Assembly: GCA_036378675.1 (NCBI GenBank)
Contig: DASUWA010000017.1
Span: forward strand, 62,001-126,000
From: Acidimicrobiales bacterium
Lineage (GTDB): Bacteria; Actinomycetota; Acidimicrobiia; Acidimicrobiales; Palsa-688
Length of the DNA stretch: 64,000 bases
Reading direction: 5' to 3'
The position numbers were made by a program, and so were the translations under genes. Positions 1 to 64,000 of this stretch are shown here, piece by piece. The stretch's first letter is position 1; the number at the start of each line of letters is the position of its first letter. The notes beneath the pieces are model-generated. The model had not been told where the DNA came from, made no database searches, and worked only from the letters and a program-made list of their open reading frames with translations.

Positions 1-1
1 G

Positions 2-1144
2 ACCGAAACGATCCCGGGCCTCGCCGCCCGAGCTGCCAATGGAGGCGATGTCCTGGTGATCGAGGGGGTCATGGGCCTCTTCGACGGCGCCGGCGACAAC
101 ACCCCGTCGTCGACCGCCGACATCTCCCGCATGCTCGACGCCCCGGTGGTGCTAGTCGTTGACGCGGCCGCGATGTCCGGCTCGGTGGCCGCCCTCGTTC
201 ACGGCTTCAAGACCTTTGATCCCTCGTTGCGCTTCGCCGGCGTCATCCTCAACAAGGTCGGTTCCGAAGGACACGCGACGCTGCTGCGCGAAGCGATGGC
301 ACCAACCGGGATTCCGGTGCTCGGCGCCCTTCCCCGCGACGACCGCCTCTCCTGGCGCGACCGCCACCTCGGCCTCGTTCCCGTCGCGGAACAACCTGCG
401 CGAGTCGAAGCATCACTGTCCCACCTCGCTGCAGCGGTCTCCGAGCACATCGACCTCGACTCGGTCGTAGCCATCGCCGCTTCAGCACCCCACCGATCAC
501 CGAGCGCACCGCCTTTGCCGCGCCCCGGCCCGCCCGTCGAAGTGGCGGTCGCCGCGGGCCGCGCGTTCACGTTTACCTACACCGACACGATCGACTCGCT
601 GGAAGCCGGCGGCGCGCGAGTCTCCACGTTCGACCCGTTGTCAGATGCCAAGTTGCCAGATGCCGACGGAGTCATCATCGGTGGTGGATTCCCCGAGGTT
701 CACGCTTCCGCGCTCGCCGGCAATCAACCGTTCCTGAACGATCTCAGGACGAAAGCCCAAGACGGAGTCCCGTTCTGGGCGGAGTGTGGAGGCCTTCTTC
801 TCCTCGCCGAATCGCTCGACGGCCACAGGATGGCGGGAGTCCTGCCCGCGAAAGCGAGCATGACCGAACGCCTCACCCTCGGATACAGGGAAGCGACCAC
901 CACCACCTCGACAGCCGTCGGCCCGGCCGGCACAACCTTCCGGGGCCACGAGTTCCACTATTCAAGGCTGCAGCCCCCCGGCGAGGCCCTGACGCTCAGC
1001 TCCCGCTGGGGAACCGCTGGCGAGGGCTGGGCGACACCAACGATGCTCGCCACCTACGTCCACCACCATCCCGGAGGAGACCCAGGCCTCGTTCAGGCCT
1101 TTCTCGGCGCCTGTGCCCTACGTCGTGCCCTACGTCGCGGCTAG
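2..1144 (+). CDS. cobB: Cobyrinate a,c-diamide synthase, C-terminal part (5' end outside window)
   Basis: Glutamine-dependent amidation of the a and c side chains of the corrin ring (CobB/CbiA family). The frame is open from base 2, so the gene starts upstream and the N-terminal P-loop is not visible. Seen: the end of the dethiobiotin-synthetase-like ATPase domain (VIEGVMGLFDG, then LNKVGSEGH) and a class I glutamine amidotransferase domain with nucleophile Cys in FWAECGG and a family-typical GHEFHYS near the end. It leads the cobalamin gene string; the next gene starts 29 bases on. CobQ (cobyric acid synthase) is related, but the GLFDG and GHEFHYS motifs favour CobB/CbiA. Confidence 0.93.
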   Translation, partial: TETIPGLAARAANGGDVLVIEGVMGLFDGAGDNTPSSTADISRMLDAPVVLVVDAAAMSGSVAALVHGFKTFDPSLRFAGVILNKVGSEGHATLLREAMAPTGIPVLGALPRDDRLSWRDRHLGLVPVAEQPARVEASLSHLAAAVSEHIDLDSVVAIAASAPHRSPSAPPLPRPGPPVEVAVAAGRAFTFTYTDTIDSLEAGGARVSTFDPLSDAKLPDADGVIIGGGFPEVHASALAGNQPFLNDLRTKAQDGVPFWAECGGLLLLAESLDGHRMAGVLPAKASMTERLTLGYREATTTTSTAVGPAGTTFRGHEFHYSRLQPPGEALTLSSRWGTAGEGWATPTMLATYVHHHPGGDPGLVQAFLGACALRRALRRG

Positions 1145-1173
1145 CGCCTATTGTGCGTTCCCGTGAGCAGGAC

Positions 1174-2043
1174 ATGAAGAAGAGCAGCCTGTACCTGCCC
1201 GACCGGTTGAAGGCGGCCCTAACCTCTCGCGCCGCCGCCACGGGCCGCTCGGAAGCCGACCTCATCCGGTCCGCGCTCGAGACGATGCTCTCGACCGGTC
1301 AGACGAGCTCGCAACGCGTCGACCCGCCGATCCCGGGACGGCTGATCGGGGTCGGGGTCGGGCCGGGCGAACCCGAGCTGATGACTGTTCGCGCAGTCAC
1401 GGCGCTGCGTCGCGCAGACCGTGTGCTCGCACCTACTACGTCGGTTGACTCGGTGGGCCGCGCCGAGGCCATCGTCCGCGAAGCGGTGCTGGATGTCCCG
1501 ATCGAAAGGGTTACCTTCTCGATGAATCCGTCGCGCACAGCACGGGACCGGTCGGTCAACACCGCCGCGGCGGCAGTTGCCGCGCATCTCAATGCAGGCG
1601 AGGAGGTTGCTTGGATCACCCTCGGCGACCCTCTCACCTATTCGACGTTTTCCGCCGTCGCCGATCGAGTCCGCAAGCTTCGTCCGTCGACGATCGTCGA
1701 GCAGGTGCCCGGAATCATGGCGTTCCAGGCTCTGGCCGCACGAACGGGAACGGTGGTGGCCGACGAGCGAACAAGGGTTTCGATCAGGACCGGCCTCGAC
1801 GGCGACGAGCTCGACGCCGACCTCCGCGATCAGTCCACGACTCTGGTCGTCTACAAGGGAGGGAGACGCCTCCCCGACATCGCCGCGCAAGCTGCAAAGC
1901 GCGGACGCAACGGAACCGCGGTCGCCGGCGAGCTTCTTGGCATGCCCGGCGAACGTATCGGGTCTCTCGCCTCGCTGGCCACCTCACCGGCTTCCTATCT
2001 TGCAACGGTCATCTTCCCCGCGAGACGCAAGGGGCCGAAATGA
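1174..2043 (+). CDS. cobI: Precorrin-2 C20-methyltransferase with N-terminal ribbon-helix-helix domain
   Basis: 289 aa. SAM-dependent methylation at C20 of (cobalt-)precorrin-2. Residues about 55-285 are a tetrapyrrole methylase: GVGVGPGEPELMTVRAV at the start, ITLGDPLTYSTF and EQVPGIMAFQALAA in the SAM site. Residues 1-42 do not belong to that family: MKKSSLYLPDRLKAALTSRA followed by GRSEADLIRSALETML looks like a CopG/Arc ribbon-helix-helix DNA-binding domain (short beta strand, two helices). A linker of about 10 residues joins them in one frame with no stop. The ATG at 1174 was chosen because the helix-turn segment begins there; upstream sequence in this frame is antisense-like. Overlaps the next gene by ATGA. 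Whether the RHH part binds DNA is inference. Confidence 0.9.
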   Translation: MKKSSLYLPDRLKAALTSRAAATGRSEADLIRSALETMLSTGQTSSQRVDPPIPGRLIGVGVGPGEPELMTVRAVTALRRADRVLAPTTSVDSVGRAEAIVREAVLDVPIERVTFSMNPSRTARDRSVNTAAAAVAAHLNAGEEVAWITLGDPLTYSTFSAVADRVRKLRPSTIVEQVPGIMAFQALAARTGTVVADERTRVSIRTGLDGDELDADLRDQSTTLVVYKGGRRLPDIAAQAAKRGRNGTAVAGELLGMPGERIGSLASLATSPASYLATVIFPARRKGPK

Positions 2044-2849
2044 TCTCGTTCGTCGGCGCGGGACCCGGAGCGGCGGACCTGCTCACGATCAGGGGGGCCA
2101 AGCGCCTGGCTGGCGCGGATGTCGTCATCTGGGCGTCGTCGCTCGTGCCCGAAGAGCTGCTGACCCACTGCCGCAACGAAGCAGAGATCCATGACTCTGC
2201 GGTCATGACCCTCGAGGACGTCGTAGACGTCTACCGCCGCCATCCGGAGTCGTCGCAGATCGTGCGGCTGCACTCGGGTGACCCGAGCATCTACGGCGCC
2301 ATCGGCGAGCAGATCGACTGGTGTCTCGAGAACCGTCGCTCGTGGGAGATCGTCCCCGGAATCAGCTCGGTGACCGCGGCCGCCGCGATCATCGGAAAAG
2401 AACTGACCCAACCGGGTGTCTCGCAGAGCGTCGTGCTGACCAGGCTTGCCGGTCGCACCAGTTCGTCGATGCCGGCGCGCGAAGGGGTCGAGCAGTTTTC
2501 TCGTCACGGATCTTCGATGGCCGTCTTCCTGTCCGGCGCCCGTCCCGACGAGCTGGCGTCCGAGTTGCTGGGGACCGAAAGCGGTTACCGACCCGACACG
2601 CCGGCGGCGATAGTGATCCGCGCCACCTGGCCCGACGAAAGGGTGATCTTCACCACGGTGGGCCAGTTGGCCGACGACCTGAAGTCGACGGGGACGACGC
2701 TGACCGTCCTCGTTCTGGTCGGCGACTTCCTCGCCGATCTCCCCGTCGCCAGGCGCTCGCATCTGTACTCCCCCGGTCACTCCACGGCGTACCGTCTTCG
2801 CTCGAAGCCGGGTTCGACCGCCGGACGGCCCTCGGCCCGCCGGCGTTGA
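2040..2849 (+). CDS. cobM: Precorrin-4 C11-methyltransferase
   Basis: 269 aa, usual length for CobM/CbiF. Transfers a methyl group from SAM to C11 of (cobalt-)precorrin-4. Family motifs: ISFVGAGPGAADLLTIRGA at the N terminus, RLHSGDPSIYGAI in the cofactor loop, EIVPGISSVTAAAA, and a C-terminal region ending in a basic tail. The ATG overlaps the cobI stop as ATGA; the next gene overlaps its stop as TTGA, so expression is probably translationally coupled along the row. Confidence 0.95.
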   Translation: MISFVGAGPGAADLLTIRGAKRLAGADVVIWASSLVPEELLTHCRNEAEIHDSAVMTLEDVVDVYRRHPESSQIVRLHSGDPSIYGAIGEQIDWCLENRRSWEIVPGISSVTAAAAIIGKELTQPGVSQSVVLTRLAGRTSSSMPAREGVEQFSRHGSSMAVFLSGARPDELASELLGTESGYRPDTPAAIVIRATWPDERVIFTTVGQLADDLKSTGTTLTVLVLVGDFLADLPVARRSHLYSPGHSTAYRLRSKPGSTAGRPSARRR

Positions 2850-3958
2850 GACAGCAGCCTCACGAGCCGCCGCTCTCACCGGAGGTCGCCGGGGCGAAGG
2901 GACTCCGGACCGGCTGGACGACCGGAACGTGCACCGCTGCGGCGGCCAAGGCCGCGGTGACCGGCCTGCTCACCGGTCAGGTCCCGGAAACAGTCGAGGT
3001 CGGCCTTCCTTCCGGAAAAAGGGTCGCCTTCGATGTGGTGGACGCTGATCCCTCCGAACCGTGGCGCGCTGCTGTCGTCAAGGACGCCGGAGATGATCCC
3101 GACGTCACCAACGGGGCTCACCTGACGGTGGAGGCTCGGTGGCTTCCCGTCGGCTCTCCGGCCGGGACGGTCGAGCTCGTCGCGGGCGACGGCGTCGGCA
3201 CGATCACCCTGCCCGGGCTGGGGCTCGAGGTTGGCGCGCCTGCCATCAATCCGGTTCCGGCCCGAATGATCAGAGCCGCTGTTGCGGAGGTCGCCGACCG
3301 TCCGGTGTCGCTGACCGTTTCGGTACCGGGCGGAGAGGAGATGGCGTCGAAGACGTCCAACGCCCGCCTCGGGATCATGGGCGGGATCTCGATCCTCGGG
3401 ACCACAGGTGTGGTGCGCCCGTTTTCGACGGCGTCGTGGCGGGCGAGCGTTGTGCAGCAGGTAGATGTGGCGGCGGCCCAGGGACGCGACGTGATAGTGC
3501 TTTCAACGGGCGGGAGGACCGATGCGGCAGCCCAGCGGTTGCTACCGGAACTGCCGCCGGTCTGCTTCGTAGAGGTCGGGGACTTCACCGGGATAGCCCT
3601 CCGGCGCGCCGCCGGCGCCGGGATGTCCAGGGTCGTGTTCGTCGGGATGGCCGGCAAGATCGCCAAGCTCGCTGCTGGCGTGCTGATGACCCACTACCGA
3701 AGATCCAAGGTGGATGTCGAGATGCTGGCCGAGGTCGCCCGCGCGTCGGGGGCGCCCGCCGCTGTCGTATCTGCCGCGACCGAGACTGCCACCGCTCGGC
3801 ACTTCGCCGAGGTGTGCGTCCGCGAACGATCATTGGACCCGCTTGCAGAGCTGTGCCGTCGGGCTTCTGCATCGTGCACCGAATTTGTCAACGGAACCCT
3901 CGATGTCGAGGTGATCATGGTCGACTTCGAAGGAGAACAGGTGCTGGCCCGTGGATAA
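2846..3958 (+). CDS. cbiD: Cobalt-precorrin-5B C1-methyltransferase
   Basis: 370 aa. CbiD methylates C1 of cobalt-precorrin-5B in the anaerobic (early cobalt) route, so its presence tells which route this organism uses. Seen: the N-terminal signature GLRTGWTTGTCTAAAAKAA, KTSNARLGIMGGISILGTTG in the middle and FVGMAGKIAKLAAGVLMTHY towards the end. No ATG or GTG lies between the cobM stop and the conserved N terminus; the TTG at 2846 overlapping that stop (TTGA) is the best start. Confidence 0.93.
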   Translation: MRQQPHEPPLSPEVAGAKGLRTGWTTGTCTAAAAKAAVTGLLTGQVPETVEVGLPSGKRVAFDVVDADPSEPWRAAVVKDAGDDPDVTNGAHLTVEARWLPVGSPAGTVELVAGDGVGTITLPGLGLEVGAPAINPVPARMIRAAVAEVADRPVSLTVSVPGGEEMASKTSNARLGIMGGISILGTTGVVRPFSTASWRASVVQQVDVAAAQGRDVIVLSTGGRTDAAAQRLLPELPPVCFVEVGDFTGIALRRAAGAGMSRVVFVGMAGKIAKLAAGVLMTHYRRSKVDVEMLAEVARASGAPAAVVSAATETATARHFAEVCVRERSLDPLAELCRRASASCTEFVNGTLDVEVIMVDFEGEQVLARG

Positions 3959-5171
3959 ACCATCGCTGTCAGCCGGCGCGTCCGTATCCCTCGTCGGACT
4001 GGTCGGAGGCGAGTGGTTCGGCTCGGCCGCGGGTGACGTACTCGCTGCGGCGGACGTGCTCACCGGCAACTCCCGGCACCTTGATTCGCTCCCCGACGAG
4101 CTTCCCGGGCGTCGGGTTCCGGCACCGAGTTCCGTGGCCGGATGGCTCGACATGATCGAGTATTGGAGCCGGTCCGGCGAGTCGGTCTGCGCCGTGGTCT
4201 CCGGCGATCCTGGTTTCTTCGGTTTGGGCCGCCTGGCCACAGCGCGCTTCGCCAAGCTTCTGACGATCTTCCCCGCGGTGTCGTCGGTGTCGCTTGCATT
4301 TGCGAGGGCCGGGATGGCGTGGGACGACGCAGCCGTGGTGTCATCCCACGGCCGCCCGATCGACCATGCGGTGTATGCAGTGTCCCATCACCCCAAGGTT
4401 GCGGTGATGTGCTCTCCTGACAACCCACCGCAGGCTCTTGCCATCGCCCTCCTCGAATCGGGTTGCGCGGCACGTCGAATGTTCGTCGCGTCCCGGCTCG
4501 GCGAACCCGACGAGCGGGTGTGGGAAGGCGACCTCGAGTCGCTCGCCGGCGAGCAGTTCGACGGTCTGTCTGTGGTGGTCGCTGTTGCACCAGTGGCAGA
4601 CCCCGGATCAGGACCTGGGATCTCGTGGGGATTGTCAGAGGACTACTTCGAATACCGCGCGGGGATGATCACGAAAGCGGAGGTGCGGGCGGTGGCTTTA
4701 GGGAAACTCGCGCTGCCTCCATCGGGGGTCATGTGGGATGTCGGCGCCGGTTCAGGGTCGGTTTCTTTCGAATGTGCGAACCTCGCGCCCGGGCTTCGGA
4801 TCTTCGCGGTCGAGCGCCAATCCGAAGACGTCGACAGAATGCGCCGCAACCTCGAAGGCACTGCGGTCGAAGTTGTTACCGGCGAGGCGCCGGCCTCCCT
4901 CGCAAGCCTGCCCGACCCCGATCGCGTTTTTCTCGGCGGAGGCGGGCCCGCTGTCCTCGACGAGGTGTTGAACCGGTTAAGGCCAGGAGGGACGGTCGTG
5001 GCCACCTTCGCCTCGTTCGGCAGGGCGGCCGCCGCCGCGGAGCTTCTGGGCAACGTCATGCAGGTGGCCGTCAGCAGGGGTGTTCGCTTGGGTCGCGACG
5101 GCAGTTTCCGGCTGGAGGCCCAAAACCCGGTGTTCATCTGCTGGGGGCCGAGTAGAACGGGACTGGGTTGA
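3951..5171 (+). CDS. cobL: Precorrin-6B C5,15-methyltransferase/decarboxylase (CbiE-CbiT fusion)
   Basis: 406 aa, a two-domain protein as in CobL. Residues 1-210 are CbiE (tetrapyrrole methylase, C5 methylation: SGDPGFFGLGRL, then SSHGRP). Residues about 215-400 are CbiT (Rossmann methyltransferase/decarboxylase at C15 and C12): a KAEVRAVALGKL entry and the SAM loop WDVGAGSGSVSFECA. GTG start at 3951 overlaps the last codons of cbiD, with an AAGGAG about 15 bases upstream. Overlaps the following gene by TTGA. Confidence 0.93.
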   Translation: MDKPSLSAGASVSLVGLVGGEWFGSAAGDVLAAADVLTGNSRHLDSLPDELPGRRVPAPSSVAGWLDMIEYWSRSGESVCAVVSGDPGFFGLGRLATARFAKLLTIFPAVSSVSLAFARAGMAWDDAAVVSSHGRPIDHAVYAVSHHPKVAVMCSPDNPPQALAIALLESGCAARRMFVASRLGEPDERVWEGDLESLAGEQFDGLSVVVAVAPVADPGSGPGISWGLSEDYFEYRAGMITKAEVRAVALGKLALPPSGVMWDVGAGSGSVSFECANLAPGLRIFAVERQSEDVDRMRRNLEGTAVEVVTGEAPASLASLPDPDRVFLGGGGPAVLDEVLNRLRPGGTVVATFASFGRAAAAAELLGNVMQVAVSRGVRLGRDGSFRLEAQNPVFICWGPSRTGLG

Positions 5172-6865
5172 ACCGCGTCGTCTGCTGTTCGATAACTTCG
5201 GCCGGCGAACACGTCGCACGAAAGCTCCCGTACGAGCACAGGCACGGCAACCTGGTCACCAACGTGAGCGAGCTCTGGGAGCGCGTCGACGGATTCATTC
5301 TTGTGTCAGCTACCGGAGTCGCAGTCAGAGCGATAGCGCCGCACCTGAACCGCAAGACCGGGGACCCGGCGGTTGTCTGCGTGGACGACCACGGAACCTT
5401 TGCGATCGCGCTCTCCGGGGGCCACGCGGCCGGAGCGAACCGGCTGGCGCTGGATGTTGCGGGCGTGCTGGGCGCCACTCCGGTGATAACGACCGCAACC
5501 GATAGCGCCGGACTGCCCGCGCTCGACAACCTTCCCGGCCTCATCGCGGAAGGCGACGTCGCGACTATCACGCGATTGTGGCTCGACGGATCTCCGCCCG
5601 CGCTTCGCGTCGACGTCGGCCTGGAGGCTTGGCCGCTGCCGGAAGAGATCCGCGGCCTTCCAAACGAAGGGGCGGCGGAGGTACTCGTGACCGACCGGCT
5701 CCACGACCAGCAGCACGGCCCCCAGGTTCGCCTCCGGCCGAGCTCGCTCGTTCTGGGGGTCGGCTCGAGCTCCGGTGCCGACGCGGAACGCTTGTGGGAG
5801 CTGGCGATGTCGCAGCTGCAGACGGCGGGGCTCGATGCTCGATCGGTTGGCCTAGTGGCGACGCTCGACCGCAAGCTGAGCGAACCGGCTATCAGGTCTC
5901 TGGCCGAACGCCTCGGGGTGGAACTCCGCGGTTTCGAAGCCGCTCTGCTCGCAGGCGTCGACGTCCCGAACCCGAGTGAAGCCGCCGAGAGAGCTGTCGG
6001 CACCGCCTCGGTCTGCGAGGCCGCCGCGCTTCTCGCGTCCGGGCCGGGGTCGGTCCTGCTTTCCGAGAAGGCGATCAGCTCGTCAGCCGACTCCACCGTT
6101 GCGATCGCCCGCCGGCGGGTGCCTGAAGGCCACCTGGCGGTGGTGGGTATCGGACCGGGGCACCCGTCTCGCAGGACGGCAGAGGCGAACATCGCAATCA
6201 GGCACGCCGACGTGGTGATCGGCTACAGCGGGTATGTCGAACAGGCTTCGGATCTTGTCGAAGCGCGGCATCGGGTGATCTGTTCCCCGATCGGAGCCGA
6301 AGAGGACCGATGCCGGGAGGCGCTGAAGCTGGCGGCTGAAGGTTTCTCGGTGGCCCTGGTTTGCTCCGGCGATCCCGGCGTGTACGCGATGGCTTCGTTG
6401 GTTTGCGAGCTTGGCGGCGAATACGGCGATCCTCCGTTGTCGATCGTGCCCGGAGTGACCGCCGCCCTGAGCGGCGCAGCGGTGCTGGGTGCGCCACTCG
6501 GTCACGATCACGCAGCCATATCTTTGTCCGACCTCCTGACCCCGTGGGAGGAGATCGTCCGGCGGCTCGAGGCGGCTGCCGCCGGCGATTTCGTCGTGTC
6601 GCTCTACAACCCGCGGTCGTTCCGTCGCTCGGAGCACCTTGGCGAAGCGCTGAAGATCCTCGCGTCTCGACGGGCGCCTTCAACCCCGGCCGCGGTCCTG
6701 ACCGACATCGGGCGACCCGGGGAGTCGGTGTCGAGAACGACGCTCGGTGAACTCGATCCTTCAACCGTCGGGATGCTTTCGCTCGTCGTGGTCGGATCGA
6801 CGTCTACGCGCTGGATCGGCGAGCGAATGGTCACGCCCCGCGGGTACAGGACATCCGAGCCGTGA
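5168..6865 (+). CDS. CbiG-CobJ fusion: cobalt-precorrin-5A hydrolase / precorrin-3B C17-methyltransferase
   Basis: 565 aa. Residues 1-310 are CbiG, which opens the delta-lactone of cobalt-precorrin-5A in the anaerobic route: N-terminal part with LSGGHAAGANRLALDVA and C-terminal part with LGVGSSSGADAERLWEL. Residues about 320-560 are CobJ/CbiH, methylation and ring contraction at C17: AVVGIGPGHPSRRTAEA, ALVCSGDPGVYAMASL, FVVSLYNPRS. The two steps are adjacent in the pathway. Starts with TTG overlapping the cobL stop (TTGA), the second such junction in this row. Overlaps the ferredoxin gene by GTGA. Confidence 0.93.
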   Translation: MNRVVCCSITSAGEHVARKLPYEHRHGNLVTNVSELWERVDGFILVSATGVAVRAIAPHLNRKTGDPAVVCVDDHGTFAIALSGGHAAGANRLALDVAGVLGATPVITTATDSAGLPALDNLPGLIAEGDVATITRLWLDGSPPALRVDVGLEAWPLPEEIRGLPNEGAAEVLVTDRLHDQQHGPQVRLRPSSLVLGVGSSSGADAERLWELAMSQLQTAGLDARSVGLVATLDRKLSEPAIRSLAERLGVELRGFEAALLAGVDVPNPSEAAERAVGTASVCEAAALLASGPGSVLLSEKAISSSADSTVAIARRRVPEGHLAVVGIGPGHPSRRTAEANIAIRHADVVIGYSGYVEQASDLVEARHRVICSPIGAEEDRCREALKLAAEGFSVALVCSGDPGVYAMASLVCELGGEYGDPPLSIVPGVTAALSGAAVLGAPLGHDHAAISLSDLLTPWEEIVRRLEAAAAGDFVVSLYNPRSFRRSEHLGEALKILASRRAPSTPAAVLTDIGRPGESVSRTTLGELDPSTVGMLSLVVVGSTSTRWIGERMVTPRGYRTSEP

Positions 6866-7047
6866 CTGTCACGGTCGACGGATCCTGCACCGCGTGTGGT
6901 GTGTGCATCGTCACCTGTCCCGAGAATGCGTTGTCGAAGGCACCACTCCAGCCTGCAGTCATGAGCACTCGCTGCACCGATTGCCTCGCGTGTGTGGAAG
7001 TGTGCCCCACCGACGCCATCCGGCCTGTCGCGCTGTCCGGGTCGTGA
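6862..7047 (+). CDS. Small 2[4Fe-4S] ferredoxin within the cobalamin genes
   Basis: 61 aa. Two complete CxxCxxCxxxCP motifs, CTACGVCIVTCP and CTDCLACVEVCP, each expected to hold a [4Fe-4S] cluster; nothing else in the protein. Starts with GTG overlapping the cbiG-cobJ stop and ends in a GTGA overlap with cobH, so it is translated as part of the corrin row rather than being a free-standing ferredoxin. In some bacteria CbiH carries its own C-terminal [4Fe-4S] domain (established); a ferredoxin encoded directly behind the CobJ/CbiH domain could do the same job in trans, or feed the precorrin-6A reduction. Both are inference. Confidence 0.9.
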   Translation: MTVTVDGSCTACGVCIVTCPENALSKAPLQPAVMSTRCTDCLACVEVCPTDAIRPVALSGS

Positions 7048-7682
7048 CCGATTCCGAGATCCATCCCATCGAACAGGAGTCATACCGCATCATGCGGTCG
7101 CGCGTGGACTTCTCCCGGTGGCCGGGCGGCGCGCGTGAACTGGTGGAGAGGATGGTGCATGCGACGGCGGACGAGTCGTTCTCTGACACGGCGCGCGTCG
7201 GCGGTCGATTCGTCGAAGCGGCCGTGGGCGCGCTCCGGTTGGGAGCCGCGGTGGTGTGCGACTCTCGGATGGTCGAGGCGGGAATTCCTCCCGTAGCGAG
7301 CCGGGTTTCGGTTCGCTGTTATCTGGACCAGGCCCCAGGCCGGCCAAACCGGGCCGGACTGCACGGGTCGACTCGGTCGGCGGAAGCCTTCAGCTTGGCG
7401 GCGGGCGAGCACCCGACCGGTGCGGTGTGGGCGGTGGGGAACGCCCCGACCGCCTTGTTCCGCCTGCTCGAGCTTCATCGCGCCGGCGAGGTATCGCCCG
7501 CTGCTGTCGTGGGTCTGCCCGTTGGATATGTCGGGGCCGCTGAGAGCAAAGAGGCTCTGTGGGCGTCACCGCTGCGCGACATCGCCGTGACCAACGTTGG
7601 GCAGCGCGGGGGAAGCGCTGTCGCGGCTGCGGTGCTGAACGCGCTCGCGCGCTTGGCTTGGACTCAGCCGGAGCCGAGGTAG
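7044..7682 (+). CDS. cobH: Precorrin-8X methylmutase
   Basis: 212 aa, normal length. Moves the C11 methyl group to C12, giving (cobalt-)hydrogenobyrinic acid (CobH/CbiC). Seen: HPIEQESYRIMRSRVDF at the N terminus, GAAVVCDSRMVEAGI in the middle, WAVGNAPTALFRL and VVGLPVGYVGAAESK near the end. GTG start overlaps the ferredoxin stop. It closes the visible cobalamin row; its last 19 bases overlap the 3' end of the convergent livF. No CobK/CbiJ reductase gene is seen in the window. Confidence 0.94.
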   Translation: MTDSEIHPIEQESYRIMRSRVDFSRWPGGARELVERMVHATADESFSDTARVGGRFVEAAVGALRLGAAVVCDSRMVEAGIPPVASRVSVRCYLDQAPGRPNRAGLHGSTRSAEAFSLAAGEHPTGAVWAVGNAPTALFRLLELHRAGEVSPAAVVGLPVGYVGAAESKEALWASPLRDIAVTNVGQRGGSAVAAAVLNALARLAWTQPEPR

Positions 7683-8371
7683 GCGGCCCGAACAGACGGG
7701 TCGTCGAGGAGTTCCTTCGCGTTCGCGGAGCGGGTGACCACACCGAGCTCGATCACGTAGGCACGATTGGCGAGGCTCAGCGCCTGCACCGCGTTCTGCT
7801 CGACAACAAGGACGGTGGTCCCCTGCTCGTTGATCTCGCGAAGGATGCGGAAGATCTGTGACACCAACATTGGAGCCAGGCCCATCGACGGCTCGTCCAG
7901 CAACAGCACCTGGGGGTTGGCCATGAGGGCCCTGCCGATCGCGAGCATCTGCTGCTCCCCTCCCGACAGGGTCCCACCCATCTGGCCCCGGCGGTCAGCG
8001 AGGCGCGGGAAGAGCCCGTACACCCTTTCGAAGTCGTCGTCGAGGGGGTCGCTGCGGTCGTACCCGCCCATTTCCAGGTTTTCCCGTACGGTCATCCCCG
8101 GAAAGATCCCGCGCCCTTCCGGTGCTTGGCACAGCCCGAGCTTCACCCGCTTGTAGCCGGGAAGGTGGGTGATGTCCTTCCCGTCGAAGCGGATGACGCC
8201 TCTGCGGACCGGGCGAACTCCGGAGATCGCCTTCAGGGTGGTCGTCTTGCCCGCTCCGTTGGCCCCGATCAACGCGACGATCTCACCGCGATCGACCGAC
8301 AGGGTGACCCCTTTGAGCGCCTCTACCTGGCCGTAGAAGACGTGCATGCCCTCCACTTCAAGAAGCGCCAT
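7664..8371 (-). CDS. livF: Branched-chain amino-acid type ABC transporter, ATP-binding protein LivF
   Basis: 235 aa. Cytoplasmic ATPase of a HAAT-family importer. Walker A GANGAGKTT, signature LSGGEQQMLAIGRALM, Walker B VLLLDEPSMGLAP, then the switch His region VVEQN. Last gene of livK-H-M-G-F; it begins inside the end of livG (14-base overlap). The substrate cannot be told from sequence: this family carries branched-chain amino acids, but also urea, amides and other compounds. Confidence 0.93.
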   Translation of the reverse strand: MALLEVEGMHVFYGQVEALKGVTLSVDRGEIVALIGANGAGKTTTLKAISGVRPVRRGVIRFDGKDITHLPGYKRVKLGLCQAPEGRGIFPGMTVRENLEMGGYDRSDPLDDDFERVYGLFPRLADRRGQMGGTLSGGEQQMLAIGRALMANPQVLLLDEPSMGLAPMLVSQIFRILREINEQGTTVLVVEQNAVQALSLANRAYVIELGVVTRSANAKELLDDPSVRAAYLGSG

Positions 8372-9176
8372 GGCCGTCCCCGGAGTCTTCGGGCCGGCCG
8401 AGGTAGGCCTCGATCACGGCCGGTGTCTCGCGGACCTCTGCAGGCAGACCTTCGGCGATCTTGCGCCCGAAGTCGAGGACCGCGATCCGGTCGCAGAGGT
8501 TCATCACGACGGTCATGTCGTGCTCGATCAGAAGGACCGTGACGCCGGTGTCCCGGATCCTGCGGACGAGTGCGGCGAGCCCCTGTTTCTCCGCAGGGTT
8601 CATGCCGGCCGCGGGCTCGTCCAGGAGCAGGAGCTCCGGACCGGTCCCGAGCGCCCGGGCTATCTCGAGGCGCCGCTGGTCCCCGTAGGAAAGGTTGCGG
8701 GCGGCTTCCTGCTCGGAGCTGGCGATGCCTACGAATTCGAGCAGCTCCCGTGCCTGCAGCCTCCCGTCCCGTTCCTCTCGGCGGTGCCGGGGCAGGTTCA
8801 GCACCGCACCGGGTATCCCCGTGCGGTGGCGGGCGTCGCATCCGACCATGACGTTTTCGATCGCGGACATCTCCGGGAAGAGCCGGATGTTCTGGAACGT
8901 CCTCGCAATACCCAACTGGGTGATCCGGTGCGGCTTCAAGCCTGCGACCCTGCGGCCGCTGAACCGGACGTCGCCCCTCGTCGGCTGGTACACGCCGGTG
9001 ATGATGTTGAACGTCGACGTCTTGCCGGCCCCGTTCGGCCCGATCAAGCCAAATATCTCGCCGCGGTGCACGACCAGGTCGAGTTGCTGGATCGCGTCGA
9101 CCCCCCCGAATCGGACAGTCAGGCCGTCGAGCTCGAGAAGTGTGTCCGCGGACGCAACCGGCGCGGTCGCGCTCAC
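8358..9176 (-). CDS. livG: Branched-chain amino-acid type ABC transporter, ATP-binding protein LivG
   Basis: 272 aa. Second ATPase of the importer. Walker A GPNGAGKTSTFN, signature LSYGDQRRLEIARAL with the atypical SYG typical of LivG, Walker B LLLLDEPAAGMNP, and LIEHDM. GTG start overlaps the livM stop as GTGA. Confidence 0.93.
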   Translation of the reverse strand: MSATAPVASADTLLELDGLTVRFGGVDAIQQLDLVVHRGEIFGLIGPNGAGKTSTFNIITGVYQPTRGDVRFSGRRVAGLKPHRITQLGIARTFQNIRLFPEMSAIENVMVGCDARHRTGIPGAVLNLPRHRREERDGRLQARELLEFVGIASSEQEAARNLSYGDQRRLEIARALGTGPELLLLDEPAAGMNPAEKQGLAALVRRIRDTGVTVLLIEHDMTVVMNLCDRIAVLDFGRKIAEGLPAEVRETPAVIEAYLGRPEDSGDGHGAS

Positions 9177-10297
9177 GCCTCCACCTCAGCTGCGGGCTCG
9201 GACGAAGGCGCAACCAACGGTGCACTCATCCCCCCTCCGGTCCCGACCTCTTGCAGCTCGGCGCTGCGGCGGCGGGAGGGCCACAAGCCCTCCGGCCGGA
9301 AGATCATCAGCACTACCAGCGCGGCACCGAAGGCGAGAATCCGGTAGTTGGCGAACTGGCGAAAACGCTCCGGCAGCCATTCGACGACGAACGCGCCCAA
9401 CGCAACGCCGAACATGTTTCCCGAGCCACCGAGGATCACGGCCACGAGTACGAGGATCGAGATCTGGTAGCTGAAGGCGGTGGGATCGATGTGGTTCGCC
9501 TGGGAGATGTAGAAAGCGCCAGCGGTACCGCCGACGGACGCGCCGATTGCGAACGACCATAACCTGAATCTGTAAGTCGGCACACCCATCAGCTCGGCGA
9601 CGTCCTCGTCCTCCCGGATCGCCATCCATGCCCGACCGACACGGCTTCGCTCGAGCCGGCGCACAAAGAACACGACAACGAACAGGACTGCCAGAGTCAG
9701 GTAGAAGTACGGCTTCCCGCTCAGCACACCGTAGGTGAGCTGCTTGACGTGGGGCACCGACGGCGGGTGTGGGATCTGCGAGATGCCTTGAGGCCCACCG
9801 TCGACGCTCACCAGGTTGTTGGCAGCCACCGCGACGATGAGACCGAAGCCGAGCGTCACGATGGCCAGATAGTCGCCCCTGAGCCGCAAGGTCGGTGCCC
9901 CGAGAATCAGTCCGGAGATCGCCGCAGCAACGATCGCGACGGGAAGCGCTGGCCAGAAGTTCCATCCGTGGTTCTTCATCAGGATGGCGGCGACGTACCC
10001 GCCGACGGCATAGAAGCCCACGTACCCGAGGTCGAGCATGCCGGCATAACCCACGACGACGTTGAGCCCGAGGGCCATCAGGATGTAGATGGTCACCGCA
10101 CCCGAAAGCACGAACGGCCATGAGCTTTGAGGTGCCATGATCCGCGACACCGGTCCGCTGGGCAGGAAGTAGGCGATTGCGAGGTAGAACGCGATGACGA
10201 CGACGACCTTCGCCGGCAGGGAGAGGCTCGCCCACGTACGTCCGGCGCGGGTATTGAGCCTGCCCTGCGTCGCGGTGATCCGATGCCCGATGCTCAT
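9173..10297 (-). CDS. livM: Branched-chain amino-acid type ABC transporter permease LivM
   Basis: 374 aa. Inner-membrane permease with about eight to ten hydrophobic segments. The LivM signature is present: LNVVVGYAGMLDLGYVGFYA, GAPTLRLRGDYLAIVTLGFG, and the EAA-like loop AWMAIREDEDVAELMGV that contacts the ATPases. A soluble Pro/Ala/Glu tail of about 25 residues follows the last helix. ATG at 10297 overlaps the livH stop (ATGA); a much longer open frame upstream is antisense to nothing real and lacks family sequence. Confidence 0.93.
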   Translation of the reverse strand: MSIGHRITATQGRLNTRAGRTWASLSLPAKVVVVIAFYLAIAYFLPSGPVSRIMAPQSSWPFVLSGAVTIYILMALGLNVVVGYAGMLDLGYVGFYAVGGYVAAILMKNHGWNFWPALPVAIVAAAISGLILGAPTLRLRGDYLAIVTLGFGLIVAVAANNLVSVDGGPQGISQIPHPPSVPHVKQLTYGVLSGKPYFYLTLAVLFVVVFFVRRLERSRVGRAWMAIREDEDVAELMGVPTYRFRLWSFAIGASVGGTAGAFYISQANHIDPTAFSYQISILVLVAVILGGSGNMFGVALGAFVVEWLPERFRQFANYRILAFGAALVVLMIFRPEGLWPSRRRSAELQEVGTGGGMSAPLVAPSSEPAAEVEA

Positions 10298-11235
10298 GCG
10301 CGGGCCCTCGCCAGCGATTCGCCGAGCAACCCGCTCGGACGGACGAGCAGAACGACGACCAGCACCACGAACACGACGACGTTTTCCCATTGCGATCCGA
10401 AAAGGCTCGAACCGTAAAACTCGAGAAGCCCGATGACCAGGCCTCCGAGCAGCGCCCCTCGAAGGTTGCCTATGCCCCCGAGCACGGCCGCGGTGAAGGC
10501 CTTGATGCCCGGCAGCTGCCCGATGTCGTAGCGAGTCTGGTGGTAGTGAACTCCGTAAAGGGTGGCAGCAACGCCGGCCATCAGACCGCCGACGAGAAAT
10601 GTGTAAACGATGACCCGGTCGAGGTTGACTCCCATCAACGTCGACGTCTCGGGATCCTGGGCGACGGCCCGTATGCCTCGGCCGAACTTGGTCGTCGCCA
10701 CGAGTCGTTCGAGGGCGATCATCATCACGACCCCGGTGATGATGACGAGGAGATCGTCGGATGTAACCGCGGCAGATCCGATCTTGAACACCGTTGCGTG
10801 CCCCATGAGGTTGGGCAGTTCGACCGCGTCGCGTGTGTACCAAATGCCGAAGATCTCCTGCAGCACGAAGGAGGCGCCGATGGCGGAGATCAGTGCCGCA
10901 AGGCGGCTGGCGCCTCGTCGCCGCAGTGGGCGGTAAGCGAGGCGTTCCAGCAGGATCGCGGTGAAGGCGGACGCTGCCATCGCGACGAGGACACACACCA
11001 GCAAAACACCAACGAGCTTTCCTCCACCGACCTGCGAATGGATGTCCAGCAGGTTGAGCGCGCCGAGCATCGCCATCGTGCCCACCATGAACACTTCGCT
11101 GTGGGCGAAGTTGATCAGCTTCAGCACCCCGTACACCATGGTGTACCCGAGTGCGAACAGGGCGTAGATACTCCCAAGCACCAGTCCGTCAACTGTCGAC
11201 GGCCAGAACTCCGTCACGAAGCTATGAAAGTTCAA
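10294..11235 (-). CDS. livH: Branched-chain amino-acid type ABC transporter permease LivH
   Basis: 313 aa. Second permease: DGLVLGSIYALFALGYTMVYG, LINFAHSEVFMVG, and the coupling loop GIRAVAQDPETSTLMGVN. The start was placed at TTG 11235, which follows AGGAGAGG by a few bases and gives the usual short N terminus. An in-frame ATG at 11304 would lie inside the intergenic hairpin and add 23 unrelated residues, so it was not used. Confidence 0.9.
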   Translation of the reverse strand: MNFHSFVTEFWPSTVDGLVLGSIYALFALGYTMVYGVLKLINFAHSEVFMVGTMAMLGALNLLDIHSQVGGGKLVGVLLVCVLVAMAASAFTAILLERLAYRPLRRRGASRLAALISAIGASFVLQEIFGIWYTRDAVELPNLMGHATVFKIGSAAVTSDDLLVIITGVVMMIALERLVATTKFGRGIRAVAQDPETSTLMGVNLDRVIVYTFLVGGLMAGVAATLYGVHYHQTRYDIGQLPGIKAFTAAVLGGIGNLRGALLGGLVIGLLEFYGSSLFGSQWENVVVFVVLVVVLLVRPSGLLGESLARARA

Positions 11236-11274
11236 ACCTCTCCTCGCTGCCCTCGCTGCCTGGCAGGGGAATCG

Positions 11275-11304
11275 TTGGCGGGGGGTTTTGAAGCCCCCCG
11301 CCAA
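11275..11304 (-). terminator. Strong GC hairpin between livK and livH
   Basis: Perfect 11-bp inverted repeat (TTGGCGGGGGG with CCCCCCGCCAA) around an 8-base loop, 13 bases after the livK stop. There is no U-tract. In liv operons a hairpin at this place commonly holds back transcription or protects the binding-protein message, so that the binding protein is made in excess over the membrane parts. That role is inferred here. Confidence 0.75.
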
Positions 11305-11316
11305 GCGTGTCGATTC

Positions 11317-12495
11317 CTAGCTCGTGGTTCCGGTCTGGACGATCTTGCCGTTCTCTACCTTGTACACGTAGATCGTGCCTCCGAAGATGTTGCCATTCGG
11401 CTGGAACTTGATCGTCTTGGTGATGCCCGTGTAGTCGATCGTCGCCAAGTAGGTGTTGATCGCGGAAGGGGTAGTCGCTCCCGACTTGATGGCCTGGAGC
11501 ACCGCGTTGGTCGCGTCGTAGGCCTCAGCCGAGTAGATCTCGGGTGCCGAACCGATCTGAGCCTGGTATGCGGCGTCGAACGCCTGGGCTGCCGGGATCT
11601 TCGTGCTGTCGGCACAGGCACAGGAGAGGTACGCGCCCTCGGCCGGTGCCCCTCCGGCATCGGTCACGAACTTCTGGTCCTCGGAACCGTCTCCAGACAT
11701 GAAGCTTCCGGCGTACGCCTTGGCTTTCAGCTGGTTGATCAAACGGCCGGCTGCGTCGTAGTAGCCGCCGAAGAACACGGCATCGGGCTTCGCCGCGACG
11801 ATCTTGTTCACGGTCGCTCCGTAGTCAGCGGCCTTCGGATCGATGTGGTCGTTGAGGACCACGGTGCCCCCGGCCGTTGCCACGTTGCTTCTCACCGAGT
11901 CTCCAAGGCCTTGCCCGTAGGAGCTGGCGTCGTCGATAACCGCAACCTTCTTGGCACCGAGCGACTTGACCAAGTAGTCGGCGTCGCCGGCTCCCTGGGC
12001 GGCGTCGTCGGCAACGACACGGTGGTAGTACTTCCAACCGTTTTGAGCCAAGGTCACCTTGGTCGCCGAGGCACTGATGTTCGGTATGCCGGCCTGCTCG
12101 AAGATCGGGTTGGCTACTCCCGACTCGCCCGAGAACGCCGGACCGATTACCGCGACGACCTTGTCGTTGATCAGTTTGGTCGCACCGTTGTTGGCCTGCG
12201 CTGGATCGCCCTGGCTGTCAAAGGGGTCAAGCGTAACTTTCACCGATGGGTTGGTAGCGTCGTACTGGCTGATCGCGAGCTGCTCGCCGTTGCGGATGTT
12301 GATGCCCAGCTGAGCGTCGGCTCCGGTGAGGGCTCCGAAGAAGCCGATCTTCACCGTCTTCCCGGACCCTCCGCCGCTCGAGGTTCCCCCCGTGGTCGAC
12401 TTGTTGCTGCTGGAGCTACAAGCGGCGATTCCCAGTGTTGCGATCGAGACCAGAGCGGCGGCCTTGAGCCCCGCCCGGTGGTCGCGTAATGCCAT
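11317..12495 (-). CDS. livK: Periplasmic-type substrate-binding lipoprotein LivK
   Basis: 392 aa. Leucine-binding-protein fold, type I periplasmic binding protein. Lipoprotein signal: basic MALRDHRAGLK, hydrophobic stretch, lipobox LGIAAC with Cys about 26, followed by a Ser/Gly-rich linker. Then KIGFFGALTGADAQLG, VVAVIGPAFSGES, and VFFGGYYDAAGRLI. Strong ribosome site GGGAGGAAA before the start. First gene of the importer; anchored to the outer face of the membrane, it captures the ligand for LivHM. Confidence 0.93.
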   Translation of the reverse strand: MALRDHRAGLKAAALVSIATLGIAACSSSSNKSTTGGTSSGGGSGKTVKIGFFGALTGADAQLGINIRNGEQLAISQYDATNPSVKVTLDPFDSQGDPAQANNGATKLINDKVVAVIGPAFSGESGVANPIFEQAGIPNISASATKVTLAQNGWKYYHRVVADDAAQGAGDADYLVKSLGAKKVAVIDDASSYGQGLGDSVRSNVATAGGTVVLNDHIDPKAADYGATVNKIVAAKPDAVFFGGYYDAAGRLINQLKAKAYAGSFMSGDGSEDQKFVTDAGGAPAEGAYLSCACADSTKIPAAQAFDAAYQAQIGSAPEIYSAEAYDATNAVLQAIKSGATTPSAINTYLATIDYTGITKTIKFQPNGNIFGGTIYVYKVENGKIVQTGTTS

Positions 12496-12547
12496 TCGAT
12501 TTCCTCCCGAAAGATCGAACTGCTTTGTCGAGCCCGCAACAATAGAC

Positions 12548-13510
12548 CTAGCTCGGACCGCTGTGTCTTATACCCCGGAGCACCCCGGACAGGTCAGCAG
12601 GAACTTCGGACTCGAACACCATCAATTCGCCCGTTCGGGGATGGGCGAATTGCAGTTTCGTCGCGTGCAGAAACGGGCGCCCCTGAGGCAGGGGAGCCCA
12701 ATTGCCCAGTTTGCGCGATCCGTAGCCGTCGTCGCCCACGAGCGCGTGACCTATCGACGCGAAGTGAACCCGGATCTGGTGGGTGCGTCCGGTCTCGAGA
12801 CGGCAGCTCAGCAGCGTGGACGGCGCTGGTTCGCTGAACCGTTCAATGACCATGTACAAGGTGCGGGCGGACCTCCCACCAGCCTGTACGCGAATTCTGG
12901 TGGGGTCGACATCGGAGCGACCCAGAGGCGCGTCGATCAGGCCCTCGTCGGACGCGACGTTCCCCGCGACCAGCGCGATGTACTCGCGCCCGATCGTACG
13001 CGCCGTCATCTGCGCGGACAGGGATCTGAAGGCGGTCGGAGTGTGCGCCACAACCAGCAGGCCCGACGTGCCCTTGTCCAGGCGGTGAACGATGCCTGGT
13101 CGGTCGGGCTCACCGCCGGCAGCCGTCAAGTCCGGGAACCGGGCCAGCAGGCCGTGAACCAAGGTGCCGGTGCGAGTTCCCGCCCCCGGGTGCACCACCA
13201 TGCCGGCGGGCTTGTCGACGACGATCACGTCTTCGTCGTTCCAAACAACCGGAACGTCCACCCATGCCTCGGCACCAGGAGCAGACGGCCCTTCATCCGG
13301 CAGCGGTCCGACCAACCTAAGCCGCTCTCCTGCTCGTACCTTGCGGTTGCGGGACGTGAGCTGACCGCTTGGCAGCGTGACCCTCCCGGAAGCGATCAGG
13401 TCGTTGACCACCCGCCGGCTGAGACCGGTCAGAAGCGCCAGCGCCCTGTCGAGGCGTTCGTCGTCAAGCGCAGACGGAACCTCGAAGCACACCTCAGCCG
13501 GTTCATCCAT
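12548..13510 (-). CDS. rluD: RluD-type 23S rRNA pseudouridine synthase
   Basis: 320 aa. N-terminal S4 RNA-binding domain (about 15-75: LDRALALLTGLSRRVVNDLI) and a RluA-family catalytic domain with the active-site Asp in HRLDKGTSGLLVVA. Also VVDKPAGMVVHPG and the ending LETGRTHQIRVHFA typical of the family. It overlaps the end of lspA by 8 bases, the usual lspA-rluD order. Isomerises uridine in large-subunit rRNA; the exact site cannot be read from the sequence. Confidence 0.92.
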   Translation of the reverse strand: MDEPAEVCFEVPSALDDERLDRALALLTGLSRRVVNDLIASGRVTLPSGQLTSRNRKVRAGERLRLVGPLPDEGPSAPGAEAWVDVPVVWNDEDVIVVDKPAGMVVHPGAGTRTGTLVHGLLARFPDLTAAGGEPDRPGIVHRLDKGTSGLLVVAHTPTAFRSLSAQMTARTIGREYIALVAGNVASDEGLIDAPLGRSDVDPTRIRVQAGGRSARTLYMVIERFSEPAPSTLLSCRLETGRTHQIRVHFASIGHALVGDDGYGSRKLGNWAPLPQGRPFLHATKLQFAHPRTGELMVFESEVPADLSGVLRGIRHSGPS

Positions 13511-14060
13511 TGGTCTCCACCTTGGGACGGCGGTCCAACGCGTAGAAGGCCACGATCATCACGACCCCGACGACGATCGACGAGTCGGCCACGTTGAACA
13601 CTGGCCACCAATCGTGTTGGCCGACCCGAGCCGCGGCAATGAAATCGATCACCGCCCCGGGGTGGGCCGGAATGTGACGGAAGAACCGATCGCCGAGGTT
13701 TCCGGCTGCGCCGCCGAGGATCAGGCCTAACGCGATCGTCACCGGCCAACCGGTCCCCCAGGCGGCCCGCCTGCCGAATAGGACCAGCCCTGCGACGACG
13801 GCGAACACCCCGATCTCGACCAGAGGGGTGACGCCACGACCCAGCCCGAAGGCCGCCCCTCTGTTGAACGTCAAGTCGAACCAGAGCGTCCAGATGACGT
13901 GACGAGGTGAATTGGCGTGGTGCAGAGCCCAGGTTTTGCTCACCTGGTCGGCGGCGGTGACCGCGGCAGCAATCACGGGCACGGCAACGCCGCGAACCGC
14001 CAGAGCTGATGGAACGGCTACCGCCGAGCGGAGAGCCCGCCGCTCTTGCAAGAGACGCAC
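13503..14060 (-). CDS. lspA: Lipoprotein signal peptidase (signal peptidase II)
   Basis: About 185 aa. Membrane aspartyl protease that cleaves prolipoproteins; a likely client is the LivK lipoprotein encoded nearby. Catalytic Asp residues in GAAGNLGDRFF and FNVADSSIVVG; AADQVSK ends the first helix and LTFNRGAAFGL is conserved. Four membrane segments. The start is uncertain: GTG 14060 (used) or TTG 14051 keep an Arg ahead of helix 1 and overlap the upstream gene, while GTG 13982 gives a shorter 159-aa protein. None has a good ribosome site. Confidence 0.88.
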   Translation of the reverse strand: MRLLQERRALRSAVAVPSALAVRGVAVPVIAAAVTAADQVSKTWALHHANSPRHVIWTLWFDLTFNRGAAFGLGRGVTPLVEIGVFAVVAGLVLFGRRAAWGTGWPVTIALGLILGGAAGNLGDRFFRHIPAHPGAVIDFIAAARVGQHDWWPVFNVADSSIVVGVVMIVAFYALDRRPKVETNG

Positions 14061-14956
14061 AGCGCGGCGTATGGGAGTGCCTGGAGGCGGGCGTCGGGAA
14101 TGGGATCGCCGCACTGCTCGCAGAACCCGTAGGTGCCCGCCTCGATCTTGGCCAGGGCTCGATCTATCTCTGCCGCCGCCGAACGGGCCTGGGCCGAAAG
14201 GACCAGATCCAATTCCCGATCGATGTTGGAGGTGCCGCCCTCGCCGCCTTCTTCGTCGAACTGGACATCGCCCGGTTCGTGTTCCAGGGCAAGGGAGTCC
14301 GCCTGGGCTTTGAGCGCCTCGGCCGAGCGTATGTACTGGTCCTTTTCTTCGAGCAGCAGCTGGCGCTGCTTCTCGAAGAATGCAATCCGGTCGGCTCTAG
14401 GTTTGGCGGCGACCTTTGCTGGTGCCTTGTGTGTACCGGCCGTGGGCGCCGCCGGCGCCTTCGCGGCTGCCGACTTCGAAGGGGCTGACTTGGTGGCGGC
14501 CTTTGCCTTAGCCGGTTGGGTCTTCGACGGTAACGACTTGGGCGCCGGGGCGTGGGACCTTGCCGGCTGTGAGGTCGCCTTCACCTTCGCCGGCTGGGCC
14601 TTCACCTGCGCCTGCTGGGGCTTCGCCTTCGCCGGCTGGGCCTTCGACTGGGCCCTCGGCTGGGCCTTGGATTGCGCCGCTGGGGCCTTTGACTGGGATT
14701 TCACTGGTGATTGCGTCCTCGACTGCGACTTTGCTGGTTGAGACTTGGAGGGGCTCTTCGCCTGCTGGGTTCTCGGCTGGGCTTTCGTTGGCTGGGTCCT
14801 TGACTGGGCCTTCGCCGGCTGGGTTCTCGACTGCGCCGGCTGGGTTCTCGACTGCGCCGGCTGGGTCCGCGCCTGGCTCGATGGCGAGCTACGTGCCCTG
14901 CCCGTGGACTTCGCCGGCGCCTTGCTGGCTGCTTTGGCTGGCTTCTTCAATGGCAT
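14018..14956 (-). CDS. DksA/TraR-type zinc-finger protein with long Lys/Ala/Gln-rich N-terminal tail
   Basis: 312 aa. C-terminal 120 residues: coiled-coil-like segment (IAFFEKQRQLLLEEKDQYIR), an acidic patch, then a four-Cys zinc finger C279-x2-C282-x17-C300-x2-C303 as in DksA/TraR. Residues 1-188 are low complexity, built on short units such as RTQPAQS and KAQPAK, with many Lys/Arg and almost no acidic residues, resembling histone H1 tails. DksA proteins act in the RNA polymerase secondary channel with ppGpp; actinobacterial relatives include CarD-independent regulators of uncertain role. The tail suggests nucleic-acid binding (inference). Divergent from ileS across 117 bases. Confidence 0.85.
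   Translation of the reverse strand: MPLKKPAKAASKAPAKSTGRARSSPSSQARTQPAQSRTQPAQSRTQPAKAQSRTQPTKAQPRTQQAKSPSKSQPAKSQSRTQSPVKSQSKAPAAQSKAQPRAQSKAQPAKAKPQQAQVKAQPAKVKATSQPARSHAPAPKSLPSKTQPAKAKAATKSAPSKSAAAKAPAAPTAGTHKAPAKVAAKPRADRIAFFEKQRQLLLEEKDQYIRSAEALKAQADSLALEHEPGDVQFDEEGGEGGTSNIDRELDLVLSAQARSAAAEIDRALAKIEAGTYGFCEQCGDPIPDARLQALPYAALCVSCKSGGLSARR
14817..14870. repeat. 21-bp tandem repeat coding RTQPAQS units
   Basis: Two exact back-to-back 21-bp copies (14817-14837 and 14838-14858) plus a partial third, inside the tail of the DksA/TraR-type gene. Exact identity at DNA level points to recent duplication. Confidence 0.9.
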
Positions 14957-15073
14957 TTCGACTCCGCAGAGTTCGAGTTCTACCCGCGCGGGAGGGGGCA
15001 CCCTATCACGCCCCGGTAGATGAACCGGGGAAACGCCGGGATCACGTCCGCGCTCGGGCCGTAGATTGTTGGG

Positions 15074-18000
15074 ATGCCCGGAGGCCCCCGACCGAAGTAC
15101 CCGGACGTCCCAGCATCCCCCCGGTTTCCGAAGATCGAGACTGAGATTCTCGAGACCTGGGAGGGAGAGGACACGTTTCGGCGCTCCGTCGAACAACGCC
15201 CCGACAGCAACGAGTTCGTGTTCTACGACGGTCCACCATTCGCGAACGGGCTGCCGCATTACGGCCACTTGCTGACCGGTTACGTCAAGGACGTCGTTCC
15301 CCGATACCGAACCATGGTTGGCCAGAAGGTCGAGCGCCGTTTCGGTTGGGACTGCCATGGTCTGCCTGCGGAGACCGAAGCACAGAAGGAACTGGGAGTG
15401 TGGGGCCGCGGCCCCATCGCCGAGTACGGCATTGCCCGCTTCAACAGCTACTGCAAGGCGTCGGTCCTCCGGTATACGCAGGAGTGGGAGCGTTACGTCA
15501 CCCGCCAGGCTCGCTGGGTCGATTTCCGCAACGACTACAAGACGATGGACACGTCCTACATGGAAAGCGTCATGTGGGCGTTCAAGCAGCTGTGGGACAA
15601 GGATCTCCTCTACGAGGATTACCGGGTCCTCCCCTACTGCTGGATCTGCGAAACTCCTCTTTCCAACTCCGAGACGCGCGTCGATGACGCCTACCGGGAC
15701 CGTCAGGACCCGGCTGTCACCGTGGCCTTCAAACTTCAACCGGACCCGTCGGCATTGCCGGAAATATCCGGACCGGTCGACTTGTGGGTTTGGACGACCA
15801 CACCCTGGACGCTGCCGTCCAACCTTGCATTGGCGGTCGGCCCGGACGTGGAGTACGCGGTGTACCGGCGCGAAGGCACCTCTTTTTCTCTCGGAGCTGA
15901 CGTTGTAGGGACCTTCGAGAAGGATCTCGCGGGTGCCGAGCGAGTCGGGACCGTACGAGGCGCGGACCTGATCGGCCGAAGCTACGAACCGCTCTTTCCG
16001 TACTTTGCAGGGACCGAAAATGCTTTCGTCGTTCTCGGAGCCGGCTTTGTGACCACGGACGAGGGCACCGGGATCGTCCACATGGCCCCGGGCTTCGGAG
16101 AGGACGACCAGATCGTCTGTGCCGAAGCTGGGATCCCGGTGGTGTGCCCGGTCGACGACCGTGCTCTTTTCACCGGCGAGGTGACCGACTTCGCCGGACT
16201 CCAGGTCTTCGACGCCAACCAGCCGATCATCAGGGCTCTCCGGGACACGGGTTCACTGATCCGGCAGGACTCGATCGTTCACGCCTACCCCCACTGCTGG
16301 AGAACCGAGAACCCCCTCATCTACAGGGCGGTGAGCTCGTGGTTCGTAAAGGTCACCGCGATCAAGGACCGGCTGCTCGCGCGCAACCAGGAGATCCAGT
16401 GGATACCCGAGCACGTGCGCGATGGGTCATTCGGCAAATGGCTCGCCAACGCGCGTGACTGGTCGATCTCGAGAAATCGGTTCTGGGGATCGCCCATTCC
16501 GGTCTGGAAGAGCGACGATCCCAACTACCCCCGCCTCGACGTGTACGGCAGCCTGGACGAGATCGAGCGGGACTTCGGCGTCAGGCCGACCGACCTGCAC
16601 AGGCCCCGCATAGATCAGCTCACCCGTCCCAACCCGGATGACCCTACCGGTCGCTCGTCGATGCGGAGAGTCACCGATGTCCTCGACTGCTGGTTCGAGT
16701 CGGGCTCGATGCCGTTCGCCCAGGTCCACTACCCGTTCGAGAACCGTGACTGGTTCGATGCTCACTTCCCAGGCGACTTCATCGTCGAGTACATCGGCCA
16801 AACCCGCGGCTGGTTCTACACGCTGCACGTCCTTGCGGTCGCCCTCTTTGACCGGCCCGCGTTCAAGCGTTGCCTGGCCCACGGCATCGTCCTCGGAGAA
16901 GACGGCCAGAAGATGTCCAAGCGGCTTCGCAACTACCCGGACCCCGAAGCCATGTTCGAGGTTCACGGCGCCGACGCGATGCGGTGGTTCTTGATGTCGT
17001 CCCCCGTGTTGCGCGGCGGGAACCTGATTACTGATGAAAAGGGGATAACGGACGCAGTACGGGCGGCTCTGCTTCCTTTCTGGAACGCGTGGTACTTCTT
17101 CGCGCTGTACGCCAACGCCGATGGGAGGTCGGCAACTCTGGGGCGGACGGACGCGCCCGGAACGCTCGACCGCTACGTGCTTGCCAAACTTCGGCAACTC
17201 GTAGAAGACGTAACCGCAGAGCTCGACGCCTACGACCTTTCCGGCGCGTGTGACTCGATCGAAGCATTCTTGGATGCTCTGACCAACTGGTACATCCGCC
17301 GGAGCCGTGATCGGTTTTGGGGAACCGGCGCCGAGGGATCGGCGACCGACGACGCATTCGACACGCTCGGCACCGTCCTCGAAGTTCTCTGCCGCGTCGC
17401 CGCGCCTCTCTTGCCTTTGGTGAGCGACGCCGTCTGGCTCGGACTGGTCTCGGGCTGCGCCGAGAGCCGGGGACGTTCGGTGCACCTCGAGGACTGGCCC
17501 GATCCGACCGCGTTGCCGTCGGACCCAGATCTCGTCGCAGATATGGACTGGGTCCGGGAGATCTGCTCGGCCGGCCACTCAATTCGCAAAGCCAACGGCC
17601 TGCGCGCCCGACTACCCCTGTCCCAGCTCACCGTCGCCGCGGCAGGAGCTGAAAAGCTTCGCGGCTATATCGATCTGATCGCTGACGAAGTGAACGTGAG
17701 GAACGTCGAGCTGACCGAGGACACCGACCGGTTCGCCACACGAACACTCAGCGTCGCGTTTCCGGTGGCCGCACCGAGGTTGGGTCCGGCCACCCAGGCC
17801 GCGGCCGCGGCCGCCAAGCGAGGTGACTGGGAGATTCTCGATGACGGCACGGCGAGAGTGGGCGAAAGCGTTCTCGAACCGGGCGAGTTCGAGCTCCGGG
17901 TGCGCCCGCTCGACGAAGCAACTACGAGAACATTGGGCGGGAACGTAGGTGTCGTTGCACTCGATACGACGTTGGACGACGACCTGCTCGATGAGGGCAG

Positions 18001-18274
18001 GGCGCGCGACCTTGTCCGATTCGTCCAGCAAGGCCGGCGGGATATCGGGCTGCAAGTGACCGACCGCATCGCGTTGGAGCTCGCCGGCGACGAGCAGGTC
18101 CGGCGTTCTCTTGACGCGCACCGCGAATGGATCGCGGAGCAAATCCTCGCCACCGACATTCAGTGGCTCGGGACCGAGCCAGTGTCTTCCCAGGACCCAT
18201 CGGGTGCGTGGGCAGCGACGTCCTTGGCCGACGGTTCCTCGGTGTCGGTCAGGATCAAGCGGTCGGCCGCGTGA
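15074..18274 (+). CDS. ileS: Isoleucyl-tRNA synthetase (type 2, eukaryote-like)
   Basis: 1066 aa. Charges tRNA-Ile. Class I signature HYGH (in [18 protein letters not shown]) and KMSKR (in [14 protein letters not shown]), an editing domain between them ([17 protein letters not shown]), an anticodon-binding region ([12 protein letters not shown]) and a long C-terminal extension. The length and DGPPFANG segment fit the type 2 form; members of that group are known to tolerate mupirocin, which acts on type 1 enzymes. ATG start with a weak ribosome site. Monocistronic, facing convergent genes. Confidence 0.95.
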
Positions 18275-18305
18275 GGCGGCCGGAACCCGAAATACAGCGC
18301 CTCAC
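18271..18305. terminator. Inverted repeat at the end of ileS
   Basis: 8-bp arms GTGAGGCG (18271-18278) and CGCCTCAC (18298-18305) around 19 bases; the first arm includes the ileS stop codon. It sits 26 bases from the end of the convergent gene, so it could end transcription from both sides. No T-run. Confidence 0.55.
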
Positions 18306-18330
18306 GTAGTGGCTCGGCGCTGGCCTGGCG

Positions 18331-19626
18331 TTAGCGCTTCCGAGGCTGCGATGCGGCCTGACCCGTCGCCTTCTTGGCCGCCTTCTTCGCGGGCTGGGCC
18401 GTCGTCTTGCCCGCGGCTGCCTTGGTCGCCTTCGCAGGCTGCTTCGCAGGCGTCGCCTTTCCGGCAGCGGTCCTCGGAGCCACGGCCTTTGAAGTAGAAG
18501 CCTTAGAAGCGGCCGTCTTGGATGCGGCCGTCTTGGATGCAGCCGTCCTTGATGCAGGCGCCTTGGACGCAGCCGTCCTTGATGCAGGCGCCTTGGACGG
18601 AGCAGCCTTCGACGCCGCCGCCTTGTTGGTGGTCGCGCTCCTGCCGGTCGCTGCGGCCTTGGTGCCTTGCACCGCCTTCTTCGCGGTTGTCACCGGTGCC
18701 CGACCGGCTGAGCGCGCCCCTGCGCCTGTCCCGGTTGCCTTCGCGGCGCCACCCGCTGTGGATGCCGCCGCCCGTCCCGTCGCCGCAGTCCGCTTTTCGG
18801 CTAACCCGGCCCCCGCAGCCGCAGGCTTGGGAGCAGCCTTCTTCGCAGTCGGGCCGGCGGCTCTCCGCGCAGCAGGAGCTGCTGCGGGAACTCGGGCCGG
18901 GGCTGGCATTGCGGGTGCCTGTGGCTCGCGCCCGAGGAGCTCGTCGATCTTGGCGACAATGGTTGCGCGAGCCTTGGTGTTGACCTCTCTATCGCGCACG
19001 TCCTCGAGTTCGTCGCCCTCCAACTGCGGTAGCAGCGGAAGAATCTCGGCGACTCGAAGGTCGTCGTAGTCCTCGATCGGGAAGACGACTTCGTCGCCCC
19101 ACTCTTCCTCCCACTCGCCTGGCTCCTCCCAATGACCCTGCCCCGCAGCGTCCTGAGCGCCTGCGTGGGCGAACTCGGGTAGCGGCTCCCTGCCGAACAC
19201 CGGAGCCGTTTGCACCGGCTGCGGCCTTGTGGGCTCGAGCACCTCCACTTCCTCTTCTTCGAATTCGTACTCCCCGGGGAACGCAGCGCCTCCAGGGGTG
19301 AGCGCCGGCTCTTCTGCAACTCCGTACGACGGCGCGGGCTGCCGTTCGGGTGCCGGGCGAGGCCGGAGATCCATCCCCTCGTCGGCGCGGGAGCGGGCGA
19401 GCAACGGCGGGGCCGCAGCGGCAGGAACCCCTTCAATCGCCAGCCGCACCGCCCGCCGGCGGCTCAGGCGGCTGAAGACGATGAGCGCGATCCCCGCGAC
19501 GGCCGCGCATGCGATCGACAGGTAGATCAGGCTCAGCGAGTCCTGCACGAACCCGACGATCAATAGAACCAGGCCGGCAAACACCAGCGCGACGGTCACC
19601 AACAGCAACACAAGATCACCTTCCAC
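18331..19626 (-). CDS. Membrane protein with acidic middle and histone-H1-like Lys/Ala tail
   Basis: 431 aa, not a named family to me. Two membrane helices at about 5-27 and 33-52, then SRLSRRR, which puts the rest in the cytoplasm. Residues 110-180 are strongly acidic (EFEEEEVEVLE, WEEPGEWEEEW). A compact segment at about 183-233 (YDDLRVAEILPLLPQLEGDE, then ARATIVAKIDELLG) has a helix-hairpin pattern seen in many actinobacterial proteins. Residues 240-431 are Ala/Lys/Thr/Ser-rich with AASKA and AAKKA units, like histone H1. Lies downstream of divIVA in the division cluster. A role tethering DNA to the membrane is only inference. Confidence 0.75.
   Translation of the reverse strand: MEGDLVLLLVTVALVFAGLVLLIVGFVQDSLSLIYLSIACAAVAGIALIVFSRLSRRRAVRLAIEGVPAAAAPPLLARSRADEGMDLRPRPAPERQPAPSYGVAEEPALTPGGAAFPGEYEFEEEEVEVLEPTRPQPVQTAPVFGREPLPEFAHAGAQDAAGQGHWEEPGEWEEEWGDEVVFPIEDYDDLRVAEILPLLPQLEGDELEDVRDREVNTKARATIVAKIDELLGREPQAPAMPAPARVPAAAPAARRAAGPTAKKAAPKPAAAGAGLAEKRTAATGRAAASTAGGAAKATGTGAGARSAGRAPVTTAKKAVQGTKAAATGRSATTNKAAASKAAPSKAPASRTAASKAPASRTAASKTAASKTAASKASTSKAVAPRTAAGKATPAKQPAKATKAAAGKTTAQPAKKAAKKATGQAASQPRKR
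18511..18598. repeat. 15-bp and 30-bp tandem repeats in the Lys/Ala tail
   Basis: Exact 15-bp pair at 18511-18525 and 18526-18540, followed by an exact 30-bp pair at 18539-18568 and 18569-18598. They encode ASKTA and ASKAPASRTA units of the tail. Confidence 0.9.
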
Positions 19627-19754
19627 AGCCCATTCGAAACGTCTCGCACCCTAGTTGGATCGCTCCGCCCGAGACGCGACACCAGAATCGATTCGCCAGC
19701 ATCCGGCCGGATCCTGCTCCGGCTCCGGCACCCACCTCTGCCGGGGCGTCCGGT

Positions 19755-20600
19755 TCAACGGCGCCGGCGCAGCCTTCCTCCGAAGCGCCGGTCGTCGCCG
19801 AACCCTTCGGGATCGTCGAAGAATTCGTCCATGGCCCTTTCGTCCGGGCCGATCGAAGCATCCGAGGGACGGACGTCGACGACGCCGGCCTGTAGCGGCG
19901 GGGCGAACGACTGAGCGGCGACCGTAGCTTGCTCGCCGAGCATCTCCTCTCGATCGATCCCTTCGTCTGCGGGCGACCACGCGACGGTCTCCGGTCCTTC
20001 GACCGCTATGTCGGCGGGCGGAGGGGGAGGGGCGCTCCCCCGGGTGGACTGCGGTACGTCGGCCGGGCGCGGATCGGGAGCCGGCCACATGACTCCGATG
20101 CGCTCCACAGACGCCAACGCTTCGGACAAGCTGGTCTGGACGTGGGTCTTGTGCTCCTCCAGCCAGCGCTCGAGCGTCTCCACCTCCTGATGCGACTGGG
20201 CGCGAGCGGACTCGAGCCGCGCAAGCTCGGCGCGGCTCTCGGCGAGGGAATCCTCGAGGGTCTGCCGTCCCTTGTCCTCCGCCTCGGCCAGGATCGCTTG
20301 AGCCTGCTGTTCGGCTCCGGCGAGGATTCGGGCGGCTTGCTCCCGGGCTTCCTGAACGGCGAGGTCGGCCGTTCGCTGCGCCAGCACCAACGTCTTGCGG
20401 AGGGTTTCGTCAGTCCCGCCCGCCTCGGCGGCGGCGGACTCGGCCCTTTGGGCCCGCTCGACCGCCTGGCGTAGACGCTCCTGCATGACTTCGAGCCCCG
20501 CGGCGACCTGCTCGAGGAAGTGGTCGACATCCTCCGGGTGGTATCCGCGCATCTTCTCGCGGAACTCGACTTCACGAAGGGTCTTCGGCGAAACCTCCAT
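19755..20600 (-). CDS. DivIVA-domain protein
   Basis: 281 aa. N-terminal DivIVA lipid-binding segment (PKTLREVEFREKMRGYHPED, then VDHFLEQVAAGLE) followed by a long coiled coil to about residue 170, a Pro-rich stretch, and a basic end (GGRLRRRR). DivIVA proteins mark curved membrane at poles and septa; in actinobacteria relatives (Wag31, SepIVA) direct wall growth. Position after sepF and yggT matches that role. Which of the actinobacterial paralogues it is cannot be settled here. Confidence 0.87.
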   Translation of the reverse strand: MEVSPKTLREVEFREKMRGYHPEDVDHFLEQVAAGLEVMQERLRQAVERAQRAESAAAEAGGTDETLRKTLVLAQRTADLAVQEAREQAARILAGAEQQAQAILAEAEDKGRQTLEDSLAESRAELARLESARAQSHQEVETLERWLEEHKTHVQTSLSEALASVERIGVMWPAPDPRPADVPQSTRGSAPPPPPADIAVEGPETVAWSPADEGIDREEMLGEQATVAAQSFAPPLQAGVVDVRPSDASIGPDERAMDEFFDDPEGFGDDRRFGGRLRRRR

Positions 20601-20656
20601 GCCGCAATGCTAGTGGCCTGCAGGCGACCCCGAGGTGATGGCGAGCCGTTCGTCGG

Positions 20657-20929
20657 TCAAATCGGCAGGTTGCCGAGGACGCCCTGGACGAAAATCTCGA
20701 CGACGATGAAGGCGACGAAAAACGAGAGGTCGAACATGCCCACCGGCGGGATGATCCGCCGGAATGGCGCCAGCACCGGTTCGGTAAGGGTGAACACAAC
20801 CCGGCGGACCGGGTTCAACGGCGAGTCAGAGCTGTACGGAAACCAGCTGAGAATCGCTCGGGCGAACAGGACGAGCACGTAGATCTGCCCGAGGTCGTAA
20901 AGCGGGTTTCCCCCGCGGAAGCTGACCAC
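20657..20929 (-). CDS. YggT family membrane protein
   Basis: 90 aa. Two hydrophobic segments (IYVLVLFARAILSWFPY; MFDLSFFVAFIVVEIFVQGV) around the family motif RRVVFTLTEPVLAPFRRIIP. YggT proteins sit between sepF and divIVA in many Gram-positive division clusters; their molecular role is not well defined. Confidence 0.9.
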   Translation of the reverse strand: MVSFRGGNPLYDLGQIYVLVLFARAILSWFPYSSDSPLNPVRRVVFTLTEPVLAPFRRIIPPVGMFDLSFFVAFIVVEIFVQGVLGNLPI

Positions 20930-20941
20930 TCGTGAGCCGGA

Positions 20942-21460
20942 TCAGGACCGGTAAAGGCCGCGTTCTTGCAGCCTTCGCTTCTCCTCGGCGGACACCTCGA
21001 CGTTGGACGGGGTGAGCAGGAAGACCTGATCGGCGACCTTGTCCATGCTTCCCGAGAGCGCGTATGTGACCCCGCTGCAGAAGTCGATCATTCGGCGGGC
21101 CAGCTCCCTGTCATTTCCCTGCAGGTTGACGATGACCGGTTGGCCGTTCTTGAACCGGTCGCCGATCTCCTGCGCGTCCGCGAACTTGCTCGGCGCTACG
21201 ACGTGAACCTTGGCGCCGTGCATCGGGGTGATGGGTCTCACGACTGCCGTTCGCGGCTGCAAAGTGACTCCGTTCGAAGGATCGGGGGCTTCTCTCACCG
21301 GGCGCACCGCCGAAACCGAGCCACTCTCAGACGGTTCGGTCGAGTATCTCCGCGTTGGAGCCGGGGCCGGCGCCGAGTCCTCATAAGGGTCGTACTCCTC
21401 GTACTCGTCGTCCGTCAGCCCCAGGTACACCATCGCCTTGCGCATGATTCCCGATGCCAT
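20942..21460 (-). CDS. sepF: Cell division protein SepF
   Basis: 172 aa. N-terminal membrane-binding helix (IMRKAMVYLGL), acidic linker, then the SepF domain from about residue 80: VHVVAPSKFADAQEIGDRFK, VIVNLQGNDRELARRMIDF, and SGMTYAL-like SGVTYALSGSMDKVADQVFL. SepF tethers FtsZ to the membrane; with no ftsA in the cluster it is the expected anchor here. Confidence 0.93.
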   Translation of the reverse strand: MASGIMRKAMVYLGLTDDEYEEYDPYEDSAPAPAPTRRYSTEPSESGSVSAVRPVREAPDPSNGVTLQPRTAVVRPITPMHGAKVHVVAPSKFADAQEIGDRFKNGQPVIVNLQGNDRELARRMIDFCSGVTYALSGSMDKVADQVFLLTPSNVEVSAEEKRRLQERGLYRS

Positions 21461-21485
21461 CAGTGCCTCCCAGTAGTCGTGAAGC

Positions 21486-22193
21486 CTATCGTCGTGCCGC
21501 GGTCCGGCTGGGTCGCGGTCCGAAAAGCGTCCTTCCTAGACGGAGGGTCGTGGCGCCCTCCTCGACTGCCACTTCGAAGTCGTCGCTCATCCCCATCGAC
21601 AACTCTGGTAGCCCAAGCTGGCTGGCCTTTTCGGCAAGCCAGCGAAAACACAATCTGCTCTGCTCCAGGTCGCCCTGTGGACCTATTGCCATCAGACCGC
21701 TCAAGTTGAGCGGTAGCCGCCGCAGCCGCGCGACGAGCTCATCGACGTCGGCCGGCATGCATCCGGGACGGGAAGCTGCGCCGGTGACGTTCACCTCGAT
21801 CATCGCCTCCACACCGGGAGTGGCGGCGGCGATCGCCTCTCCTTCGACGGTGCGGTCGACGCCGTGCCACGCGCTCACCACCTCTGCCAATCGCGCGACC
21901 TTGTTGCGCTGTATCGGACCGAGGAAGTGCCACTTGGCGCGCGACGAAGAGTCTTTCACTTTGGTCAGGAGTTCTTGCGCGTAGTTCTCGCCAATGTCTT
22001 CGAGACCGGCGCCGAGCGCTGCTGCTACCGCCTCGGGACCGAATCCTTTGGTGACTGCGACAATCCTAAAGGCGGCCGGGTCCTTTCCTCGGCTGCTGAT
22101 CCTTCGCTGAACTTCATGAAGGCGCTCGGCCACCGCGCGGGCGCTCATCCCTTCCCGCTCGAACGGCGAAGCCGCTGGGTAATCCGGCTTCAT
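21486..22193 (-). CDS. YggS/PROSC family PLP-homeostasis protein
   Basis: 235 aa. Single-domain alanine-racemase-like barrel that binds pyridoxal 5'-phosphate through the Lys of IVAVTKGF. Family motifs GENYAQELLTK, WHFLGPIQRNKV, and SMGMSDDFEVAVEEGATTLR with LGRTLFGPR at the end. Needed for PLP balance rather than for a known reaction. ATG overlaps the pgeF stop (ATGA). Confidence 0.92.
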   Translation of the reverse strand: MKPDYPAASPFEREGMSARAVAERLHEVQRRISSRGKDPAAFRIVAVTKGFGPEAVAAALGAGLEDIGENYAQELLTKVKDSSSRAKWHFLGPIQRNKVARLAEVVSAWHGVDRTVEGEAIAAATPGVEAMIEVNVTGAASRPGCMPADVDELVARLRRLPLNLSGLMAIGPQGDLEQSRLCFRWLAEKASQLGLPELSMGMSDDFEVAVEEGATTLRLGRTLFGPRPSRTAARR

Positions 22194-22876
22194 GCCCGCC
22201 ACACCACGGTTGCTTGCCGCTTTTCGCCGCCGCCCCTTCTCCATGACCAGTGGCTTGAGGAGCATCCGGTACAGATGCCGGATTCCCCAACGAGGACCAC
22301 GCCGACTGCATGTAGCGCCGAGCGAACGGCAGCTGGAACGTCCAGGGCTGGACTTCCTTTGGAGTCCGAGGCGCGGACCTTCTCTCCGAAACGAGACGCG
22401 ACCGCGAAGAGCTCGTCCTCCCCGAATGGATAGCAGCACGGGTGGATGCATGGGCCGATGACTGCCTCGACCCTCGTCGCGCCGAGGCGTCGCATCGCGG
22501 TAACAGTCGCCTCGACGACACCGGCGCGAAGGCCGCGCCATCCGGCGTGTGCCACACCCGAGATGCCTTCGGGGCTGCCAAGACCGATCGGCGCGCAATC
22601 CGCGGTCAGCACGGCCAGGGCCGCTCCTGTGGCGGAGCTGATCGCCGCGTCCGCGGACGCGCCGCTCTGGGCTCCGGGCTCGTCGACGACGACGACCCGC
22701 GCGCCATGGACCTGTTGGAGAACGGTCCAAGGAACGTCTGCCACCGCCCGCCTCCGTCGCTCGACCACCTCGCCGCGGCCGGCAAGGTCTCCTTGGGAGC
22801 ACCCGGTGCTGCGAACACGAATACCGCCGGCCAGCTGCCATTCGGCCGGGTGGGAACTGACCCCGGCAGCCACCAC
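22190..22876 (-). CDS. pgeF: Peptidoglycan editing factor PgeF (laccase-domain, YfiH family)
   Basis: 228 aa. Zinc-site residues are all present: LQQVHG (His), LTADCAPI (Cys), GVAHAGWRG (His), plus GPCIHPCCYPFG. Enzymes of this family hydrolyse UDP-MurNAc-L-Ser type mistakes in wall precursors, and some act on purine nucleosides. The GTG start shares one base with the ftsZ stop, so translation is coupled to ftsZ. Confidence 0.9.
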   Translation of the reverse strand: MVAAGVSSHPAEWQLAGGIRVRSTGCSQGDLAGRGEVVERRRRAVADVPWTVLQQVHGARVVVVDEPGAQSGASADAAISSATGAALAVLTADCAPIGLGSPEGISGVAHAGWRGLRAGVVEATVTAMRRLGATRVEAVIGPCIHPCCYPFGEDELFAVASRFGEKVRASDSKGSPALDVPAAVRSALHAVGVVLVGESGICTGCSSSHWSWRRGGGEKRQATVVWRA

Positions 22877-23961
22877 TACTTCAGGAAGTCCGGGACGTCG
22901 AACTCGTCTCCGACCAGTCCCAGGTCCTCTTCTTCCTCTCGCAACTCGCGTTCTGTCTCAGCCAAGCCGATACCGCCGGACGCCCCTGAACGATCGTCGA
23001 AGGACTGATCCTCCCACCGGTCGAAACCGGCGGCGATGACCGTCACCCTGACCTCGTCGCCCATCGAGTCGTCGATGACCTGACCGAAGATGATGTTGGC
23101 GTCTGGATGGGCGACACCGTGAATGATCTCGGCCGCCTCGTTCACTTCGAACAAGCCGAGGTCGCTGCCGCCGGCGATGTTGAGGAGGATGCCGCGGGCG
23201 CCTTCGATGGAGGCTTCCAGCAGCGGCGAGGTGATAGCGAGCTTGGCAGCGGTAACCGCCCGCCCGTCGCCCGACGCGGTTCCGATACCCATGATTGCGC
23301 TGCCCGCGTTGCTCATCACCATCTTCACGTCTGCGAAGTCGGTATTGATCAGGCCGGGCGTGGTGATGAGATCGGTTATGCCCTGCACCCCTTGCAACAG
23401 GACTTCGTCGGCCATCTTGAACGCGTTGACCATAGAGGTCTTGTCGTTCGAGACGGTGAGCAACCGGTCGTTCGGGATGACTATGAGGGTGTCGACCTTT
23501 TCCTTCAGGTTCTGGATCCCGGCTTCGGCTTGGAGTGACCGCCTGCGCCCTTCGAACCCGAAGGGGCGGGTGACGACACCGATCGTCAAAGCTCCGAGCG
23601 ACTTGGCGATCTCGGCGACGACCGGGGCACCGCCGGTTCCCGTTCCACCACCCTTTCCGGCCGTGATGAACACCATGTCGGCGCCTTTGAGAACCTCTTC
23701 GATTTCCTCTCGGTGTTCTACGGCCGCCGCACGGCCCACCTCGGGATCGCTGCCGGCGCCGAGACCGCGGGTCAGCTGCCGCCCGATGTCCAGCTTCACG
23801 TCGGCGTCGCTCATCAGCAGAGCCTGAGCGTCCGTGTTGACGGCAATGAACTCGACACCTTTCAGGCCTGCGTCGATCATGCGGTTGACCGCGTTGACGC
23901 CGCCGCCGCCGATACCGACGACTTTTATGACGGCGATGTAGTTTTGGGCGGCACCGGCCAT
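22876..23961 (-). CDS. ftsZ: Cell division GTPase FtsZ
   Basis: 361 aa. Tubulin-like GTPase that forms the division ring. Motifs: [20 protein letters not shown]-binding [21 protein letters not shown]. Short acidic linker and the C-terminal peptide [10 protein letters not shown] that binds partners such as SepF. Start set at ATG 23961 ([11 protein letters not shown], as in other actinobacteria) because GGGAGGG lies about 6 bases ahead of it; an in-frame GTG at 23979 would bury that ribosome site. Confidence 0.97.
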
Positions 23962-24160
23962 GAAAACCCTCCCGGGCACAGCAATACACCGGTCGGCGAC
24001 CGGCTGTTATCTATCGGTTCAATCGGTTCTTTGCCATCGAGCGTTATTCGCTGGACGATCTATGCAGGACAAAAGCGTGCCACGTGGCGCTGCCGGCGTC
24101 GCGGATCCTCCGGCCCCCTTGTAAAACCCTTTAATCTCAACCTCGATCTCAACTGGAGAG
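23962..24160 (-). promoter_or_regulatory. ftsQ-ftsZ intergenic region with spaced direct repeat
   Basis: 199 bases, AT-richer than its flanks and the largest gap inside the division cluster. Holds two copies of ATCTCAAC (24134-24141 and 24146-24153, GTTGAGAT on the coding strand) 12 bp apart, just after the ftsQ stop. A separate ftsZ promoter here is likely by analogy with other actinobacteria; I cannot name a -35/-10 pair with confidence. Confidence 0.5.
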
Positions 24161-25195
24161 TTAATGTGAACCTCCGGCGTGGGTTGAGAGACTATCGGGG
24201 GATTTGTGACCGGTCAAGGCTGCGGGCCGGTCCGGCACGGTGAGATCAAGGCCAGTCAGCCCGGTCAGGTCGGTCTGGGTCAGGAGCGCGGTCAGAGCGG
24301 TCAGTTTGGCGGCGAGCTGCGAACCGTCGCCAAGCGCGACTGTCAACGGTCCGGCGGAGCCCTCGGTGGGAGCGACGATAAGGGAGAGCACGGTCGCCTG
24401 GTCACCCGCGCTGCCCGGCTGAGTGGATTGACCTGGCTGGGCTGGCTGGGCCGACTGGGCCGACGGTCCCAGCTGAATCGCTTCGACGGAACCGGCGATC
24501 CGCGCCGGCAACGCGGCCGCGACATCAAGGGCCGCCGCCATTCCCTCGGGGACTGAAGGCCCGTCGGATTCCGCGTTCAGCTCCCCGAGCGAAGCCCTCC
24601 CCGGAGAAGGCACCAGCGCGTCGGGTCCTGCCGAGCCGTCGACCCACTGGCCGGGGGGCGGAGGAGCGCCGGCCCCCACGAGCAGCGGAATTCCGGCTGG
24701 CGGCTGGCCGACAACGGCGATCACCCGTCCGGTTGCGTCTATCTCTGACCATCGCCGGGGGGATTGAGCGGCCGGACCTTGAATGGCCGCGACGGCTTGT
24801 CTGACGGCGACATGAATCGACACGGTCCCCGGCCAGTGGGTGCGCACCTGCGCGTCACCGAGATTGGGCACCGAGTCCAACCGGCGCGCTACCGATGAGT
24901 CGTTGACCCGGATCATCAAGCTGTGCCCGTTGAGCCCCGACAGAGCGGCCACGGTAGCGACGGGCATCGGGCCGCGAACGGAAACCCGGACGTGCCGGAC
25001 CCTGAAGAGAGGGGTGTAAAGAGAGCCTGCGACGAGGGCCAGCACGAGCAGTGCCGCTCCGATCGAGATCAGGATCCGCAACCTCCGGCGACCCTGCTGG
25101 CGTCTGACCTCGACCCAACGACGAGCGATCCGCGGGTCCATCCTGAGCCCGGTACGTCTCTCCGTGGTCGGCACTTCGGTGATCGAGCCGCTCAC
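24161..25195 (-). CDS. ftsQ: Cell division protein FtsQ
   Basis: 344 aa. Bitopic membrane protein of the divisome: basic cytoplasmic start (RRQQGRRRLR), one helix at about 41-62 (ILISIGAALLVLALVAGSLY), then a POTRA domain (FRVRHVRVSVRGP, LSGLNGHSLMIRVN) and FtsQ beta domain. The outer part is loosened by Pro/Gly (AGAPPPPGQW) and Gln/Pro (SAQPAQPGQSTQPG) stretches, longer than usual. Five bases separate it from murB. Confidence 0.88.
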   Translation of the reverse strand: MSGSITEVPTTERRTGLRMDPRIARRWVEVRRQQGRRRLRILISIGAALLVLALVAGSLYTPLFRVRHVRVSVRGPMPVATVAALSGLNGHSLMIRVNDSSVARRLDSVPNLGDAQVRTHWPGTVSIHVAVRQAVAAIQGPAAQSPRRWSEIDATGRVIAVVGQPPAGIPLLVGAGAPPPPGQWVDGSAGPDALVPSPGRASLGELNAESDGPSVPEGMAAALDVAAALPARIAGSVEAIQLGPSAQSAQPAQPGQSTQPGSAGDQATVLSLIVAPTEGSAGPLTVALGDGSQLAAKLTALTALLTQTDLTGLTGLDLTVPDRPAALTGHKSPDSLSTHAGGSH

Positions 25196-25199
25196 AACC

Positions 25200-26168
25200 C
25201 TAAACCTGTGATTGAGGTCGATGATCGAATCCGATGAGCCGCACCTCGTGCTGCAATTCGACGCCCTTCTGTCGGAGCACCTCCGCCCGGACGACCTCGA
25301 TCAGCTCCCGAATATCTTCCGCGGAACCGCCCGCATCTGCCTGTATGAAGTTGGCGTGCTTTGGCGACACCTCGGCACTCCTGAGTCGGCGTCCTTTGAG
25401 ACCAGCGGAATCGATCAGCAAGCCGGCGGACGTCCCGGGTGGATTGGTGAATACCGACCCGGCATTCTGTCCGCCGGGTTGATGGTCGCGCCTCCAGCGC
25501 ACGATTTCGCGGATGGTGGCCCTGCCCTTCTCCGGGTCGCCAGGCGAGAGATGGAATCGGGCGGACACGACCGCCCGTGCGGGTGTGACCGCCGAATGCC
25601 GGTACGAGAACTCCATCCGGTCGACCGGGATCGCCTCGGGAGCCCCGCTTCCCTCCAGGTCGACGATCGTGGCCGACTCGAGATGATGGGCGATGTCGGA
25701 GCCGTGCCCCCCGGCGTTCATCCGGACCCCCCCGCCTACCGAACCAGGCACGCCGACGGCCCACTCCAGACCGGTGAGCCCGGCTTCGACCGTCTGGCGG
25801 GCCAGCGCAGGCAGCGGGAGTGCCGCGCCGGCGCTGACCGCGTGCCCCTCTATCTCGACATCGGAGAACTCGGAGGGATCGAGCACAACGGCGATCCCGG
25901 GAAAACCTCCGTCGGACACGAGCAGGTTCGATCCACGGCCGACGATGAGCACGGGAAGTCCGGACTCGACCAAGGCGTCTTTGACCAAGCCGAGCTCTTC
26001 GACCGACTGCGCCGTCAGGAGCAACGCCGCGGGTCCGCCCACTCGGTAGGTCGTCAGCGAACCGAGATCGCCGCCCCGAACCACCCGATCCCCGAGACCG
26101 CCAAGAACGTTGAGAGCTGCACGAACCCGGTCAGGGACATCGCCAGGTGCAGCCGCCGTTTCGCTCAT
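25200..26168 (-). CDS. murB: UDP-N-acetylenolpyruvoylglucosamine reductase
   Basis: 322 aa. FAD/NADPH enzyme giving UDP-MurNAc. FAD-binding YRVGGPAALLL and VGRGSNLLVSDGGF, GVPGSVGGGVRMNAG, and the catalytic Ser region GQNAGSVFTNP. The start at 26168 lies in the second copy of a 16-bp direct repeat that also covers the murC stop. Confidence 0.95.
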   Translation of the reverse strand: MSETAAAPGDVPDRVRAALNVLGGLGDRVVRGGDLGSLTTYRVGGPAALLLTAQSVEELGLVKDALVESGLPVLIVGRGSNLLVSDGGFPGIAVVLDPSEFSDVEIEGHAVSAGAALPLPALARQTVEAGLTGLEWAVGVPGSVGGGVRMNAGGHGSDIAHHLESATIVDLEGSGAPEAIPVDRMEFSYRHSAVTPARAVVSARFHLSPGDPEKGRATIREIVRWRRDHQPGGQNAGSVFTNPPGTSAGLLIDSAGLKGRRLRSAEVSPKHANFIQADAGGSAEDIRELIEVVRAEVLRQKGVELQHEVRLIGFDHRPQSQV

Positions 26169-26189
26169 CGGCTCGCCGTTTCGCTCATC
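26154..26189. repeat. 16-bp direct repeat duplicating the murB start
   Basis: Exact copies at 26154-26169 and 26174-26189, 20 bp apart. On the coding strand each contains ATGAGCGAAACGGCG. The upstream copy overlaps the murC stop (TGATG) and opens a 7-codon frame, MSETASR, that stops as ATGA on the real murB ATG. Confidence 0.9.
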
Positions 26190-27591
26190 AACGCAGGCTT
26201 CCTCGTTGAGCGAACCTCGAGGCGAGCTGGGTGATGTCGCCAGCGCCGAGGGTCAGGCAAAGGTCACCCTCGCGGAGCTCCTCGAAGAGGATCTGCTCCG
26301 CTTCGTCGAGCGTTTCCACGTAGCGCACGTCAGCCCCGGGACGGGCGTCCCGGACCGCGTCGGCGATCATCCGTCCGGAAACGCCCGGCCGCGGGCGCTC
26401 CCCCGCCGCATAAATGCCGGTTACCACCAATACGTCGGCGCCGGATAACGCAGGGCCGAAGTCGCGCCAGAGTGATTCCGTGCGCGAGTAACGGTGTGGT
26501 TGAAACACGGCCACCACCCGGCCCCAGGACCCGTCGCGAGCGGTCGCAAGTGCTGCGGCGACCTTCTCGGGGTTGTGTGCGTAGTCGTCGACGAAGGTGA
26601 CCCCTTCGACAGTGCCCTTCGTTTCGAACCTTCTCGCGACGCCTCGGTAAGCGGTGATGCCCTCGATGGCCTGGTCCCAGGGAACCCCGATCGACGACGC
26701 GAGCGTCAGCGCGCCGGCGGCATTGAGGACGTTGTGCAGTCCCGGCACAGCCAGGTGGATCGGTCCTCGAACCTGCTCACCCACGGCCAGCGAGAAGGTC
26801 GCCCTGTCGCCCGCCAGCTCGACCGCCTCGACCCGAACGTGGGCTATTCCGGCCCTTCCATAGGTGATCAACTCGCGGTTCGCCCTCGCCGCAACCGAGG
26901 CCGCGCCGGGATCGTCCAGGCACACCACTGCCGGACCACTCGCCGCCTCGATGAACTCGACGAACGCCCCGTCGAGGGCATCCCTGCTCCCGTAGAAGTC
27001 GAGGTGGTCGGACGCGACGCTCGTTACCAGGACGGCTTCTGCGCCTAAACGGATGAACGTGCGGTCGCTCTCATCGGCTTCGACGACCATCCACTCTCCC
27101 GCGGGATCCCACACCCCGCCGGTGCCGATCCCGGCGATGTCACCACCGACGACCATGGAAGGGTGGCGGCCTGCGGCCCGCAACGTCACCGCCAGCATGG
27201 CCGAAGTGCTGGTCTTGCCGTGACTACCGGAGACCGCTGCGGCCCGCCTCTGGCGGCATATCGCAGCAAGAACGGCCGAACGGGGCCAGACCGCCACACC
27301 CTTGCGGGCCGCCGCGACGATCTCGGGATCGTCCTCGGGAATGGCGGTCGAGACCGCGACCATGTCGGCAGCGGCCGCCAACCCGGGCACGTGACCGACG
27401 TGAACTTCGACTCCGAGACCCTCCAGGCGAAGCAGCGCCGGACCCCCCGCAACATCGCTGCCCGTGACCTTGTGGCCCATCTCGGCGAGAACGGCGGCGA
27501 TCGCGCTCATTCCGGCGCCGGCGACGCCGACGACGTGAACTCTCCTCGGTACGGACAGATCCGGCGCGCGAAGCGAATCAACCTCAGACAC
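26188..27591 (-). CDS. murC: UDP-N-acetylmuramate--L-alanine ligase
   Basis: 467 aa. Adds L-Ala to UDP-MurNAc. N-terminal nucleotide fold (VHVVGVAGAGMSAIAAVLAE), ATP-binding VSGSHGKTSTSAM, VVEADESDRTF, and DDYAHNPEKVAAAL in the C-terminal domain. GTG start at 27591 overlaps the end of murG by 8 bases; longer frames upstream are murG sequence. Confidence 0.95.
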   Translation of the reverse strand: MSEVDSLRAPDLSVPRRVHVVGVAGAGMSAIAAVLAEMGHKVTGSDVAGGPALLRLEGLGVEVHVGHVPGLAAAADMVAVSTAIPEDDPEIVAAARKGVAVWPRSAVLAAICRQRRAAAVSGSHGKTSTSAMLAVTLRAAGRHPSMVVGGDIAGIGTGGVWDPAGEWMVVEADESDRTFIRLGAEAVLVTSVASDHLDFYGSRDALDGAFVEFIEAASGPAVVCLDDPGAASVAARANRELITYGRAGIAHVRVEAVELAGDRATFSLAVGEQVRGPIHLAVPGLHNVLNAAGALTLASSIGVPWDQAIEGITAYRGVARRFETKGTVEGVTFVDDYAHNPEKVAAALATARDGSWGRVVAVFQPHRYSRTESLWRDFGPALSGADVLVVTGIYAAGERPRPGVSGRMIADAVRDARPGADVRYVETLDEAEQILFEELREGDLCLTLGAGDITQLASRFAQRGSLR

Positions 27592-28744
27592 GGGCGTGCT
27601 CTTCTGCGAGGGCCGCGACCGAGTCGGCTGCGTTCGGAAACGCGAACGACCGGGCCGCCGAGGACATCTTCGCGAGCAACTCGGAGTCGTTGAGCAGTTT
27701 CTCGAGCTCCGCCGCGAGACGATCCGCATCGAGCTCACCGTCCGGCACCATCACCGCCGCGCCGGCTTCGACGAGCCGCCGTGCGTTCATGGTTTGATGA
27801 TCCCCCGGAGCGCCTGGAAGCGGGACCAGGACCGAGGGAACCCCCATTGCGGTGAGCTCGGAGAACGTGCTCGCCCCCGCTCGCTGCACCGTGACGTCCG
27901 CCGCGCTGAGCAACAGGTCCATGCGATCCTCGAAGCCGACCAGCTGGTAGAACAACCCACCACGCGGGCTCGAATCGTTTCCACCCACGGCGGTCTCGCC
28001 CGACTTTGCGGACCACGCTGGTAAGTCGGCCGCCGCCGCGCGCATTCTGTCGAAGTCACGATCGCCGGCCACGTGACGCAGCGCGACGCCATCCTTGTCT
28101 TTCCAGAGGTGAGCCAGCTTCACGGTCGCGTCGTTGATTCTCCGGGCACCAAGAGATCCGCCGGCCACTGCGACGACCCTGAGCGCGTCGGGGATGCCAA
28201 GCGCCTTCCTTGCGGCAACCCTCCCTGCCGGCGAGCGGTCGGCGGCGACGATCTCGGGACGAACCGGGTTACCAGTGACGACCGCTCTCGGGAGCGGGGT
28301 ACCCGGAAATGAGACCGCCGACGCTCTCGCGAAACGGCCCGCGATGCGGTTGGCGAGACCGGGCACGGCGTTCTGCTCTGCAACAACGAGAGGAATGCGG
28401 AGCGCGACCGAAGCCAGAGAACAGGCGACGCTCGCGTAGCCGCCGACCGAGATCACTATGGACGGGCGCAAGCGGGCGAGCAGCAAGGTCGCCCTGAACA
28501 CGGCGGAGACCAGGCCGAATACGGCACCCACGTTCGACCACGAGAGTCGCCTCACGATCCCCCGTCCCGGCAATAGAGTGATATCGAAGCCTGCGGCCGG
28601 AACCAAGCGTCGCTCTACACCTCGCTGTGAGCCGACGAAGTGAATGGATTCGGGCGGGTGGCCACGGTCGACGAGTGCCCGGCCGATGGCTACTGCCGGC
28701 ACCGCGTGGCCCCCGGTTCCGCCGCCCGCGATCACCGCCCACAC
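27584..28744 (-). CDS. murG: Lipid II synthase MurG (GlcNAc transferase)
   Basis: 386 aa. Membrane-associated GT-B glycosyltransferase that adds GlcNAc to lipid I. AVIAGGGTGGHAVPAVAIGRA at the start, SVGGYASVA, VVAEQNAVPGLANR, QRAGASTFSELTAMGVPSVL and the UDP-binding VPLPGAPGDHQTMNA. GTG at 28744 puts the start just before the conserved glycine loop. Confidence 0.94.
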   Translation of the reverse strand: MWAVIAGGGTGGHAVPAVAIGRALVDRGHPPESIHFVGSQRGVERRLVPAAGFDITLLPGRGIVRRLSWSNVGAVFGLVSAVFRATLLLARLRPSIVISVGGYASVACSLASVALRIPLVVAEQNAVPGLANRIAGRFARASAVSFPGTPLPRAVVTGNPVRPEIVAADRSPAGRVAARKALGIPDALRVVAVAGGSLGARRINDATVKLAHLWKDKDGVALRHVAGDRDFDRMRAAAADLPAWSAKSGETAVGGNDSSPRGGLFYQLVGFEDRMDLLLSAADVTVQRAGASTFSELTAMGVPSVLVPLPGAPGDHQTMNARRLVEAGAAVMVPDGELDADRLAAELEKLLNDSELLAKMSSAARSFAFPNAADSVAALAEEHARV

Positions 28745-28767
28745 GTCCCCGGCTCGCCTCCGGCTGT

Positions 28768-30009
28768 TCAAGGCTGCTGGGCGATATTGGCCAAAATGCC
28801 CAACGCGAACAGGTTGATCACCAGAGACGATCCTCCGAACGAGACGAACGGCAGAGGGACACCGGTAACAGGGAGCAAGCCGACCACGGCGGCGATGTTG
28901 ATGACGGCTTGCCCGACGATCCACGCGGTGATCCCCGCAGCAGCCAGAGCCGCAAACCGGGTTCGGGCGTTGCACGCAATACGAACACCGACGAGGCCAA
29001 GCAGGACGAACAGCCCGCTCAACACGAACCCGCCGACCATCCCGGTCTCCTCACCCAATACCGCGAATATGAAGTCGGTCTGGGCATTCGGAAGGTACCC
29101 GTAGCTGGCGATGCTGGATCCGAGTCCGTCCCCCAGAACATGACCATGGCTCAGGGCGGCGAAACCCTGCACCGTCTGGTACCCGGTGTTCGATGCGTCT
29201 TTGAACGGATGCAGGAAGGACGTCATCCGTCGCCACCGGTACGGGGCAGCCACCGCCAGCAGCAGACCGACGCCGGCAATACCTCCGCCAGTCAAGAGCA
29301 TCGGGCCGGCCGGGATCCCCGCCATGAAAAGCATGGCGAGAGCGATCACGACCAGGACCATCGTCGTCCCCATGTCGGGCTGGGCCATCACGAGGAGAAC
29401 CAGAATCCCCATCACTGCAAGGACCGGAGCCATCTGGTACCTCCAGTCGCGCTTGGCCGCCCGGCGGTCGAGTATGTCGGCGGCGAACAGAACCAGACCC
29501 AGCTTGGCGACCTCGGACGGCTGGATCTGAAGAGCTGACGTTCCGAGCCAGCGCGACGCGCCGGCCGACTTGACACCGATTCCGGGAACCAGCACAGCGA
29601 ACAGCAGAGCAATGGACATGTACATGAGCGGCGTGGCGAAGCGACGCCATCGAGCGTGGTCCACCCGCAATGCCAAGACGAACCCTGCGGCGCCGACGGT
29701 CAGCCACATCGTTTGGCGCAGGAAGAAGTGCCACGGAGATCCAAACTGGTGGAGGCTGAGGATCGACGAGGAAGACAGGATCATCACGAGCCCGGTGAGG
29801 CAGAGAACCGACACCAGGCAGAGCAGCAACCAGAAGGTGCCTCCCCGCGCCGGAGCCGCGGCTTTTGCATTGGCCCGGTTCTTGATCCCGGGAGGACGGG
29901 ACCTCCGGTCCGTCACCCGACGGCTCGCGGGAGCCTGGGCGATCCGGGCCCGCTGGGCCGTACGAGTCGTTCTGGCCCGTGCGGCGGGCGCAGGTCTGCT
30001 TGTCAGCAT
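28768..30009 (-). CDS. ftsW: Septal peptidoglycan polymerase FtsW (SEDS family)
   Basis: 413 aa. Basic cytoplasmic N terminus of about 60 residues, then about ten membrane helices. SEDS motifs: LGTSALQIQPSEVAKLGLVL, AQPDMGTTMVLV, TGVPLPFVSFGGSSLV. Polymerises glycan strands with FtsI. ATG at 30009 follows GGAGGGATC and overlaps the murD stop. Confidence 0.93.
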   Translation of the reverse strand: MLTSRPAPAARARTTRTAQRARIAQAPASRRVTDRRSRPPGIKNRANAKAAAPARGGTFWLLLCLVSVLCLTGLVMILSSSSILSLHQFGSPWHFFLRQTMWLTVGAAGFVLALRVDHARWRRFATPLMYMSIALLFAVLVPGIGVKSAGASRWLGTSALQIQPSEVAKLGLVLFAADILDRRAAKRDWRYQMAPVLAVMGILVLLVMAQPDMGTTMVLVVIALAMLFMAGIPAGPMLLTGGGIAGVGLLLAVAAPYRWRRMTSFLHPFKDASNTGYQTVQGFAALSHGHVLGDGLGSSIASYGYLPNAQTDFIFAVLGEETGMVGGFVLSGLFVLLGLVGVRIACNARTRFAALAAAGITAWIVGQAVINIAAVVGLLPVTGVPLPFVSFGGSSLVINLFALGILANIAQQP

Positions 30010-31367
30010 GATCCCTCCCCTTCCACGATCTTCGAACGCACCAGCGCGGCGAAGTGGTCGCCGCGCTCCGCGTAAGAGCCGTACCAATCGAAGCTGGCGC
30101 ATCCCGGCGACAACAGCACGGCGTCGCCTGGCGATGAATAGGACGCCGCCGCTCCGACCGCTTCATCCATGTTGCTGGCGATCGTCACGGGGACGGTCGC
30201 TTCGAACGCAGTCACAACTTCGCCTGCGCACTCTCCGATCGCGACCACCGCTTTCACCGGGGGAACGGTCGACCGCAGGACGTCGAGGTCGAGACCCTTA
30301 TTGCGTCCGCCGGCTATCAGCACCACCGAGTCGAATCCCGCCACTGCAGCGAGGACCGACGCCGGAGTGGTGGCCTTCGAATCGTCGTACCAGTTCACAC
30401 CCTTCGACGACCCGACGAAGCTGACGCGGTGCGGAAGGAGGGGCGCGCCGCCAAGAGCCCCGCGGCAGCCTTCGATTGTGCCACCAGCCTCCAAAGCCAC
30501 GGCTGCCGCGGCGAGCGCGTTGGACAGGTCGTGCGGAAGAGATCGTGGGAGCTCGGAAGTCGCAATGATCCGTTCCCCGTCCGGCGCCACAAGCCACCCG
30601 TCCGTTACGTGGTAATCGGTTTCCGATTCGCGGGTCGAGTAACGACGCACGTGCACGCCGGCCGGAATGGATGCGGCGGCGGCGTTGACTGCAGGATCGT
30701 CGGCATTGATGACCGCTGCGTCGCCAGCCCCCTGGTTCCTCCAAATGCGGGCTTTCGCCGCCGCGTAATGGTCGACGGTGGGATGCCAGTCGAGGTGATC
30801 TTCGCTCAAGTTCAGCCAGCAGCTCACCGCCGGACGGAATTTTTCGGTGAACTCCAGCTGGAACGACGACACTTCGGCGACGCACACGTCCGTGTCCGAC
30901 CCGGCGGCTTCGATGAGCGGAACACCGATATTGCCAGCCGACACGGCGGCAACTCCGGACGCCTGAAGAGCCGCAGTGACAAGAGTTGTGACCGTCGTCT
31001 TGCCGTTCGTTCCGGTGATCGCCACCAGACGCGGCCGGCCCCTTGCCGCACACTCCAGGTAACCGAGCTCGATCTCGGACCGGACGGGCACACCGGCTTC
31101 GCGAGCCGCGTAGTACGCCGGGTGCGAGGGAGGAACCCCTGGGCTGGGCACGACCATCGTCGCCCCTTGCAAGATCTTCGCTAACTGCTGACGTTCGGGC
31201 GTGCGCTCGAGACGCACGCCGATCGACCTGGCGGCCGACTCTTTTTCAGGCGACAGCGAATCATCGATCACGACCACGTCACGACCTGCCGACATGAGTG
31301 CCCTCGCTACGGCGCGACCGGTTACTCCGAATCCGACTACCACGACTGCATCGCGCGTGGTGGTCAT
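30003..31367 (-). CDS. murD: UDP-N-acetylmuramoylalanine--D-glutamate ligase
   Basis: 454 aa. Adds D-Glu. N-terminal VVVVGFGVTGRAVARAL, ATP site AITGTNGKTTVTTL, EVSSFQLEF, NLSEDHLDWH, DDSKATTPASVL and LLSPGCASFDWY. ATG overlaps the mraY stop (ATGA). Confidence 0.95.
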   Translation of the reverse strand: MTTTRDAVVVVGFGVTGRAVARALMSAGRDVVVIDDSLSPEKESAARSIGVRLERTPERQQLAKILQGATMVVPSPGVPPSHPAYYAAREAGVPVRSEIELGYLECAARGRPRLVAITGTNGKTTVTTLVTAALQASGVAAVSAGNIGVPLIEAAGSDTDVCVAEVSSFQLEFTEKFRPAVSCWLNLSEDHLDWHPTVDHYAAAKARIWRNQGAGDAAVINADDPAVNAAAASIPAGVHVRRYSTRESETDYHVTDGWLVAPDGERIIATSELPRSLPHDLSNALAAAAVALEAGGTIEGCRGALGGAPLLPHRVSFVGSSKGVNWYDDSKATTPASVLAAVAGFDSVVLIAGGRNKGLDLDVLRSTVPPVKAVVAIGECAGEVVTAFEATVPVTIASNMDEAVGAAASYSSPGDAVLLSPGCASFDWYGSYAERGDHFAALVRSKIVEGEGSC

Positions 31368-32392
31368 CCGTTGCCACCCTTTGACAAGAAATCGGCATAG
31401 AACGCACCCAGCGAAAGCGCGGTGAACAACCCGGCGAGTATCCAGAACCGGACGATCACCGTCGTCTCTGGCCACCCGAGAAGTTCGAAGTGGTGATGAA
31501 TGGGAGCCATCCGGAACACCCGCCGGCGGAAGAACCTGAAGCTGGCAACCTGCGCGATGACCGAAAGGGTCTCGACCACGTACAGCCCGCCGACGATCGG
31601 CAAGAGCAGGTCGACATTCTCGAGGAGCGCAAGAGTGGCGATCGCCGTGCCGATTCCCAACGATCCGGTATCCCCCATGAAGATCCGCGCTGGGGCCGCG
31701 TTGAACCAAAGGAACCCCGCGCAGCCGCCGATCAACGCCGCGGCAAGCGACGCCTCGTCGAGCGCCGCCGGGTTGCGATACAGCGAGAAGTGCTTGAGCT
31801 GCACGAACCCGATGACCGTGAACGTCGCGAAGGTGAAAGCCGACGAGCCGGCGGCTAAGCCGTCCAGACCGTCGGTCAGGTTCACGGCATTGCTGCACCC
31901 GACGATCACCAACACCGCGAAGATGACCCAGCCGACCTTCCCCAGGTTGAAGTCGAGAGAGTTGTAACGCGTGAACGACAGATGCGTGTCGACCTTCAGC
32001 CAGGTGACACACAGGATCGCGAAGGCGAGCGCAACGATGAGCTGTGCACCCGCTTTCGCCCGCTTGTTGAGGCCAAGACTTCGCTGGCGGTGCACCTTGA
32101 TCCAGTCGTCGACCAGACCTATCCCCGACGCGGCGCACACAGCGACCGCGGCGACAATCCCTCGAGTCGTGAAGGTCGCATGAATGTGTGAGAAGAGGTA
32201 GCCGATGATCGCCGAGCCGATCAGCGCTACTCCACCCATCGTCGGCGTTCCTGCCTTGGTCAGGTGGAGTTCCGGTCCGTCCTCTCTGATCTGCTGCCCG
32301 ATTCCCCGGCCGCGCAACCAGCTGATCAACAAAGGCGTTCCCAGCATGGCGACGAACAAGGCGATGCCTGCCGAGAGCAGAAGGTCGATCAC
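31364..32392 (-). CDS. mraY: Phospho-N-acetylmuramoyl-pentapeptide transferase MraY
   Basis: 342 aa. About ten membrane helices; makes lipid I. TMGGVALIGSAIIGY, the Asp motif GLVDDWIKVHRQRSLGLNKR, NLTDGLDGLA, FNAAPARIFMGDTGSLGIG, and the His loop PIHHHFELLGWPET. GTG start overlaps the murE stop (GTGA), leaving no room for murF. Confidence 0.95.
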   Translation of the reverse strand: MIDLLLSAGIALFVAMLGTPLLISWLRGRGIGQQIREDGPELHLTKAGTPTMGGVALIGSAIIGYLFSHIHATFTTRGIVAAVAVCAASGIGLVDDWIKVHRQRSLGLNKRAKAGAQLIVALAFAILCVTWLKVDTHLSFTRYNSLDFNLGKVGWVIFAVLVIVGCSNAVNLTDGLDGLAAGSSAFTFATFTVIGFVQLKHFSLYRNPAALDEASLAAALIGGCAGFLWFNAAPARIFMGDTGSLGIGTAIATLALLENVDLLLPIVGGLYVVETLSVIAQVASFRFFRRRVFRMAPIHHHFELLGWPETTVIVRFWILAGLFTALSLGAFYADFLSKGGNG

Positions 32393-33828
32393 TCGCCATA
32401 CCGCCTCGATGCAATAATCCGGGCGATCGCCGAGCTGGCCTCTTCCACGTCGTCGAATGGCATCACCCTGCCGGCAATTTCCTGCCCGCGTTCGTGGCCT
32501 TTGCCGGCGATGACGACGATGTCGTTATCTCGAGCGTTCGCGACCGCCGCCGCGATCGCAGCGGCACGATCAGGCTCGACCACGACGTTTGCGCTGCCCT
32601 CCGCGCCAGCGAGAATCTGATCGATTATGGCGAGGGGGTCCTCGCTGCGCGGATTGTCGGATGTGACTATCGCCAGATCGGCCAGGCGCGCCGCGGCCGA
32701 CCCCATCAACGGGCGTTTCTCGTGGTCACGGTCGCCGCCGGCGCCGAATACGACAATCAGGCGGCCGTTGGAGAGTTCACGGGCCGACGAGAGTGCTTGG
32801 ACCAAACCGTCGGGAGTGTGGGCGTAGTCGACGACGACGGTGAACGGCTGACCGGCCTGCACATCCTGGAAACGGCCGGGAATCCCTTCCAGCCGTCCCA
32901 AGCCCTCGGCAATCACCGAGGAAGGTATCCCGAGCTCGCGCGCGCACGTCGCCGCCGCGATCGCGTTGATCACGTTGAACCGGCCGCCGATCCGGATCTG
33001 CATCTCCTGGCCGTCCCAATGGAAACGGCTCATGCCGGCTCGCAACTCGACGTCATGCGCATCGTCGACGGAGTACCCGATGCAACGCAGCGATCCGCCC
33101 TGCAACTGATCGCACAGGATCCGGCCCCACGGATCGCCCACATTCACCACCGCCACGCCCACCCGCTCCTTTTGGAACAGCGACGCCTTCGCTTCGAAGT
33201 AGGCCTGCATGCTGTGGTGGTAGTCGAGGTGTTCAGGGCTGAGGTTGGTAAAAATCGCTGCGGCGAAGACGGTCGCATCGATCCGGTGCTGGTCAAGGGC
33301 GTGAGAGGAGACTTCCATGGCGATCGCGCGACCTCCGCTATCGCGCCAGCCCGCCAGCAGCGCCTGCAGATCCGGAGCCTCCGGCGTGGTCCGCTGCTGG
33401 GTAAGCGTACCGATCGTCGTGCTGCTCCAGCCAAACGCCTCGAATATGGACGAGAGGAGCGCGCAAGTCGTGGTCTTTCCGTTTGTTCCGGTGACTCCCA
33501 CTACGTTGAGTTGCTTGGAGGGATGCCCGTTGAGCGCATCCGCGACCGGACCAAGCGCCCGGCGCACGCTTGGAACGATCACCTGCGGAACCCGCAGATC
33601 CAGTCGGTGCTCGCAGAGGAGCGACCCTGCGCCGGACTCGACCGCCTCGGGTGCGAACTGGTGGCCGTCACTTCTCTGCCCGACCACGCACGCGAACATG
33701 GCGCCGGGCGTGACGGAGCGCGAGTCCATGGTGAGCGAGCTGACGTCGATGGACTGGTCGCCCAGTACATCGACGACGAGGCCCAGCCCGTGCAAGCCCG
33801 CCTCCGCTATCAACCCGTCGAGCCGCAT
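32389..33828 (-). CDS. murE: UDP-MurNAc-L-Ala-D-Glu--meso-diaminopimelate ligase
   Basis: 479 aa. Three Mur-ligase domains: SRSVTPGAMFACVVG, ATP site GVTGTNGKTTTCALL, MEVSSHALDQHR, NLSPEHLDYHHSM. TSDNPRSEDP carries the DNPR box that selects meso-diaminopimelate, matching the dapC, dapD and dapF genes in this window. Followed directly by mraY; murF is not in between. Confidence 0.95.
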   Translation of the reverse strand: MRLDGLIAEAGLHGLGLVVDVLGDQSIDVSSLTMDSRSVTPGAMFACVVGQRSDGHQFAPEAVESGAGSLLCEHRLDLRVPQVIVPSVRRALGPVADALNGHPSKQLNVVGVTGTNGKTTTCALLSSIFEAFGWSSTTIGTLTQQRTTPEAPDLQALLAGWRDSGGRAIAMEVSSHALDQHRIDATVFAAAIFTNLSPEHLDYHHSMQAYFEAKASLFQKERVGVAVVNVGDPWGRILCDQLQGGSLRCIGYSVDDAHDVELRAGMSRFHWDGQEMQIRIGGRFNVINAIAAATCARELGIPSSVIAEGLGRLEGIPGRFQDVQAGQPFTVVVDYAHTPDGLVQALSSARELSNGRLIVVFGAGGDRDHEKRPLMGSAAARLADLAIVTSDNPRSEDPLAIIDQILAGAEGSANVVVEPDRAAAIAAAVANARDNDIVVIAGKGHERGQEIAGRVMPFDDVEEASSAIARIIASRRYGE

Positions 33829-33836
33829 CGGAGACC

Positions 33837-35939
33837 TCAGGTGGTCGAGGGGCTGGATCGGGACCGCGGGGCGGCCGTGGTCGTTCTCGGCACGGTCGTG
33901 GTCGTCTGCGGTGTTGGTTCGGTAGGGCGCGACGCTGGCACCGTGGTCGTTGTCGATGCCGGTGCGTTCCCACCCGGAGCCGGGGGCACAGTGGTAGTCG
34001 GAGCGACGCTAGGTGGGGTGGACAGACCCGGTAGCGGTGTCCCGGCGACCTCGCCGGCCTCAGTAGCCGACTTGGGCGATGCGAGGGGAACGCCGAACGC
34101 CGGCGGCTGTTTGGGCTCGGGCGGGATACCCAGCTCGCGTAGTGCGTCGCGTGCGATGGTCGCGAAAGTGGGAGCCGAAGCTGCGGCGCCGTAGTCCGGG
34201 GTGTCGTCGATGACGACCATGCCGGTGATTTGCGGGTTTTCCGCGGGGACGAACCCGGCGAAGCTGGCCACGTAGTGACCGGCTTCGTAGCCTCCGTGCG
34301 GAGACGGAACCAAAGCCGTCCCGGTTTTGCCCGCAACCGTGTAGGGACCGAGGTCGGCCGCGGTGCCGGTGCCGACACGAACCACTTCGTCGAGCATCGT
34401 CGTCATCTCGCGGGCGATGGAAGGCGACACGACCCGATGGCTCGGGCTGGCCGGGATCGGGTGCTCTTTGCCATCGGCGTCGATGGTGGCGTTGACGAGC
34501 CTCGGGGAGACGTAAATGCCGCCGTTGGCCATCGAGTTGTACGAGGCGAGCATCTGCATCGCGGTGACCGCGATGCCCTGGCCGATCGGGACGTCCGCGA
34601 TCGACGTGCCTGACCAGTAGCTCGGAAGCAGACCGGGGGATTCTCCGGGGAACTTGATATCGGTGGACGAGCCGAGCCCGTAGCTGTGGATGTAGTTCAA
34701 AAGGTTGGTCTTGCCGAGCCTTTGGGCGATCTGAATGGTTCCGATGTTGGAGGAGTTGACGAGGATATCCGTCACGCTCCAACGCTCCGTCGGATGGTTT
34801 TCGGCGTCGTGGAAAGTCGACCCGGCGACGCCGTATGTGTTGGGGATGGTGAAGACGTCCGACGGCTTGATGACCCCGGTCTCCAGAGCCGCGGATATCG
34901 TTACCAGTTTGTTCACAGAACCCGGCTCATACACGCGCGTGAATGCGCTCGCCGACGGTGCCTCGACCGGTTGAGCCTGCGGTGCGGGAACGGACGATGC
35001 CGCTCCCTGATTGGCAGAGGCCGAAACGCTTGTCTTGTCGGGAGACGGGATGCTCACCGGCACGGCCGGAGTCTGGTTGCTGCCCGCGACCGGCATCGTA
35101 AGTTGGGCGTCCGCGAGGATCTGTCCGGTCTTGGTGTCCATCAACAGCGCGATCCCGCCTTGCGCGTGCGCGGCCACGATGGCCTGCGCCAGAGCCTGTT
35201 CCGCGTCGTATTGCAAAGGCTCGTCGATACTGAGCACCAGGTCCTCGCCCGCGAGCGGTGCCTGGTACTGCTCGAGCCCGCCGGCGATCTGGCGTCCCTG
35301 GGGATCAATCTGCTCGACGGATTTCCCGGGAGTGCCCGTGAGGATTTTGTTGTACTCGTACTCGAGGCCACCGAGCCCGGCGCCTGCGACACCGACGGAT
35401 CCGAGGAGCGGGACCGCTAGCTGCCCTGCGGGATAGAACCTTTTGGGCTCCTTCAGGCTGTAGACGCCGGGAAGGTTGAGCTTCGAGACAGCCGCTGCCG
35501 TTGAGTCGGGAACGGTATGGGCGAGGTAGGAAAAGCTCCCGCTTCGGGTTAGATCCGCCTGGAGTGTGTCGGCGCTTATTCCGAGAATCGGCGCCAGTGC
35601 CTCGGCCTCAGATCGCGGGTCAGACACCTGATGCGGATCCGCGTAGATGGTCGTCTGCGGGACCGACATCGCGAGTTCGTTGCCGCTGCGGTCGAGGATC
35701 GCGCCCCGCTCGGCAGGCAGAGTGACGGTCTGCTTCCACTCCGAGGCTCCAACCGCGGCGTAACGCGCTGAGTCGAAGCCCTGTATGGCTACCAGCTTGG
35801 CCGCGATAGCGATGAACGCCACCGTTATTACGACGAGCATCCCGAATGCCCGCGACCTTCCTCTCGCCCCGAGCCCGCGCGCACGCGGCTGCGCATGATG
35901 GGCCGGGCGGCCCCCAGAGGGGGGCCGCCTCGCGGTCAT
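33837..35939 (-). CDS. ftsI: Septal transpeptidase FtsI (class B PBP)
   Basis: 700 aa. Basic N terminus, one helix at about 33-52, dimerisation domain with RGAILDRSGNELA, and transpeptidase domain with S341-x2-K344 (YEPGSVNK), S396-S-N (VNSSNIG) and K538-T-G (VAGKTGTA). It cross-links septal wall. Odd points: residues 282-331, directly ahead of the catalytic Ser, are a Pro/Ala/Ser/Gln-rich insert in place of the usual short loop, and the last 80 residues are a Pro/Thr tail (TTTVP units) on the outside. Overlaps ftsL by ATGA. Confidence 0.94.
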   Translation of the reverse strand: MTARRPPSGGRPAHHAQPRARGLGARGRSRAFGMLVVITVAFIAIAAKLVAIQGFDSARYAAVGASEWKQTVTLPAERGAILDRSGNELAMSVPQTTIYADPHQVSDPRSEAEALAPILGISADTLQADLTRSGSFSYLAHTVPDSTAAAVSKLNLPGVYSLKEPKRFYPAGQLAVPLLGSVGVAGAGLGGLEYEYNKILTGTPGKSVEQIDPQGRQIAGGLEQYQAPLAGEDLVLSIDEPLQYDAEQALAQAIVAAHAQGGIALLMDTKTGQILADAQLTMPVAGSNQTPAVPVSIPSPDKTSVSASANQGAASSVPAPQAQPVEAPSASAFTRVYEPGSVNKLVTISAALETGVIKPSDVFTIPNTYGVAGSTFHDAENHPTERWSVTDILVNSSNIGTIQIAQRLGKTNLLNYIHSYGLGSSTDIKFPGESPGLLPSYWSGTSIADVPIGQGIAVTAMQMLASYNSMANGGIYVSPRLVNATIDADGKEHPIPASPSHRVVSPSIAREMTTMLDEVVRVGTGTAADLGPYTVAGKTGTALVPSPHGGYEAGHYVASFAGFVPAENPQITGMVVIDDTPDYGAAASAPTFATIARDALRELGIPPEPKQPPAFGVPLASPKSATEAGEVAGTPLPGLSTPPSVAPTTTVPPAPGGNAPASTTTTVPASRPTEPTPQTTTTVPRTTTAAPRSRSSPSTT

Positions 35940-36559
35940 GGGCTGCCTGCCAGCTGCGATTTGATCTGAGGCCAGTCCGCGTCGCCGACTGGTGCCTGTG
36001 CGGAGGATGAAGTTGTTCCAGCACCGGGTCTAGAGGATCCGGTGGAGCCAGACGACCCGACCGTCTGATTCGGTGTGAGGTAATTCACCGACGCGGGCTG
36101 CACCATGCCCAGCTGGCCTTCTGCCGTGGCGATGATGTTCTGGGGCGAGCCGAGCTGGGCGACGGCAAGACGCAGGTTCTGATACTGCGCCTGCTCTGAT
36201 TGGACCTTCGTGTTGAGCCGGTCGATGGCGAACTGTCGCTGGGCGAGAACAACGTGCATATACACGAGCCCGAAGACGACCATCACCAGAAGCCCGACCC
36301 CGCCGGCCAGAAGCATTCGAGCGCGCCGGCGTCGCTCTGCGGCCGTGAGTTTTCGCGGCTCGACTACGCGAAGGTGGCGAACACCGTCACCGACACGTTG
36401 AGGGCTAAGTGCCTCTGTCAGCTTGTTGTGAGCGACCAAACGTGCCGCCGCGGCCGCGCGCGCGGCGGATGGGCGCGAGGACGGTCTGACCGAACCCTGC
36501 CTGTCCGATGGGTCTGGCCTTGCGGCCCTTTGTACCTGTGATGCAGCCGGCTGGTTCAC
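35936..36559 (-). CDS. ftsL: Divisome protein FtsL
   Basis: 207 aa. Position and layout fit FtsL rather than sequence alone: basic N-terminal 95 residues, LTAAERRRRAR, one helix at about 80-100 (MLLAGGVGLLVMVVFGLVYMH), then a coiled coil (FAIDRLNTKVQSEQAQYQNL) and Ser/Gly-rich end. GTG 36559 overlaps the rsmH stop (GTGA) and follows GGAGG by 6 bases. Confidence 0.85.
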   Translation of the reverse strand: MNQPAASQVQRAARPDPSDRQGSVRPSSRPSAARAAAAARLVAHNKLTEALSPQRVGDGVRHLRVVEPRKLTAAERRRRARMLLAGGVGLLVMVVFGLVYMHVVLAQRQFAIDRLNTKVQSEQAQYQNLRLAVAQLGSPQNIIATAEGQLGMVQPASVNYLTPNQTVGSSGSTGSSRPGAGTTSSSAQAPVGDADWPQIKSQLAGSP

Positions 36560-37527
36560 TGCCCGCCTCCTTCGTCCGCTAACCGCTCGATCGCCCGAAG
36601 CCGGGCGCTTTCCGCGCGGCGGTTGGCGTTGACTTCGCTCGCGCTCGGTTTGCGCGACCCTCGGTTCAGCAGCCGGACGGTTGGCTGCGCCCCGCACACG
36701 CAAGGAAGCCCGGGCGGGCATACGCAGTCACCGGTGGCGGCAGCACGAAAACGGTCTTTGACGATCCGGTCCTCGCCCGAATGGTACGAAAGGACGACGC
36801 AGCGACCTCCTGGTTGAAGACGGTCGATCGTGGCGTCGATCGCGTCGGGGAGGATGTCGAGCTCCTCGTTGACCGCGACGCGCACCGCCTGGAAGATCCG
36901 GCGAGCGGGGTGCCCGCCGGTGCGCCGGGCAGCGGCTGGGATCGCTGCCCGAACAACCTCTGCGAGCTGTGCCGTCGACGACAACGGACGGGCCGCAACG
37001 ACTGCCCTCGCGATCCTCCGCGCGAATCGCGCCTCGCCGTGGTCGCGGAAAAGCCACGCCAGCTCCTGCTCGCTCCAACCGTTTACGACGTCGGCAGCCG
37101 TCGACGGCCCCGACGGATCCATACGCATGTCGAGCGCTGCGTCGGCTCGGTAGCTGAAACCGCGGTCGCCTCTATCGAGCTGCGGAGAGCTGACCCCGAG
37201 GTCGAACAGGGCGCCGGCGAGACGGCCGACGCCAAGATCATCCAACACCTCGCCGAGGCGGTCGAAGCGCGACCGCACCACAGTCGCTCTCGCGCCGTAC
37301 GGCGCCAGCAAGGCCGCCGCCGCCGCCACCGCCTCGGGATCCTGATCCAGGCCGACGACCGAGATGTGCGGGGCCGCGTCGAGCAGGGCGGCAGCATGGC
37401 CGCCGCCTCCAACCGTCGCGTCCAGCACCACCCCGGCTGGAACGCCGGAGAGGATTCCAACCACTTCGTCGACCATCACCGGCCGGTGGTCGAAATTCAC
37501 TGTGACACCAGCCCGGCGGGACCCCAT
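36556..37527 (-). CDS. rsmH: 16S rRNA (cytosine-1402 N4)-methyltransferase
   Basis: 323 aa. MraW/RsmH family: DHRPVMVDEVV at the start, SAM loop VLDATVGGGGHAAALL, FDLGVSSPQLD, GFSYRADAALDMRMD, FQAVRVAVNEEL, VVLSYHSGEDRIVK and a CVCPPGLPCVCG cysteine stretch. ATG 37527 chosen; GTG 37500 (right at NFDHRPVM) and ATG 37608 are alternatives. 222 bases separate it from mraZ. Confidence 0.93.
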   Translation of the reverse strand: MGSRRAGVTVNFDHRPVMVDEVVGILSGVPAGVVLDATVGGGGHAAALLDAAPHISVVGLDQDPEAVAAAAALLAPYGARATVVRSRFDRLGEVLDDLGVGRLAGALFDLGVSSPQLDRGDRGFSYRADAALDMRMDPSGPSTAADVVNGWSEQELAWLFRDHGEARFARRIARAVVAARPLSSTAQLAEVVRAAIPAAARRTGGHPARRIFQAVRVAVNEELDILPDAIDATIDRLQPGGRCVVLSYHSGEDRIVKDRFRAAATGDCVCPPGLPCVCGAQPTVRLLNRGSRKPSASEVNANRRAESARLRAIERLADEGGGQ

Positions 37528-37748
37528 AACACTTGCTTGGCCCCGCCTCCGGGGAACCGTGGGGGCCCCAACCCCACGGCCGGCCGTGGTGATCCCGGTC
37601 CGGACCATCCGCAGCCCCTCGACCAGCTTGCCGTCGGGATTTCTCCCCGATCGTGCGAAGTGGAAGCGGGCGGAGAAGGGGACTTCCACCCTGCCAGTCG
37701 AAGGGCTGCGCATGGCCCAATGGGAAAAAGACGCCGCTTCGTTGCGGA

Positions 37749-38198
37749 TCACGCCCCTTCCAACGCCGGAGCGGATCCGCTCCAGGACGGGTCGGCGAGT
37801 TCCGCATCGCCGGGAACACCCCGAATCTCCCATTCGGAGGGATTCCAGAGCTCTATGTGGTTGATCGCACCGTGGATGAGGACCGCGGTTTCGAGATGCG
37901 CGTACTCCCGCAGGTACGCCGGGATCGCAAGCCGCCCCTGCCGGTCGAGCTCCACGTCCGCCGACCCGGAGGCCCACGCCCGGACCATCTGGCGGTCCTG
38001 CGGACTCCGGTCCTGTAGCGACTCCATCTGATCCAGCTTCTGGTCGAACGACTCGGGGGTCCAGATGGCGAGGCAGCGCTCGTTGTGCTTCGAGATGAAC
38101 GCCTGGGTGTCGAAGGCGGAGCGGAAGCGCGCCGGGAGGATGATCCTCCCCTTCACGTCCAGGGAGTGCTCGTACCTCCCCACGAAGCGCATGGCCAC
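37749..38198 (-). CDS. mraZ: Transcriptional regulator MraZ
   Basis: 149 aa, two AbrB-like repeats: FVGRYEHSLDVKGRIILPAR and SADVELDRQGRLAIPAYLRE. MraZ binds repeats in front of its own operon and controls the division cluster. GTG at 38198 or ATG at 38192 (MRFVGRYEHSLD) may be the start. Confidence 0.93.
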   Translation of the reverse strand: MAMRFVGRYEHSLDVKGRIILPARFRSAFDTQAFISKHNERCLAIWTPESFDQKLDQMESLQDRSPQDRQMVRAWASGSADVELDRQGRLAIPAYLREYAHLETAVLIHGAINHIELWNPSEWEIRGVPGDAELADPSWSGSAPALEGA

Positions 38199-38243
38199 CT
38201 GTCACTTCTCCGTCCTCTGTGGCAAGGGTCCCTCCCCTTCACA

Positions 38244-38279
38244 CCACTTTCCTCCACTTTATGATTCTATCCCCCCACT
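38244..38279 (-). promoter_or_regulatory. MraZ-box operator upstream of mraZ
   Basis: On the coding strand three AGTGG-type units: AGTGGGGGG, AAAGTGGAGG and AAAGTGGTG. The last two are exactly 10 bp apart, the first 21 bp away, so all three face the same side of the helix. This matches the known GTGG repeats bound by MraZ and lies 46-81 bases before its start. Confidence 0.8.
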
Positions 38280-38383
38280 GTCAACCATTCAGACGCCAGA
38301 TCGGGCAGAAACTGGCAGCCCAGCGCCACCACACACCCTCGCCTCCCTCCGTCCCCCGCTCGGATTGCGGTCCCCCGCCGAGG

Positions 38384-39061
38384 TCACCCAGGGAGGGCGG
38401 AAAGCAACGCCGCGACCAGATCGCTCGGAGCGGCGGGCACGCCGGTGGCCGCAAGCGTCAGGTCGAACTCGGCGCGCCCGCGGGAGCCCGGGTCGAGGGC
38501 CAGCAGCCGCAAGAGCTCGGCGGGGCGCCAATCGAGGAGAACCGCCGTTTGGAAAAGAGCCGCGAAGCGGGTCCGCCGCTGGGAGACCCCGACCGCCTTC
38601 CTCCCCTCGACAAGCACTTCACCAGGGGCGACGCCGGCGAAGCAGACCCGGCTCGACCATTCGGTCTTCACCAGGCGCTCCTCCCAGACGGCTGCACCTG
38701 CGACGCCCACCGAGCCGAGCGCCGCCGCCCACGATTTCCCGACCCACAGCGCCGACCGGCCGACGTCCTGCTCCCAGAGGGGGTCGCCGGCGGGAAGAAG
38801 CAGGTCGACCCAAAGGATTTCGGCGGCAGTGACCAGCACGGCCCCGCCGCCGCTTCGCCGGCGGGCCACCTCTACTCCCTCGTGGGCGGCCTCCGCGGAA
38901 TCGACGTGCTCCTCAGGTTGGGCGCTTCCGAGGACGATCGCCGGCGCAGAGACTTCCATGATCCTGACCGTGCGCGATGCGCCCGGGTCTGAAGTCGCCG
39001 CGGCCGAGGAGGCGTGGAGCGCTGACGCCCGGCCGGTTGCTGTTTCTGTTTTCCAGCTCAG
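38384..39061 (-). CDS. Lipoate-protein-ligase-like protein (LplA/BPL-LPL fold)
   Basis: About 225 aa. Catalytic-fold motifs VARRRSGGGAVLV, EILWVDLLLPAGDPLW and VCFAGVAPGEVLVEGRKAVG fit the actinobacterial LplA-like group; the substrate (lipoate, octanoate or other) is not known. Family members begin with a segment like SWKTETATGRASALHASS, which here has no ATG/GTG/TTG in front. CTG at 39061 overlaps the HNH stop as CTGA and is taken as the start. Alternatives are TTG 39103, overlapping the HNH gene by 46 bases, or ATG 38959, which would drop the conserved N terminus. Confidence 0.75.
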   Translation of the reverse strand: MSWKTETATGRASALHASSAAATSDPGASRTVRIMEVSAPAIVLGSAQPEEHVDSAEAAHEGVEVARRRSGGGAVLVTAAEILWVDLLLPAGDPLWEQDVGRSALWVGKSWAAALGSVGVAGAAVWEERLVKTEWSSRVCFAGVAPGEVLVEGRKAVGVSQRRTRFAALFQTAVLLDWRPAELLRLLALDPGSRGRAEFDLTLAATGVPAAPSDLVAALLSALPG

Positions 39062-39570
39062 GCGGACAGGCTCGCCGACGTGATCGTGAGGTACGGCTCC
39101 CAATCCGAGTGGATCGCACCGGAAGCGATGAGAATCCACGTTCTCTGGCGCGGTGCAATCGGGGGCTTCCGGAGCCGCATGCCGCTCTCCTCTGGAGAGC
39201 GGTCCCTTTTGCGGGAGTTGCAGGGGCGGCATGACGCGACGACGTTGTCCCACGAGTGGGTACCGCCCCGGCTCCTCGGGACCACGTGATCGATGTTCTC
39301 GGCCGAGGCCCCGCAGTACTGGCAACGATGCTCGTCGCGCGCGAACACTGCCCGGCGATTGAGCGAGATCCGCGCCTGGTAAGGCACCTTCACGAAGTGC
39401 CACAGCCGGACGACGGACGGCTCGGCGAACGCGGCGCGTGCCGACCTGAACAACCGGTCGGTGGCATGAAGCAGCTCCGCCTTCTCGTCGAGGATGAGCA
39501 TGAGAGCTCGCTTGCTCGAAACGACGCAAAGAGGCTCGTAGCTGGCGTTGAGCACGAGTGACTGCGCCAT
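39058..39570 (-). CDS. HNH endonuclease family protein
   Basis: 170 aa. HNH core with zinc cysteines: RRAVFARDEHRCQYCGA, NIDHVVPRSRGGTHSWDNVV and ASCRPCNSRKRD. The N terminus LVLNASYEPLCVVSSKRALM is typical of a widespread chromosomal HNH group in actinobacteria and cyanobacteria, whose role is unknown; it is not tied to a phage or intein here. Confidence 0.9.
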   Translation of the reverse strand: MAQSLVLNASYEPLCVVSSKRALMLILDEKAELLHATDRLFRSARAAFAEPSVVRLWHFVKVPYQARISLNRRAVFARDEHRCQYCGASAENIDHVVPRSRGGTHSWDNVVASCRPCNSRKRDRSPEESGMRLRKPPIAPRQRTWILIASGAIHSDWEPYLTITSASLSA

Positions 39571-39660
39571 CGCCGCCGGAGCCTCTCTTAGGCCGTCTGT
39601 ATCCGATATGGGGCTGGCAGCAGGTCCCGCCCCGTAAACCCGGTGAGCACGGGCCAGACG

Positions 39661-39906
39661 TTACCTCGCTTGGCGTCCCATCCGCCGACACCATTCCAGG
39701 TAGACGATCAGGTCGCGCCCCTCGACGGCGGCCTTGCTGTCGCCGTACATCGTCTCCAAGCGGAACTTTCGATATTCGCGTGGCGGAAATGGGACAGGCG
39801 GCCAGCGCTTCCACCAACGAGGAGGCGCCATGCGGGTCGCCACCAGCCAGAGATCCGGCCGGCGCAACAGGGCGACGGCGGCAGATCCCCGCAGGCCTCT
39901 AGGCAC
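39661..39906 (-). CDS. Small conserved actinobacterial protein
   Basis: 81 aa, function unknown. Recognisable pattern: LLRRPDLWLVATRMAPPRWW, PFPPREYRKFRLETMYGD, IVYLEWCRRM. Similar small proteins follow other genes in actinobacteria. GTG 39906 overlaps the ROK gene stop by 8 bases. A longer frame reaching 40053 reads into the ROK gene and was not used. Confidence 0.7.
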   Translation of the reverse strand: MPRGLRGSAAVALLRRPDLWLVATRMAPPRWWKRWPPVPFPPREYRKFRLETMYGDSKAAVEGRDLIVYLEWCRRMGRQAR

Positions 39907-40801
39907 TTTCCAGCCCTCTCCAGCCCACCGCGGCGGCTCCGAGCAGCGGGCCCGACGAGCCGAGCTTGCTGCGGACAACCCGGCACCCTCTCGAGAACGA
40001 CAGTTTGCACCGCTGGTCGACCTCGCGCTGAGCGGCCGCGAAGAACGGTTCACCGAAGCCGAGTGCGACCGATCCCGCGACGGTGGCGAGTTTGAGGTCG
40101 AGCAGGTTGGCCACGCTGGCGACCGCTCGGCCCACCAGCCGTCCGGTTCGTTCGATGATCTCCGGGGCCGCCTCCGCCGGCGGGCGTCCCGTTATGGCGG
40201 CGATCGCAATTCCGGACGCCTCGCCCTCGAGGCATCCGTAGCCCCCGCACCCGCAGCGGTGGCCATCCGGCTCGACGATCACGTGTCCGATGTGTCCGGC
40301 GTTGCCGCCCTCACCTTCGAGAAGCCGGCCGTCAAGAACGATGCCCCCACCTATCCCGGTCGAGACGACCATCGATATGTAGTTGGAACAACCGACGGCG
40401 CTCCCCAGCCATCCCTCTGCGAGGGCGAGGGCCTTCGCGTCGTTGTCGACCCAGGTCGGAAGCGCGGTCAGTTCCGCGAGACGGCTCTTGAGAGGGAAGT
40501 CCCTCCAACCCGGGATGTTCAAGGGCGAGACGAATCCTCCACCGGGTGACATGGGACCCCCGCATCCCACGCCGCACGCAGCCGGCATGATGGACCCGGA
40601 CGACGAATCCGGCGCCAACATCTCCAGGACCAGTGGTTCGAGAGCGTCCCACAGTTCGCGGGCGCTGCCCCCCGCGGGTGTCGGTACGCGGCGCTCACGG
40701 AGGACCCGGCCCGATCGGTCGACCAAACCCGCCGCGAACTTGGTCCCACCGACGTCGACCGCGAGCACCTGATCAGTCGTCGCCGCCTCGGGTGGAGCCA
40801 T
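39899..40801 (-). CDS. ROK family sugar kinase (glucokinase-like)
   Basis: 300 aa. ATP site LAVDVGGTKFAAGLVD, substrate loop VDNDAKALALAEGWLGS, STGIGGGIVLDG and the ROK zinc motif CGCGGYGCLE preceded by GHIGH. Likely phosphorylates glucose or a related sugar; no DNA-binding domain, so not a ROK repressor. Divergent from moxR across 43 bases. Confidence 0.9.
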   Translation of the reverse strand: MAPPEAATTDQVLAVDVGGTKFAAGLVDRSGRVLRERRVPTPAGGSARELWDALEPLVLEMLAPDSSSGSIMPAACGVGCGGPMSPGGGFVSPLNIPGWRDFPLKSRLAELTALPTWVDNDAKALALAEGWLGSAVGCSNYISMVVSTGIGGGIVLDGRLLEGEGGNAGHIGHVIVEPDGHRCGCGGYGCLEGEASGIAIAAITGRPPAEAAPEIIERTGRLVGRAVASVANLLDLKLATVAGSVALGFGEPFFAAAQREVDQRCKLSFSRGCRVVRSKLGSSGPLLGAAAVGWRGLESA

Positions 40802-40844
40802 TTCGGGCAGGGTACGCTACCGGCCAGTCCCCTCGGAGGCGCCA

Positions 40845-41831
40845 GTGGCGAGACAACCGGCTGCCAAAACCCAAACGATCAGCGGATTCGCAGACACATT
40901 CGAGGCGATCGTTGCCAACGTGTCGACCGTCATCCAGGGCAAGGATGAACCGACCCGCCTGGCGTTGGTATGTCTCCTGTCGGAAGGGCACCTCCTGGTC
41001 GAGGATGTCCCCGGCGTGGGAAAGACGACCATGGCAAAGGCGCTCGCCCGCTCGTTTGATCTCGACTGGCGCCGCATCCAGTTCACTCCCGATCTACTCC
41101 CGTCCGACGTGACCGGGTCGAGCGTGTACGACAGAGAGACGGGATCTTTTTCCTTCAGGCCGGGTGCGGTGTTCGCCAACGTCGTGCTGGCCGACGAGAT
41201 CAACCGCGCTTCGCCCAAGACTCAGGCGGCCCTTCTCGAAGCTATGCAAGAGCGTCAGGTCACCATCGACAACGTCACCCACTCCCTGCCCGAGCCGTTC
41301 CTCGTTATCGCGACGCAGAACCCGGTCGAGTACGAAGGGACCTATCCCCTGCCGGAAAGCCAGCTCGACCGGTTTCTTCTTCGGGTGCGCATGGGCTATC
41401 CCGATCGGAACGCCGAGATCGCGATGCTCGACGTCCACGCAATGAGCGACGACGCACTCGTGGATCTCCCGGTTGTCGCCGCCCCCGAGGCCGTGATCCA
41501 GATGGTGTCGATCGCGGACCAGGTTCACATTGCGACGTCGTTGAAGGGTTACGTTGTCGACCTCGCTGCGGCCACGAGAAGTCATCCCGCACTTACCCTC
41601 GGGATGTCGCCGCGAGCCGTGCTCGCCTTGCAGCGGTCGTCACGAACTCTCGCAGCTTCCCTCGGACGGGAGTACGTGATCCCGGACGACATCAAAGCTG
41701 TCTTCGGACCGGTCGTGGAACACCGGCTCGTGCTGTCGCCAGAAGCCGTCGTCTCGGGTGTAGACCTGTCTGACGTGCTCTCCGACGTTCTGCGCATGGT
41801 GCCTGTTCCGTCCGGACGACCAGCCGTCTGA
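40845..41831 (+). CDS. MoxR family AAA+ ATPase
   Basis: 328 aa. Walker [16 protein letters not shown], Walker [21 protein letters not shown], sensor [20 protein letters not shown]. MoxR ATPases work as chaperones with DUF58 and transglutaminase partners encoded next to them, as here. GTG start; the stop overlaps the next ATG (TGATG). Confidence 0.93.
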
Positions 41832-43033
41832 TGCGCCGCGGCGCCGGCTTGACCCGGCGCGGCTGGGGGCTGCTCGCGGTGGCCCTCGCTCTGGGGGCGA
41901 GCGCCTACTTGTTCGGTCTGGACGAGCTGTATCCACTCGGTGCCGGGTCACTCATCCTCGTCGTCGCGGCGCGCGGCTGGGTTGCCAACTCAACTTGGGA
42001 CGTGAGGATCTCACGGACCATCCGGCCGTCGCGACTTCCCGAAGGAGCAGAAGCGAGGGTGCATGTCACGGCGCGCAATCAGGACCGTAGAAGGTCGCCC
42101 GTCGTGGTTGTGCGAGACCGCTTCGAAGGCGGGAGGGTCGCAGCAGCTTTCGCGGTCGCTCCGCTCGAACCAGGAGAAGCGCGCGGCGCCAGCTACCGCC
42201 TCCCCGCCGTCCGTCGTGGCTTGTACCGCCTGGTCGCTCTCGAAGTGGAGCTCTGCGATCCGTTCGGCCTTGCTCGTGTTACTCGGGTCGGCGCGCCCGG
42301 AGGATCGCTGACCGTCCATCCCCGAATCGAGTCACTGATCCATGGCTCGATTCCTTCGGACAGCGAGAGAGATCGCCGGGTGCCTCTTCCGGTGTTGGGT
42401 CGGGGAGGCGACGAGTTCTACGGGCTTCGCGAGTACGCACCGGGCGATGACCTACGGCGCGTCCATTGGGTCTCTACCGCGCGAGTGGACGAGCTGATGA
42501 TCCGCCAGCCCGAGAATCTGTGGCGGGGGCGAACGACGATCGTGGTTGACACGAGATCTCACGCGCACAGCTCACAGACCTTCGAGGGTTCGTTGTCCGC
42601 GGCAGCAACCTTGGCGGTCGCGACCCTGCGATCCGGAATGCAGGCTCGGCTGGTGCTAACCGGAGGTGTCGACACCGGCTACGGGAACGGAACGGGACAC
42701 GAAGCGACCATTCTCGACACGCTCGCAGTAAGCGAGCCGAGGCGGGGCGAGGGGCTCTCGGATGAACTCCGCTTTGCGAGGCTTTCCGGACCGCTCGTGC
42801 TCATCACCAGCGATATGACGACCGCCGACGAGATAGGTGCAGTACTGAGGACGGCGGGACGGTCGTCGGCGGCGGTAGTCGTTTTTGCGCGGGAGCGACG
42901 GCGCGAATCTGTCGCCGGCGACGAGGCTCGGGCATCCGCGCGGACGTCGAAATGGCGACAGGTGGTTGTCCAGCCGGGCATGAGCTTTCGCGCCGCGTGG
43001 ATCGGCGCTGGCAAGGTTGGCGTGCGATGCTGA
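41831..43033 (+). CDS. DUF58 protein (VWA-like)
   Basis: 400 aa. Two N-terminal hydrophobic segments, then beta-rich region, and the DUF58 signature RGGDEFYGLREYAPGDDLRR with VHWVSTARVDELMIRQPE. The C-terminal part has a von Willebrand A-like fold (TTIVVDTRSH). Partner of the MoxR ATPase; molecular role not established. Confidence 0.9.
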   Translation: MRRGAGLTRRGWGLLAVALALGASAYLFGLDELYPLGAGSLILVVAARGWVANSTWDVRISRTIRPSRLPEGAEARVHVTARNQDRRRSPVVVVRDRFEGGRVAAAFAVAPLEPGEARGASYRLPAVRRGLYRLVALEVELCDPFGLARVTRVGAPGGSLTVHPRIESLIHGSIPSDSERDRRVPLPVLGRGGDEFYGLREYAPGDDLRRVHWVSTARVDELMIRQPENLWRGRTTIVVDTRSHAHSSQTFEGSLSAAATLAVATLRSGMQARLVLTGGVDTGYGNGTGHEATILDTLAVSEPRRGEGLSDELRFARLSGPLVLITSDMTTADEIGAVLRTAGRSSAAVVVFARERRRESVAGDEARASARTSKWRQVVVQPGMSFRAAWIGAGKVGVRC

Positions 43034-45381
43034 CCGCGCCGGAGCGACCCAGGCTGACATCCACGAGCGGAGCGCGCGCCCAGCGTCCCCGGGGTGCGAC
43101 GGGACCGAACCAAAGCGCGCGAATCGCTGGGGACGCCGCGGCCACCGGTGCCTTGTTACTGCTGACGCTCGTTTCGGCATGGGGGATGTTCCGGGTCTTC
43201 GCCGGCAACCGCTGGATCGCTCCGGTGGTGGTCACCGCGTTGGTGGTTCACGCAGTGTCGTGGGGCGCACGCCAACTTCGGATACCGGCCTCCGTAGCCG
43301 TAGTCATCGGTGTCGCCGCGGTCGCGCTCACATCGGTCTGGACGCTCATCGGCTCGACAACTACATACGGCATTCCTACCGGGTCAACGGTCAGCACCGC
43401 GTTCCACGCGTTGAGAAACGCCTACCGGGACATCCCGAATGTCGTGTCCCCCGTACAAGGGACGACCGGCTTCGTTCTCGCCGCTGCGCTGGGAACAGGC
43501 CTCGTCGCGTTGTTCGGGGACTGGCTGGCATTCAGGGTTCGCTCTGCGCTTTGGGGATTGGTGCCGGCGTTCGTTCTGTTCATGACGTGCTGCGTCGTCG
43601 GATACGGGCCGGGCCGGCAGTGGGCGGTGATATCCGAAGCCGGCGCCCTGCTTGCATTCGTCTTACTTCACCGGAGTTCTTCGGCCGGCGCTGGCGTTCC
43701 CTGGCTGGGCGGAATAGCCACCGGTGCCGCCAGGTGGGCGCTTCCGTCCGGGGCTCTCGTCGCCGCCCTGACGATGCTCATCGTCGTCCTGGTCGCGCCT
43801 GTGTCGGAGGGTGTGGAAGGAAGCGGGCTGCTCGGATGGCGGTCCGGCGCCGGTGGCGGGGGCGGCCCGCGACAGGTGGCGAACCCGATCGTCGACCTGC
43901 GCACCCGGCTCGTCGAGCTGAGCAATGTCGGAGTGTTCACAGTTCGCAGCCAGGTTCCCTCGTATTGGCGACTTACTTCTCTCGACACGTTCACCGGTGA
44001 GGCCTGGGTGGCGACCAACTCCTATCGCGGGTTCGGTAGCCGGCTTCCTGGTGTAGCTGGAGTACCAACCGGTACCCGGACGGTGCAAGAGCAATTCCAC
44101 GTCCAGGGACTCGAGTCCGTTTGGCTCCCGGCTGCGTTCACGCCCGTTTCGATAAGCGGTGTCCGAGGTGTGGGCTACGACCCAACGTCGTCAAGCTTGA
44201 TCACGTCCCATAAGACGTCCGACGGGCTCAACTACGTGGTTACGTCCTACCAGTACCTCTCGACGTTGGATCCCGCACAACTGAAGGCTGCGCCCCCGCT
44301 CCATGCTGACGCGTCGGTCGCCCACTACATGAGCCTGCCGGGAAACGTTCCCCAATCAGTGTACGCACTCGCGAGACAGATAACTGCGGGCAAGGAATCC
44401 GAGTACGACAAAGCTCTCGCGTTGCAGGACTTCTTCCTCGGCCCGTCCTTTCAATACAGCCTCAACCCACCGTTCGACGGCTATGGGCTCGAGGCTCTTG
44501 CCAACTTTCTCTTCGACACCCGAACGGGTTACTGCCAGCAGTTCGCCGGCGCGTATGCCGTCCTGGCCCGTGCCATCGGCTTGCCGACTCGGCTCGCCGT
44601 CGGGTTCACGCCCGGCACCGTCCAGGCAAACGGGGTGTACCAGGTGCTCGACGCGGACGCCCACACCTGGCCCGAGGTGTACTTCGGCCCGAAGATCGGA
44701 TGGGTGCCGTTCGAACCGACCAAGTCGTTTTCGGATCCGACTGCGCAGGGGTACGCCCCGCCACTCCCGGGTTCCGGAGGCTCCACGGGCCCAATCAGCG
44801 AGGCCAGCCCAGCTGCGCCAAAGAGGTCCACCGAAACGACGGTCGGTGGCGGAACGACGCGAAGCAGCCCGACGACCACAGCCGTGTCTGGCAGCCACCC
44901 GGGCGGAGGATCGACCATCAGCGGAGGGTGGGCAGCAACACTCGTCGTCCTCGGATTGATCGTGGGGTGGACTGCCGGCAACATCGGGCTCAGAAGGCTG
45001 AGATGGCGGATACGGCGCTGGCGCGACGGGGGGAAGCCGGCTCCGCGGGTGCTCAGCCACTGGAGCGAGGTATCGGAGATGCTCTCCTGGTGGGGGGTTT
45101 CCCGCGCCGCGGCGGAGACGAACGCCGAGTTCGCCCGGCGGGCCGGCCGGTCGTTGAGCTCCCAGCTTCGTGAGCCTTCGCCGTGGGTTGCCTTCGGCGT
45201 GAACCGGATGGCGTCGCTTGCGACCGAAGCCGCGTTCGCGCCCAGCGTTCATACCGGGGCGGCTCACGAAGCCGAGCTGGTTGCCCAGGAAATAAGGCAA
45301 CGACTGACCCGGAGTGCCTCCGGACGCCGGCTGATCATGTGGGCCCTGATCCAGCGGCCAGGTCGAAGCCCCGCGCTCTGA
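43027..45381 (+). CDS. TgpA-like membrane transglutaminase
   Basis: 784 aa. About six membrane helices in the first 280 residues (DUF3488/TgpA N-terminal type), an extracellular transglutaminase core with Cys in RTGYCQQFAGAYAVLARAIG and His/Asp region LDADAHTWPEVYF, a Ser/Thr/Gly linker, one more helix near residue 640 (AATLVVLGLIVGWTAG) and a C-terminal cytoplasmic tail of DUF4129 kind. Third member of moxR-DUF58-tgpA. ATG overlaps the DUF58 stop. Confidence 0.9.
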   Translation: MLTAPERPRLTSTSGARAQRPRGATGPNQSARIAGDAAATGALLLLTLVSAWGMFRVFAGNRWIAPVVVTALVVHAVSWGARQLRIPASVAVVIGVAAVALTSVWTLIGSTTTYGIPTGSTVSTAFHALRNAYRDIPNVVSPVQGTTGFVLAAALGTGLVALFGDWLAFRVRSALWGLVPAFVLFMTCCVVGYGPGRQWAVISEAGALLAFVLLHRSSSAGAGVPWLGGIATGAARWALPSGALVAALTMLIVVLVAPVSEGVEGSGLLGWRSGAGGGGGPRQVANPIVDLRTRLVELSNVGVFTVRSQVPSYWRLTSLDTFTGEAWVATNSYRGFGSRLPGVAGVPTGTRTVQEQFHVQGLESVWLPAAFTPVSISGVRGVGYDPTSSSLITSHKTSDGLNYVVTSYQYLSTLDPAQLKAAPPLHADASVAHYMSLPGNVPQSVYALARQITAGKESEYDKALALQDFFLGPSFQYSLNPPFDGYGLEALANFLFDTRTGYCQQFAGAYAVLARAIGLPTRLAVGFTPGTVQANGVYQVLDADAHTWPEVYFGPKIGWVPFEPTKSFSDPTAQGYAPPLPGSGGSTGPISEASPAAPKRSTETTVGGGTTRSSPTTTAVSGSHPGGGSTISGGWAATLVVLGLIVGWTAGNIGLRRLRWRIRRWRDGGKPAPRVLSHWSEVSEMLSWWGVSRAAAETNAEFARRAGRSLSSQLREPSPWVAFGVNRMASLATEAAFAPSVHTGAAHEAELVAQEIRQRLTRSASGRRLIMWALIQRPGRSPAL

Positions 45382-45446
45382 CGGAATGCGTCCGCGGGGC
45401 GAGTCCATACCTCTTCCGAGTCCCTGGGCTCTGAGAGACTGGATAG

Positions 45447-46790
45447 GTGGCACCCGAAGCGCGCTCGGGCTTGCGGGCGATTCTCCACGTCGACATGGAC
45501 GCGTTCTACGCATCGGTGGAGATACTGGACAATCCGGAACTAGCCGGTAAGGCCGTCATCGTCGGGGGCGCCGGCGCTCGAGGGGTAGTCGCCTCATGCA
45601 GTTACGAGGCCCGGGCCTACGGAGTGCGATCGGCCATGCCGTCAAGCCGCGCGCGGAGACTGTGCCCCCACGCGGTGTTCGTCGCCGGGCGGTACGACCG
45701 GTACGCCGAGGTGAGCGCGCAGATCCACGCGGTGTTCGAATCATTCACCCCGCTCGTCGAAGGAATCTCGCTCGACGAGGCCTTCCTGGACGTGACCGGT
45801 TCGATACGCCTCTTCGGACCGGCACCGGAGATTGCACGGATGATCAGAGAACGAATCCGCTCCGATCTCCACCTCGGCTGCTCGGTCGGCGTCGCGCCGT
45901 CCAAGTTCCTCGCCAAGCTCGCGTCCGAAGCCGCGAAACCGCACGCCAGCCTGAAGGGAATCGTTCCCGGCGACGGCGTGGTGGTGGTCAGCCCGGGGCA
46001 AGAGCTTTCTTTCCTGCACCCCTTGCCCATCGAGGCGCTCTGGGGCGTCGGCCCCGCCACAGCCGAGCGTCTCCGCAGGCTCGGCGTCACGACCGTCAGC
46101 GATCTGGCCACCCTCCCTGCGGCAACCCTCGAGGGCGCAGTGGGTCGAGCGGCTGGCTCGCATCTCCTCCGCCTTGCGAATGGCATCGACGATCGCCCGG
46201 TCGAGCCTGACCGCGAGGTGAAGTCGATCAGCCATGAGGAGACCTACGCGGTCGACCGGGTGGACGCCGACGGGCTCCACGCCGAGGCAGTGCGCATGTC
46301 GGACGCAGTCGCGGCTCGCATGCGGAAGTCGGGTCTCACGGGTCGTACGGTGACGATCAAGATCAGGTACGGCGACTTCCGGACTCTGACCCGCTCGCGG
46401 ACGCTCCCGCGGTGGGTGCAGGACGGACAGGCGGTCGCGTCCGTCGCCGGCGAGCTGCTCGAAACAATCGATCTGGCCGACGGCATCCGGCTGCTCGGCG
46501 TCGGCGTTTCCAACCTGACCGCCGACAAGCTCGAGCCGGTTCAGATGGAGCTCTTCGCCGAATCGGGAACGGACCAGGAATCCGGGACGCGACCCGACAA
46601 CCGGGATCGATGGACCGCTGAGACGAGCACAACGGACCGGTGGCGCTCCGCTACCGGGGCAGTCGACTCGATACGCGACCGCTTCGGCGACTCGGCGGTC
46701 GCGCCGGCCACGACTGTGGGAGACCGGGGAATCCGGATCAAGCGGTCCGGCGACACCCAGTGGGGACCGCGATCCGAGCACTTGAGGTAG
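45447..46790 (+). CDS. dinB: DNA polymerase IV
   Basis: 447 aa. Y-family translesion polymerase. LHVDMDAFYASVE and GISLDEAFLDVTG hold the metal-binding acids; VGVAPSKFLAKLASEAAKP, thumb helix-hairpins (LWGVGPATAERLRRLG) and little-finger domain (YAVDRVDADG). VQMELF is a probable beta-clamp peptide, followed by an 80-residue variable tail. No GAAC-N4-GTTC operator was seen in the 65 bases upstream, so LexA control is not indicated. Confidence 0.95.
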   Translation: MAPEARSGLRAILHVDMDAFYASVEILDNPELAGKAVIVGGAGARGVVASCSYEARAYGVRSAMPSSRARRLCPHAVFVAGRYDRYAEVSAQIHAVFESFTPLVEGISLDEAFLDVTGSIRLFGPAPEIARMIRERIRSDLHLGCSVGVAPSKFLAKLASEAAKPHASLKGIVPGDGVVVVSPGQELSFLHPLPIEALWGVGPATAERLRRLGVTTVSDLATLPAATLEGAVGRAAGSHLLRLANGIDDRPVEPDREVKSISHEETYAVDRVDADGLHAEAVRMSDAVAARMRKSGLTGRTVTIKIRYGDFRTLTRSRTLPRWVQDGQAVASVAGELLETIDLADGIRLLGVGVSNLTADKLEPVQMELFAESGTDQESGTRPDNRDRWTAETSTTDRWRSATGAVDSIRDRFGDSAVAPATTVGDRGIRIKRSGDTQWGPRSEHLR

Positions 46791-46861
46791 AACGATGCCG
46801 AAATCGCGCCGCGTTGCTGTAGTTTGCGACCAGCGCGAAGATGGCTCACGGAGGGTGAAAG

Positions 46862-47248
46862 GTGCCGCTTAACGAGCACGAGGAGCGCATTCTGCACGAG
46901 ATCGAGGAGCGCTTCTACAAGCACGATCCCGAGTCGGCCCAGAGGATCAGTTCGACCACCCTGCCCGCGTACCTGGCACGGAACTGCCGTTGGGCTGCGG
47001 CCGGTTTCGTCGCCGGGCTGGTCATCCTTCTCGCAGCATTCGCTTCGGATTGGATCGTCGGCGTCTTCGGGTTCGTGATCATGCTCGCCAGTGCGGTGGT
47101 GCTCATCCAGAACCTCCGCAAGATCAGCCGGCGCGGTCTGGACGAGCTACGTGGTTCGGTCAAGGCTCGCGGTTTCAACGACGCCGTAGAAGACATGGCC
47201 CGGCGGTTCCGCAAGCGCTTCAACGGCGAAGACAACCCCCCTTCATAG
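46862..47248 (+). CDS. DUF3040 membrane protein
   Basis: 128 aa. MPLNEHEERILHEIEERFYK at the start is the DUF3040 signature; then two helices (WAAAGFVAGLVILLAAFASD; IVGVFGFVIMLASAVVLI) and a basic helical end. Widespread next to dinB in actinobacteria; function unknown. GTG start after GGAGGGTGAAAG. Confidence 0.9.
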   Translation: MPLNEHEERILHEIEERFYKHDPESAQRISSTTLPAYLARNCRWAAAGFVAGLVILLAAFASDWIVGVFGFVIMLASAVVLIQNLRKISRRGLDELRGSVKARGFNDAVEDMARRFRKRFNGEDNPPS

Positions 47249-47278
47249 CTCGCAGCGATACACGCCTGGGCGCCGGGG

Positions 47279-47983
47279 CTATAGCTGAACCCGACGGAAT
47301 CCCTCGGCGAACGCGACGCCGGCGCGACGTCCCGCATCCTCGGCCCGCTGTCGCACCGCAACGCGTAGCCATTCGCCGTTGTCCCCGACCTGAGTGCTAT
47401 GGCAACCGATGGCAGCCGCCTTGGAATCTATGGTCGTCGAAATGTCCACCCAAACGTCGGGCTCCAGGCTGCCCGAGAGGTAGAGGTTGCCGACGCGATG
47501 GGCTGGGCCGGACTCCGGAAAGTAGTGGGGGAACGCCGCCGCCGGCGAGACGGCGTCCAGAACGGCCCATCCGACCGACCGGTGATCTCGGTGGTTGACG
47601 TAGTGCTGGCCGAAGAAGACAGCCGTCGGATCCGGCCCCATCACCGCCTCGGGCCTCACCGACCGGATCAACGAGACCAGACGGGCGCGAAGTTCGCCCT
47701 CGTCGTCGAGCTCCCCGTCGAGGTATCCGAGCCAGTGGTGCTCGGCAACTCCGAGCACCTCGCCCGATGCGGCGACTTCGAGGCGCCTGGTGGCGACCAG
47801 TTCGGGAGGTTCCGTCGCCGGGTCGAGCGATCCCTTGTCTCCCTCGGCGCAGATGCACACATGAACCTCGCAGCCCGCTTCCGACCAGCGAGACAGCGTC
47901 CCGCCGGCGGCCACATCAGGGTCGTCGGGATGTGCGTAGATGGCCAGCACGCTGGCGGGCACGGCAGTCAGCAGTTCCGGCAC
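47279..47983 (-). CDS. PIG-L family deacetylase
   Basis: 234 aa. Zinc motif YAHPDDPDVAAGGTLSRW and third ligand region VNHRDHRSVGWAVLDA. Family members deacetylate GlcNAc-linked compounds, including MshB and Mca of mycothiol metabolism; this one cannot be assigned to either from the motifs alone. Convergent with DUF3040. Confidence 0.88.
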   Translation of the reverse strand: MPELLTAVPASVLAIYAHPDDPDVAAGGTLSRWSEAGCEVHVCICAEGDKGSLDPATEPPELVATRRLEVAASGEVLGVAEHHWLGYLDGELDDEGELRARLVSLIRSVRPEAVMGPDPTAVFFGQHYVNHRDHRSVGWAVLDAVSPAAAFPHYFPESGPAHRVGNLYLSGSLEPDVWVDISTTIDSKAAAIGCHSTQVGDNGEWLRVAVRQRAEDAGRRAGVAFAEGFRRVQL

Positions 47984-48007
47984 GGCTTAGAAAGTAACCG
48001 CGCACCG

Positions 48008-49027
48008 TCAGTCGGGCGCCCCCGCGAGCGCCTTGCACGCCAGGTCGATGCCGTCGTCCGCGACGTCGCGGTGCGTCACCAGCCTGACGACACCGGGTGC
48101 GATCGTCCCGGCGAGGATGTCGTTGTCGCGGAGGTACGCCAGAAGCTGCGGAGTGTGGGGGTGCGAGAACAACACGATGTTCGTCTCCACCTTCTGGGGA
48201 TCGCAGCCGGCTCCCGGCCAGCGCTCGGCGACTGCCGACGCGAGCCGCCGCGCCCGCTCGTGATCTTCGGCCAGACGATCGATGCCGGACCGGATCGCGA
48301 CCAATCCCGCCGCGGCCAAGACGCCCGCCTGACGCATCGCCCCACCGAGTCGCTTGCGCCGCAATATGGCTTCGCCGATCAGGTCGATCGGCCCGGCCAG
48401 GATCGAGCCGACAGGAGCCGAAAGCCCTTTCGACAGGCAGCAGGTGACGAGCGTCGCCGGCGCGGCCCGGTCGCTGAGCTTCTGCCCCGAGGCGACCGCG
48501 GCGTGCCAGAGCCGAGCGCCGTCGAGATGGACAGGCAGTCCGTGCCGTCGCGCCGCAGCGGCGACTCCCTCAAGCTTGTCCATGTCCCACACGTTCCCGC
48601 CCGATGCCATGTGGGTGTCCTCCACCGCCACCGCCCCGATGGAAGGCTGGTGGTGCTGGGTGCGCTCGACTGCGGCATCGACGTCCCCGGGCGCGATGGT
48701 CCCGTCGGAGTCGTCGGCCGGCGCCCAGTTGATGCCGGCGTTGATCGCCGCAGCGCCGGCCTCGTACAGCACCACGTGCTGATGGGCGCCCACGACCACG
48801 TGGTCACCCGGCCGGGTCAGGATCTGTAGGGCGATCTGGTTGGACATTGTCCCAGACGGGACAAAGAGCCCGGCGGGTTTGCCTACCAGCTCCGCGAACG
48901 TGTCCTGGAGCAGGTTGACTGTCGGGTCTTCTCCGTACTCGTCGTCGCCGACCTCAGCATCCGCCATCGCCCGTCGCATCTCAGGTGTGGGCCGGGTGAC
49001 GGTGTCCGAACGCAGGTCGACTAACAC
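48008..49027 (-). CDS. Low-specificity L-threonine aldolase
   Basis: 339 aa. PLP fold type I enzyme cleaving threonine to glycine and acetaldehyde. [62 protein letters not shown], and Lys in [13 protein letters not shown]. Its start is 30 bases from the divergent phosphatase-like gene. Confidence 0.92.
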
Positions 49028-49057
49028 TCCGTCAAGGTACTGCTAGACAAAGGCGGG

Positions 49058-49933
49058 ATGAGTCCTCCGACTCCTGCGTCGGCTCTGATGCCGGCAGAGA
49101 AAGTGTTCCGGCCGCCGCGCGACCCGGACGGGTTACTTGTCGACCTGGCCGAAACGGCGCTGGAGGCCGCGAGAGCTGCCGCGGCGGTACTCGAAGAGGC
49201 TATAGACGCCGAGCTCGAGGTGGACACCAAGATCTCGGCCACCGACATGGTCTCCGACGCCGATTTTGCAGCCGAGGCGGCGGTCGTGGAAACGATCCGC
49301 TCGAGGAGGCCGGACGACTCGGTTCTCGGCGAAGAAGGGACGACCCAACTCGGGTCCTCGGGAATCCGCTGGGTCGTGGACCCTCTCGACGGGACCACCA
49401 ACTACTTGTTCGGCGTGCCTCATTTCGGGGTGTCGGTCGCGGCCGAAGTGAACGGCGAGACCGCCGTAGGCGTCGTCATCGATCCCTGCCGGGACGAGAC
49501 CTGGGCCGCCGTTCGCGGTTGGGGTGCTCGCAGAAACGGCATCCCCCGCCGCGTCGCAACCGATCGGTCGACTCTCGACACGGCCCTGGTCGCAACCGGA
49601 TTCGGGTACCTTCCGGCCAGGCGTGCGTGGCAGTCACACGTCCTCACCAAAGTGCTGCCGGTCGTCCGTGACGTGCGCCGGTTCGGGGCTGCCGCGCTCG
49701 ACCTTTGCTGGACCGGAGCCGGGAGATTCGACGTCTACTACGAGTGGGGTCTCAACCCTTGGGACCTCGCCGCCGGCGCGCTCGTCTGTTCGGAAGCGGG
49801 AGGAAGGGTGGAAGCCCTGGACGGGCGGCTGATCCTGGCCGCTCCCGAGCACCTTTTCGGCCCGATGCGCGAGCTTCTGGAGTCCGCCGGCGCTCTCGAC
49901 GCGCCTGCCGGACCCGAGCCCGCGAACTGGTGA
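49058..49933 (+). CDS. Inositol monophosphatase family protein
   Basis: 291 aa. Metal-site motifs EEGTTQLG (Glu), VVDPLDGTTNYLFGVPHFGV (two Asp) and NPWDLAAGALVCSEAGG (Asp). Could dephosphorylate inositol phosphate, histidinol phosphate or similar; substrate undetermined. The first 25 residues are not conserved-looking, so a later start is possible. Confidence 0.9.
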   Translation: MSPPTPASALMPAEKVFRPPRDPDGLLVDLAETALEAARAAAAVLEEAIDAELEVDTKISATDMVSDADFAAEAAVVETIRSRRPDDSVLGEEGTTQLGSSGIRWVVDPLDGTTNYLFGVPHFGVSVAAEVNGETAVGVVIDPCRDETWAAVRGWGARRNGIPRRVATDRSTLDTALVATGFGYLPARRAWQSHVLTKVLPVVRDVRRFGAAALDLCWTGAGRFDVYYEWGLNPWDLAAGALVCSEAGGRVEALDGRLILAAPEHLFGPMRELLESAGALDAPAGPEPANW

Positions 49934-49951
49934 CACCGCCGGGAACTGGGG

Positions 49952-50983
49952 CTAACCGAAGAACACCTCGGCGACACCGTGGAACAACCCGGCGTCGACC
50001 GTCTTCAGCTCCTTCACCGCCTCGCCCAACGGAGCCCGCACTATCGCGTCTGCCCGCAATGCCACCATCTGCCCGAATGCACCGTCGTGCACCGCGTCGA
50101 TGGCAGCTACGCCGAACCGGGTGGCGAGAACGCGATCGAACGCAGTCGGAGTACCACCCCGCTGTACATGGCCGAGGATGGTGACCCTGGTCTCGAATCC
50201 GGTCCGCTGCTCGATCTCTTCCGCCAGGACGTTCGCAATTCCGCCAAGCCGGGGATGCCCGAACTGGTCGACTTCCCTCGATGCGATCGTCATCGTTCCC
50301 TCGACGGGAACGGCGCCCTCCGCGACGACAACGATCGACGCATAACGACCCTTGGCGTGGCGTGCCTTCAGGTTCCGGCACACCTCGTCGATGTCGAAGG
50401 GCTCTTCAGGTATCAGAATCTCCGCGGCACCACCGGCGATACCCGCGTACGTCGCGATCCAACCCGCGTGCCGTCCCATGACTTCGCAGACGATCACACG
50501 GTCGTGAGATTCGGCCGTCGTGTGCAACCGGTCGATTGCGTCCGTTGCGATCTGGACGGCAGTGTGGAAGCCGAACGTGACCTCGGTGGCAGAGAGGTCG
50601 TTGTCTATGGTCTTGGGCACGCCAACGACCGAGACCCCTTCCTGGCTCAGCTTGTGCGCGACACCGAGAGTATCTTCGCCGCCGATCGCCACCAGGGCGT
50701 CGACTCTCTGCGAGCGAAGGGTGTCGAGAGCCTTCGCAACACCACCGTCGATCTTGTACGGATTGGTTCGCGAGGTGCCGAGGATCGTCCCACCGCGCGG
50801 AAGGATCCCACGGCAACGCTCGACGTCGAGAACGGTGGTCCGGTTCTCGATCACCCCTCGCCAGCCGTCGAGGAAACCGACGAACTCGTCTCCGTAACCC
50901 ACCTCCCCCTTACGCACCACTGCGCGGATGACAGCGTTGAGGCCGGGGCAGTCACCGCCCCCGGTGAGAACTCCAACACGCAT
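49952..50983 (-). CDS. pfp: 6-phosphofructokinase, pyrophosphate-type active site
   Basis: 343 aa. PFKA family: GVLTGGGDCPGLNAVIRAVV, PKTIDNDL, MGRHAGWIATYAG, LGHVQRGGTPTAFDR. Residues 103-104 are Glu-Asp (GGEDT) and 124 is Lys (VPKTID). In this family Gly104 goes with ATP, while Asp104 plus Lys124 marks pyrophosphate-dependent enzymes (established). So it is probably reversible and PPi-dependent. ATG follows AGGAGG by 8 bases. Confidence 0.92.
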   Translation of the reverse strand: MRVGVLTGGGDCPGLNAVIRAVVRKGEVGYGDEFVGFLDGWRGVIENRTTVLDVERCRGILPRGGTILGTSRTNPYKIDGGVAKALDTLRSQRVDALVAIGGEDTLGVAHKLSQEGVSVVGVPKTIDNDLSATEVTFGFHTAVQIATDAIDRLHTTAESHDRVIVCEVMGRHAGWIATYAGIAGGAAEILIPEEPFDIDEVCRNLKARHAKGRYASIVVVAEGAVPVEGTMTIASREVDQFGHPRLGGIANVLAEEIEQRTGFETRVTILGHVQRGGTPTAFDRVLATRFGVAAIDAVHDGAFGQMVALRADAIVRAPLGEAVKELKTVDAGLFHGVAEVFFG

Positions 50984-51068
50984 GCAAAGGTCCTCCTGTC
51001 TGGAGAGGGCGCCGGAGGCCGTTTGAACCGGACGGACGGTATCGGGCGCCGGCGGCCACCCGTGCACG

Positions 51069-51569
51069 CTACCTGCTCGTGCGACCCCCCGAGACCTGCC
51101 CGGGTGACTTGGGTCTGGTCGACTTGATGAGCATGCCGGCTTCCCGCTCGAAATCGGTCGCTCCGGAGAAACCCTTGTACACGCTGGCAAAACGCAGGTA
51201 AGCGACTTCGTCGATCGCGCGCAGTCTTTCGAGCACCGCGACTCCGATCTGCTGTGAGGAAACTTCGTGCCCGACCATCCGCAGCGCCTCCTCTACGTCA
51301 GCGGCGAGGCCCTCCATCTCTTCCTCGGTGACCGGTCGATTCTTGGATGCGGCGCGAATCCCTTCGACGATCTTGGCGCGTTCGAAAGGAACCCGTTCGC
51401 CGGATCGCTTCACGACGGTGAACGGCACTTCTTCGAGCCTCTCGTACGTCGTGAACCTCCGGCCACATGCGAGGCATTCACGGCGGCGCCGGATAGCGGC
51501 ACCCTCCTCCGCGGCTCGCGAATCGACGACTTTGTCATCCACACTCGAGCAATGGGGGCAGCGCACCAA
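51069..51569 (-). CDS. nrdR: Transcriptional repressor NrdR
   Basis: 166 aa. Zinc ribbon MVRCPHCSSVDDKVVDSR with ECLACGRRFTTYER and an ATP-cone domain (VVKRSGERVPFERAKIVEGI). Represses ribonucleotide reductase genes according to dATP/ATP. The neighbouring LysM gene and lexA make the same block known in mycobacteria. No nrd genes are in the window. Confidence 0.95.
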   Translation of the reverse strand: MVRCPHCSSVDDKVVDSRAAEEGAAIRRRRECLACGRRFTTYERLEEVPFTVVKRSGERVPFERAKIVEGIRAASKNRPVTEEEMEGLAADVEEALRMVGHEVSSQQIGVAVLERLRAIDEVAYLRFASVYKGFSGATDFEREAGMLIKSTRPKSPGQVSGGRTSR

Positions 51570-51625
51570 TCGCGACCCTATCCCCCTGGGACTGCTTTAC
51601 TGCAGGTGGCCGGCGATAGGTATGT

Positions 51626-51988
51626 TCAGCGACCAACCGGGATGTTCAGCCGCTCGCCGGCGTACAGGGGCCTGCCCCCCAGCTCTGCACTGATCCGATC
51701 GACGAGGGGCCTCACGTCGCCGTGCGGTTCCACGGCTTCGGCGATCGACCAGATCGTGTCTCCGGGACGCACGACCCAGGCCTGATCGTCGGCGAGCTGG
51801 CCGCCAGGCAGCGCACCGGTGGCAGCGAGGGGTCCACCACCGGTGCGGCCGAGCGCCGCCTGGACGGCGAGAGTTGCGACCATCAGGAAGAGGACGATGC
51901 CAACCAGCAGCGCCGCCGCCGCGATCCGCCTGCGGCGGTAGATCTCGAGCCGTATATTCCTGGGGTAATCGACCATTGCGGCCACCAC
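51626..51988 (-). CDS. LysM-domain membrane protein divergent from lexA
   Basis: 120 aa. Basic start, one helix at about 22-44 (IAAAALLVGIVLFLMVATLA), Gly/Ala linker, and a LysM wall-binding domain at about 72-118 (VVRPGDTIWSIAEAV, LYAGERLNIPVG). LysM proteins in this place are SOS-induced division inhibitors in other Gram-positives (YneA; ChiZ in mycobacteria). LexA operators lie just upstream, so the same role is likely. No catalytic domain is visible. GTG 51988 or ATG 51976 may be the start. Confidence 0.85.
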   Translation of the reverse strand: MVAAMVDYPRNIRLEIYRRRRIAAAALLVGIVLFLMVATLAVQAALGRTGGGPLAATGALPGGQLADDQAWVVRPGDTIWSIAEAVEPHGDVRPLVDRISAELGGRPLYAGERLNIPVGR

Positions 51989-52002
51989 GGCAGCTCCACC
52001 TT

Positions 52003-52055
52003 TCTGGCTAGTCGGGTCTGGCTAGTCGGTTTGGTCAGTCGGTCTGGCTGGTCGG
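52003..52055. repeat. Tandem 12-14 bp repeats beside the LexA operators
   Basis: Four units of the type TCTGGCTAGTCGG (14, 14, 12 and 13 bp; first two almost identical) in the leader of the LysM gene, ending 2 bases before the first LexA operator. Confidence 0.85.
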
Positions 52056-52057
52056 AC

Positions 52058-52069
52058 GAACGTTTGTTC
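52058..52069. promoter_or_regulatory. LexA operator (SOS box) 1
   Basis: GAACGTTTGTTC, a perfect GAAC-N4-GTTC, nearest to the LysM gene. Confidence 0.88.
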
Positions 52070-52085
52070 CCCGCCATCCCATCAC

Positions 52086-52097
52086 GAACGTCCGTTC
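52086..52097. promoter_or_regulatory. LexA operator (SOS box) 2
   Basis: GAACGTCCGTTC, a perfect GAAC-N4-GTTC within the 15-base stretch CGAACGTCCGTTCGT. Confidence 0.88.
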
Positions 52098-52116
52098 GTT
52101 GTCAAGACCCTGCTTC

Positions 52117-52128
52117 GAACAAATGTTT
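52117..52128. promoter_or_regulatory. Degenerate LexA operator 3, at the lexA promoter
   Basis: GAACAAATGTTT (one mismatch in the second arm), preceded by TTC. It overlaps the presumed -35 element of lexA, as expected for autorepression. Confidence 0.65.
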
Positions 52129-52153
52129 GCCTTTCCTCGCCGGATGCTCTAAC
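52126..52153 (+). promoter_or_regulatory. Probable lexA promoter
   Basis: TTTGCC (52126-52131) and TCTAAC (52148-52153), 16 bases apart. Transcription would begin close to the GTG at 52164, giving a very short leader or none. Confidence 0.45.
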
Positions 52154-52163
52154 GTGAAATCTC

Positions 52164-52796
52164 GTGACGGATACCGAGTTGACCGGCAAGCGCAAGGAGA
52201 TCCTGGATTTCATTGCGGAGCAGCTACGCGAACGGGGGTACCCGCCTTCCGTGCGGGAGATCGGGGAAGCCGTCGGGTTGACGTCTTCATCGACGGTCCA
52301 CACCCATCTCACGACGCTTCAGCGCCAGGGATTCCTGAAGCGCGATCCCACCAAGCCCCGTGCGATCGTGGTCCGTTACGACGCCAACTCGGGAGCGGCC
52401 ATCGAGCGCAGGCCGGCGCGTCACATCCCTCTGGTTGGCGACGTCGCCGCCGGAACCAACGTCATCGCGCAGGAGAACGTCGAGGAGCTGCTCCCGCTGC
52501 CGGAGGACTTCACCGGAGACGGCCAGCTTTTCATGCTTCGCGTCCGCGGTGACTCGATGATCGACGCAGGCATCTTCGACGGTGATTTCGTGGTGGTCCG
52601 CCAGCAGGAGGAAGCGAACAAGGGCGACGTCGTGGTCGCGGGGATTCCAGGCGAGGAGGCCACCGTCAAGACCTACGGCCGCAAGGGCAACAAGGTGGTC
52701 CTCAATCCTGCCAACCCCAGACTTTCGCCGATGGTCTTCGACCCTCGCGATATACGGATCTACGGAAAAGTGGTGACCGTACTCCGAAAGCTTTAG
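52164..52796 (+). CDS. lexA: SOS repressor LexA
   Basis: 210 aa. N-terminal winged helix (KRKEILDFIAEQLRERGYPP, VREIGEAVGLTSSSTVHTHL) and S24 self-cleavage domain: Ala-Gly site in VGDVAAGTNV, nucleophile Ser in GDSMIDAGI, Lys in EATVKTY. RecA bound to single-stranded DNA triggers cleavage. GTG start. Confidence 0.96.
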   Translation: MTDTELTGKRKEILDFIAEQLRERGYPPSVREIGEAVGLTSSSTVHTHLTTLQRQGFLKRDPTKPRAIVVRYDANSGAAIERRPARHIPLVGDVAAGTNVIAQENVEELLPLPEDFTGDGQLFMLRVRGDSMIDAGIFDGDFVVVRQQEEANKGDVVVAGIPGEEATVKTYGRKGNKVVLNPANPRLSPMVFDPRDIRIYGKVVTVLRKL

Positions 52797-52823
52797 CGCA
52801 ACGCTCGCCTTTGCGGCTAGCGG

Positions 52824-53648
52824 TTACAGCGTGCCGCCGTGCTCCCGCAGGACGTCGTTGAGCTTGGACTTGTCGTGCCGAGTTCCCGGGTCGAGTCTGC
52901 GGACAACAAGCACGCACGGAAGCCCGAACTCTCCACCGGGGTAGGCGCGCGTCCGGCTGGCTTGGACGGCCACACACCAGCTCGGCACGACACCACGAGA
53001 GAGCTCCTCCCCCGTCTCGGCGTCGATCACCGGGATGGTTCCGGTGAGGATGCATCCAGCCCCTAGCACGGTTCCCTCCCCGACCCGGGCCCCTTCGGCG
53101 ACGATGCAGCGGCTGCCGATATAGCACTCGTCCCCCACGAACACGGGAGCCGCCTGAGGCGGTTCGAGGACTCCGCCTATTCCGACTCCTCCGGACAGGT
53201 GCGTGTTGCGACCGATCTGCGCGCAGCTGCCCACCGTCGCCCAGGTGTCGACCATCGTGCCGCTCCCCACGCGTGCCCCGATGTTGACGTAGCTGGGCAT
53301 GAGTATCACGCCTGGTTGAAGGTAGCTGCCCCATCTTGCAGACGCACCGGGGAGCACTCTCACGCCCGCTTCCTCGTAACCCTTCTTCAACGGGATGCGG
53401 TCCGCGTACTCGAAGGGTCCGAGCTCGATCGTCTCCATCCCGGACACCCTGAACAGAAGCAGGATCGCCAGTTTCAGCCAGTCGTGGACAACCGGCTCGC
53501 CGTCAGGCCCGAGCTCGGCGACGCGCGCCTCACCATTGTCGAGCAAGTCGATCGCGTCGCGCACAACCGTCGCGGCTTCGCCGTCGGACGGGCTCAAACT
53601 TTCCCTTCGTTCCCACAACTCGCGTATCTCAGATTCGAGGTCGGCCAC
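52824..53648 (-). CDS. dapD: 2,3,4,5-tetrahydropyridine-2,6-dicarboxylate N-succinyltransferase
   Basis: 274 aa, the same length as the E. coli enzyme, and like it along its whole length: VLMPSYVNIGARVGSGTMVD, TWATVGSCAQIGRNTHLSGG, GIGGVLEPPQAAPV. Left-handed beta-helix acyltransferase acting after DapA/DapB. Many actinobacteria use a different, longer DapD; this one is the proteobacterial type. Lies 11 bases after dapC, with which it works in consecutive steps. Confidence 0.93.
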   Translation of the reverse strand: MADLESEIRELWERRESLSPSDGEAATVVRDAIDLLDNGEARVAELGPDGEPVVHDWLKLAILLLFRVSGMETIELGPFEYADRIPLKKGYEEAGVRVLPGASARWGSYLQPGVILMPSYVNIGARVGSGTMVDTWATVGSCAQIGRNTHLSGGVGIGGVLEPPQAAPVFVGDECYIGSRCIVAEGARVGEGTVLGAGCILTGTIPVIDAETGEELSRGVVPSWCVAVQASRTRAYPGGEFGLPCVLVVRRLDPGTRHDKSKLNDVLREHGGTL

Positions 53649-53659
53649 GGGCCTTCAAT

Positions 53660-54814
53660 CTAAAGGCCGAGGCGGTTCGCGACCAGTTGCAGGCGCTCCA
53701 GCGGCGCAACCATCGCGAGCCGCACATAACCCGCGCCGCCGGCCCCGTAGAACGAACCGGGGGACACGAGCACCCCTGCATGCTCAGCCAGCCACCGCGT
53801 CCAAGCCCACTCGTCGCGCGAAGGCGCACCCACCCAGAGGTAGAAACCGCCTTCTGGCAATCGGGCCTCGACGCCCAACCCGGAAAGGACGTGCGCAAAG
53901 AACTCGAGACGCTCGCGGTAGCGGCTCCGCTGGAGCTCGACATGGTCTTGGTCGCCAAGCGCTGCCGTCGCCGCCCGTTGAACCGGCCCGGGGACCATCA
54001 ACCCGGCGTGCTTTCTCACCTCTCGGAGGTAACCGACGAGATCAGGGTCGCCGGCGTACCAACCGACTCGCAGGCCCGCCATGTTGGACCGCTTGGACAA
54101 CGAGTGAACCGCGACCACACCTTCGATGCCGTCCGGCCCGTCGCCGCAACCCAGAACTGTTCGAGGCTGACCATCCCAGGTGAACTCGGCGTAGCACTCG
54201 TCGCTGAAGACGGGAACGTTTTCTTCGAGACCCCATCTCGCGATCGCGGCGAGATCGTCTATCGAGCCGGCCGGGTTGGCGGGAGTGTTGGCCCAGAGCA
54301 TCAGGGCCCGGCGCGCGTCGTCCTCGTCAATTGCGCCGACGTCGATCCGCCAGTGCGAATCGACTGGCACGGCAACCGGTCGGAGGCCGGCGAGCACCGC
54401 CCCCATTTCGTACGTGGGGTAAGAGACGGCGGGGTAGAGAACGGTGTCACGCTCCGGGTACCTGAGCTTCAACCATGCCGGCGTCGTCGCCACGAATTCC
54501 TTGGTGCCGACGCAGGCCGATATTGCCTCCAGAGGTACAGGCACGCCGAGCCTGTTCTTTGTCCACTGCTGAACCGCTTGACGCAGCTGGACGCTCCCTG
54601 CCGAAGCGGGGTAACCGCGAGATGCCCTGTCGTGATCGTCTCCGCCGTCGTTGAGTGCTGCGAGGACCTCGGCCGGCGGCGGATCCCCCGGGGTGCCGAT
54701 CGAAAGATCGACGATCCCGCCTTCGTGGGCGGCGGCAATCTTCCGCGACTCCTCGAGGCGGTCGTAGGGGTACGCAGGAGGCTCGAACCTATGCTCCGCA
54801 CCACGGCCCGTCAT
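53660..54814 (-). CDS. dapC: Succinyldiaminopimelate transaminase DapC
   Basis: 384 aa. Class I/II PLP aminotransferase: DLSIGTPGDPPPAEVL, FVATTPAWLKLRYP, LWANTPANPAGSIDDLAAIA, and PLP Lys in SLSKRSNMAGLRVGW. Placement with dapD decides the assignment. ATG overlaps the hflX stop (ATGA). Confidence 0.9.
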   Translation of the reverse strand: MTGRGAEHRFEPPAYPYDRLEESRKIAAAHEGGIVDLSIGTPGDPPPAEVLAALNDGGDDHDRASRGYPASAGSVQLRQAVQQWTKNRLGVPVPLEAISACVGTKEFVATTPAWLKLRYPERDTVLYPAVSYPTYEMGAVLAGLRPVAVPVDSHWRIDVGAIDEDDARRALMLWANTPANPAGSIDDLAAIARWGLEENVPVFSDECYAEFTWDGQPRTVLGCGDGPDGIEGVVAVHSLSKRSNMAGLRVGWYAGDPDLVGYLREVRKHAGLMVPGPVQRAATAALGDQDHVELQRSRYRERLEFFAHVLSGLGVEARLPEGGFYLWVGAPSRDEWAWTRWLAEHAGVLVSPGSFYGAGGAGYVRLAMVAPLERLQLVANRLGL

Positions 54815-56085
54815 GCGGGGTTTGCCCCGTCGACGGCGAACTCCGAGAACCGTGCCGCCCCAGCCTCGTCCACCCTCACCCGCAACCGCGCGCCGGTCGC
54901 GTCGTGGGTCTCCACCAACACCTCGCCCTCGCGGTGCACCGCCGCGAGCACATCGCCCCTCTCGTACGGCACGACGAGGTCCATGACCTTGGCCGCGGCG
55001 CGGATGCGGTCCCCGAGCGCGACGAGAAGGTCCTCCAAACCTTCGGCGGTCAACGCGGATATCACCACCGAGCCCGGGTGGCGGTCCGCCAGACGCTTCG
55101 CTTCGGTCGTGACATCCGCCTTGTTGAACGCGAGGAGCTCGGGCACCTCGCCGGCGCCGATCTCACCCAGGACGGTTCGGACGGCCTCGATCTGAGCCTC
55201 GGGGTCCGGGCTCGCGCTGTCGACGACGTGAACGAGCAGGTCCGCCTCCTTCACCACCTCGAGAGTGGATCGGAACGCCTCGACGAGCTGGTGCGGCAAC
55301 TTCCGGACGAAGCCGACGGTGTCTGACAACAACACCGACTCTCCCCCGGGCAACGCGAGCCTGCGCGTACGAGGATCGAGGGTTGCGAACAAACGGTCCT
55401 CCACCAAGACGCCCGCGTCGGTGAGCGTGTTCAGCAGCGTCGATTTACCGGCGTTGGTGTAGCCGACCAGCGAAACAGACGCCAGCCTGCTCTCTGCACG
55501 CGCCTTCCTCTGGAGCCGGCGCTGCTCGGTCAGCCGCCGAAGGTCGCTTTCCAGCCGGTTCATCCGCCTCACCAGCCGGCGCCGGTCGACCTCGAGCTGC
55601 GTCTCTCCGGGGCCTCTCGTGCCGATACCGCCGGCCTGCTGCGACAGCTGGAGGCCGCGACCCCGGAGGCGGGGCAGCCGGTACCGGATCTGGGCAAGCT
55701 CGACCTGCGCCTTGCCTTCTGGGGTCCTGGCGTTCTGGGCGAATATGTCGAGGATCACGGCAGTTCGGTCGATCGCGGTGCGGCCGAGGATCTTCTCGAG
55801 GTTGCGCGACTGCGCCGGGCTCAGCTCGTCGTCGAAGATGACGGTGTCGGCGTCGACGGACTCGGAGATGACGCGGAGCTCTGCCGCCTTGCCTTTCCCG
55901 ACGAACGTGGCGGGGTCGGGGTGGTCACGCCGCTGCACCACCCGTGCGGCCTCGTCCGCGCCGGCGGTGTCGACCAGAAGGGCGAGCTCGTCGAGGTGCA
56001 TCTCGGTCTCCTCGTCCGTCCCGGGGGGGACGGTGACGCCGACCAGGACGATCTTCTCCCTGAAGGCGCGTTCGATAAGGCTCAA
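54811..56085 (-). CDS. hflX: Ribosome-associated GTPase HflX
   Basis: 424 aa. N-terminal HflX domain (VVQRRDHPDPATFVGKGKA, LSPAQSRNLEKILG), linker helix with GGIGTRGPGETQLEVDRRRL, G domain with P-loop VGYTNAGKSTLLN, G3 LLSDTVGFVRKLP, G4 FNKADV. Rescues or splits stalled ribosomes in other bacteria. 13 bases after dapF. Confidence 0.94.
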   Translation of the reverse strand: MSLIERAFREKIVLVGVTVPPGTDEETEMHLDELALLVDTAGADEAARVVQRRDHPDPATFVGKGKAAELRVISESVDADTVIFDDELSPAQSRNLEKILGRTAIDRTAVILDIFAQNARTPEGKAQVELAQIRYRLPRLRGRGLQLSQQAGGIGTRGPGETQLEVDRRRLVRRMNRLESDLRRLTEQRRLQRKARAESRLASVSLVGYTNAGKSTLLNTLTDAGVLVEDRLFATLDPRTRRLALPGGESVLLSDTVGFVRKLPHQLVEAFRSTLEVVKEADLLVHVVDSASPDPEAQIEAVRTVLGEIGAGEVPELLAFNKADVTTEAKRLADRHPGSVVISALTAEGLEDLLVALGDRIRAAAKVMDLVVPYERGDVLAAVHREGEVLVETHDATGARLRVRVDEAGAARFSEFAVDGANPA

Positions 56086-56098
56086 GCGAGTCGCTCCC

Positions 56099-56917
56099 TC
56101 ACCAGCGGACCAGGCAGGTGGCTATCCGTTCGCTCGGACCTGAAAGGAGCGCGGTTCCGTCGGCTCGCAACTCCACGGCTGCGGCGCCGCCCGGTTGGTG
56201 CACGGTCACCGCCGACCCGACACGGCCCCAGTGATGCACCGCGGCCGCAGCCGCGCACGACCCTGTGCCGCAGGCCTCGGTTTCTCCGACGCCGCGCTCC
56301 CAAACCCTCATGGTCACTTCGTCGGCTCCCGGACCCAGAGCGACGAACTCGACGTTGAGACCCGCCGGGTCGGTCCTTTCGAGCAACGGGCCGAGGGCCG
56401 CTACGTCGACCGTGGCCGGGTCCGGGCCGAGGACCACCAGGTGGGGGTTCCCGACATCGACCAGGAGCTGCCCCTGCCCGACGTTGCAACGCTCGGCCTC
56501 TCCCTGCACCTTCACGACGCCCATATCGACCGCGCCCCACGCCGAGCTGCCGCCGTTGCGCGTAATGGTCACCTCGCGCAAGCCCGCGGGAGTCGTGACG
56601 AGGAACGGCTCGCCTTCGGGGACCCATCCGTATTCGAGGGCCTCGTGAGCCAGGCACCGGATCCCGTTGCCGCTCATCTCCGCCTCGCTGCCGTCGGCGT
56701 TCCACAGACGGAAGCTCAGAACCGCCCCGCCGGCGCCCTCTATCGCTATCCGCCGGCCGGCTATCAGCCCGTCGGCGCCGATGCCGCGGTGCCGGTCGCA
56801 CAAACGGCGCGCCAACTCCGGCCCGCCGGCGTCGAAATCCGGGGCCGGATCGAGCACCACCAGGAAGTCGTTGCCGACTCCGTGGAGCTTGGCGAGGGTG
56901 ATTTCGGGGTCTCTCAT
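56099..56917 (-). CDS. dapF: Diaminopimelate epimerase with Ser in place of the first catalytic Cys
   Basis: 272 aa. Converts LL- to meso-diaminopimelate for MurE. KLHGVGNDFLVVLD, DRHRGIGADGLI, VDVGNPHLVV, MRVWERGVGETEACGTGSCA. The family uses two Cys: the second (C216, in EACGTG) is present, but the first, normally in CGNG.RC, is Ser82 (AEMSGNGIRC). Family, length and context are clear; how the active site works with Ser is open. ATG 56917 overlaps the miaA stop (ATGA); ATG 56929 is possible. Confidence 0.9.
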   Translation of the reverse strand: MRDPEITLAKLHGVGNDFLVVLDPAPDFDAGGPELARRLCDRHRGIGADGLIAGRRIAIEGAGGAVLSFRLWNADGSEAEMSGNGIRCLAHEALEYGWVPEGEPFLVTTPAGLREVTITRNGGSSAWGAVDMGVVKVQGEAERCNVGQGQLLVDVGNPHLVVLGPDPATVDVAALGPLLERTDPAGLNVEFVALGPGADEVTMRVWERGVGETEACGTGSCAAAAAVHHWGRVGSAVTVHQPGGAAAVELRADGTALLSGPSERIATCLVRW

Positions 56918-57834
56918 TGCTCGTTCCATTGTCCCAGCAACTGGCCGATGACGGCGAACGGGTTGTTGGCCACCCCGAGCCAGACGATCCGCGGGTCCCG
57001 CCGCCACCACATCCGCTGGCGCCGGGCGAATGCCCTGGTTCGGCGCTTGGCCTCGGCGACGGCGCCGTCGAGTGACGTCCCGCGCTCGAGATGGTCGAGG
57101 ATCTCCCGGTAGCCGAGCGCCTGCCTCGCAGTCCGCGAGAGCCCCGCCGGCGATGCCCTCAGCCGTTTGACCTCCTCGACCAGGCCGTGAGACACCATCC
57201 GGTCGAAGCGTGCGTCGATCCTGTCGCTCACCACCCTTCGGGGAAGCCAGATGCCTGCGAGTCTCCACGACGTGTTCGGGAATGCCTCCATTCCGGGTCC
57301 GAAGCTGGAAAAAGACCTCCCGCTGCCGATGGTCACCTCCAGAGCCCGGATCACCCGCCTCCTGTTCGTCGGTTCCATCCGGCCCGCGGCCACCGGGTCC
57401 AGCACCGAAAGGCGGGCGTGGAGCTCTTCGGTGTCGGTTTCCTGTTCGAGTTCGGCTTTGACCTCGGGGTACAGACCCGGCGGCTGCAGGCCGTCGACGA
57501 CCGCCTGGAAGTACAACCCGGTGCCACCGACGAGCAACGCTCGGCGGCCTCTCCCTTCGATGCCAGCGATCGTTCGTCGAGCCTCCGCCGCCCAGCGCGC
57601 GACACTCCACTGTTCAGACGGGTCGGCGATATCGAGAAGGTGATGTGCTACGTCACGGCGCTGCTCTGGCGTCGGTTTGGCGGTGCCGACGTCCATGCCG
57701 CGATACACCTGCATGGAATCAACCGTGACGATTTCGACATCACCGAGACGGCGAGCGACCTCGACGGCGATTTCCGACTTGCCGCTAGCGGTGCAACCCA
57801 CCAAAGCGAGATGCCTTGGCGATGATCGGTTCAG
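56914..57834 (-). CDS. miaA: tRNA dimethylallyltransferase MiaA
   Basis: 306 aa. Adds a dimethylallyl group to A37. P-loop HLALVGCTASGKSEIAVEVA, VTVDSMQVYRGMDVGTAKP, LVGGTGLYFQAVVDGL, QALGYREILDHL. The conserved N terminus RHLALVG has no ATG, GTG or TTG between it and the miaB stop. CTG at 57834, overlapping that stop as CTGA and preceded by GGTGG, gives the expected protein; TTG 57804 would cut off the first beta strand. MiaB, just upstream, performs the next modification. Confidence 0.9.
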   Translation of the reverse strand: MNRSSPRHLALVGCTASGKSEIAVEVARRLGDVEIVTVDSMQVYRGMDVGTAKPTPEQRRDVAHHLLDIADPSEQWSVARWAAEARRTIAGIEGRGRRALLVGGTGLYFQAVVDGLQPPGLYPEVKAELEQETDTEELHARLSVLDPVAAGRMEPTNRRRVIRALEVTIGSGRSFSSFGPGMEAFPNTSWRLAGIWLPRRVVSDRIDARFDRMVSHGLVEEVKRLRASPAGLSRTARQALGYREILDHLERGTSLDGAVAEAKRRTRAFARRQRMWWRRDPRIVWLGVANNPFAVIGQLLGQWNEQ

Positions 57835-59315
57835 CCGGCCACCACGGGAATGCGCGTTTTGTGGGTCGGCCTCCCGGTCACCTCGACGAGTTCGCCGATG
57901 AGGAAGTGAGGCGCTGCCCTTGTAATCAGGACGTCCGCCCAAGTTCCGGCCGGAAGGGCGCCGGGCTCCGCCGGGAGGTGAACAAGCTTTCCCTGTCCCG
58001 TGCGGCCGGTAACGTTGCCGGGATTGCGCTTCGACGGGCCCTCGACCAGGACCTCCTCGACCCGTCCGACACGATCCCGGTGCGCTTTCAGAGCGCTGCG
58101 CTCCACGACGATCCGCAGCCTCTCGAATCGCTCTCCGCACACATCCGCCGGCACCATGTGGTCGGTCATCCCGGCCGCCTCGGTCCCGGGCCGCGGCGAG
58201 TAGATAAACGTGTACGCGCTGTCGTAGCGCGCCTCGGCCGCCACCTCGAGCGTCTGTCTGAAATCGTTCTCCGTCTCACCGGGAAAACCGACGATGATGT
58301 CCGTCGTCACCGCCAGATCCTCGATGGCGGCCCTCGCGTCGTGCAGGCGTTCGAGATAGCGCTCGGCCGTGTAGCCACGGTGCATGCGTGCCAGCACCCC
58401 GTCGCTACCTGATTGGAGCGGCAGGTGCAGCTGGGGGCAGACGGCCGGTTCGCTGGCCATCACCTCGATGGTCTCCGGCCGCAGATCCTTCGGGTGCGGG
58501 CTGGTGAACCGGACTCGCCTGATTCCGTCCACCCTCCCGACCGCTTGGAGCAGGTCGGCGAAGAGCGGCCTAGCCCTCGGGCGATCCGCTGAGGCCCAAT
58601 TCCCGCCCGCGAGCTCGGCGGCGTCGCGCCAGTCCGGCCGGGTCCTCAGCTGGGTGGTGATGTCGCGGCCGTACGAGTTGACGTTTTGGCCGAGCAACGT
58701 CACCTCGACGGTGCCTTTCTCGGCGATGGCCCGGACTTCTTCGACGATCTCGGCGAACGGTCGGCTCACCTCTGGACCACGGACCGAGGGCACGATGCAG
58801 AAGGCGCAGCTGTTGTCGCAGCCAATCTGGATGGTGACCCAGGCCGCCCACGCCTGCCCGGGCCGCACGGGCATCGCCGAGGGGAAGTCGTCGCCGGTGA
58901 GATCGTCGCTCCGGCCGTCCAGGATCTCCAGCACCGGAGTTCCGCTCGCGCTGGCCGCGGCGAGGAGCTGCGTTGCCCTGCTCACGTTGTGGGTGCCCCA
59001 CACCGCGTCGACCCATGGCGCACGCTGCTGGATGAGCTCGCGGTCCTTCTGAGCCAGGCATCCGCCCACCGCGATCTGCAGGCCTGGACGGTCGTCCTTC
59101 AGGGACTTCAGGTGGCCGAGGTTCCCGTACAGCTTGTTGTCGGCGTTCTCCCGGATGCAGCAGGTGTTGAGAACGACCACGTCGGCGTCGTCAAGCCCGG
59201 ACGCGGGCACCATGCCGTCCGACTCGAGCAGGCCGGCGATGCGCTGCGAGTCGTGCTCGTTCATCTGGCAGCCGAAGGTGCGGACCAGATAGCGGCGAGG
59301 CGGAACTTCGGGCAC
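57831..59315 (-). CDS. miaB: tRNA-2-methylthio-N6-dimethylallyladenosine synthase MiaB
   Basis: 494 aa. Radical-SAM methylthiotransferase. N-terminal domain with three cluster Cys (FGCQMNEHDS, NTCCIREN, VGGCLAQKD), radical SAM CDNSCAFC (Cys-x3-Cys-x2-Cys), TFIYSPRPGTEAA, and a TRAM domain at the end (VLVEGPSKRNPGNVTGRT). Confidence 0.95.
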   Translation of the reverse strand: MPEVPPRRYLVRTFGCQMNEHDSQRIAGLLESDGMVPASGLDDADVVVLNTCCIRENADNKLYGNLGHLKSLKDDRPGLQIAVGGCLAQKDRELIQQRAPWVDAVWGTHNVSRATQLLAAASASGTPVLEILDGRSDDLTGDDFPSAMPVRPGQAWAAWVTIQIGCDNSCAFCIVPSVRGPEVSRPFAEIVEEVRAIAEKGTVEVTLLGQNVNSYGRDITTQLRTRPDWRDAAELAGGNWASADRPRARPLFADLLQAVGRVDGIRRVRFTSPHPKDLRPETIEVMASEPAVCPQLHLPLQSGSDGVLARMHRGYTAERYLERLHDARAAIEDLAVTTDIIVGFPGETENDFRQTLEVAAEARYDSAYTFIYSPRPGTEAAGMTDHMVPADVCGERFERLRIVVERSALKAHRDRVGRVEEVLVEGPSKRNPGNVTGRTGQGKLVHLPAEPGALPAGTWADVLITRAAPHFLIGELVEVTGRPTHKTRIPVVAG

Positions 59316-59360
59316 CCCCTGATTCTAAGAGGGCGGGTGGCCGCCGCTCGGGCGCAGGCG

Positions 59361-59400
59361 GTGCCCCTATCTGGGCTCGGGTGCCTCTATCTGCGCTGCG
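59361..59400. repeat. 20-bp tandem repeat between spoVS and miaB
   Basis: Two adjoining 20-bp copies starting GTGCCCCTATCTG and GTGCCTCTATCTG, plus GTGC of a third. They fill much of the 90-base gap upstream of miaB. Confidence 0.8.
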
Positions 59401-59405
59401 GTGCG

Positions 59406-59825
59406 CTAGGCGGGCGAGGTTGCGGGAGCGGTGGCCGGTGCCGGCATCCCTGTGTCCGTGCCGCGGGCATCGACCGGCGGCCGGCTCGGTTGCGCTTGGC
59501 CGGTCCCTCGCTCGCTCGTACCGGCGGTCTGAGCCGGTGCTTGCTCCCCAACCGGGCGCGCCGCGAACTTCTCGACGAGCAACCGGATGGCGGTGCGCTC
59601 CTCTCCGTCGATCTCTATGTCTGCGAAGGTGGGCCGGCAGGCGAGGTCCATACCGGTATTCGCGACGTAGCTGCGAGCGATCGCGAGCGCCTTCACCGCT
59701 TGGTTGAGGGCACCGGCACCGACTACCTGCATCTCCACCGACCCCGCTCCCCTGACTACGCCGGCGAGCGCTCCGGCCACCGAGTTGGGATTGGACTTAC
59801 TGGACACCTTGAGGACTTCGACCAC
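59406..59825 (-). CDS. spoVS: SpoVS family (Alba-like) protein with Pro/Thr-rich tail
   Basis: 139 aa. Residues 1-88 match SpoVS: VLKVSSKSNPNSVAGALAGV, GAGALNQAVKALAIARSYV, ADIEIDGEERTAIRLLVE. SpoVS acts in sporulation in Bacillus and its fold resembles the nucleic-acid-binding Alba proteins; relatives occur in many non-sporulating bacteria. The last 50 residues are a Pro/Ala/Thr/Gly tail not typical of the family. GTG 59825 follows GGGGAG by 6 bases and restores the usual N terminus; TTG 59849 is less likely. Confidence 0.9.
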   Translation of the reverse strand: MVEVLKVSSKSNPNSVAGALAGVVRGAGSVEMQVVGAGALNQAVKALAIARSYVANTGMDLACRPTFADIEIDGEERTAIRLLVEKFAARPVGEQAPAQTAGTSERGTGQAQPSRPPVDARGTDTGMPAPATAPATSPA

Positions 59826-60190
59826 CGGTGACTCCCCGCTGCCGTGCAACCCTTAGCCCGGTACCGATACCGGGAGGCCTGCGGATTTCAGAAAGCGATT
59901 CGACAGGAGTAACACGGATCCTGCAGAAGATCACGCAAATTCGGACTTTTCGGAGAAAGGTGAGGCAAATGTCCGATTCTGGGCTAAACACCTCGTCTCC
60001 GGACGAGCCCGGTATCAAACAACGCATCTGCGTCAGTCCCCTCCGGGAAAACTGACTCACCTGCGTTGTCTTTACCGGACTTCGCCCCCTCCGAACCGCT
60101 TAGCCCGCCCGGGCGGAGGACTGGCGCCGCGCATCGGCCGGGTCCGTTTTCTGCGAAGCAGGACGACCCGGACGTTGCGATGGCGATAGT
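59826..60190. other. 365-base gap between recA and spoVS
   Basis: No convincing gene. The segment 59880-60000 is AT-richer and probably holds the spoVS promoter; it contains two loosely similar blocks (TTTGCCTCACC and TTTGCGTGATC on the spoVS strand). recX, often found after recA in actinobacteria, is absent. Confidence 0.5.
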
Positions 60191-60211
60191 CCTCGACGCC
60201 CGGCGTCGAGG
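60191..60211 (-). terminator. Hairpin directly after recA
   Basis: Perfect 9-bp palindromic arms CCTCGACGC and GCGTCGAGG around CCG, 4 bases after the recA stop. No T-run, as is common for high-GC terminators. Confidence 0.75.
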
Positions 60212-60215
60212 TGTA

Positions 60216-61265
<1,050 letters not shown>

Positions 61266-61592
61266 CGGAATGCCTTCCTCTCGCCTCGTTGTCGGTACGG
61301 GGGCTCACCCTACGAACGGGGTGTGACGGCTTACAGCCGTGTTGTTTTCACGAGTGTAGAGCCGAACAGGTGTTCGGAGGTGGATGCCCCCTCGGCCGTC
61401 AGCCCTCGCCTCCTGCCGCTCTCCCGGAGTGTCTCGCAAGAGCGCCTTGGCCGCTTCAACCCTCCCCTTTTTCAGGTACAAATCGTTTCTGCGGGACAGG
61501 GCAACCGGATGAGGGTCGCGATTGCACCGCAGAAGCCATATGTCCCGCAAAAACACAAGAGCCCGAGCGAATCGTCAGCGTGACCGCCTAAA
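61266..61592. other. Intergenic region upstream of recA
   Basis: About 330 bases without a supported gene. Holds the recA LexA operator and, between it and recA, a 6-bp hairpin (ACGGCT-TAC-AGCCGT, 61326-61340) in the presumed recA leader. The rest shows nothing I can name. Confidence 0.5.
61364..61375. promoter_or_regulatory. LexA operator (SOS box) of recA
   Basis: GAACAGGTGTTC, a perfect GAAC-N4-GTTC inside the palindrome CCGAACAGGTGTTCGG, 99 bases ahead of the recA GTG. Confidence 0.9.
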
Positions 61593-61620
61593 CGTCGAAA
61601 CGCGAAACGTGAAACGTGAA
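61593..61620. repeat. Short 7-8 bp tandem repeats after the dehydrogenase gene
   Basis: Units CGTCGAAA, CGCGAAA, CGTGAAA, CGTGAA in a row, ending 7 bases from the dehydrogenase stop. Confidence 0.75.
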
Positions 61621-61626
61621 CCGGAG

Positions 61627-63999
61627 TCAGATATCGGCGTCAGCGGCTTCCGGCCTCTGCGCCTGACCCGCCACAGGAAGCGAATCGAACGCCGCCGGAG
61701 GGTCACGCCAGAGGGGTCTGTCACCTCCGTCGAGCCCCGCAGCCGCAGCCTGGATCGCACGCCAGACCCGTTCGGGAGTGCACGGCATGGCGACATGACG
61801 CACACCCAGATGCGAGAGTGCGTCCACGACGGCGTTGTGCACGGCAGGAGTGGAACCGATGGTCCCGGACTCGCCTATGCCTTTCGCGCCGAGGGGGTTG
61901 CGCGGCGTAGGCGTCTCGACGTTTTCGGTTTCGAAGGAAGGAAACTCGGCGGCGCTGGGCATCGCGTAATCGGCGAGATTCGCAGTGAGCGGGTTCCCAT
62001 CCGCATCGAAGACAACCTGCTCCCACAATGCCTGCGCGACTCCCTGCGCGATCCCCCCGTGCTGCTGGCCGGTGACAAGCAACGGATTGAGGACTCGTCC
62101 GCAGTCGTCGACTGCGATGTGGCGAAGCGGCCTCACCAAGCCGGTCTCGGTGTCGACCTCGACCACCGACACGTGCGCGCCGGAAGGAAAGGTCGCGCCT
62201 CCCTGGTTGAAATCGATCGCCGCAGCGAGCGGACCAAGGTCAGAGTCCCCGGAGTCCCCAGAGTCGCTGGAATCGCCGGCATCGCCGGAATCGCCGGCAT
62301 CGCCGGCATCGCCAGGATCGCCGGCATCGCCGGCAGCCGACTCCGCCAGTTCGGCCAACCGCGCCCACGTGAGCGCGGTTGACGGCACGCCGGCCACACC
62401 GACGCGGCCATCGTCGTGCACCACGATGTCGTCGGAGCTCGCCTCGAGCTCGGCCGCCGCGAGGGCTTTCGCTTTTTCAAGGACGGCTTCCGCGGCGGAC
62501 AACACCGCGCTCCCGCCCACTTGCAGCGAGCGGGACCCGCCGGTACCACCACCTCGCGGTACTTGCGCGGTGTCGGATTGCACGAAACGGATCGAGTCGA
62601 TGGGTATGCCGAGGCGGTCCGAGACGATCATCGCAAAGGCGGTGGCGTGCCCTTGACCGTGCGCGGACGTTCCGACGCGGATCGTCGCCCAGCCGTCGCG
62701 GTCGATCTCGACCGACCCGTATTCCTGGGCACCGCCACCCGCGGTTATCTCGACATATACCGACACGCCAATTCCCAACTGCCACCGGTCGCCGCGACGG
62801 CGTCGCTCGTCCTGCTCGGATCTGAGCTGCTCGTAGCCGGCGAGGCGGACGACTTCGTCTAGCGCTTTGCCGTAGTCGCCGTTGTCGTAGGTCGTCCCCA
62901 TCACGGTCGTGAGCGGATCTTCGAACGCGGGGAGCAAGTTGCGCCGGCGGAGCTCGACCGGATCGATGTCGAGTTCGTCGGCGGCGATGTCCATGATCCG
63001 TTCGAGCATCTCGGCCGCTTCGGGACGGCCAGCGCCTCTGAAAGCTCCCATCGGTGTCGTGTTGGTGACCGCGACCGCCACGTTGTACTCGATGATGGGG
63101 ATGTCGTAGACGCCCTGAGCCATCATGCGCGTCGGCCCTATGGCGAGCGCGCCCCCGAAGCCGGCGTAGGCACCTGCGTCGCCGAGGACGCAGCACCTCA
63201 TCCCGGTGATGGTGCCGGCCTCACGAAAACCGACCTCCACCCACTGAATCTGCCCGCGCCCGTGGGGCATGGCTACGAGGTTCTCTGAGCGACCTTCGAT
63301 CCACGCGATCGGGCGAGCCAGGCGAAGCGCCGCAGCCATCACCACGGCGTGCTCGGCGATGACACCCGCCTTGCCCCCGAACCCTCCACCTACGTGAGGG
63401 GCGACGACGCGCATCCGCTCGGAATCAACGCCGATGATCTTGGAAGCCATGCGCGCAAAGAGATGCGGCATCTGGGTTGAAACGTAGACGGTGAGGTCAT
63501 GGGCGCTGCCGGGCTCGGATGTGTCGTGCGGGATCGCCGCGATTGCGTTCCCCTCCATCGGCAGGACTGCAATCCGCTGATTCTCGAGTTGGGCGCGCAC
63601 GACCCGTGCCGCGCCCTCGAACGGGGTGGTGCCCTCGGGCACAGCGCCTTTCATGCCGGCGACGACGTTGCTGCCGATCTCTTCGAATTGCAGCGGTGCG
63701 CCGGGGGCGACCGCGGCTTCCACATCGGCCACGGCCGGCAGCGGGTCGTAGTCGACGATCACGTGCTCGGCGGCGTCGAGGGCGGCGGTTTCGTTTTCGG
63801 CGATGAGGATCGCAACGGGCTCCCCTGCGAACCGGACCTTGCCGTCGGCGAGGGGAGGGCGGGCGCATGCCGGGTTCAACACCATGAACCCGTGGAAAGG
63901 CGCGATGTCGAGATCGGCTGAGGTGAATACCGCGATGACCCCGGGCGACTTCGCAGCCTCGGCGGTATCGATTCCCGTGATGCGCGCGTGTGCGATCGG
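61627..63999 (-). CDS. Xanthine dehydrogenase/aldehyde oxidase family, molybdopterin subunit (5' end outside window)
   Basis: 790 residues visible; the frame is open at the window edge (IAHARITGIDTAEA), so only a short N-terminal part is missing. Mo-cofactor subunit of the CoxL/XdhB family: APHVGGGFGGKAG, MGAFRGAGRPEAAEMLERIM, GTSAHGQGHATAF, and the catalytic Glu in LGAKGIGESGTIGS. The FRGAGR loop lacks the AYRCSF signature of true (form I) CO dehydrogenase, so it is a form II-like or other hydroxylase; substrate unknown. A Gly/Asp/Ser/Ala repeat interrupts it at 62243-62335. The FAD and Fe-S subunits are not in the window. Confidence 0.92.
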   Translation of the reverse strand, partial: PIAHARITGIDTAEAAKSPGVIAVFTSADLDIAPFHGFMVLNPACARPPLADGKVRFAGEPVAILIAENETAALDAAEHVIVDYDPLPAVADVEAAVAPGAPLQFEEIGSNVVAGMKGAVPEGTTPFEGAARVVRAQLENQRIAVLPMEGNAIAAIPHDTSEPGSAHDLTVYVSTQMPHLFARMASKIIGVDSERMRVVAPHVGGGFGGKAGVIAEHAVVMAAALRLARPIAWIEGRSENLVAMPHGRGQIQWVEVGFREAGTITGMRCCVLGDAGAYAGFGGALAIGPTRMMAQGVYDIPIIEYNVAVAVTNTTPMGAFRGAGRPEAAEMLERIMDIAADELDIDPVELRRRNLLPAFEDPLTTVMGTTYDNGDYGKALDEVVRLAGYEQLRSEQDERRRRGDRWQLGIGVSVYVEITAGGGAQEYGSVEIDRDGWATIRVGTSAHGQGHATAFAMIVSDRLGIPIDSIRFVQSDTAQVPRGGGTGGSRSLQVGGSAVLSAAEAVLEKAKALAAAELEASSDDIVVHDDGRVGVAGVPSTALTWARLAELAESAAGDAGDPGDAGDAGDSGDAGDSSDSGDSGDSDLGPLAAAIDFNQGGATFPSGAHVSVVEVDTETGLVRPLRHIAVDDCGRVLNPLLVTGQQHGGIAQGVAQALWEQVVFDADGNPLTANLADYAMPSAAEFPSFETENVETPTPRNPLGAKGIGESGTIGSTPAVHNAVVDALSHLGVRHVAMPCTPERVWRAIQAAAAGLDGGDRPLWRDPPAAFDSLPVAGQAQRPEAADADI
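62243..62335. repeat. 9-bp-periodic repeat coding a Gly-Asp-rich loop
   Basis: About ten imperfect copies of a 9-bp unit such as GCCGGCATC, coding a 31-residue run of GDA/GDS triplets (GDAGDPGDAGD and so on) inside the dehydrogenase. Confidence 0.88.
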
Positions 64000-64000
64000 C

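Follow-up and report, generated by a model that had tools for sequence, protein, structure and literature searches.

DivIVA-linked DNA tethers are already known as a kind. RacA is a soluble HTH and coiled-coil protein that partners with DivIVA. In Bacillus subtilis, it ties the chromosome to the membrane, and such a tether matters to chromosome movement (PMC6593407). Rv3852 is a membrane-anchored protein with KAAK and PAAK repeats that stays DNA-bound and binds Wag31 via the Wag31 N-terminal region (PMC8233713). GlpR combines membrane helices with acidic (pI 4.05) and basic (pI 10.87) cytoplasmic disordered regions, and binds residues 1-61 of Wag31 with a Kd of about 15 uM (PMC10522489). In Rhodococcus jostii, the C-terminal PAKKA tail of MLDS binds DNA without sequence specificity; exchange of Lys to Glu abolishes the binding, and the tail is sufficient, when present on a lipid-bound protein, to recruit DNA to droplets (PMC5504291). 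Finally, the yggT homologue SepG influences both division and nucleoid organisation in Streptomyces (PMC4852450).

Here, we describe a gene at the end of an actinobacterial division cluster. Its sequence and its relatives suggest an unrecognised protein family that would link the chromosome with the cell membrane at the poles or division sites.

The gene and its product

The window, i.e. the whole stretch of DNA that was analysed, comprises 64,000 nucleotides of contig 17 of a 4.1 Mb genome (97% complete). Its minus strand carries, in this order, ftsZ, a YggS-like and a PgeF-like gene (both named by eye), sepF, yggT, divIVA and the target gene. The original prediction had placed the target at the end of the division cluster, after sepF, yggT and divIVA, and Pfam confirms these neighbours:

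15074 to 18274, plus strand: ileS, the convergent downstream neighbour (Pfam PF00133)
18331 to 19626, minus strand: hairpin-protein gene (the target), ORF of 431 aa with a GTG start and homologues elsewhere
19755 to 20600, minus strand: divIVA (Pfam PF05103, 78 bits), directly upstream, 128 bases before the target start
20657 to 20929, minus strand: yggT, ylmG/sepG family (Pfam PF02325)
20942 to 21460, minus strand: sepF (Pfam PF04472)

The target thus lies directly 3' of divIVA on the same strand, which is the gene position of the hairpin family described below. A scan that is of little value in such a genome found no terminator-like site in the gap between divIVA and the target, and its sole promoter-like site lies within the sepF region. 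On the far side of ileS, at 14018-14956 of the minus strand, the window encodes a zinc-finger protein of the TraR/DksA type that is extended at its N-terminus by a long Lys/Gln/Ala/Pro stretch. The extension is Lys/Ala-rich also in L004, L009, L012 and L017, so that two basic low-complexity proteins flank ileS.

The target protein is made of the following parts:

19447 to 19626, minus strand: membrane hairpin, residues 1-60; two helices, a short loop and an Arg-rich cytoplasmic flank; conserved family core
19087 to 19290, minus strand: acidic disordered stretch, residues 113-180; net charge -17, pLDDT <50 over most of it
18925 to 19086, minus strand: three-helix domain, residues 181-234; net charge -8, single copy in the target
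18334 to 18924, minus strand: Lys/Ala-rich histone-H1-like tail, residues 235-431; net charge +38, PAKKA present

This agrees with the architecture that had been predicted (two N-terminal helices, an acidic stretch, a helical segment and a basic tail), except that the tail has about 197 residues instead of 190. The best 19-residue Kyte-Doolittle means of the two hydrophobic helices are 3.0 and 2.4, and the helices are followed by SRLSRRR. AlphaFold places helices at residues 2-28 and 31-64 (pLDDT mostly 72-77), followed by disorder and then by the three-helix segment. Predicted alone, the three-helix domain reaches a pLDDT of 86.7; the arrangement of the hairpin relative to the domain is unreliable in model A1 (pTM 0.25). 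The 197 tail residues include 26 Lys and 13 Arg, a single Glu and no Asp; 38% are Ala, and the tail is also rich in Thr, Pro and Gly. The DNA that encodes it contains 15/30-base tandem repeats (18500-18625).

The separation into an acidic and a subsequent basic part goes beyond composition. Over 60-residue windows, the net charge of the target has a range of 34, whereas 5000 shuffles gave a mean range of 14.9 with an sd of 3.1 and never exceeded 27. Stretches with a net charge of at least +12 per 60 residues are found in 22 of 50 long non-overlapping frames of the window, which is not a clean base rate, since the overlap filter dropped the TraR frame; these stretches are mostly Arg-rich, and many of the frames are probably antisense. 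Among the same 50 frames, the target alone has a basic stretch that consists to >90% of Lys, Ala, Pro, Thr, Ser, Gly, Arg and Gln. The target frame is a real gene, because other genomes hold homologues with a conserved hairpin and domain. Single-protein family searches with the target gave no Pfam match, no NCBIfam match and nothing in PADLOC, and the histone H1-like HC2 model (PF07382) was not matched at E<=0.1, let alone at its gathering score.

Conservation of the hairpin next to divIVA

One DivIVA scan of public genomes retrieved 16 related loci, from Acidimicrobiales and other actinobacterial genome bins, and from one bin titled Acidobacteriota. The hairpin gene directly follows divIVA in nine of them (L002, L003, L004, L009, L011, L012, L013, L015 and L017), of which L015 ends at a contig edge; L003 and L018 are also truncated by a contig end. 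In five others (L005, L006, L007, L008 and L014), divIVA is directly followed by ileS and the hairpin gene is absent, so that the gene must be regarded as dispensable. The sequence of L010 stops before the region after divIVA can be read. In L016, the position of the hairpin gene between divIVA and ileS is taken, at about 2760-3450, by a VapBC-like toxin-antitoxin pair (identified by eye). L018, L019, L021 and L022 apparently represent the same species as L003, L004, L013 and L012, and each species was counted once.

For the phylum, 29 loci were screened for divIVA by tblastn, and the region downstream was inspected in those that matched, which yielded a further hairpin protein, L091, from the same genome as L105. 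A hairpin profile (A4), built from 19 Acidimicrobiia sequences and L091 as the one outside sequence, matches 40 of 246 phylum genomes at E<=0.01. The hairpin search makes no use of the gene neighbourhood, which therefore provides an independent test. In the A4 loci that were fetched, divIVA is directly upstream in 27 of 30 cases; when the seed genomes L103-L105 are left out, the figure is 24 of 27. L108 and L122, resolved via L203 and L207, are counted as adjacent. The three exceptions are a contig edge (L120), a locus with sepF and yggT from which divIVA is absent (L125), and an unlinked gene (L128).

A wider profile (A5) matches 67 of 396 Actinomycetota genomes at E<=0.001. All 67 loci were examined, and divIVA is directly upstream on the same strand in 58 (55 at first reading, and G294, G403 and G355 after longer stretches had been inspected). 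Of the remaining nine, two lie at contig edges (G316 and G159), two follow yggT without divIVA (G172 and G213), one is unlinked (G190), and four are weak matches without sepF or yggT (G110, G309, G369 and G333). The latter four are taken as chance matches; they and G190 are nevertheless kept in the 67. The target matches A4 and A5 by construction, because it is a seed of both profiles. Adjacency counts refer to genomes and not to independent events, as 14 of the 58 belong to a single genus (g138), in which DivIVA scores above the Wag31 equivalog cut-off (two genomes checked). The survey of the gene neighbourhood that had been proposed with the original prediction thus finds conservation beside divIVA and not a random neighbourhood.

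In all 62 of 62 loci, the flank C-terminal to the second helix is richer in Lys and Arg than the loop. The hairpin is conserved, and by the positive-inside rule its C-terminus is predicted to face the cytoplasm. Family f51, represented by L180 (2999-4183, plus strand) and L172, has the hairpin gene directly after sepF and yggT, with no divIVA between; in L180, there are two such genes in tandem.

Exchangeable C-terminal modules

Different types of C-terminus are found on the hairpin: an H1-like tail, a helix-hairpin-helix, an Ada-like zinc motif, an acidic region only, a proline-rich region, or none. Profiles made for this analysis assign the helix-hairpin-helix to 11 of the 67 proteins and the Ada-like motif to 10, and a basic 60-residue window of net charge at least +13 is present in 18. 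By hand count of the union, 31 of the 67 carry at least one of these modules. About half of the 67 are without a recognisable module of DNA-binding type; members of the Wag31 lineage are acidic only, and the others are bare, acidic or proline-rich. A Pfam scan (E<=0.001) of 60 members, without L161, L166, L194, L196, L197, L198 and L141 (<60 residues), detected HHH_5 in 11 and the H1-like HC2 in four. Phage_holin_3_6, DUF308, Rv2743c, DUF7269 and ASFV_J13L were matched by one or two members each and look like membrane segments or noise. In the divIVA-linked L109, HC2 (52.5 bits against a cut-off of 40) is combined with HHH_5 (50.1 bits against a cut-off of 27). The Ada-like motif has an invariant His and three Cys, and stays below the Pfam cut-off (best E-value 4.7e-5; 19.8 bits versus 23). 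A role in DNA binding is weakest for this one of the three module types.

Among the Acidimicrobiia, 10 of 16 distinct complete members reach a net charge of at least +15 per 60 residues. The 16 are the window protein and those of L002, L004, L009, L011, L012, L013, L017, L023, L024, L025, L026, L028, L029, L032 and L048; L201, with seven domains, and L030, which was not seen beside divIVA, are left out of the count. The maximum in L004 is +10, and L002, L009, L011, L013 and L032 are without a strong basic tail. The Lys/Ala tail is therefore not the conserved core of the family, being missing in several relatives and replaced elsewhere. Wherever members have both an acidic and a basic part, the acidic part comes first (15 of 15), an order that would allow the masking of the basic tail that the original prediction had suggested. 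Lys-rich tails can bind not only DNA but also RNA, polyphosphate and acidic proteins.

The three-helix domain

A profile of the three-helix domain matches 35 of 41 relatives, which are of two kinds. Strong matches (about 60 bits or more) are mostly hairpin proteins beside divIVA, whereas weaker ones represent a widespread paralogue, which is about 200 residues long and similar to the Rv1109c family of lipid-droplet proteins. In the wider class, the profile matches 56 of 119 genomes, again mostly through this paralogue. The paralogue occurs widely in Acidimicrobiia (G000:C1:56592-56732 and L033-L072), and its last part is likewise this three-helix domain. When applied to the loci with the paralogous domain (L031-L072), the hairpin profile matches only L032 and L048, which are family members.

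The domain is present once in most of the target's own family (as judged from the members read) and twice in most other families. The extreme case is L201 (3-2801, plus strand), a frame of 933 residues with the hairpin and seven three-helix domains separated by very acidic linkers; the start of this gene matches that of the gene after divIVA in L015. A second paralogue, with a hairpin and a C-terminal three-helix domain, is present in two genomes (L199:3893-5068 and L200:2079-3218), where it was not seen beside divIVA.

In relatives, the domain resembles the C-terminal part of NF033649, the Rv1109c-type model (E-value 4.3e-7 for L017; 4.8e-24 and 85.5 bits for L027, the best relative, against a cut-off of 110 bits). 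The target protein itself gave no match to this model. Pfam contained nothing worth reporting for the domain, a structural fold search gave nothing at E<=0.001, and a plasmid search found no relative. PP2A subunits, which came up in a search of the sequences of solved structures, were rejected as relatives, since the low E-value rows span merely 19-30 residues. The AND-1 SepB fold was also rejected (best Z 5.2, rmsd 5.9). We claim no fold for the domain, because a Z of 5.2 falls in the range that the tool calls common.

A possible membrane-nucleoid tether

We propose, with a probability of about 0.58, that the target belongs to an unnamed actinobacterial family in which a cytoplasm-facing, divIVA-linked hairpin carries an exchangeable C-terminus of DNA-binding type, and that it serves as a nucleoid tether at the pole or septum. 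The hairpin, together with the acidic and three-helix part, would place the protein at DivIVA patches, at the pole or septum. There, the tail would hold chromosomal DNA irrespective of sequence, like the tails of MLDS and Rv3852, so that the protein would act as a pole- or septum-located tether of the nucleoid. A membrane-nucleoid tether at DivIVA sites appears to be the best explanation because different DNA-binding types replace one another on the divIVA-linked anchor. The link between nucleoid and membrane or pole in the original prediction is thus partly supported: the recurrent exchange speaks for it, but the Lys/Ala tail is not the constant element.

The helix-hairpin-helix modules of 11 members also bear on the main rival explanation, an adaptor between proteins in the manner of GlpR/SepX. 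In such an adaptor, charged disordered parts would bind DivIVA or the divisome, without any role on DNA, and the basic tail would bind acidic proteins or membrane lipid. GlpR does have membrane helices together with disordered regions of opposite charge, and binds Wag31 1-61 (PMC10522489). Moreover, a hairpin protein of the Wag31 lineage, L175, weakly matches the SepX/GlpR model NF050099 (E-value 3.7e-4, 20.5 bits, cut-off 150). However, helix-hairpin-helix modules are DNA-binding folds that would be unexpected in a pure protein adaptor, and the best weak match to the model in the target's genome is not the target, but C46. We therefore consider this explanation unlikely, if still worth keeping in mind.

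Two further explanations have considerably less in their favour. The hairpin alone could matter, and the Lys/Ala tail could be low-complexity sequence that expanded in a high-GC genome and has no function, as its variable length and content, its absence in L009, L013, L002 and L011, and the 15/30-base tandem repeats in its DNA would allow. Against this stand the 10 of 16 Acidimicrobiia members with net charge of at least +15 per 60 residues, and the helix-hairpin-helix folds that occupy the same place in other groups and are not products of expansion, which makes it a poor candidate. Least probable of all is a tether, similar to MLDS, in which the site of attachment for DNA or the polar scaffold is a lipid body or storage granule and not the division or pole membrane. 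The idea comes from the likeness of the three-helix domain of relatives (L017 and L027) to the lipid-droplet family NF033649, and from the PAKKA tail of MLDS, which brings DNA to droplets (PMC5504291). It is difficult to reconcile with the conserved transmembrane hairpin of the target, its location in the division cluster and its lack of an NF033649 match, and no three-helix domain was seen in hairpin proteins beyond the order of the window (67-genome set).

The tether reading may be extended, tentatively and at somewhat less than even odds, to an Actinobacteria-wide family of DivIVA-coupled anchors. The anchor would be passed on together with the division cluster, at whose end it lies, its modules (H1-like, helix-hairpin-helix or zinc) would have been swapped repeatedly, and it would generally tether the nucleoid independently of sequence. 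The Wag31 lineage would have lost the module, and Rv3852 would have taken over in some mycobacteria. In open-licence papers on Rv2144c, on DivIVA tethers and on genes downstream of divIVA or wag31, we found no description of the hairpin family. It bears on the question of what, beyond ParB-DivIVA, keeps the chromosomes of actinobacteria at growing poles and septa, and a divIVA-adjacent family with interchangeable ends of DNA-binding type makes the tether question directly testable in cultured species.

Comparison with known systems

By analogy, Rv3852 may be taken as the working precedent for a tether at DivIVA sites, with GlpR, MLDS and RacA as further close precedents. The Rv3852 gene is not known to lie next to divIVA. 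Rv3852 and the target share membrane anchoring and H1-like repeats (PMC8233713). In contrast to the N-terminal hairpin of the target, the anchor of Rv3852 is a single C-terminal helix. The acidic stretch and three-helix domain of the target are not described for Rv3852 in the relevant parts of the source, and Rv3852 has been reported from slow-growing mycobacteria only (PMC8233713). The target does not match the Rv3852 model NF050153 at E<=0.1; weak tail matches to this model are found in L121 (2.6e-4) and L153 (4e-4), with a cut-off of 100 bits.

Like GlpR/SepX, an actinobacterial protein linked to division, the target is membrane-anchored and has oppositely charged regions on the cytoplasmic side (-17 and +38 in the target). 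It differs in the order of these regions relative to the helices (PMC10522489). GlpR/SepX has three membrane helices and the partner Glp, and the relevant sections of the source do not ascribe DNA binding to its basic region (PMC10522489). That the target is SepX/GlpR itself can be rejected, as it does not match NF050099 at E<=0.1 and the best weak match of its genome lies elsewhere (C46, 31.4 bits, cut-off 150). With MLDS, the target shares a PAKKA-containing H1-like C-terminal tail; the N-terminal part of MLDS is lipid-targeting and directs it to lipid droplets, and no divIVA link is described in the sections considered (PMC5504291). RacA, compared by description only, resembles the proposed role of the target in tying the chromosome to the membrane.

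The mycobacterial gene downstream of wag31 is, by gene order, presumably Rv2144c. In the open-licence literature, the sole mention of Rv2144c that we found is an entry in a table, with its function given as unknown (PMC5405230). Like the target, the gene after wag31 encodes a hairpin protein directly after divIVA (the DivIVA being above the Wag31 equivalog cut-off in the two genomes checked). Unlike the target, its product has an acidic tail only and no module of DNA-binding type. The hairpin family thus gives a possible setting to this unnamed gene.
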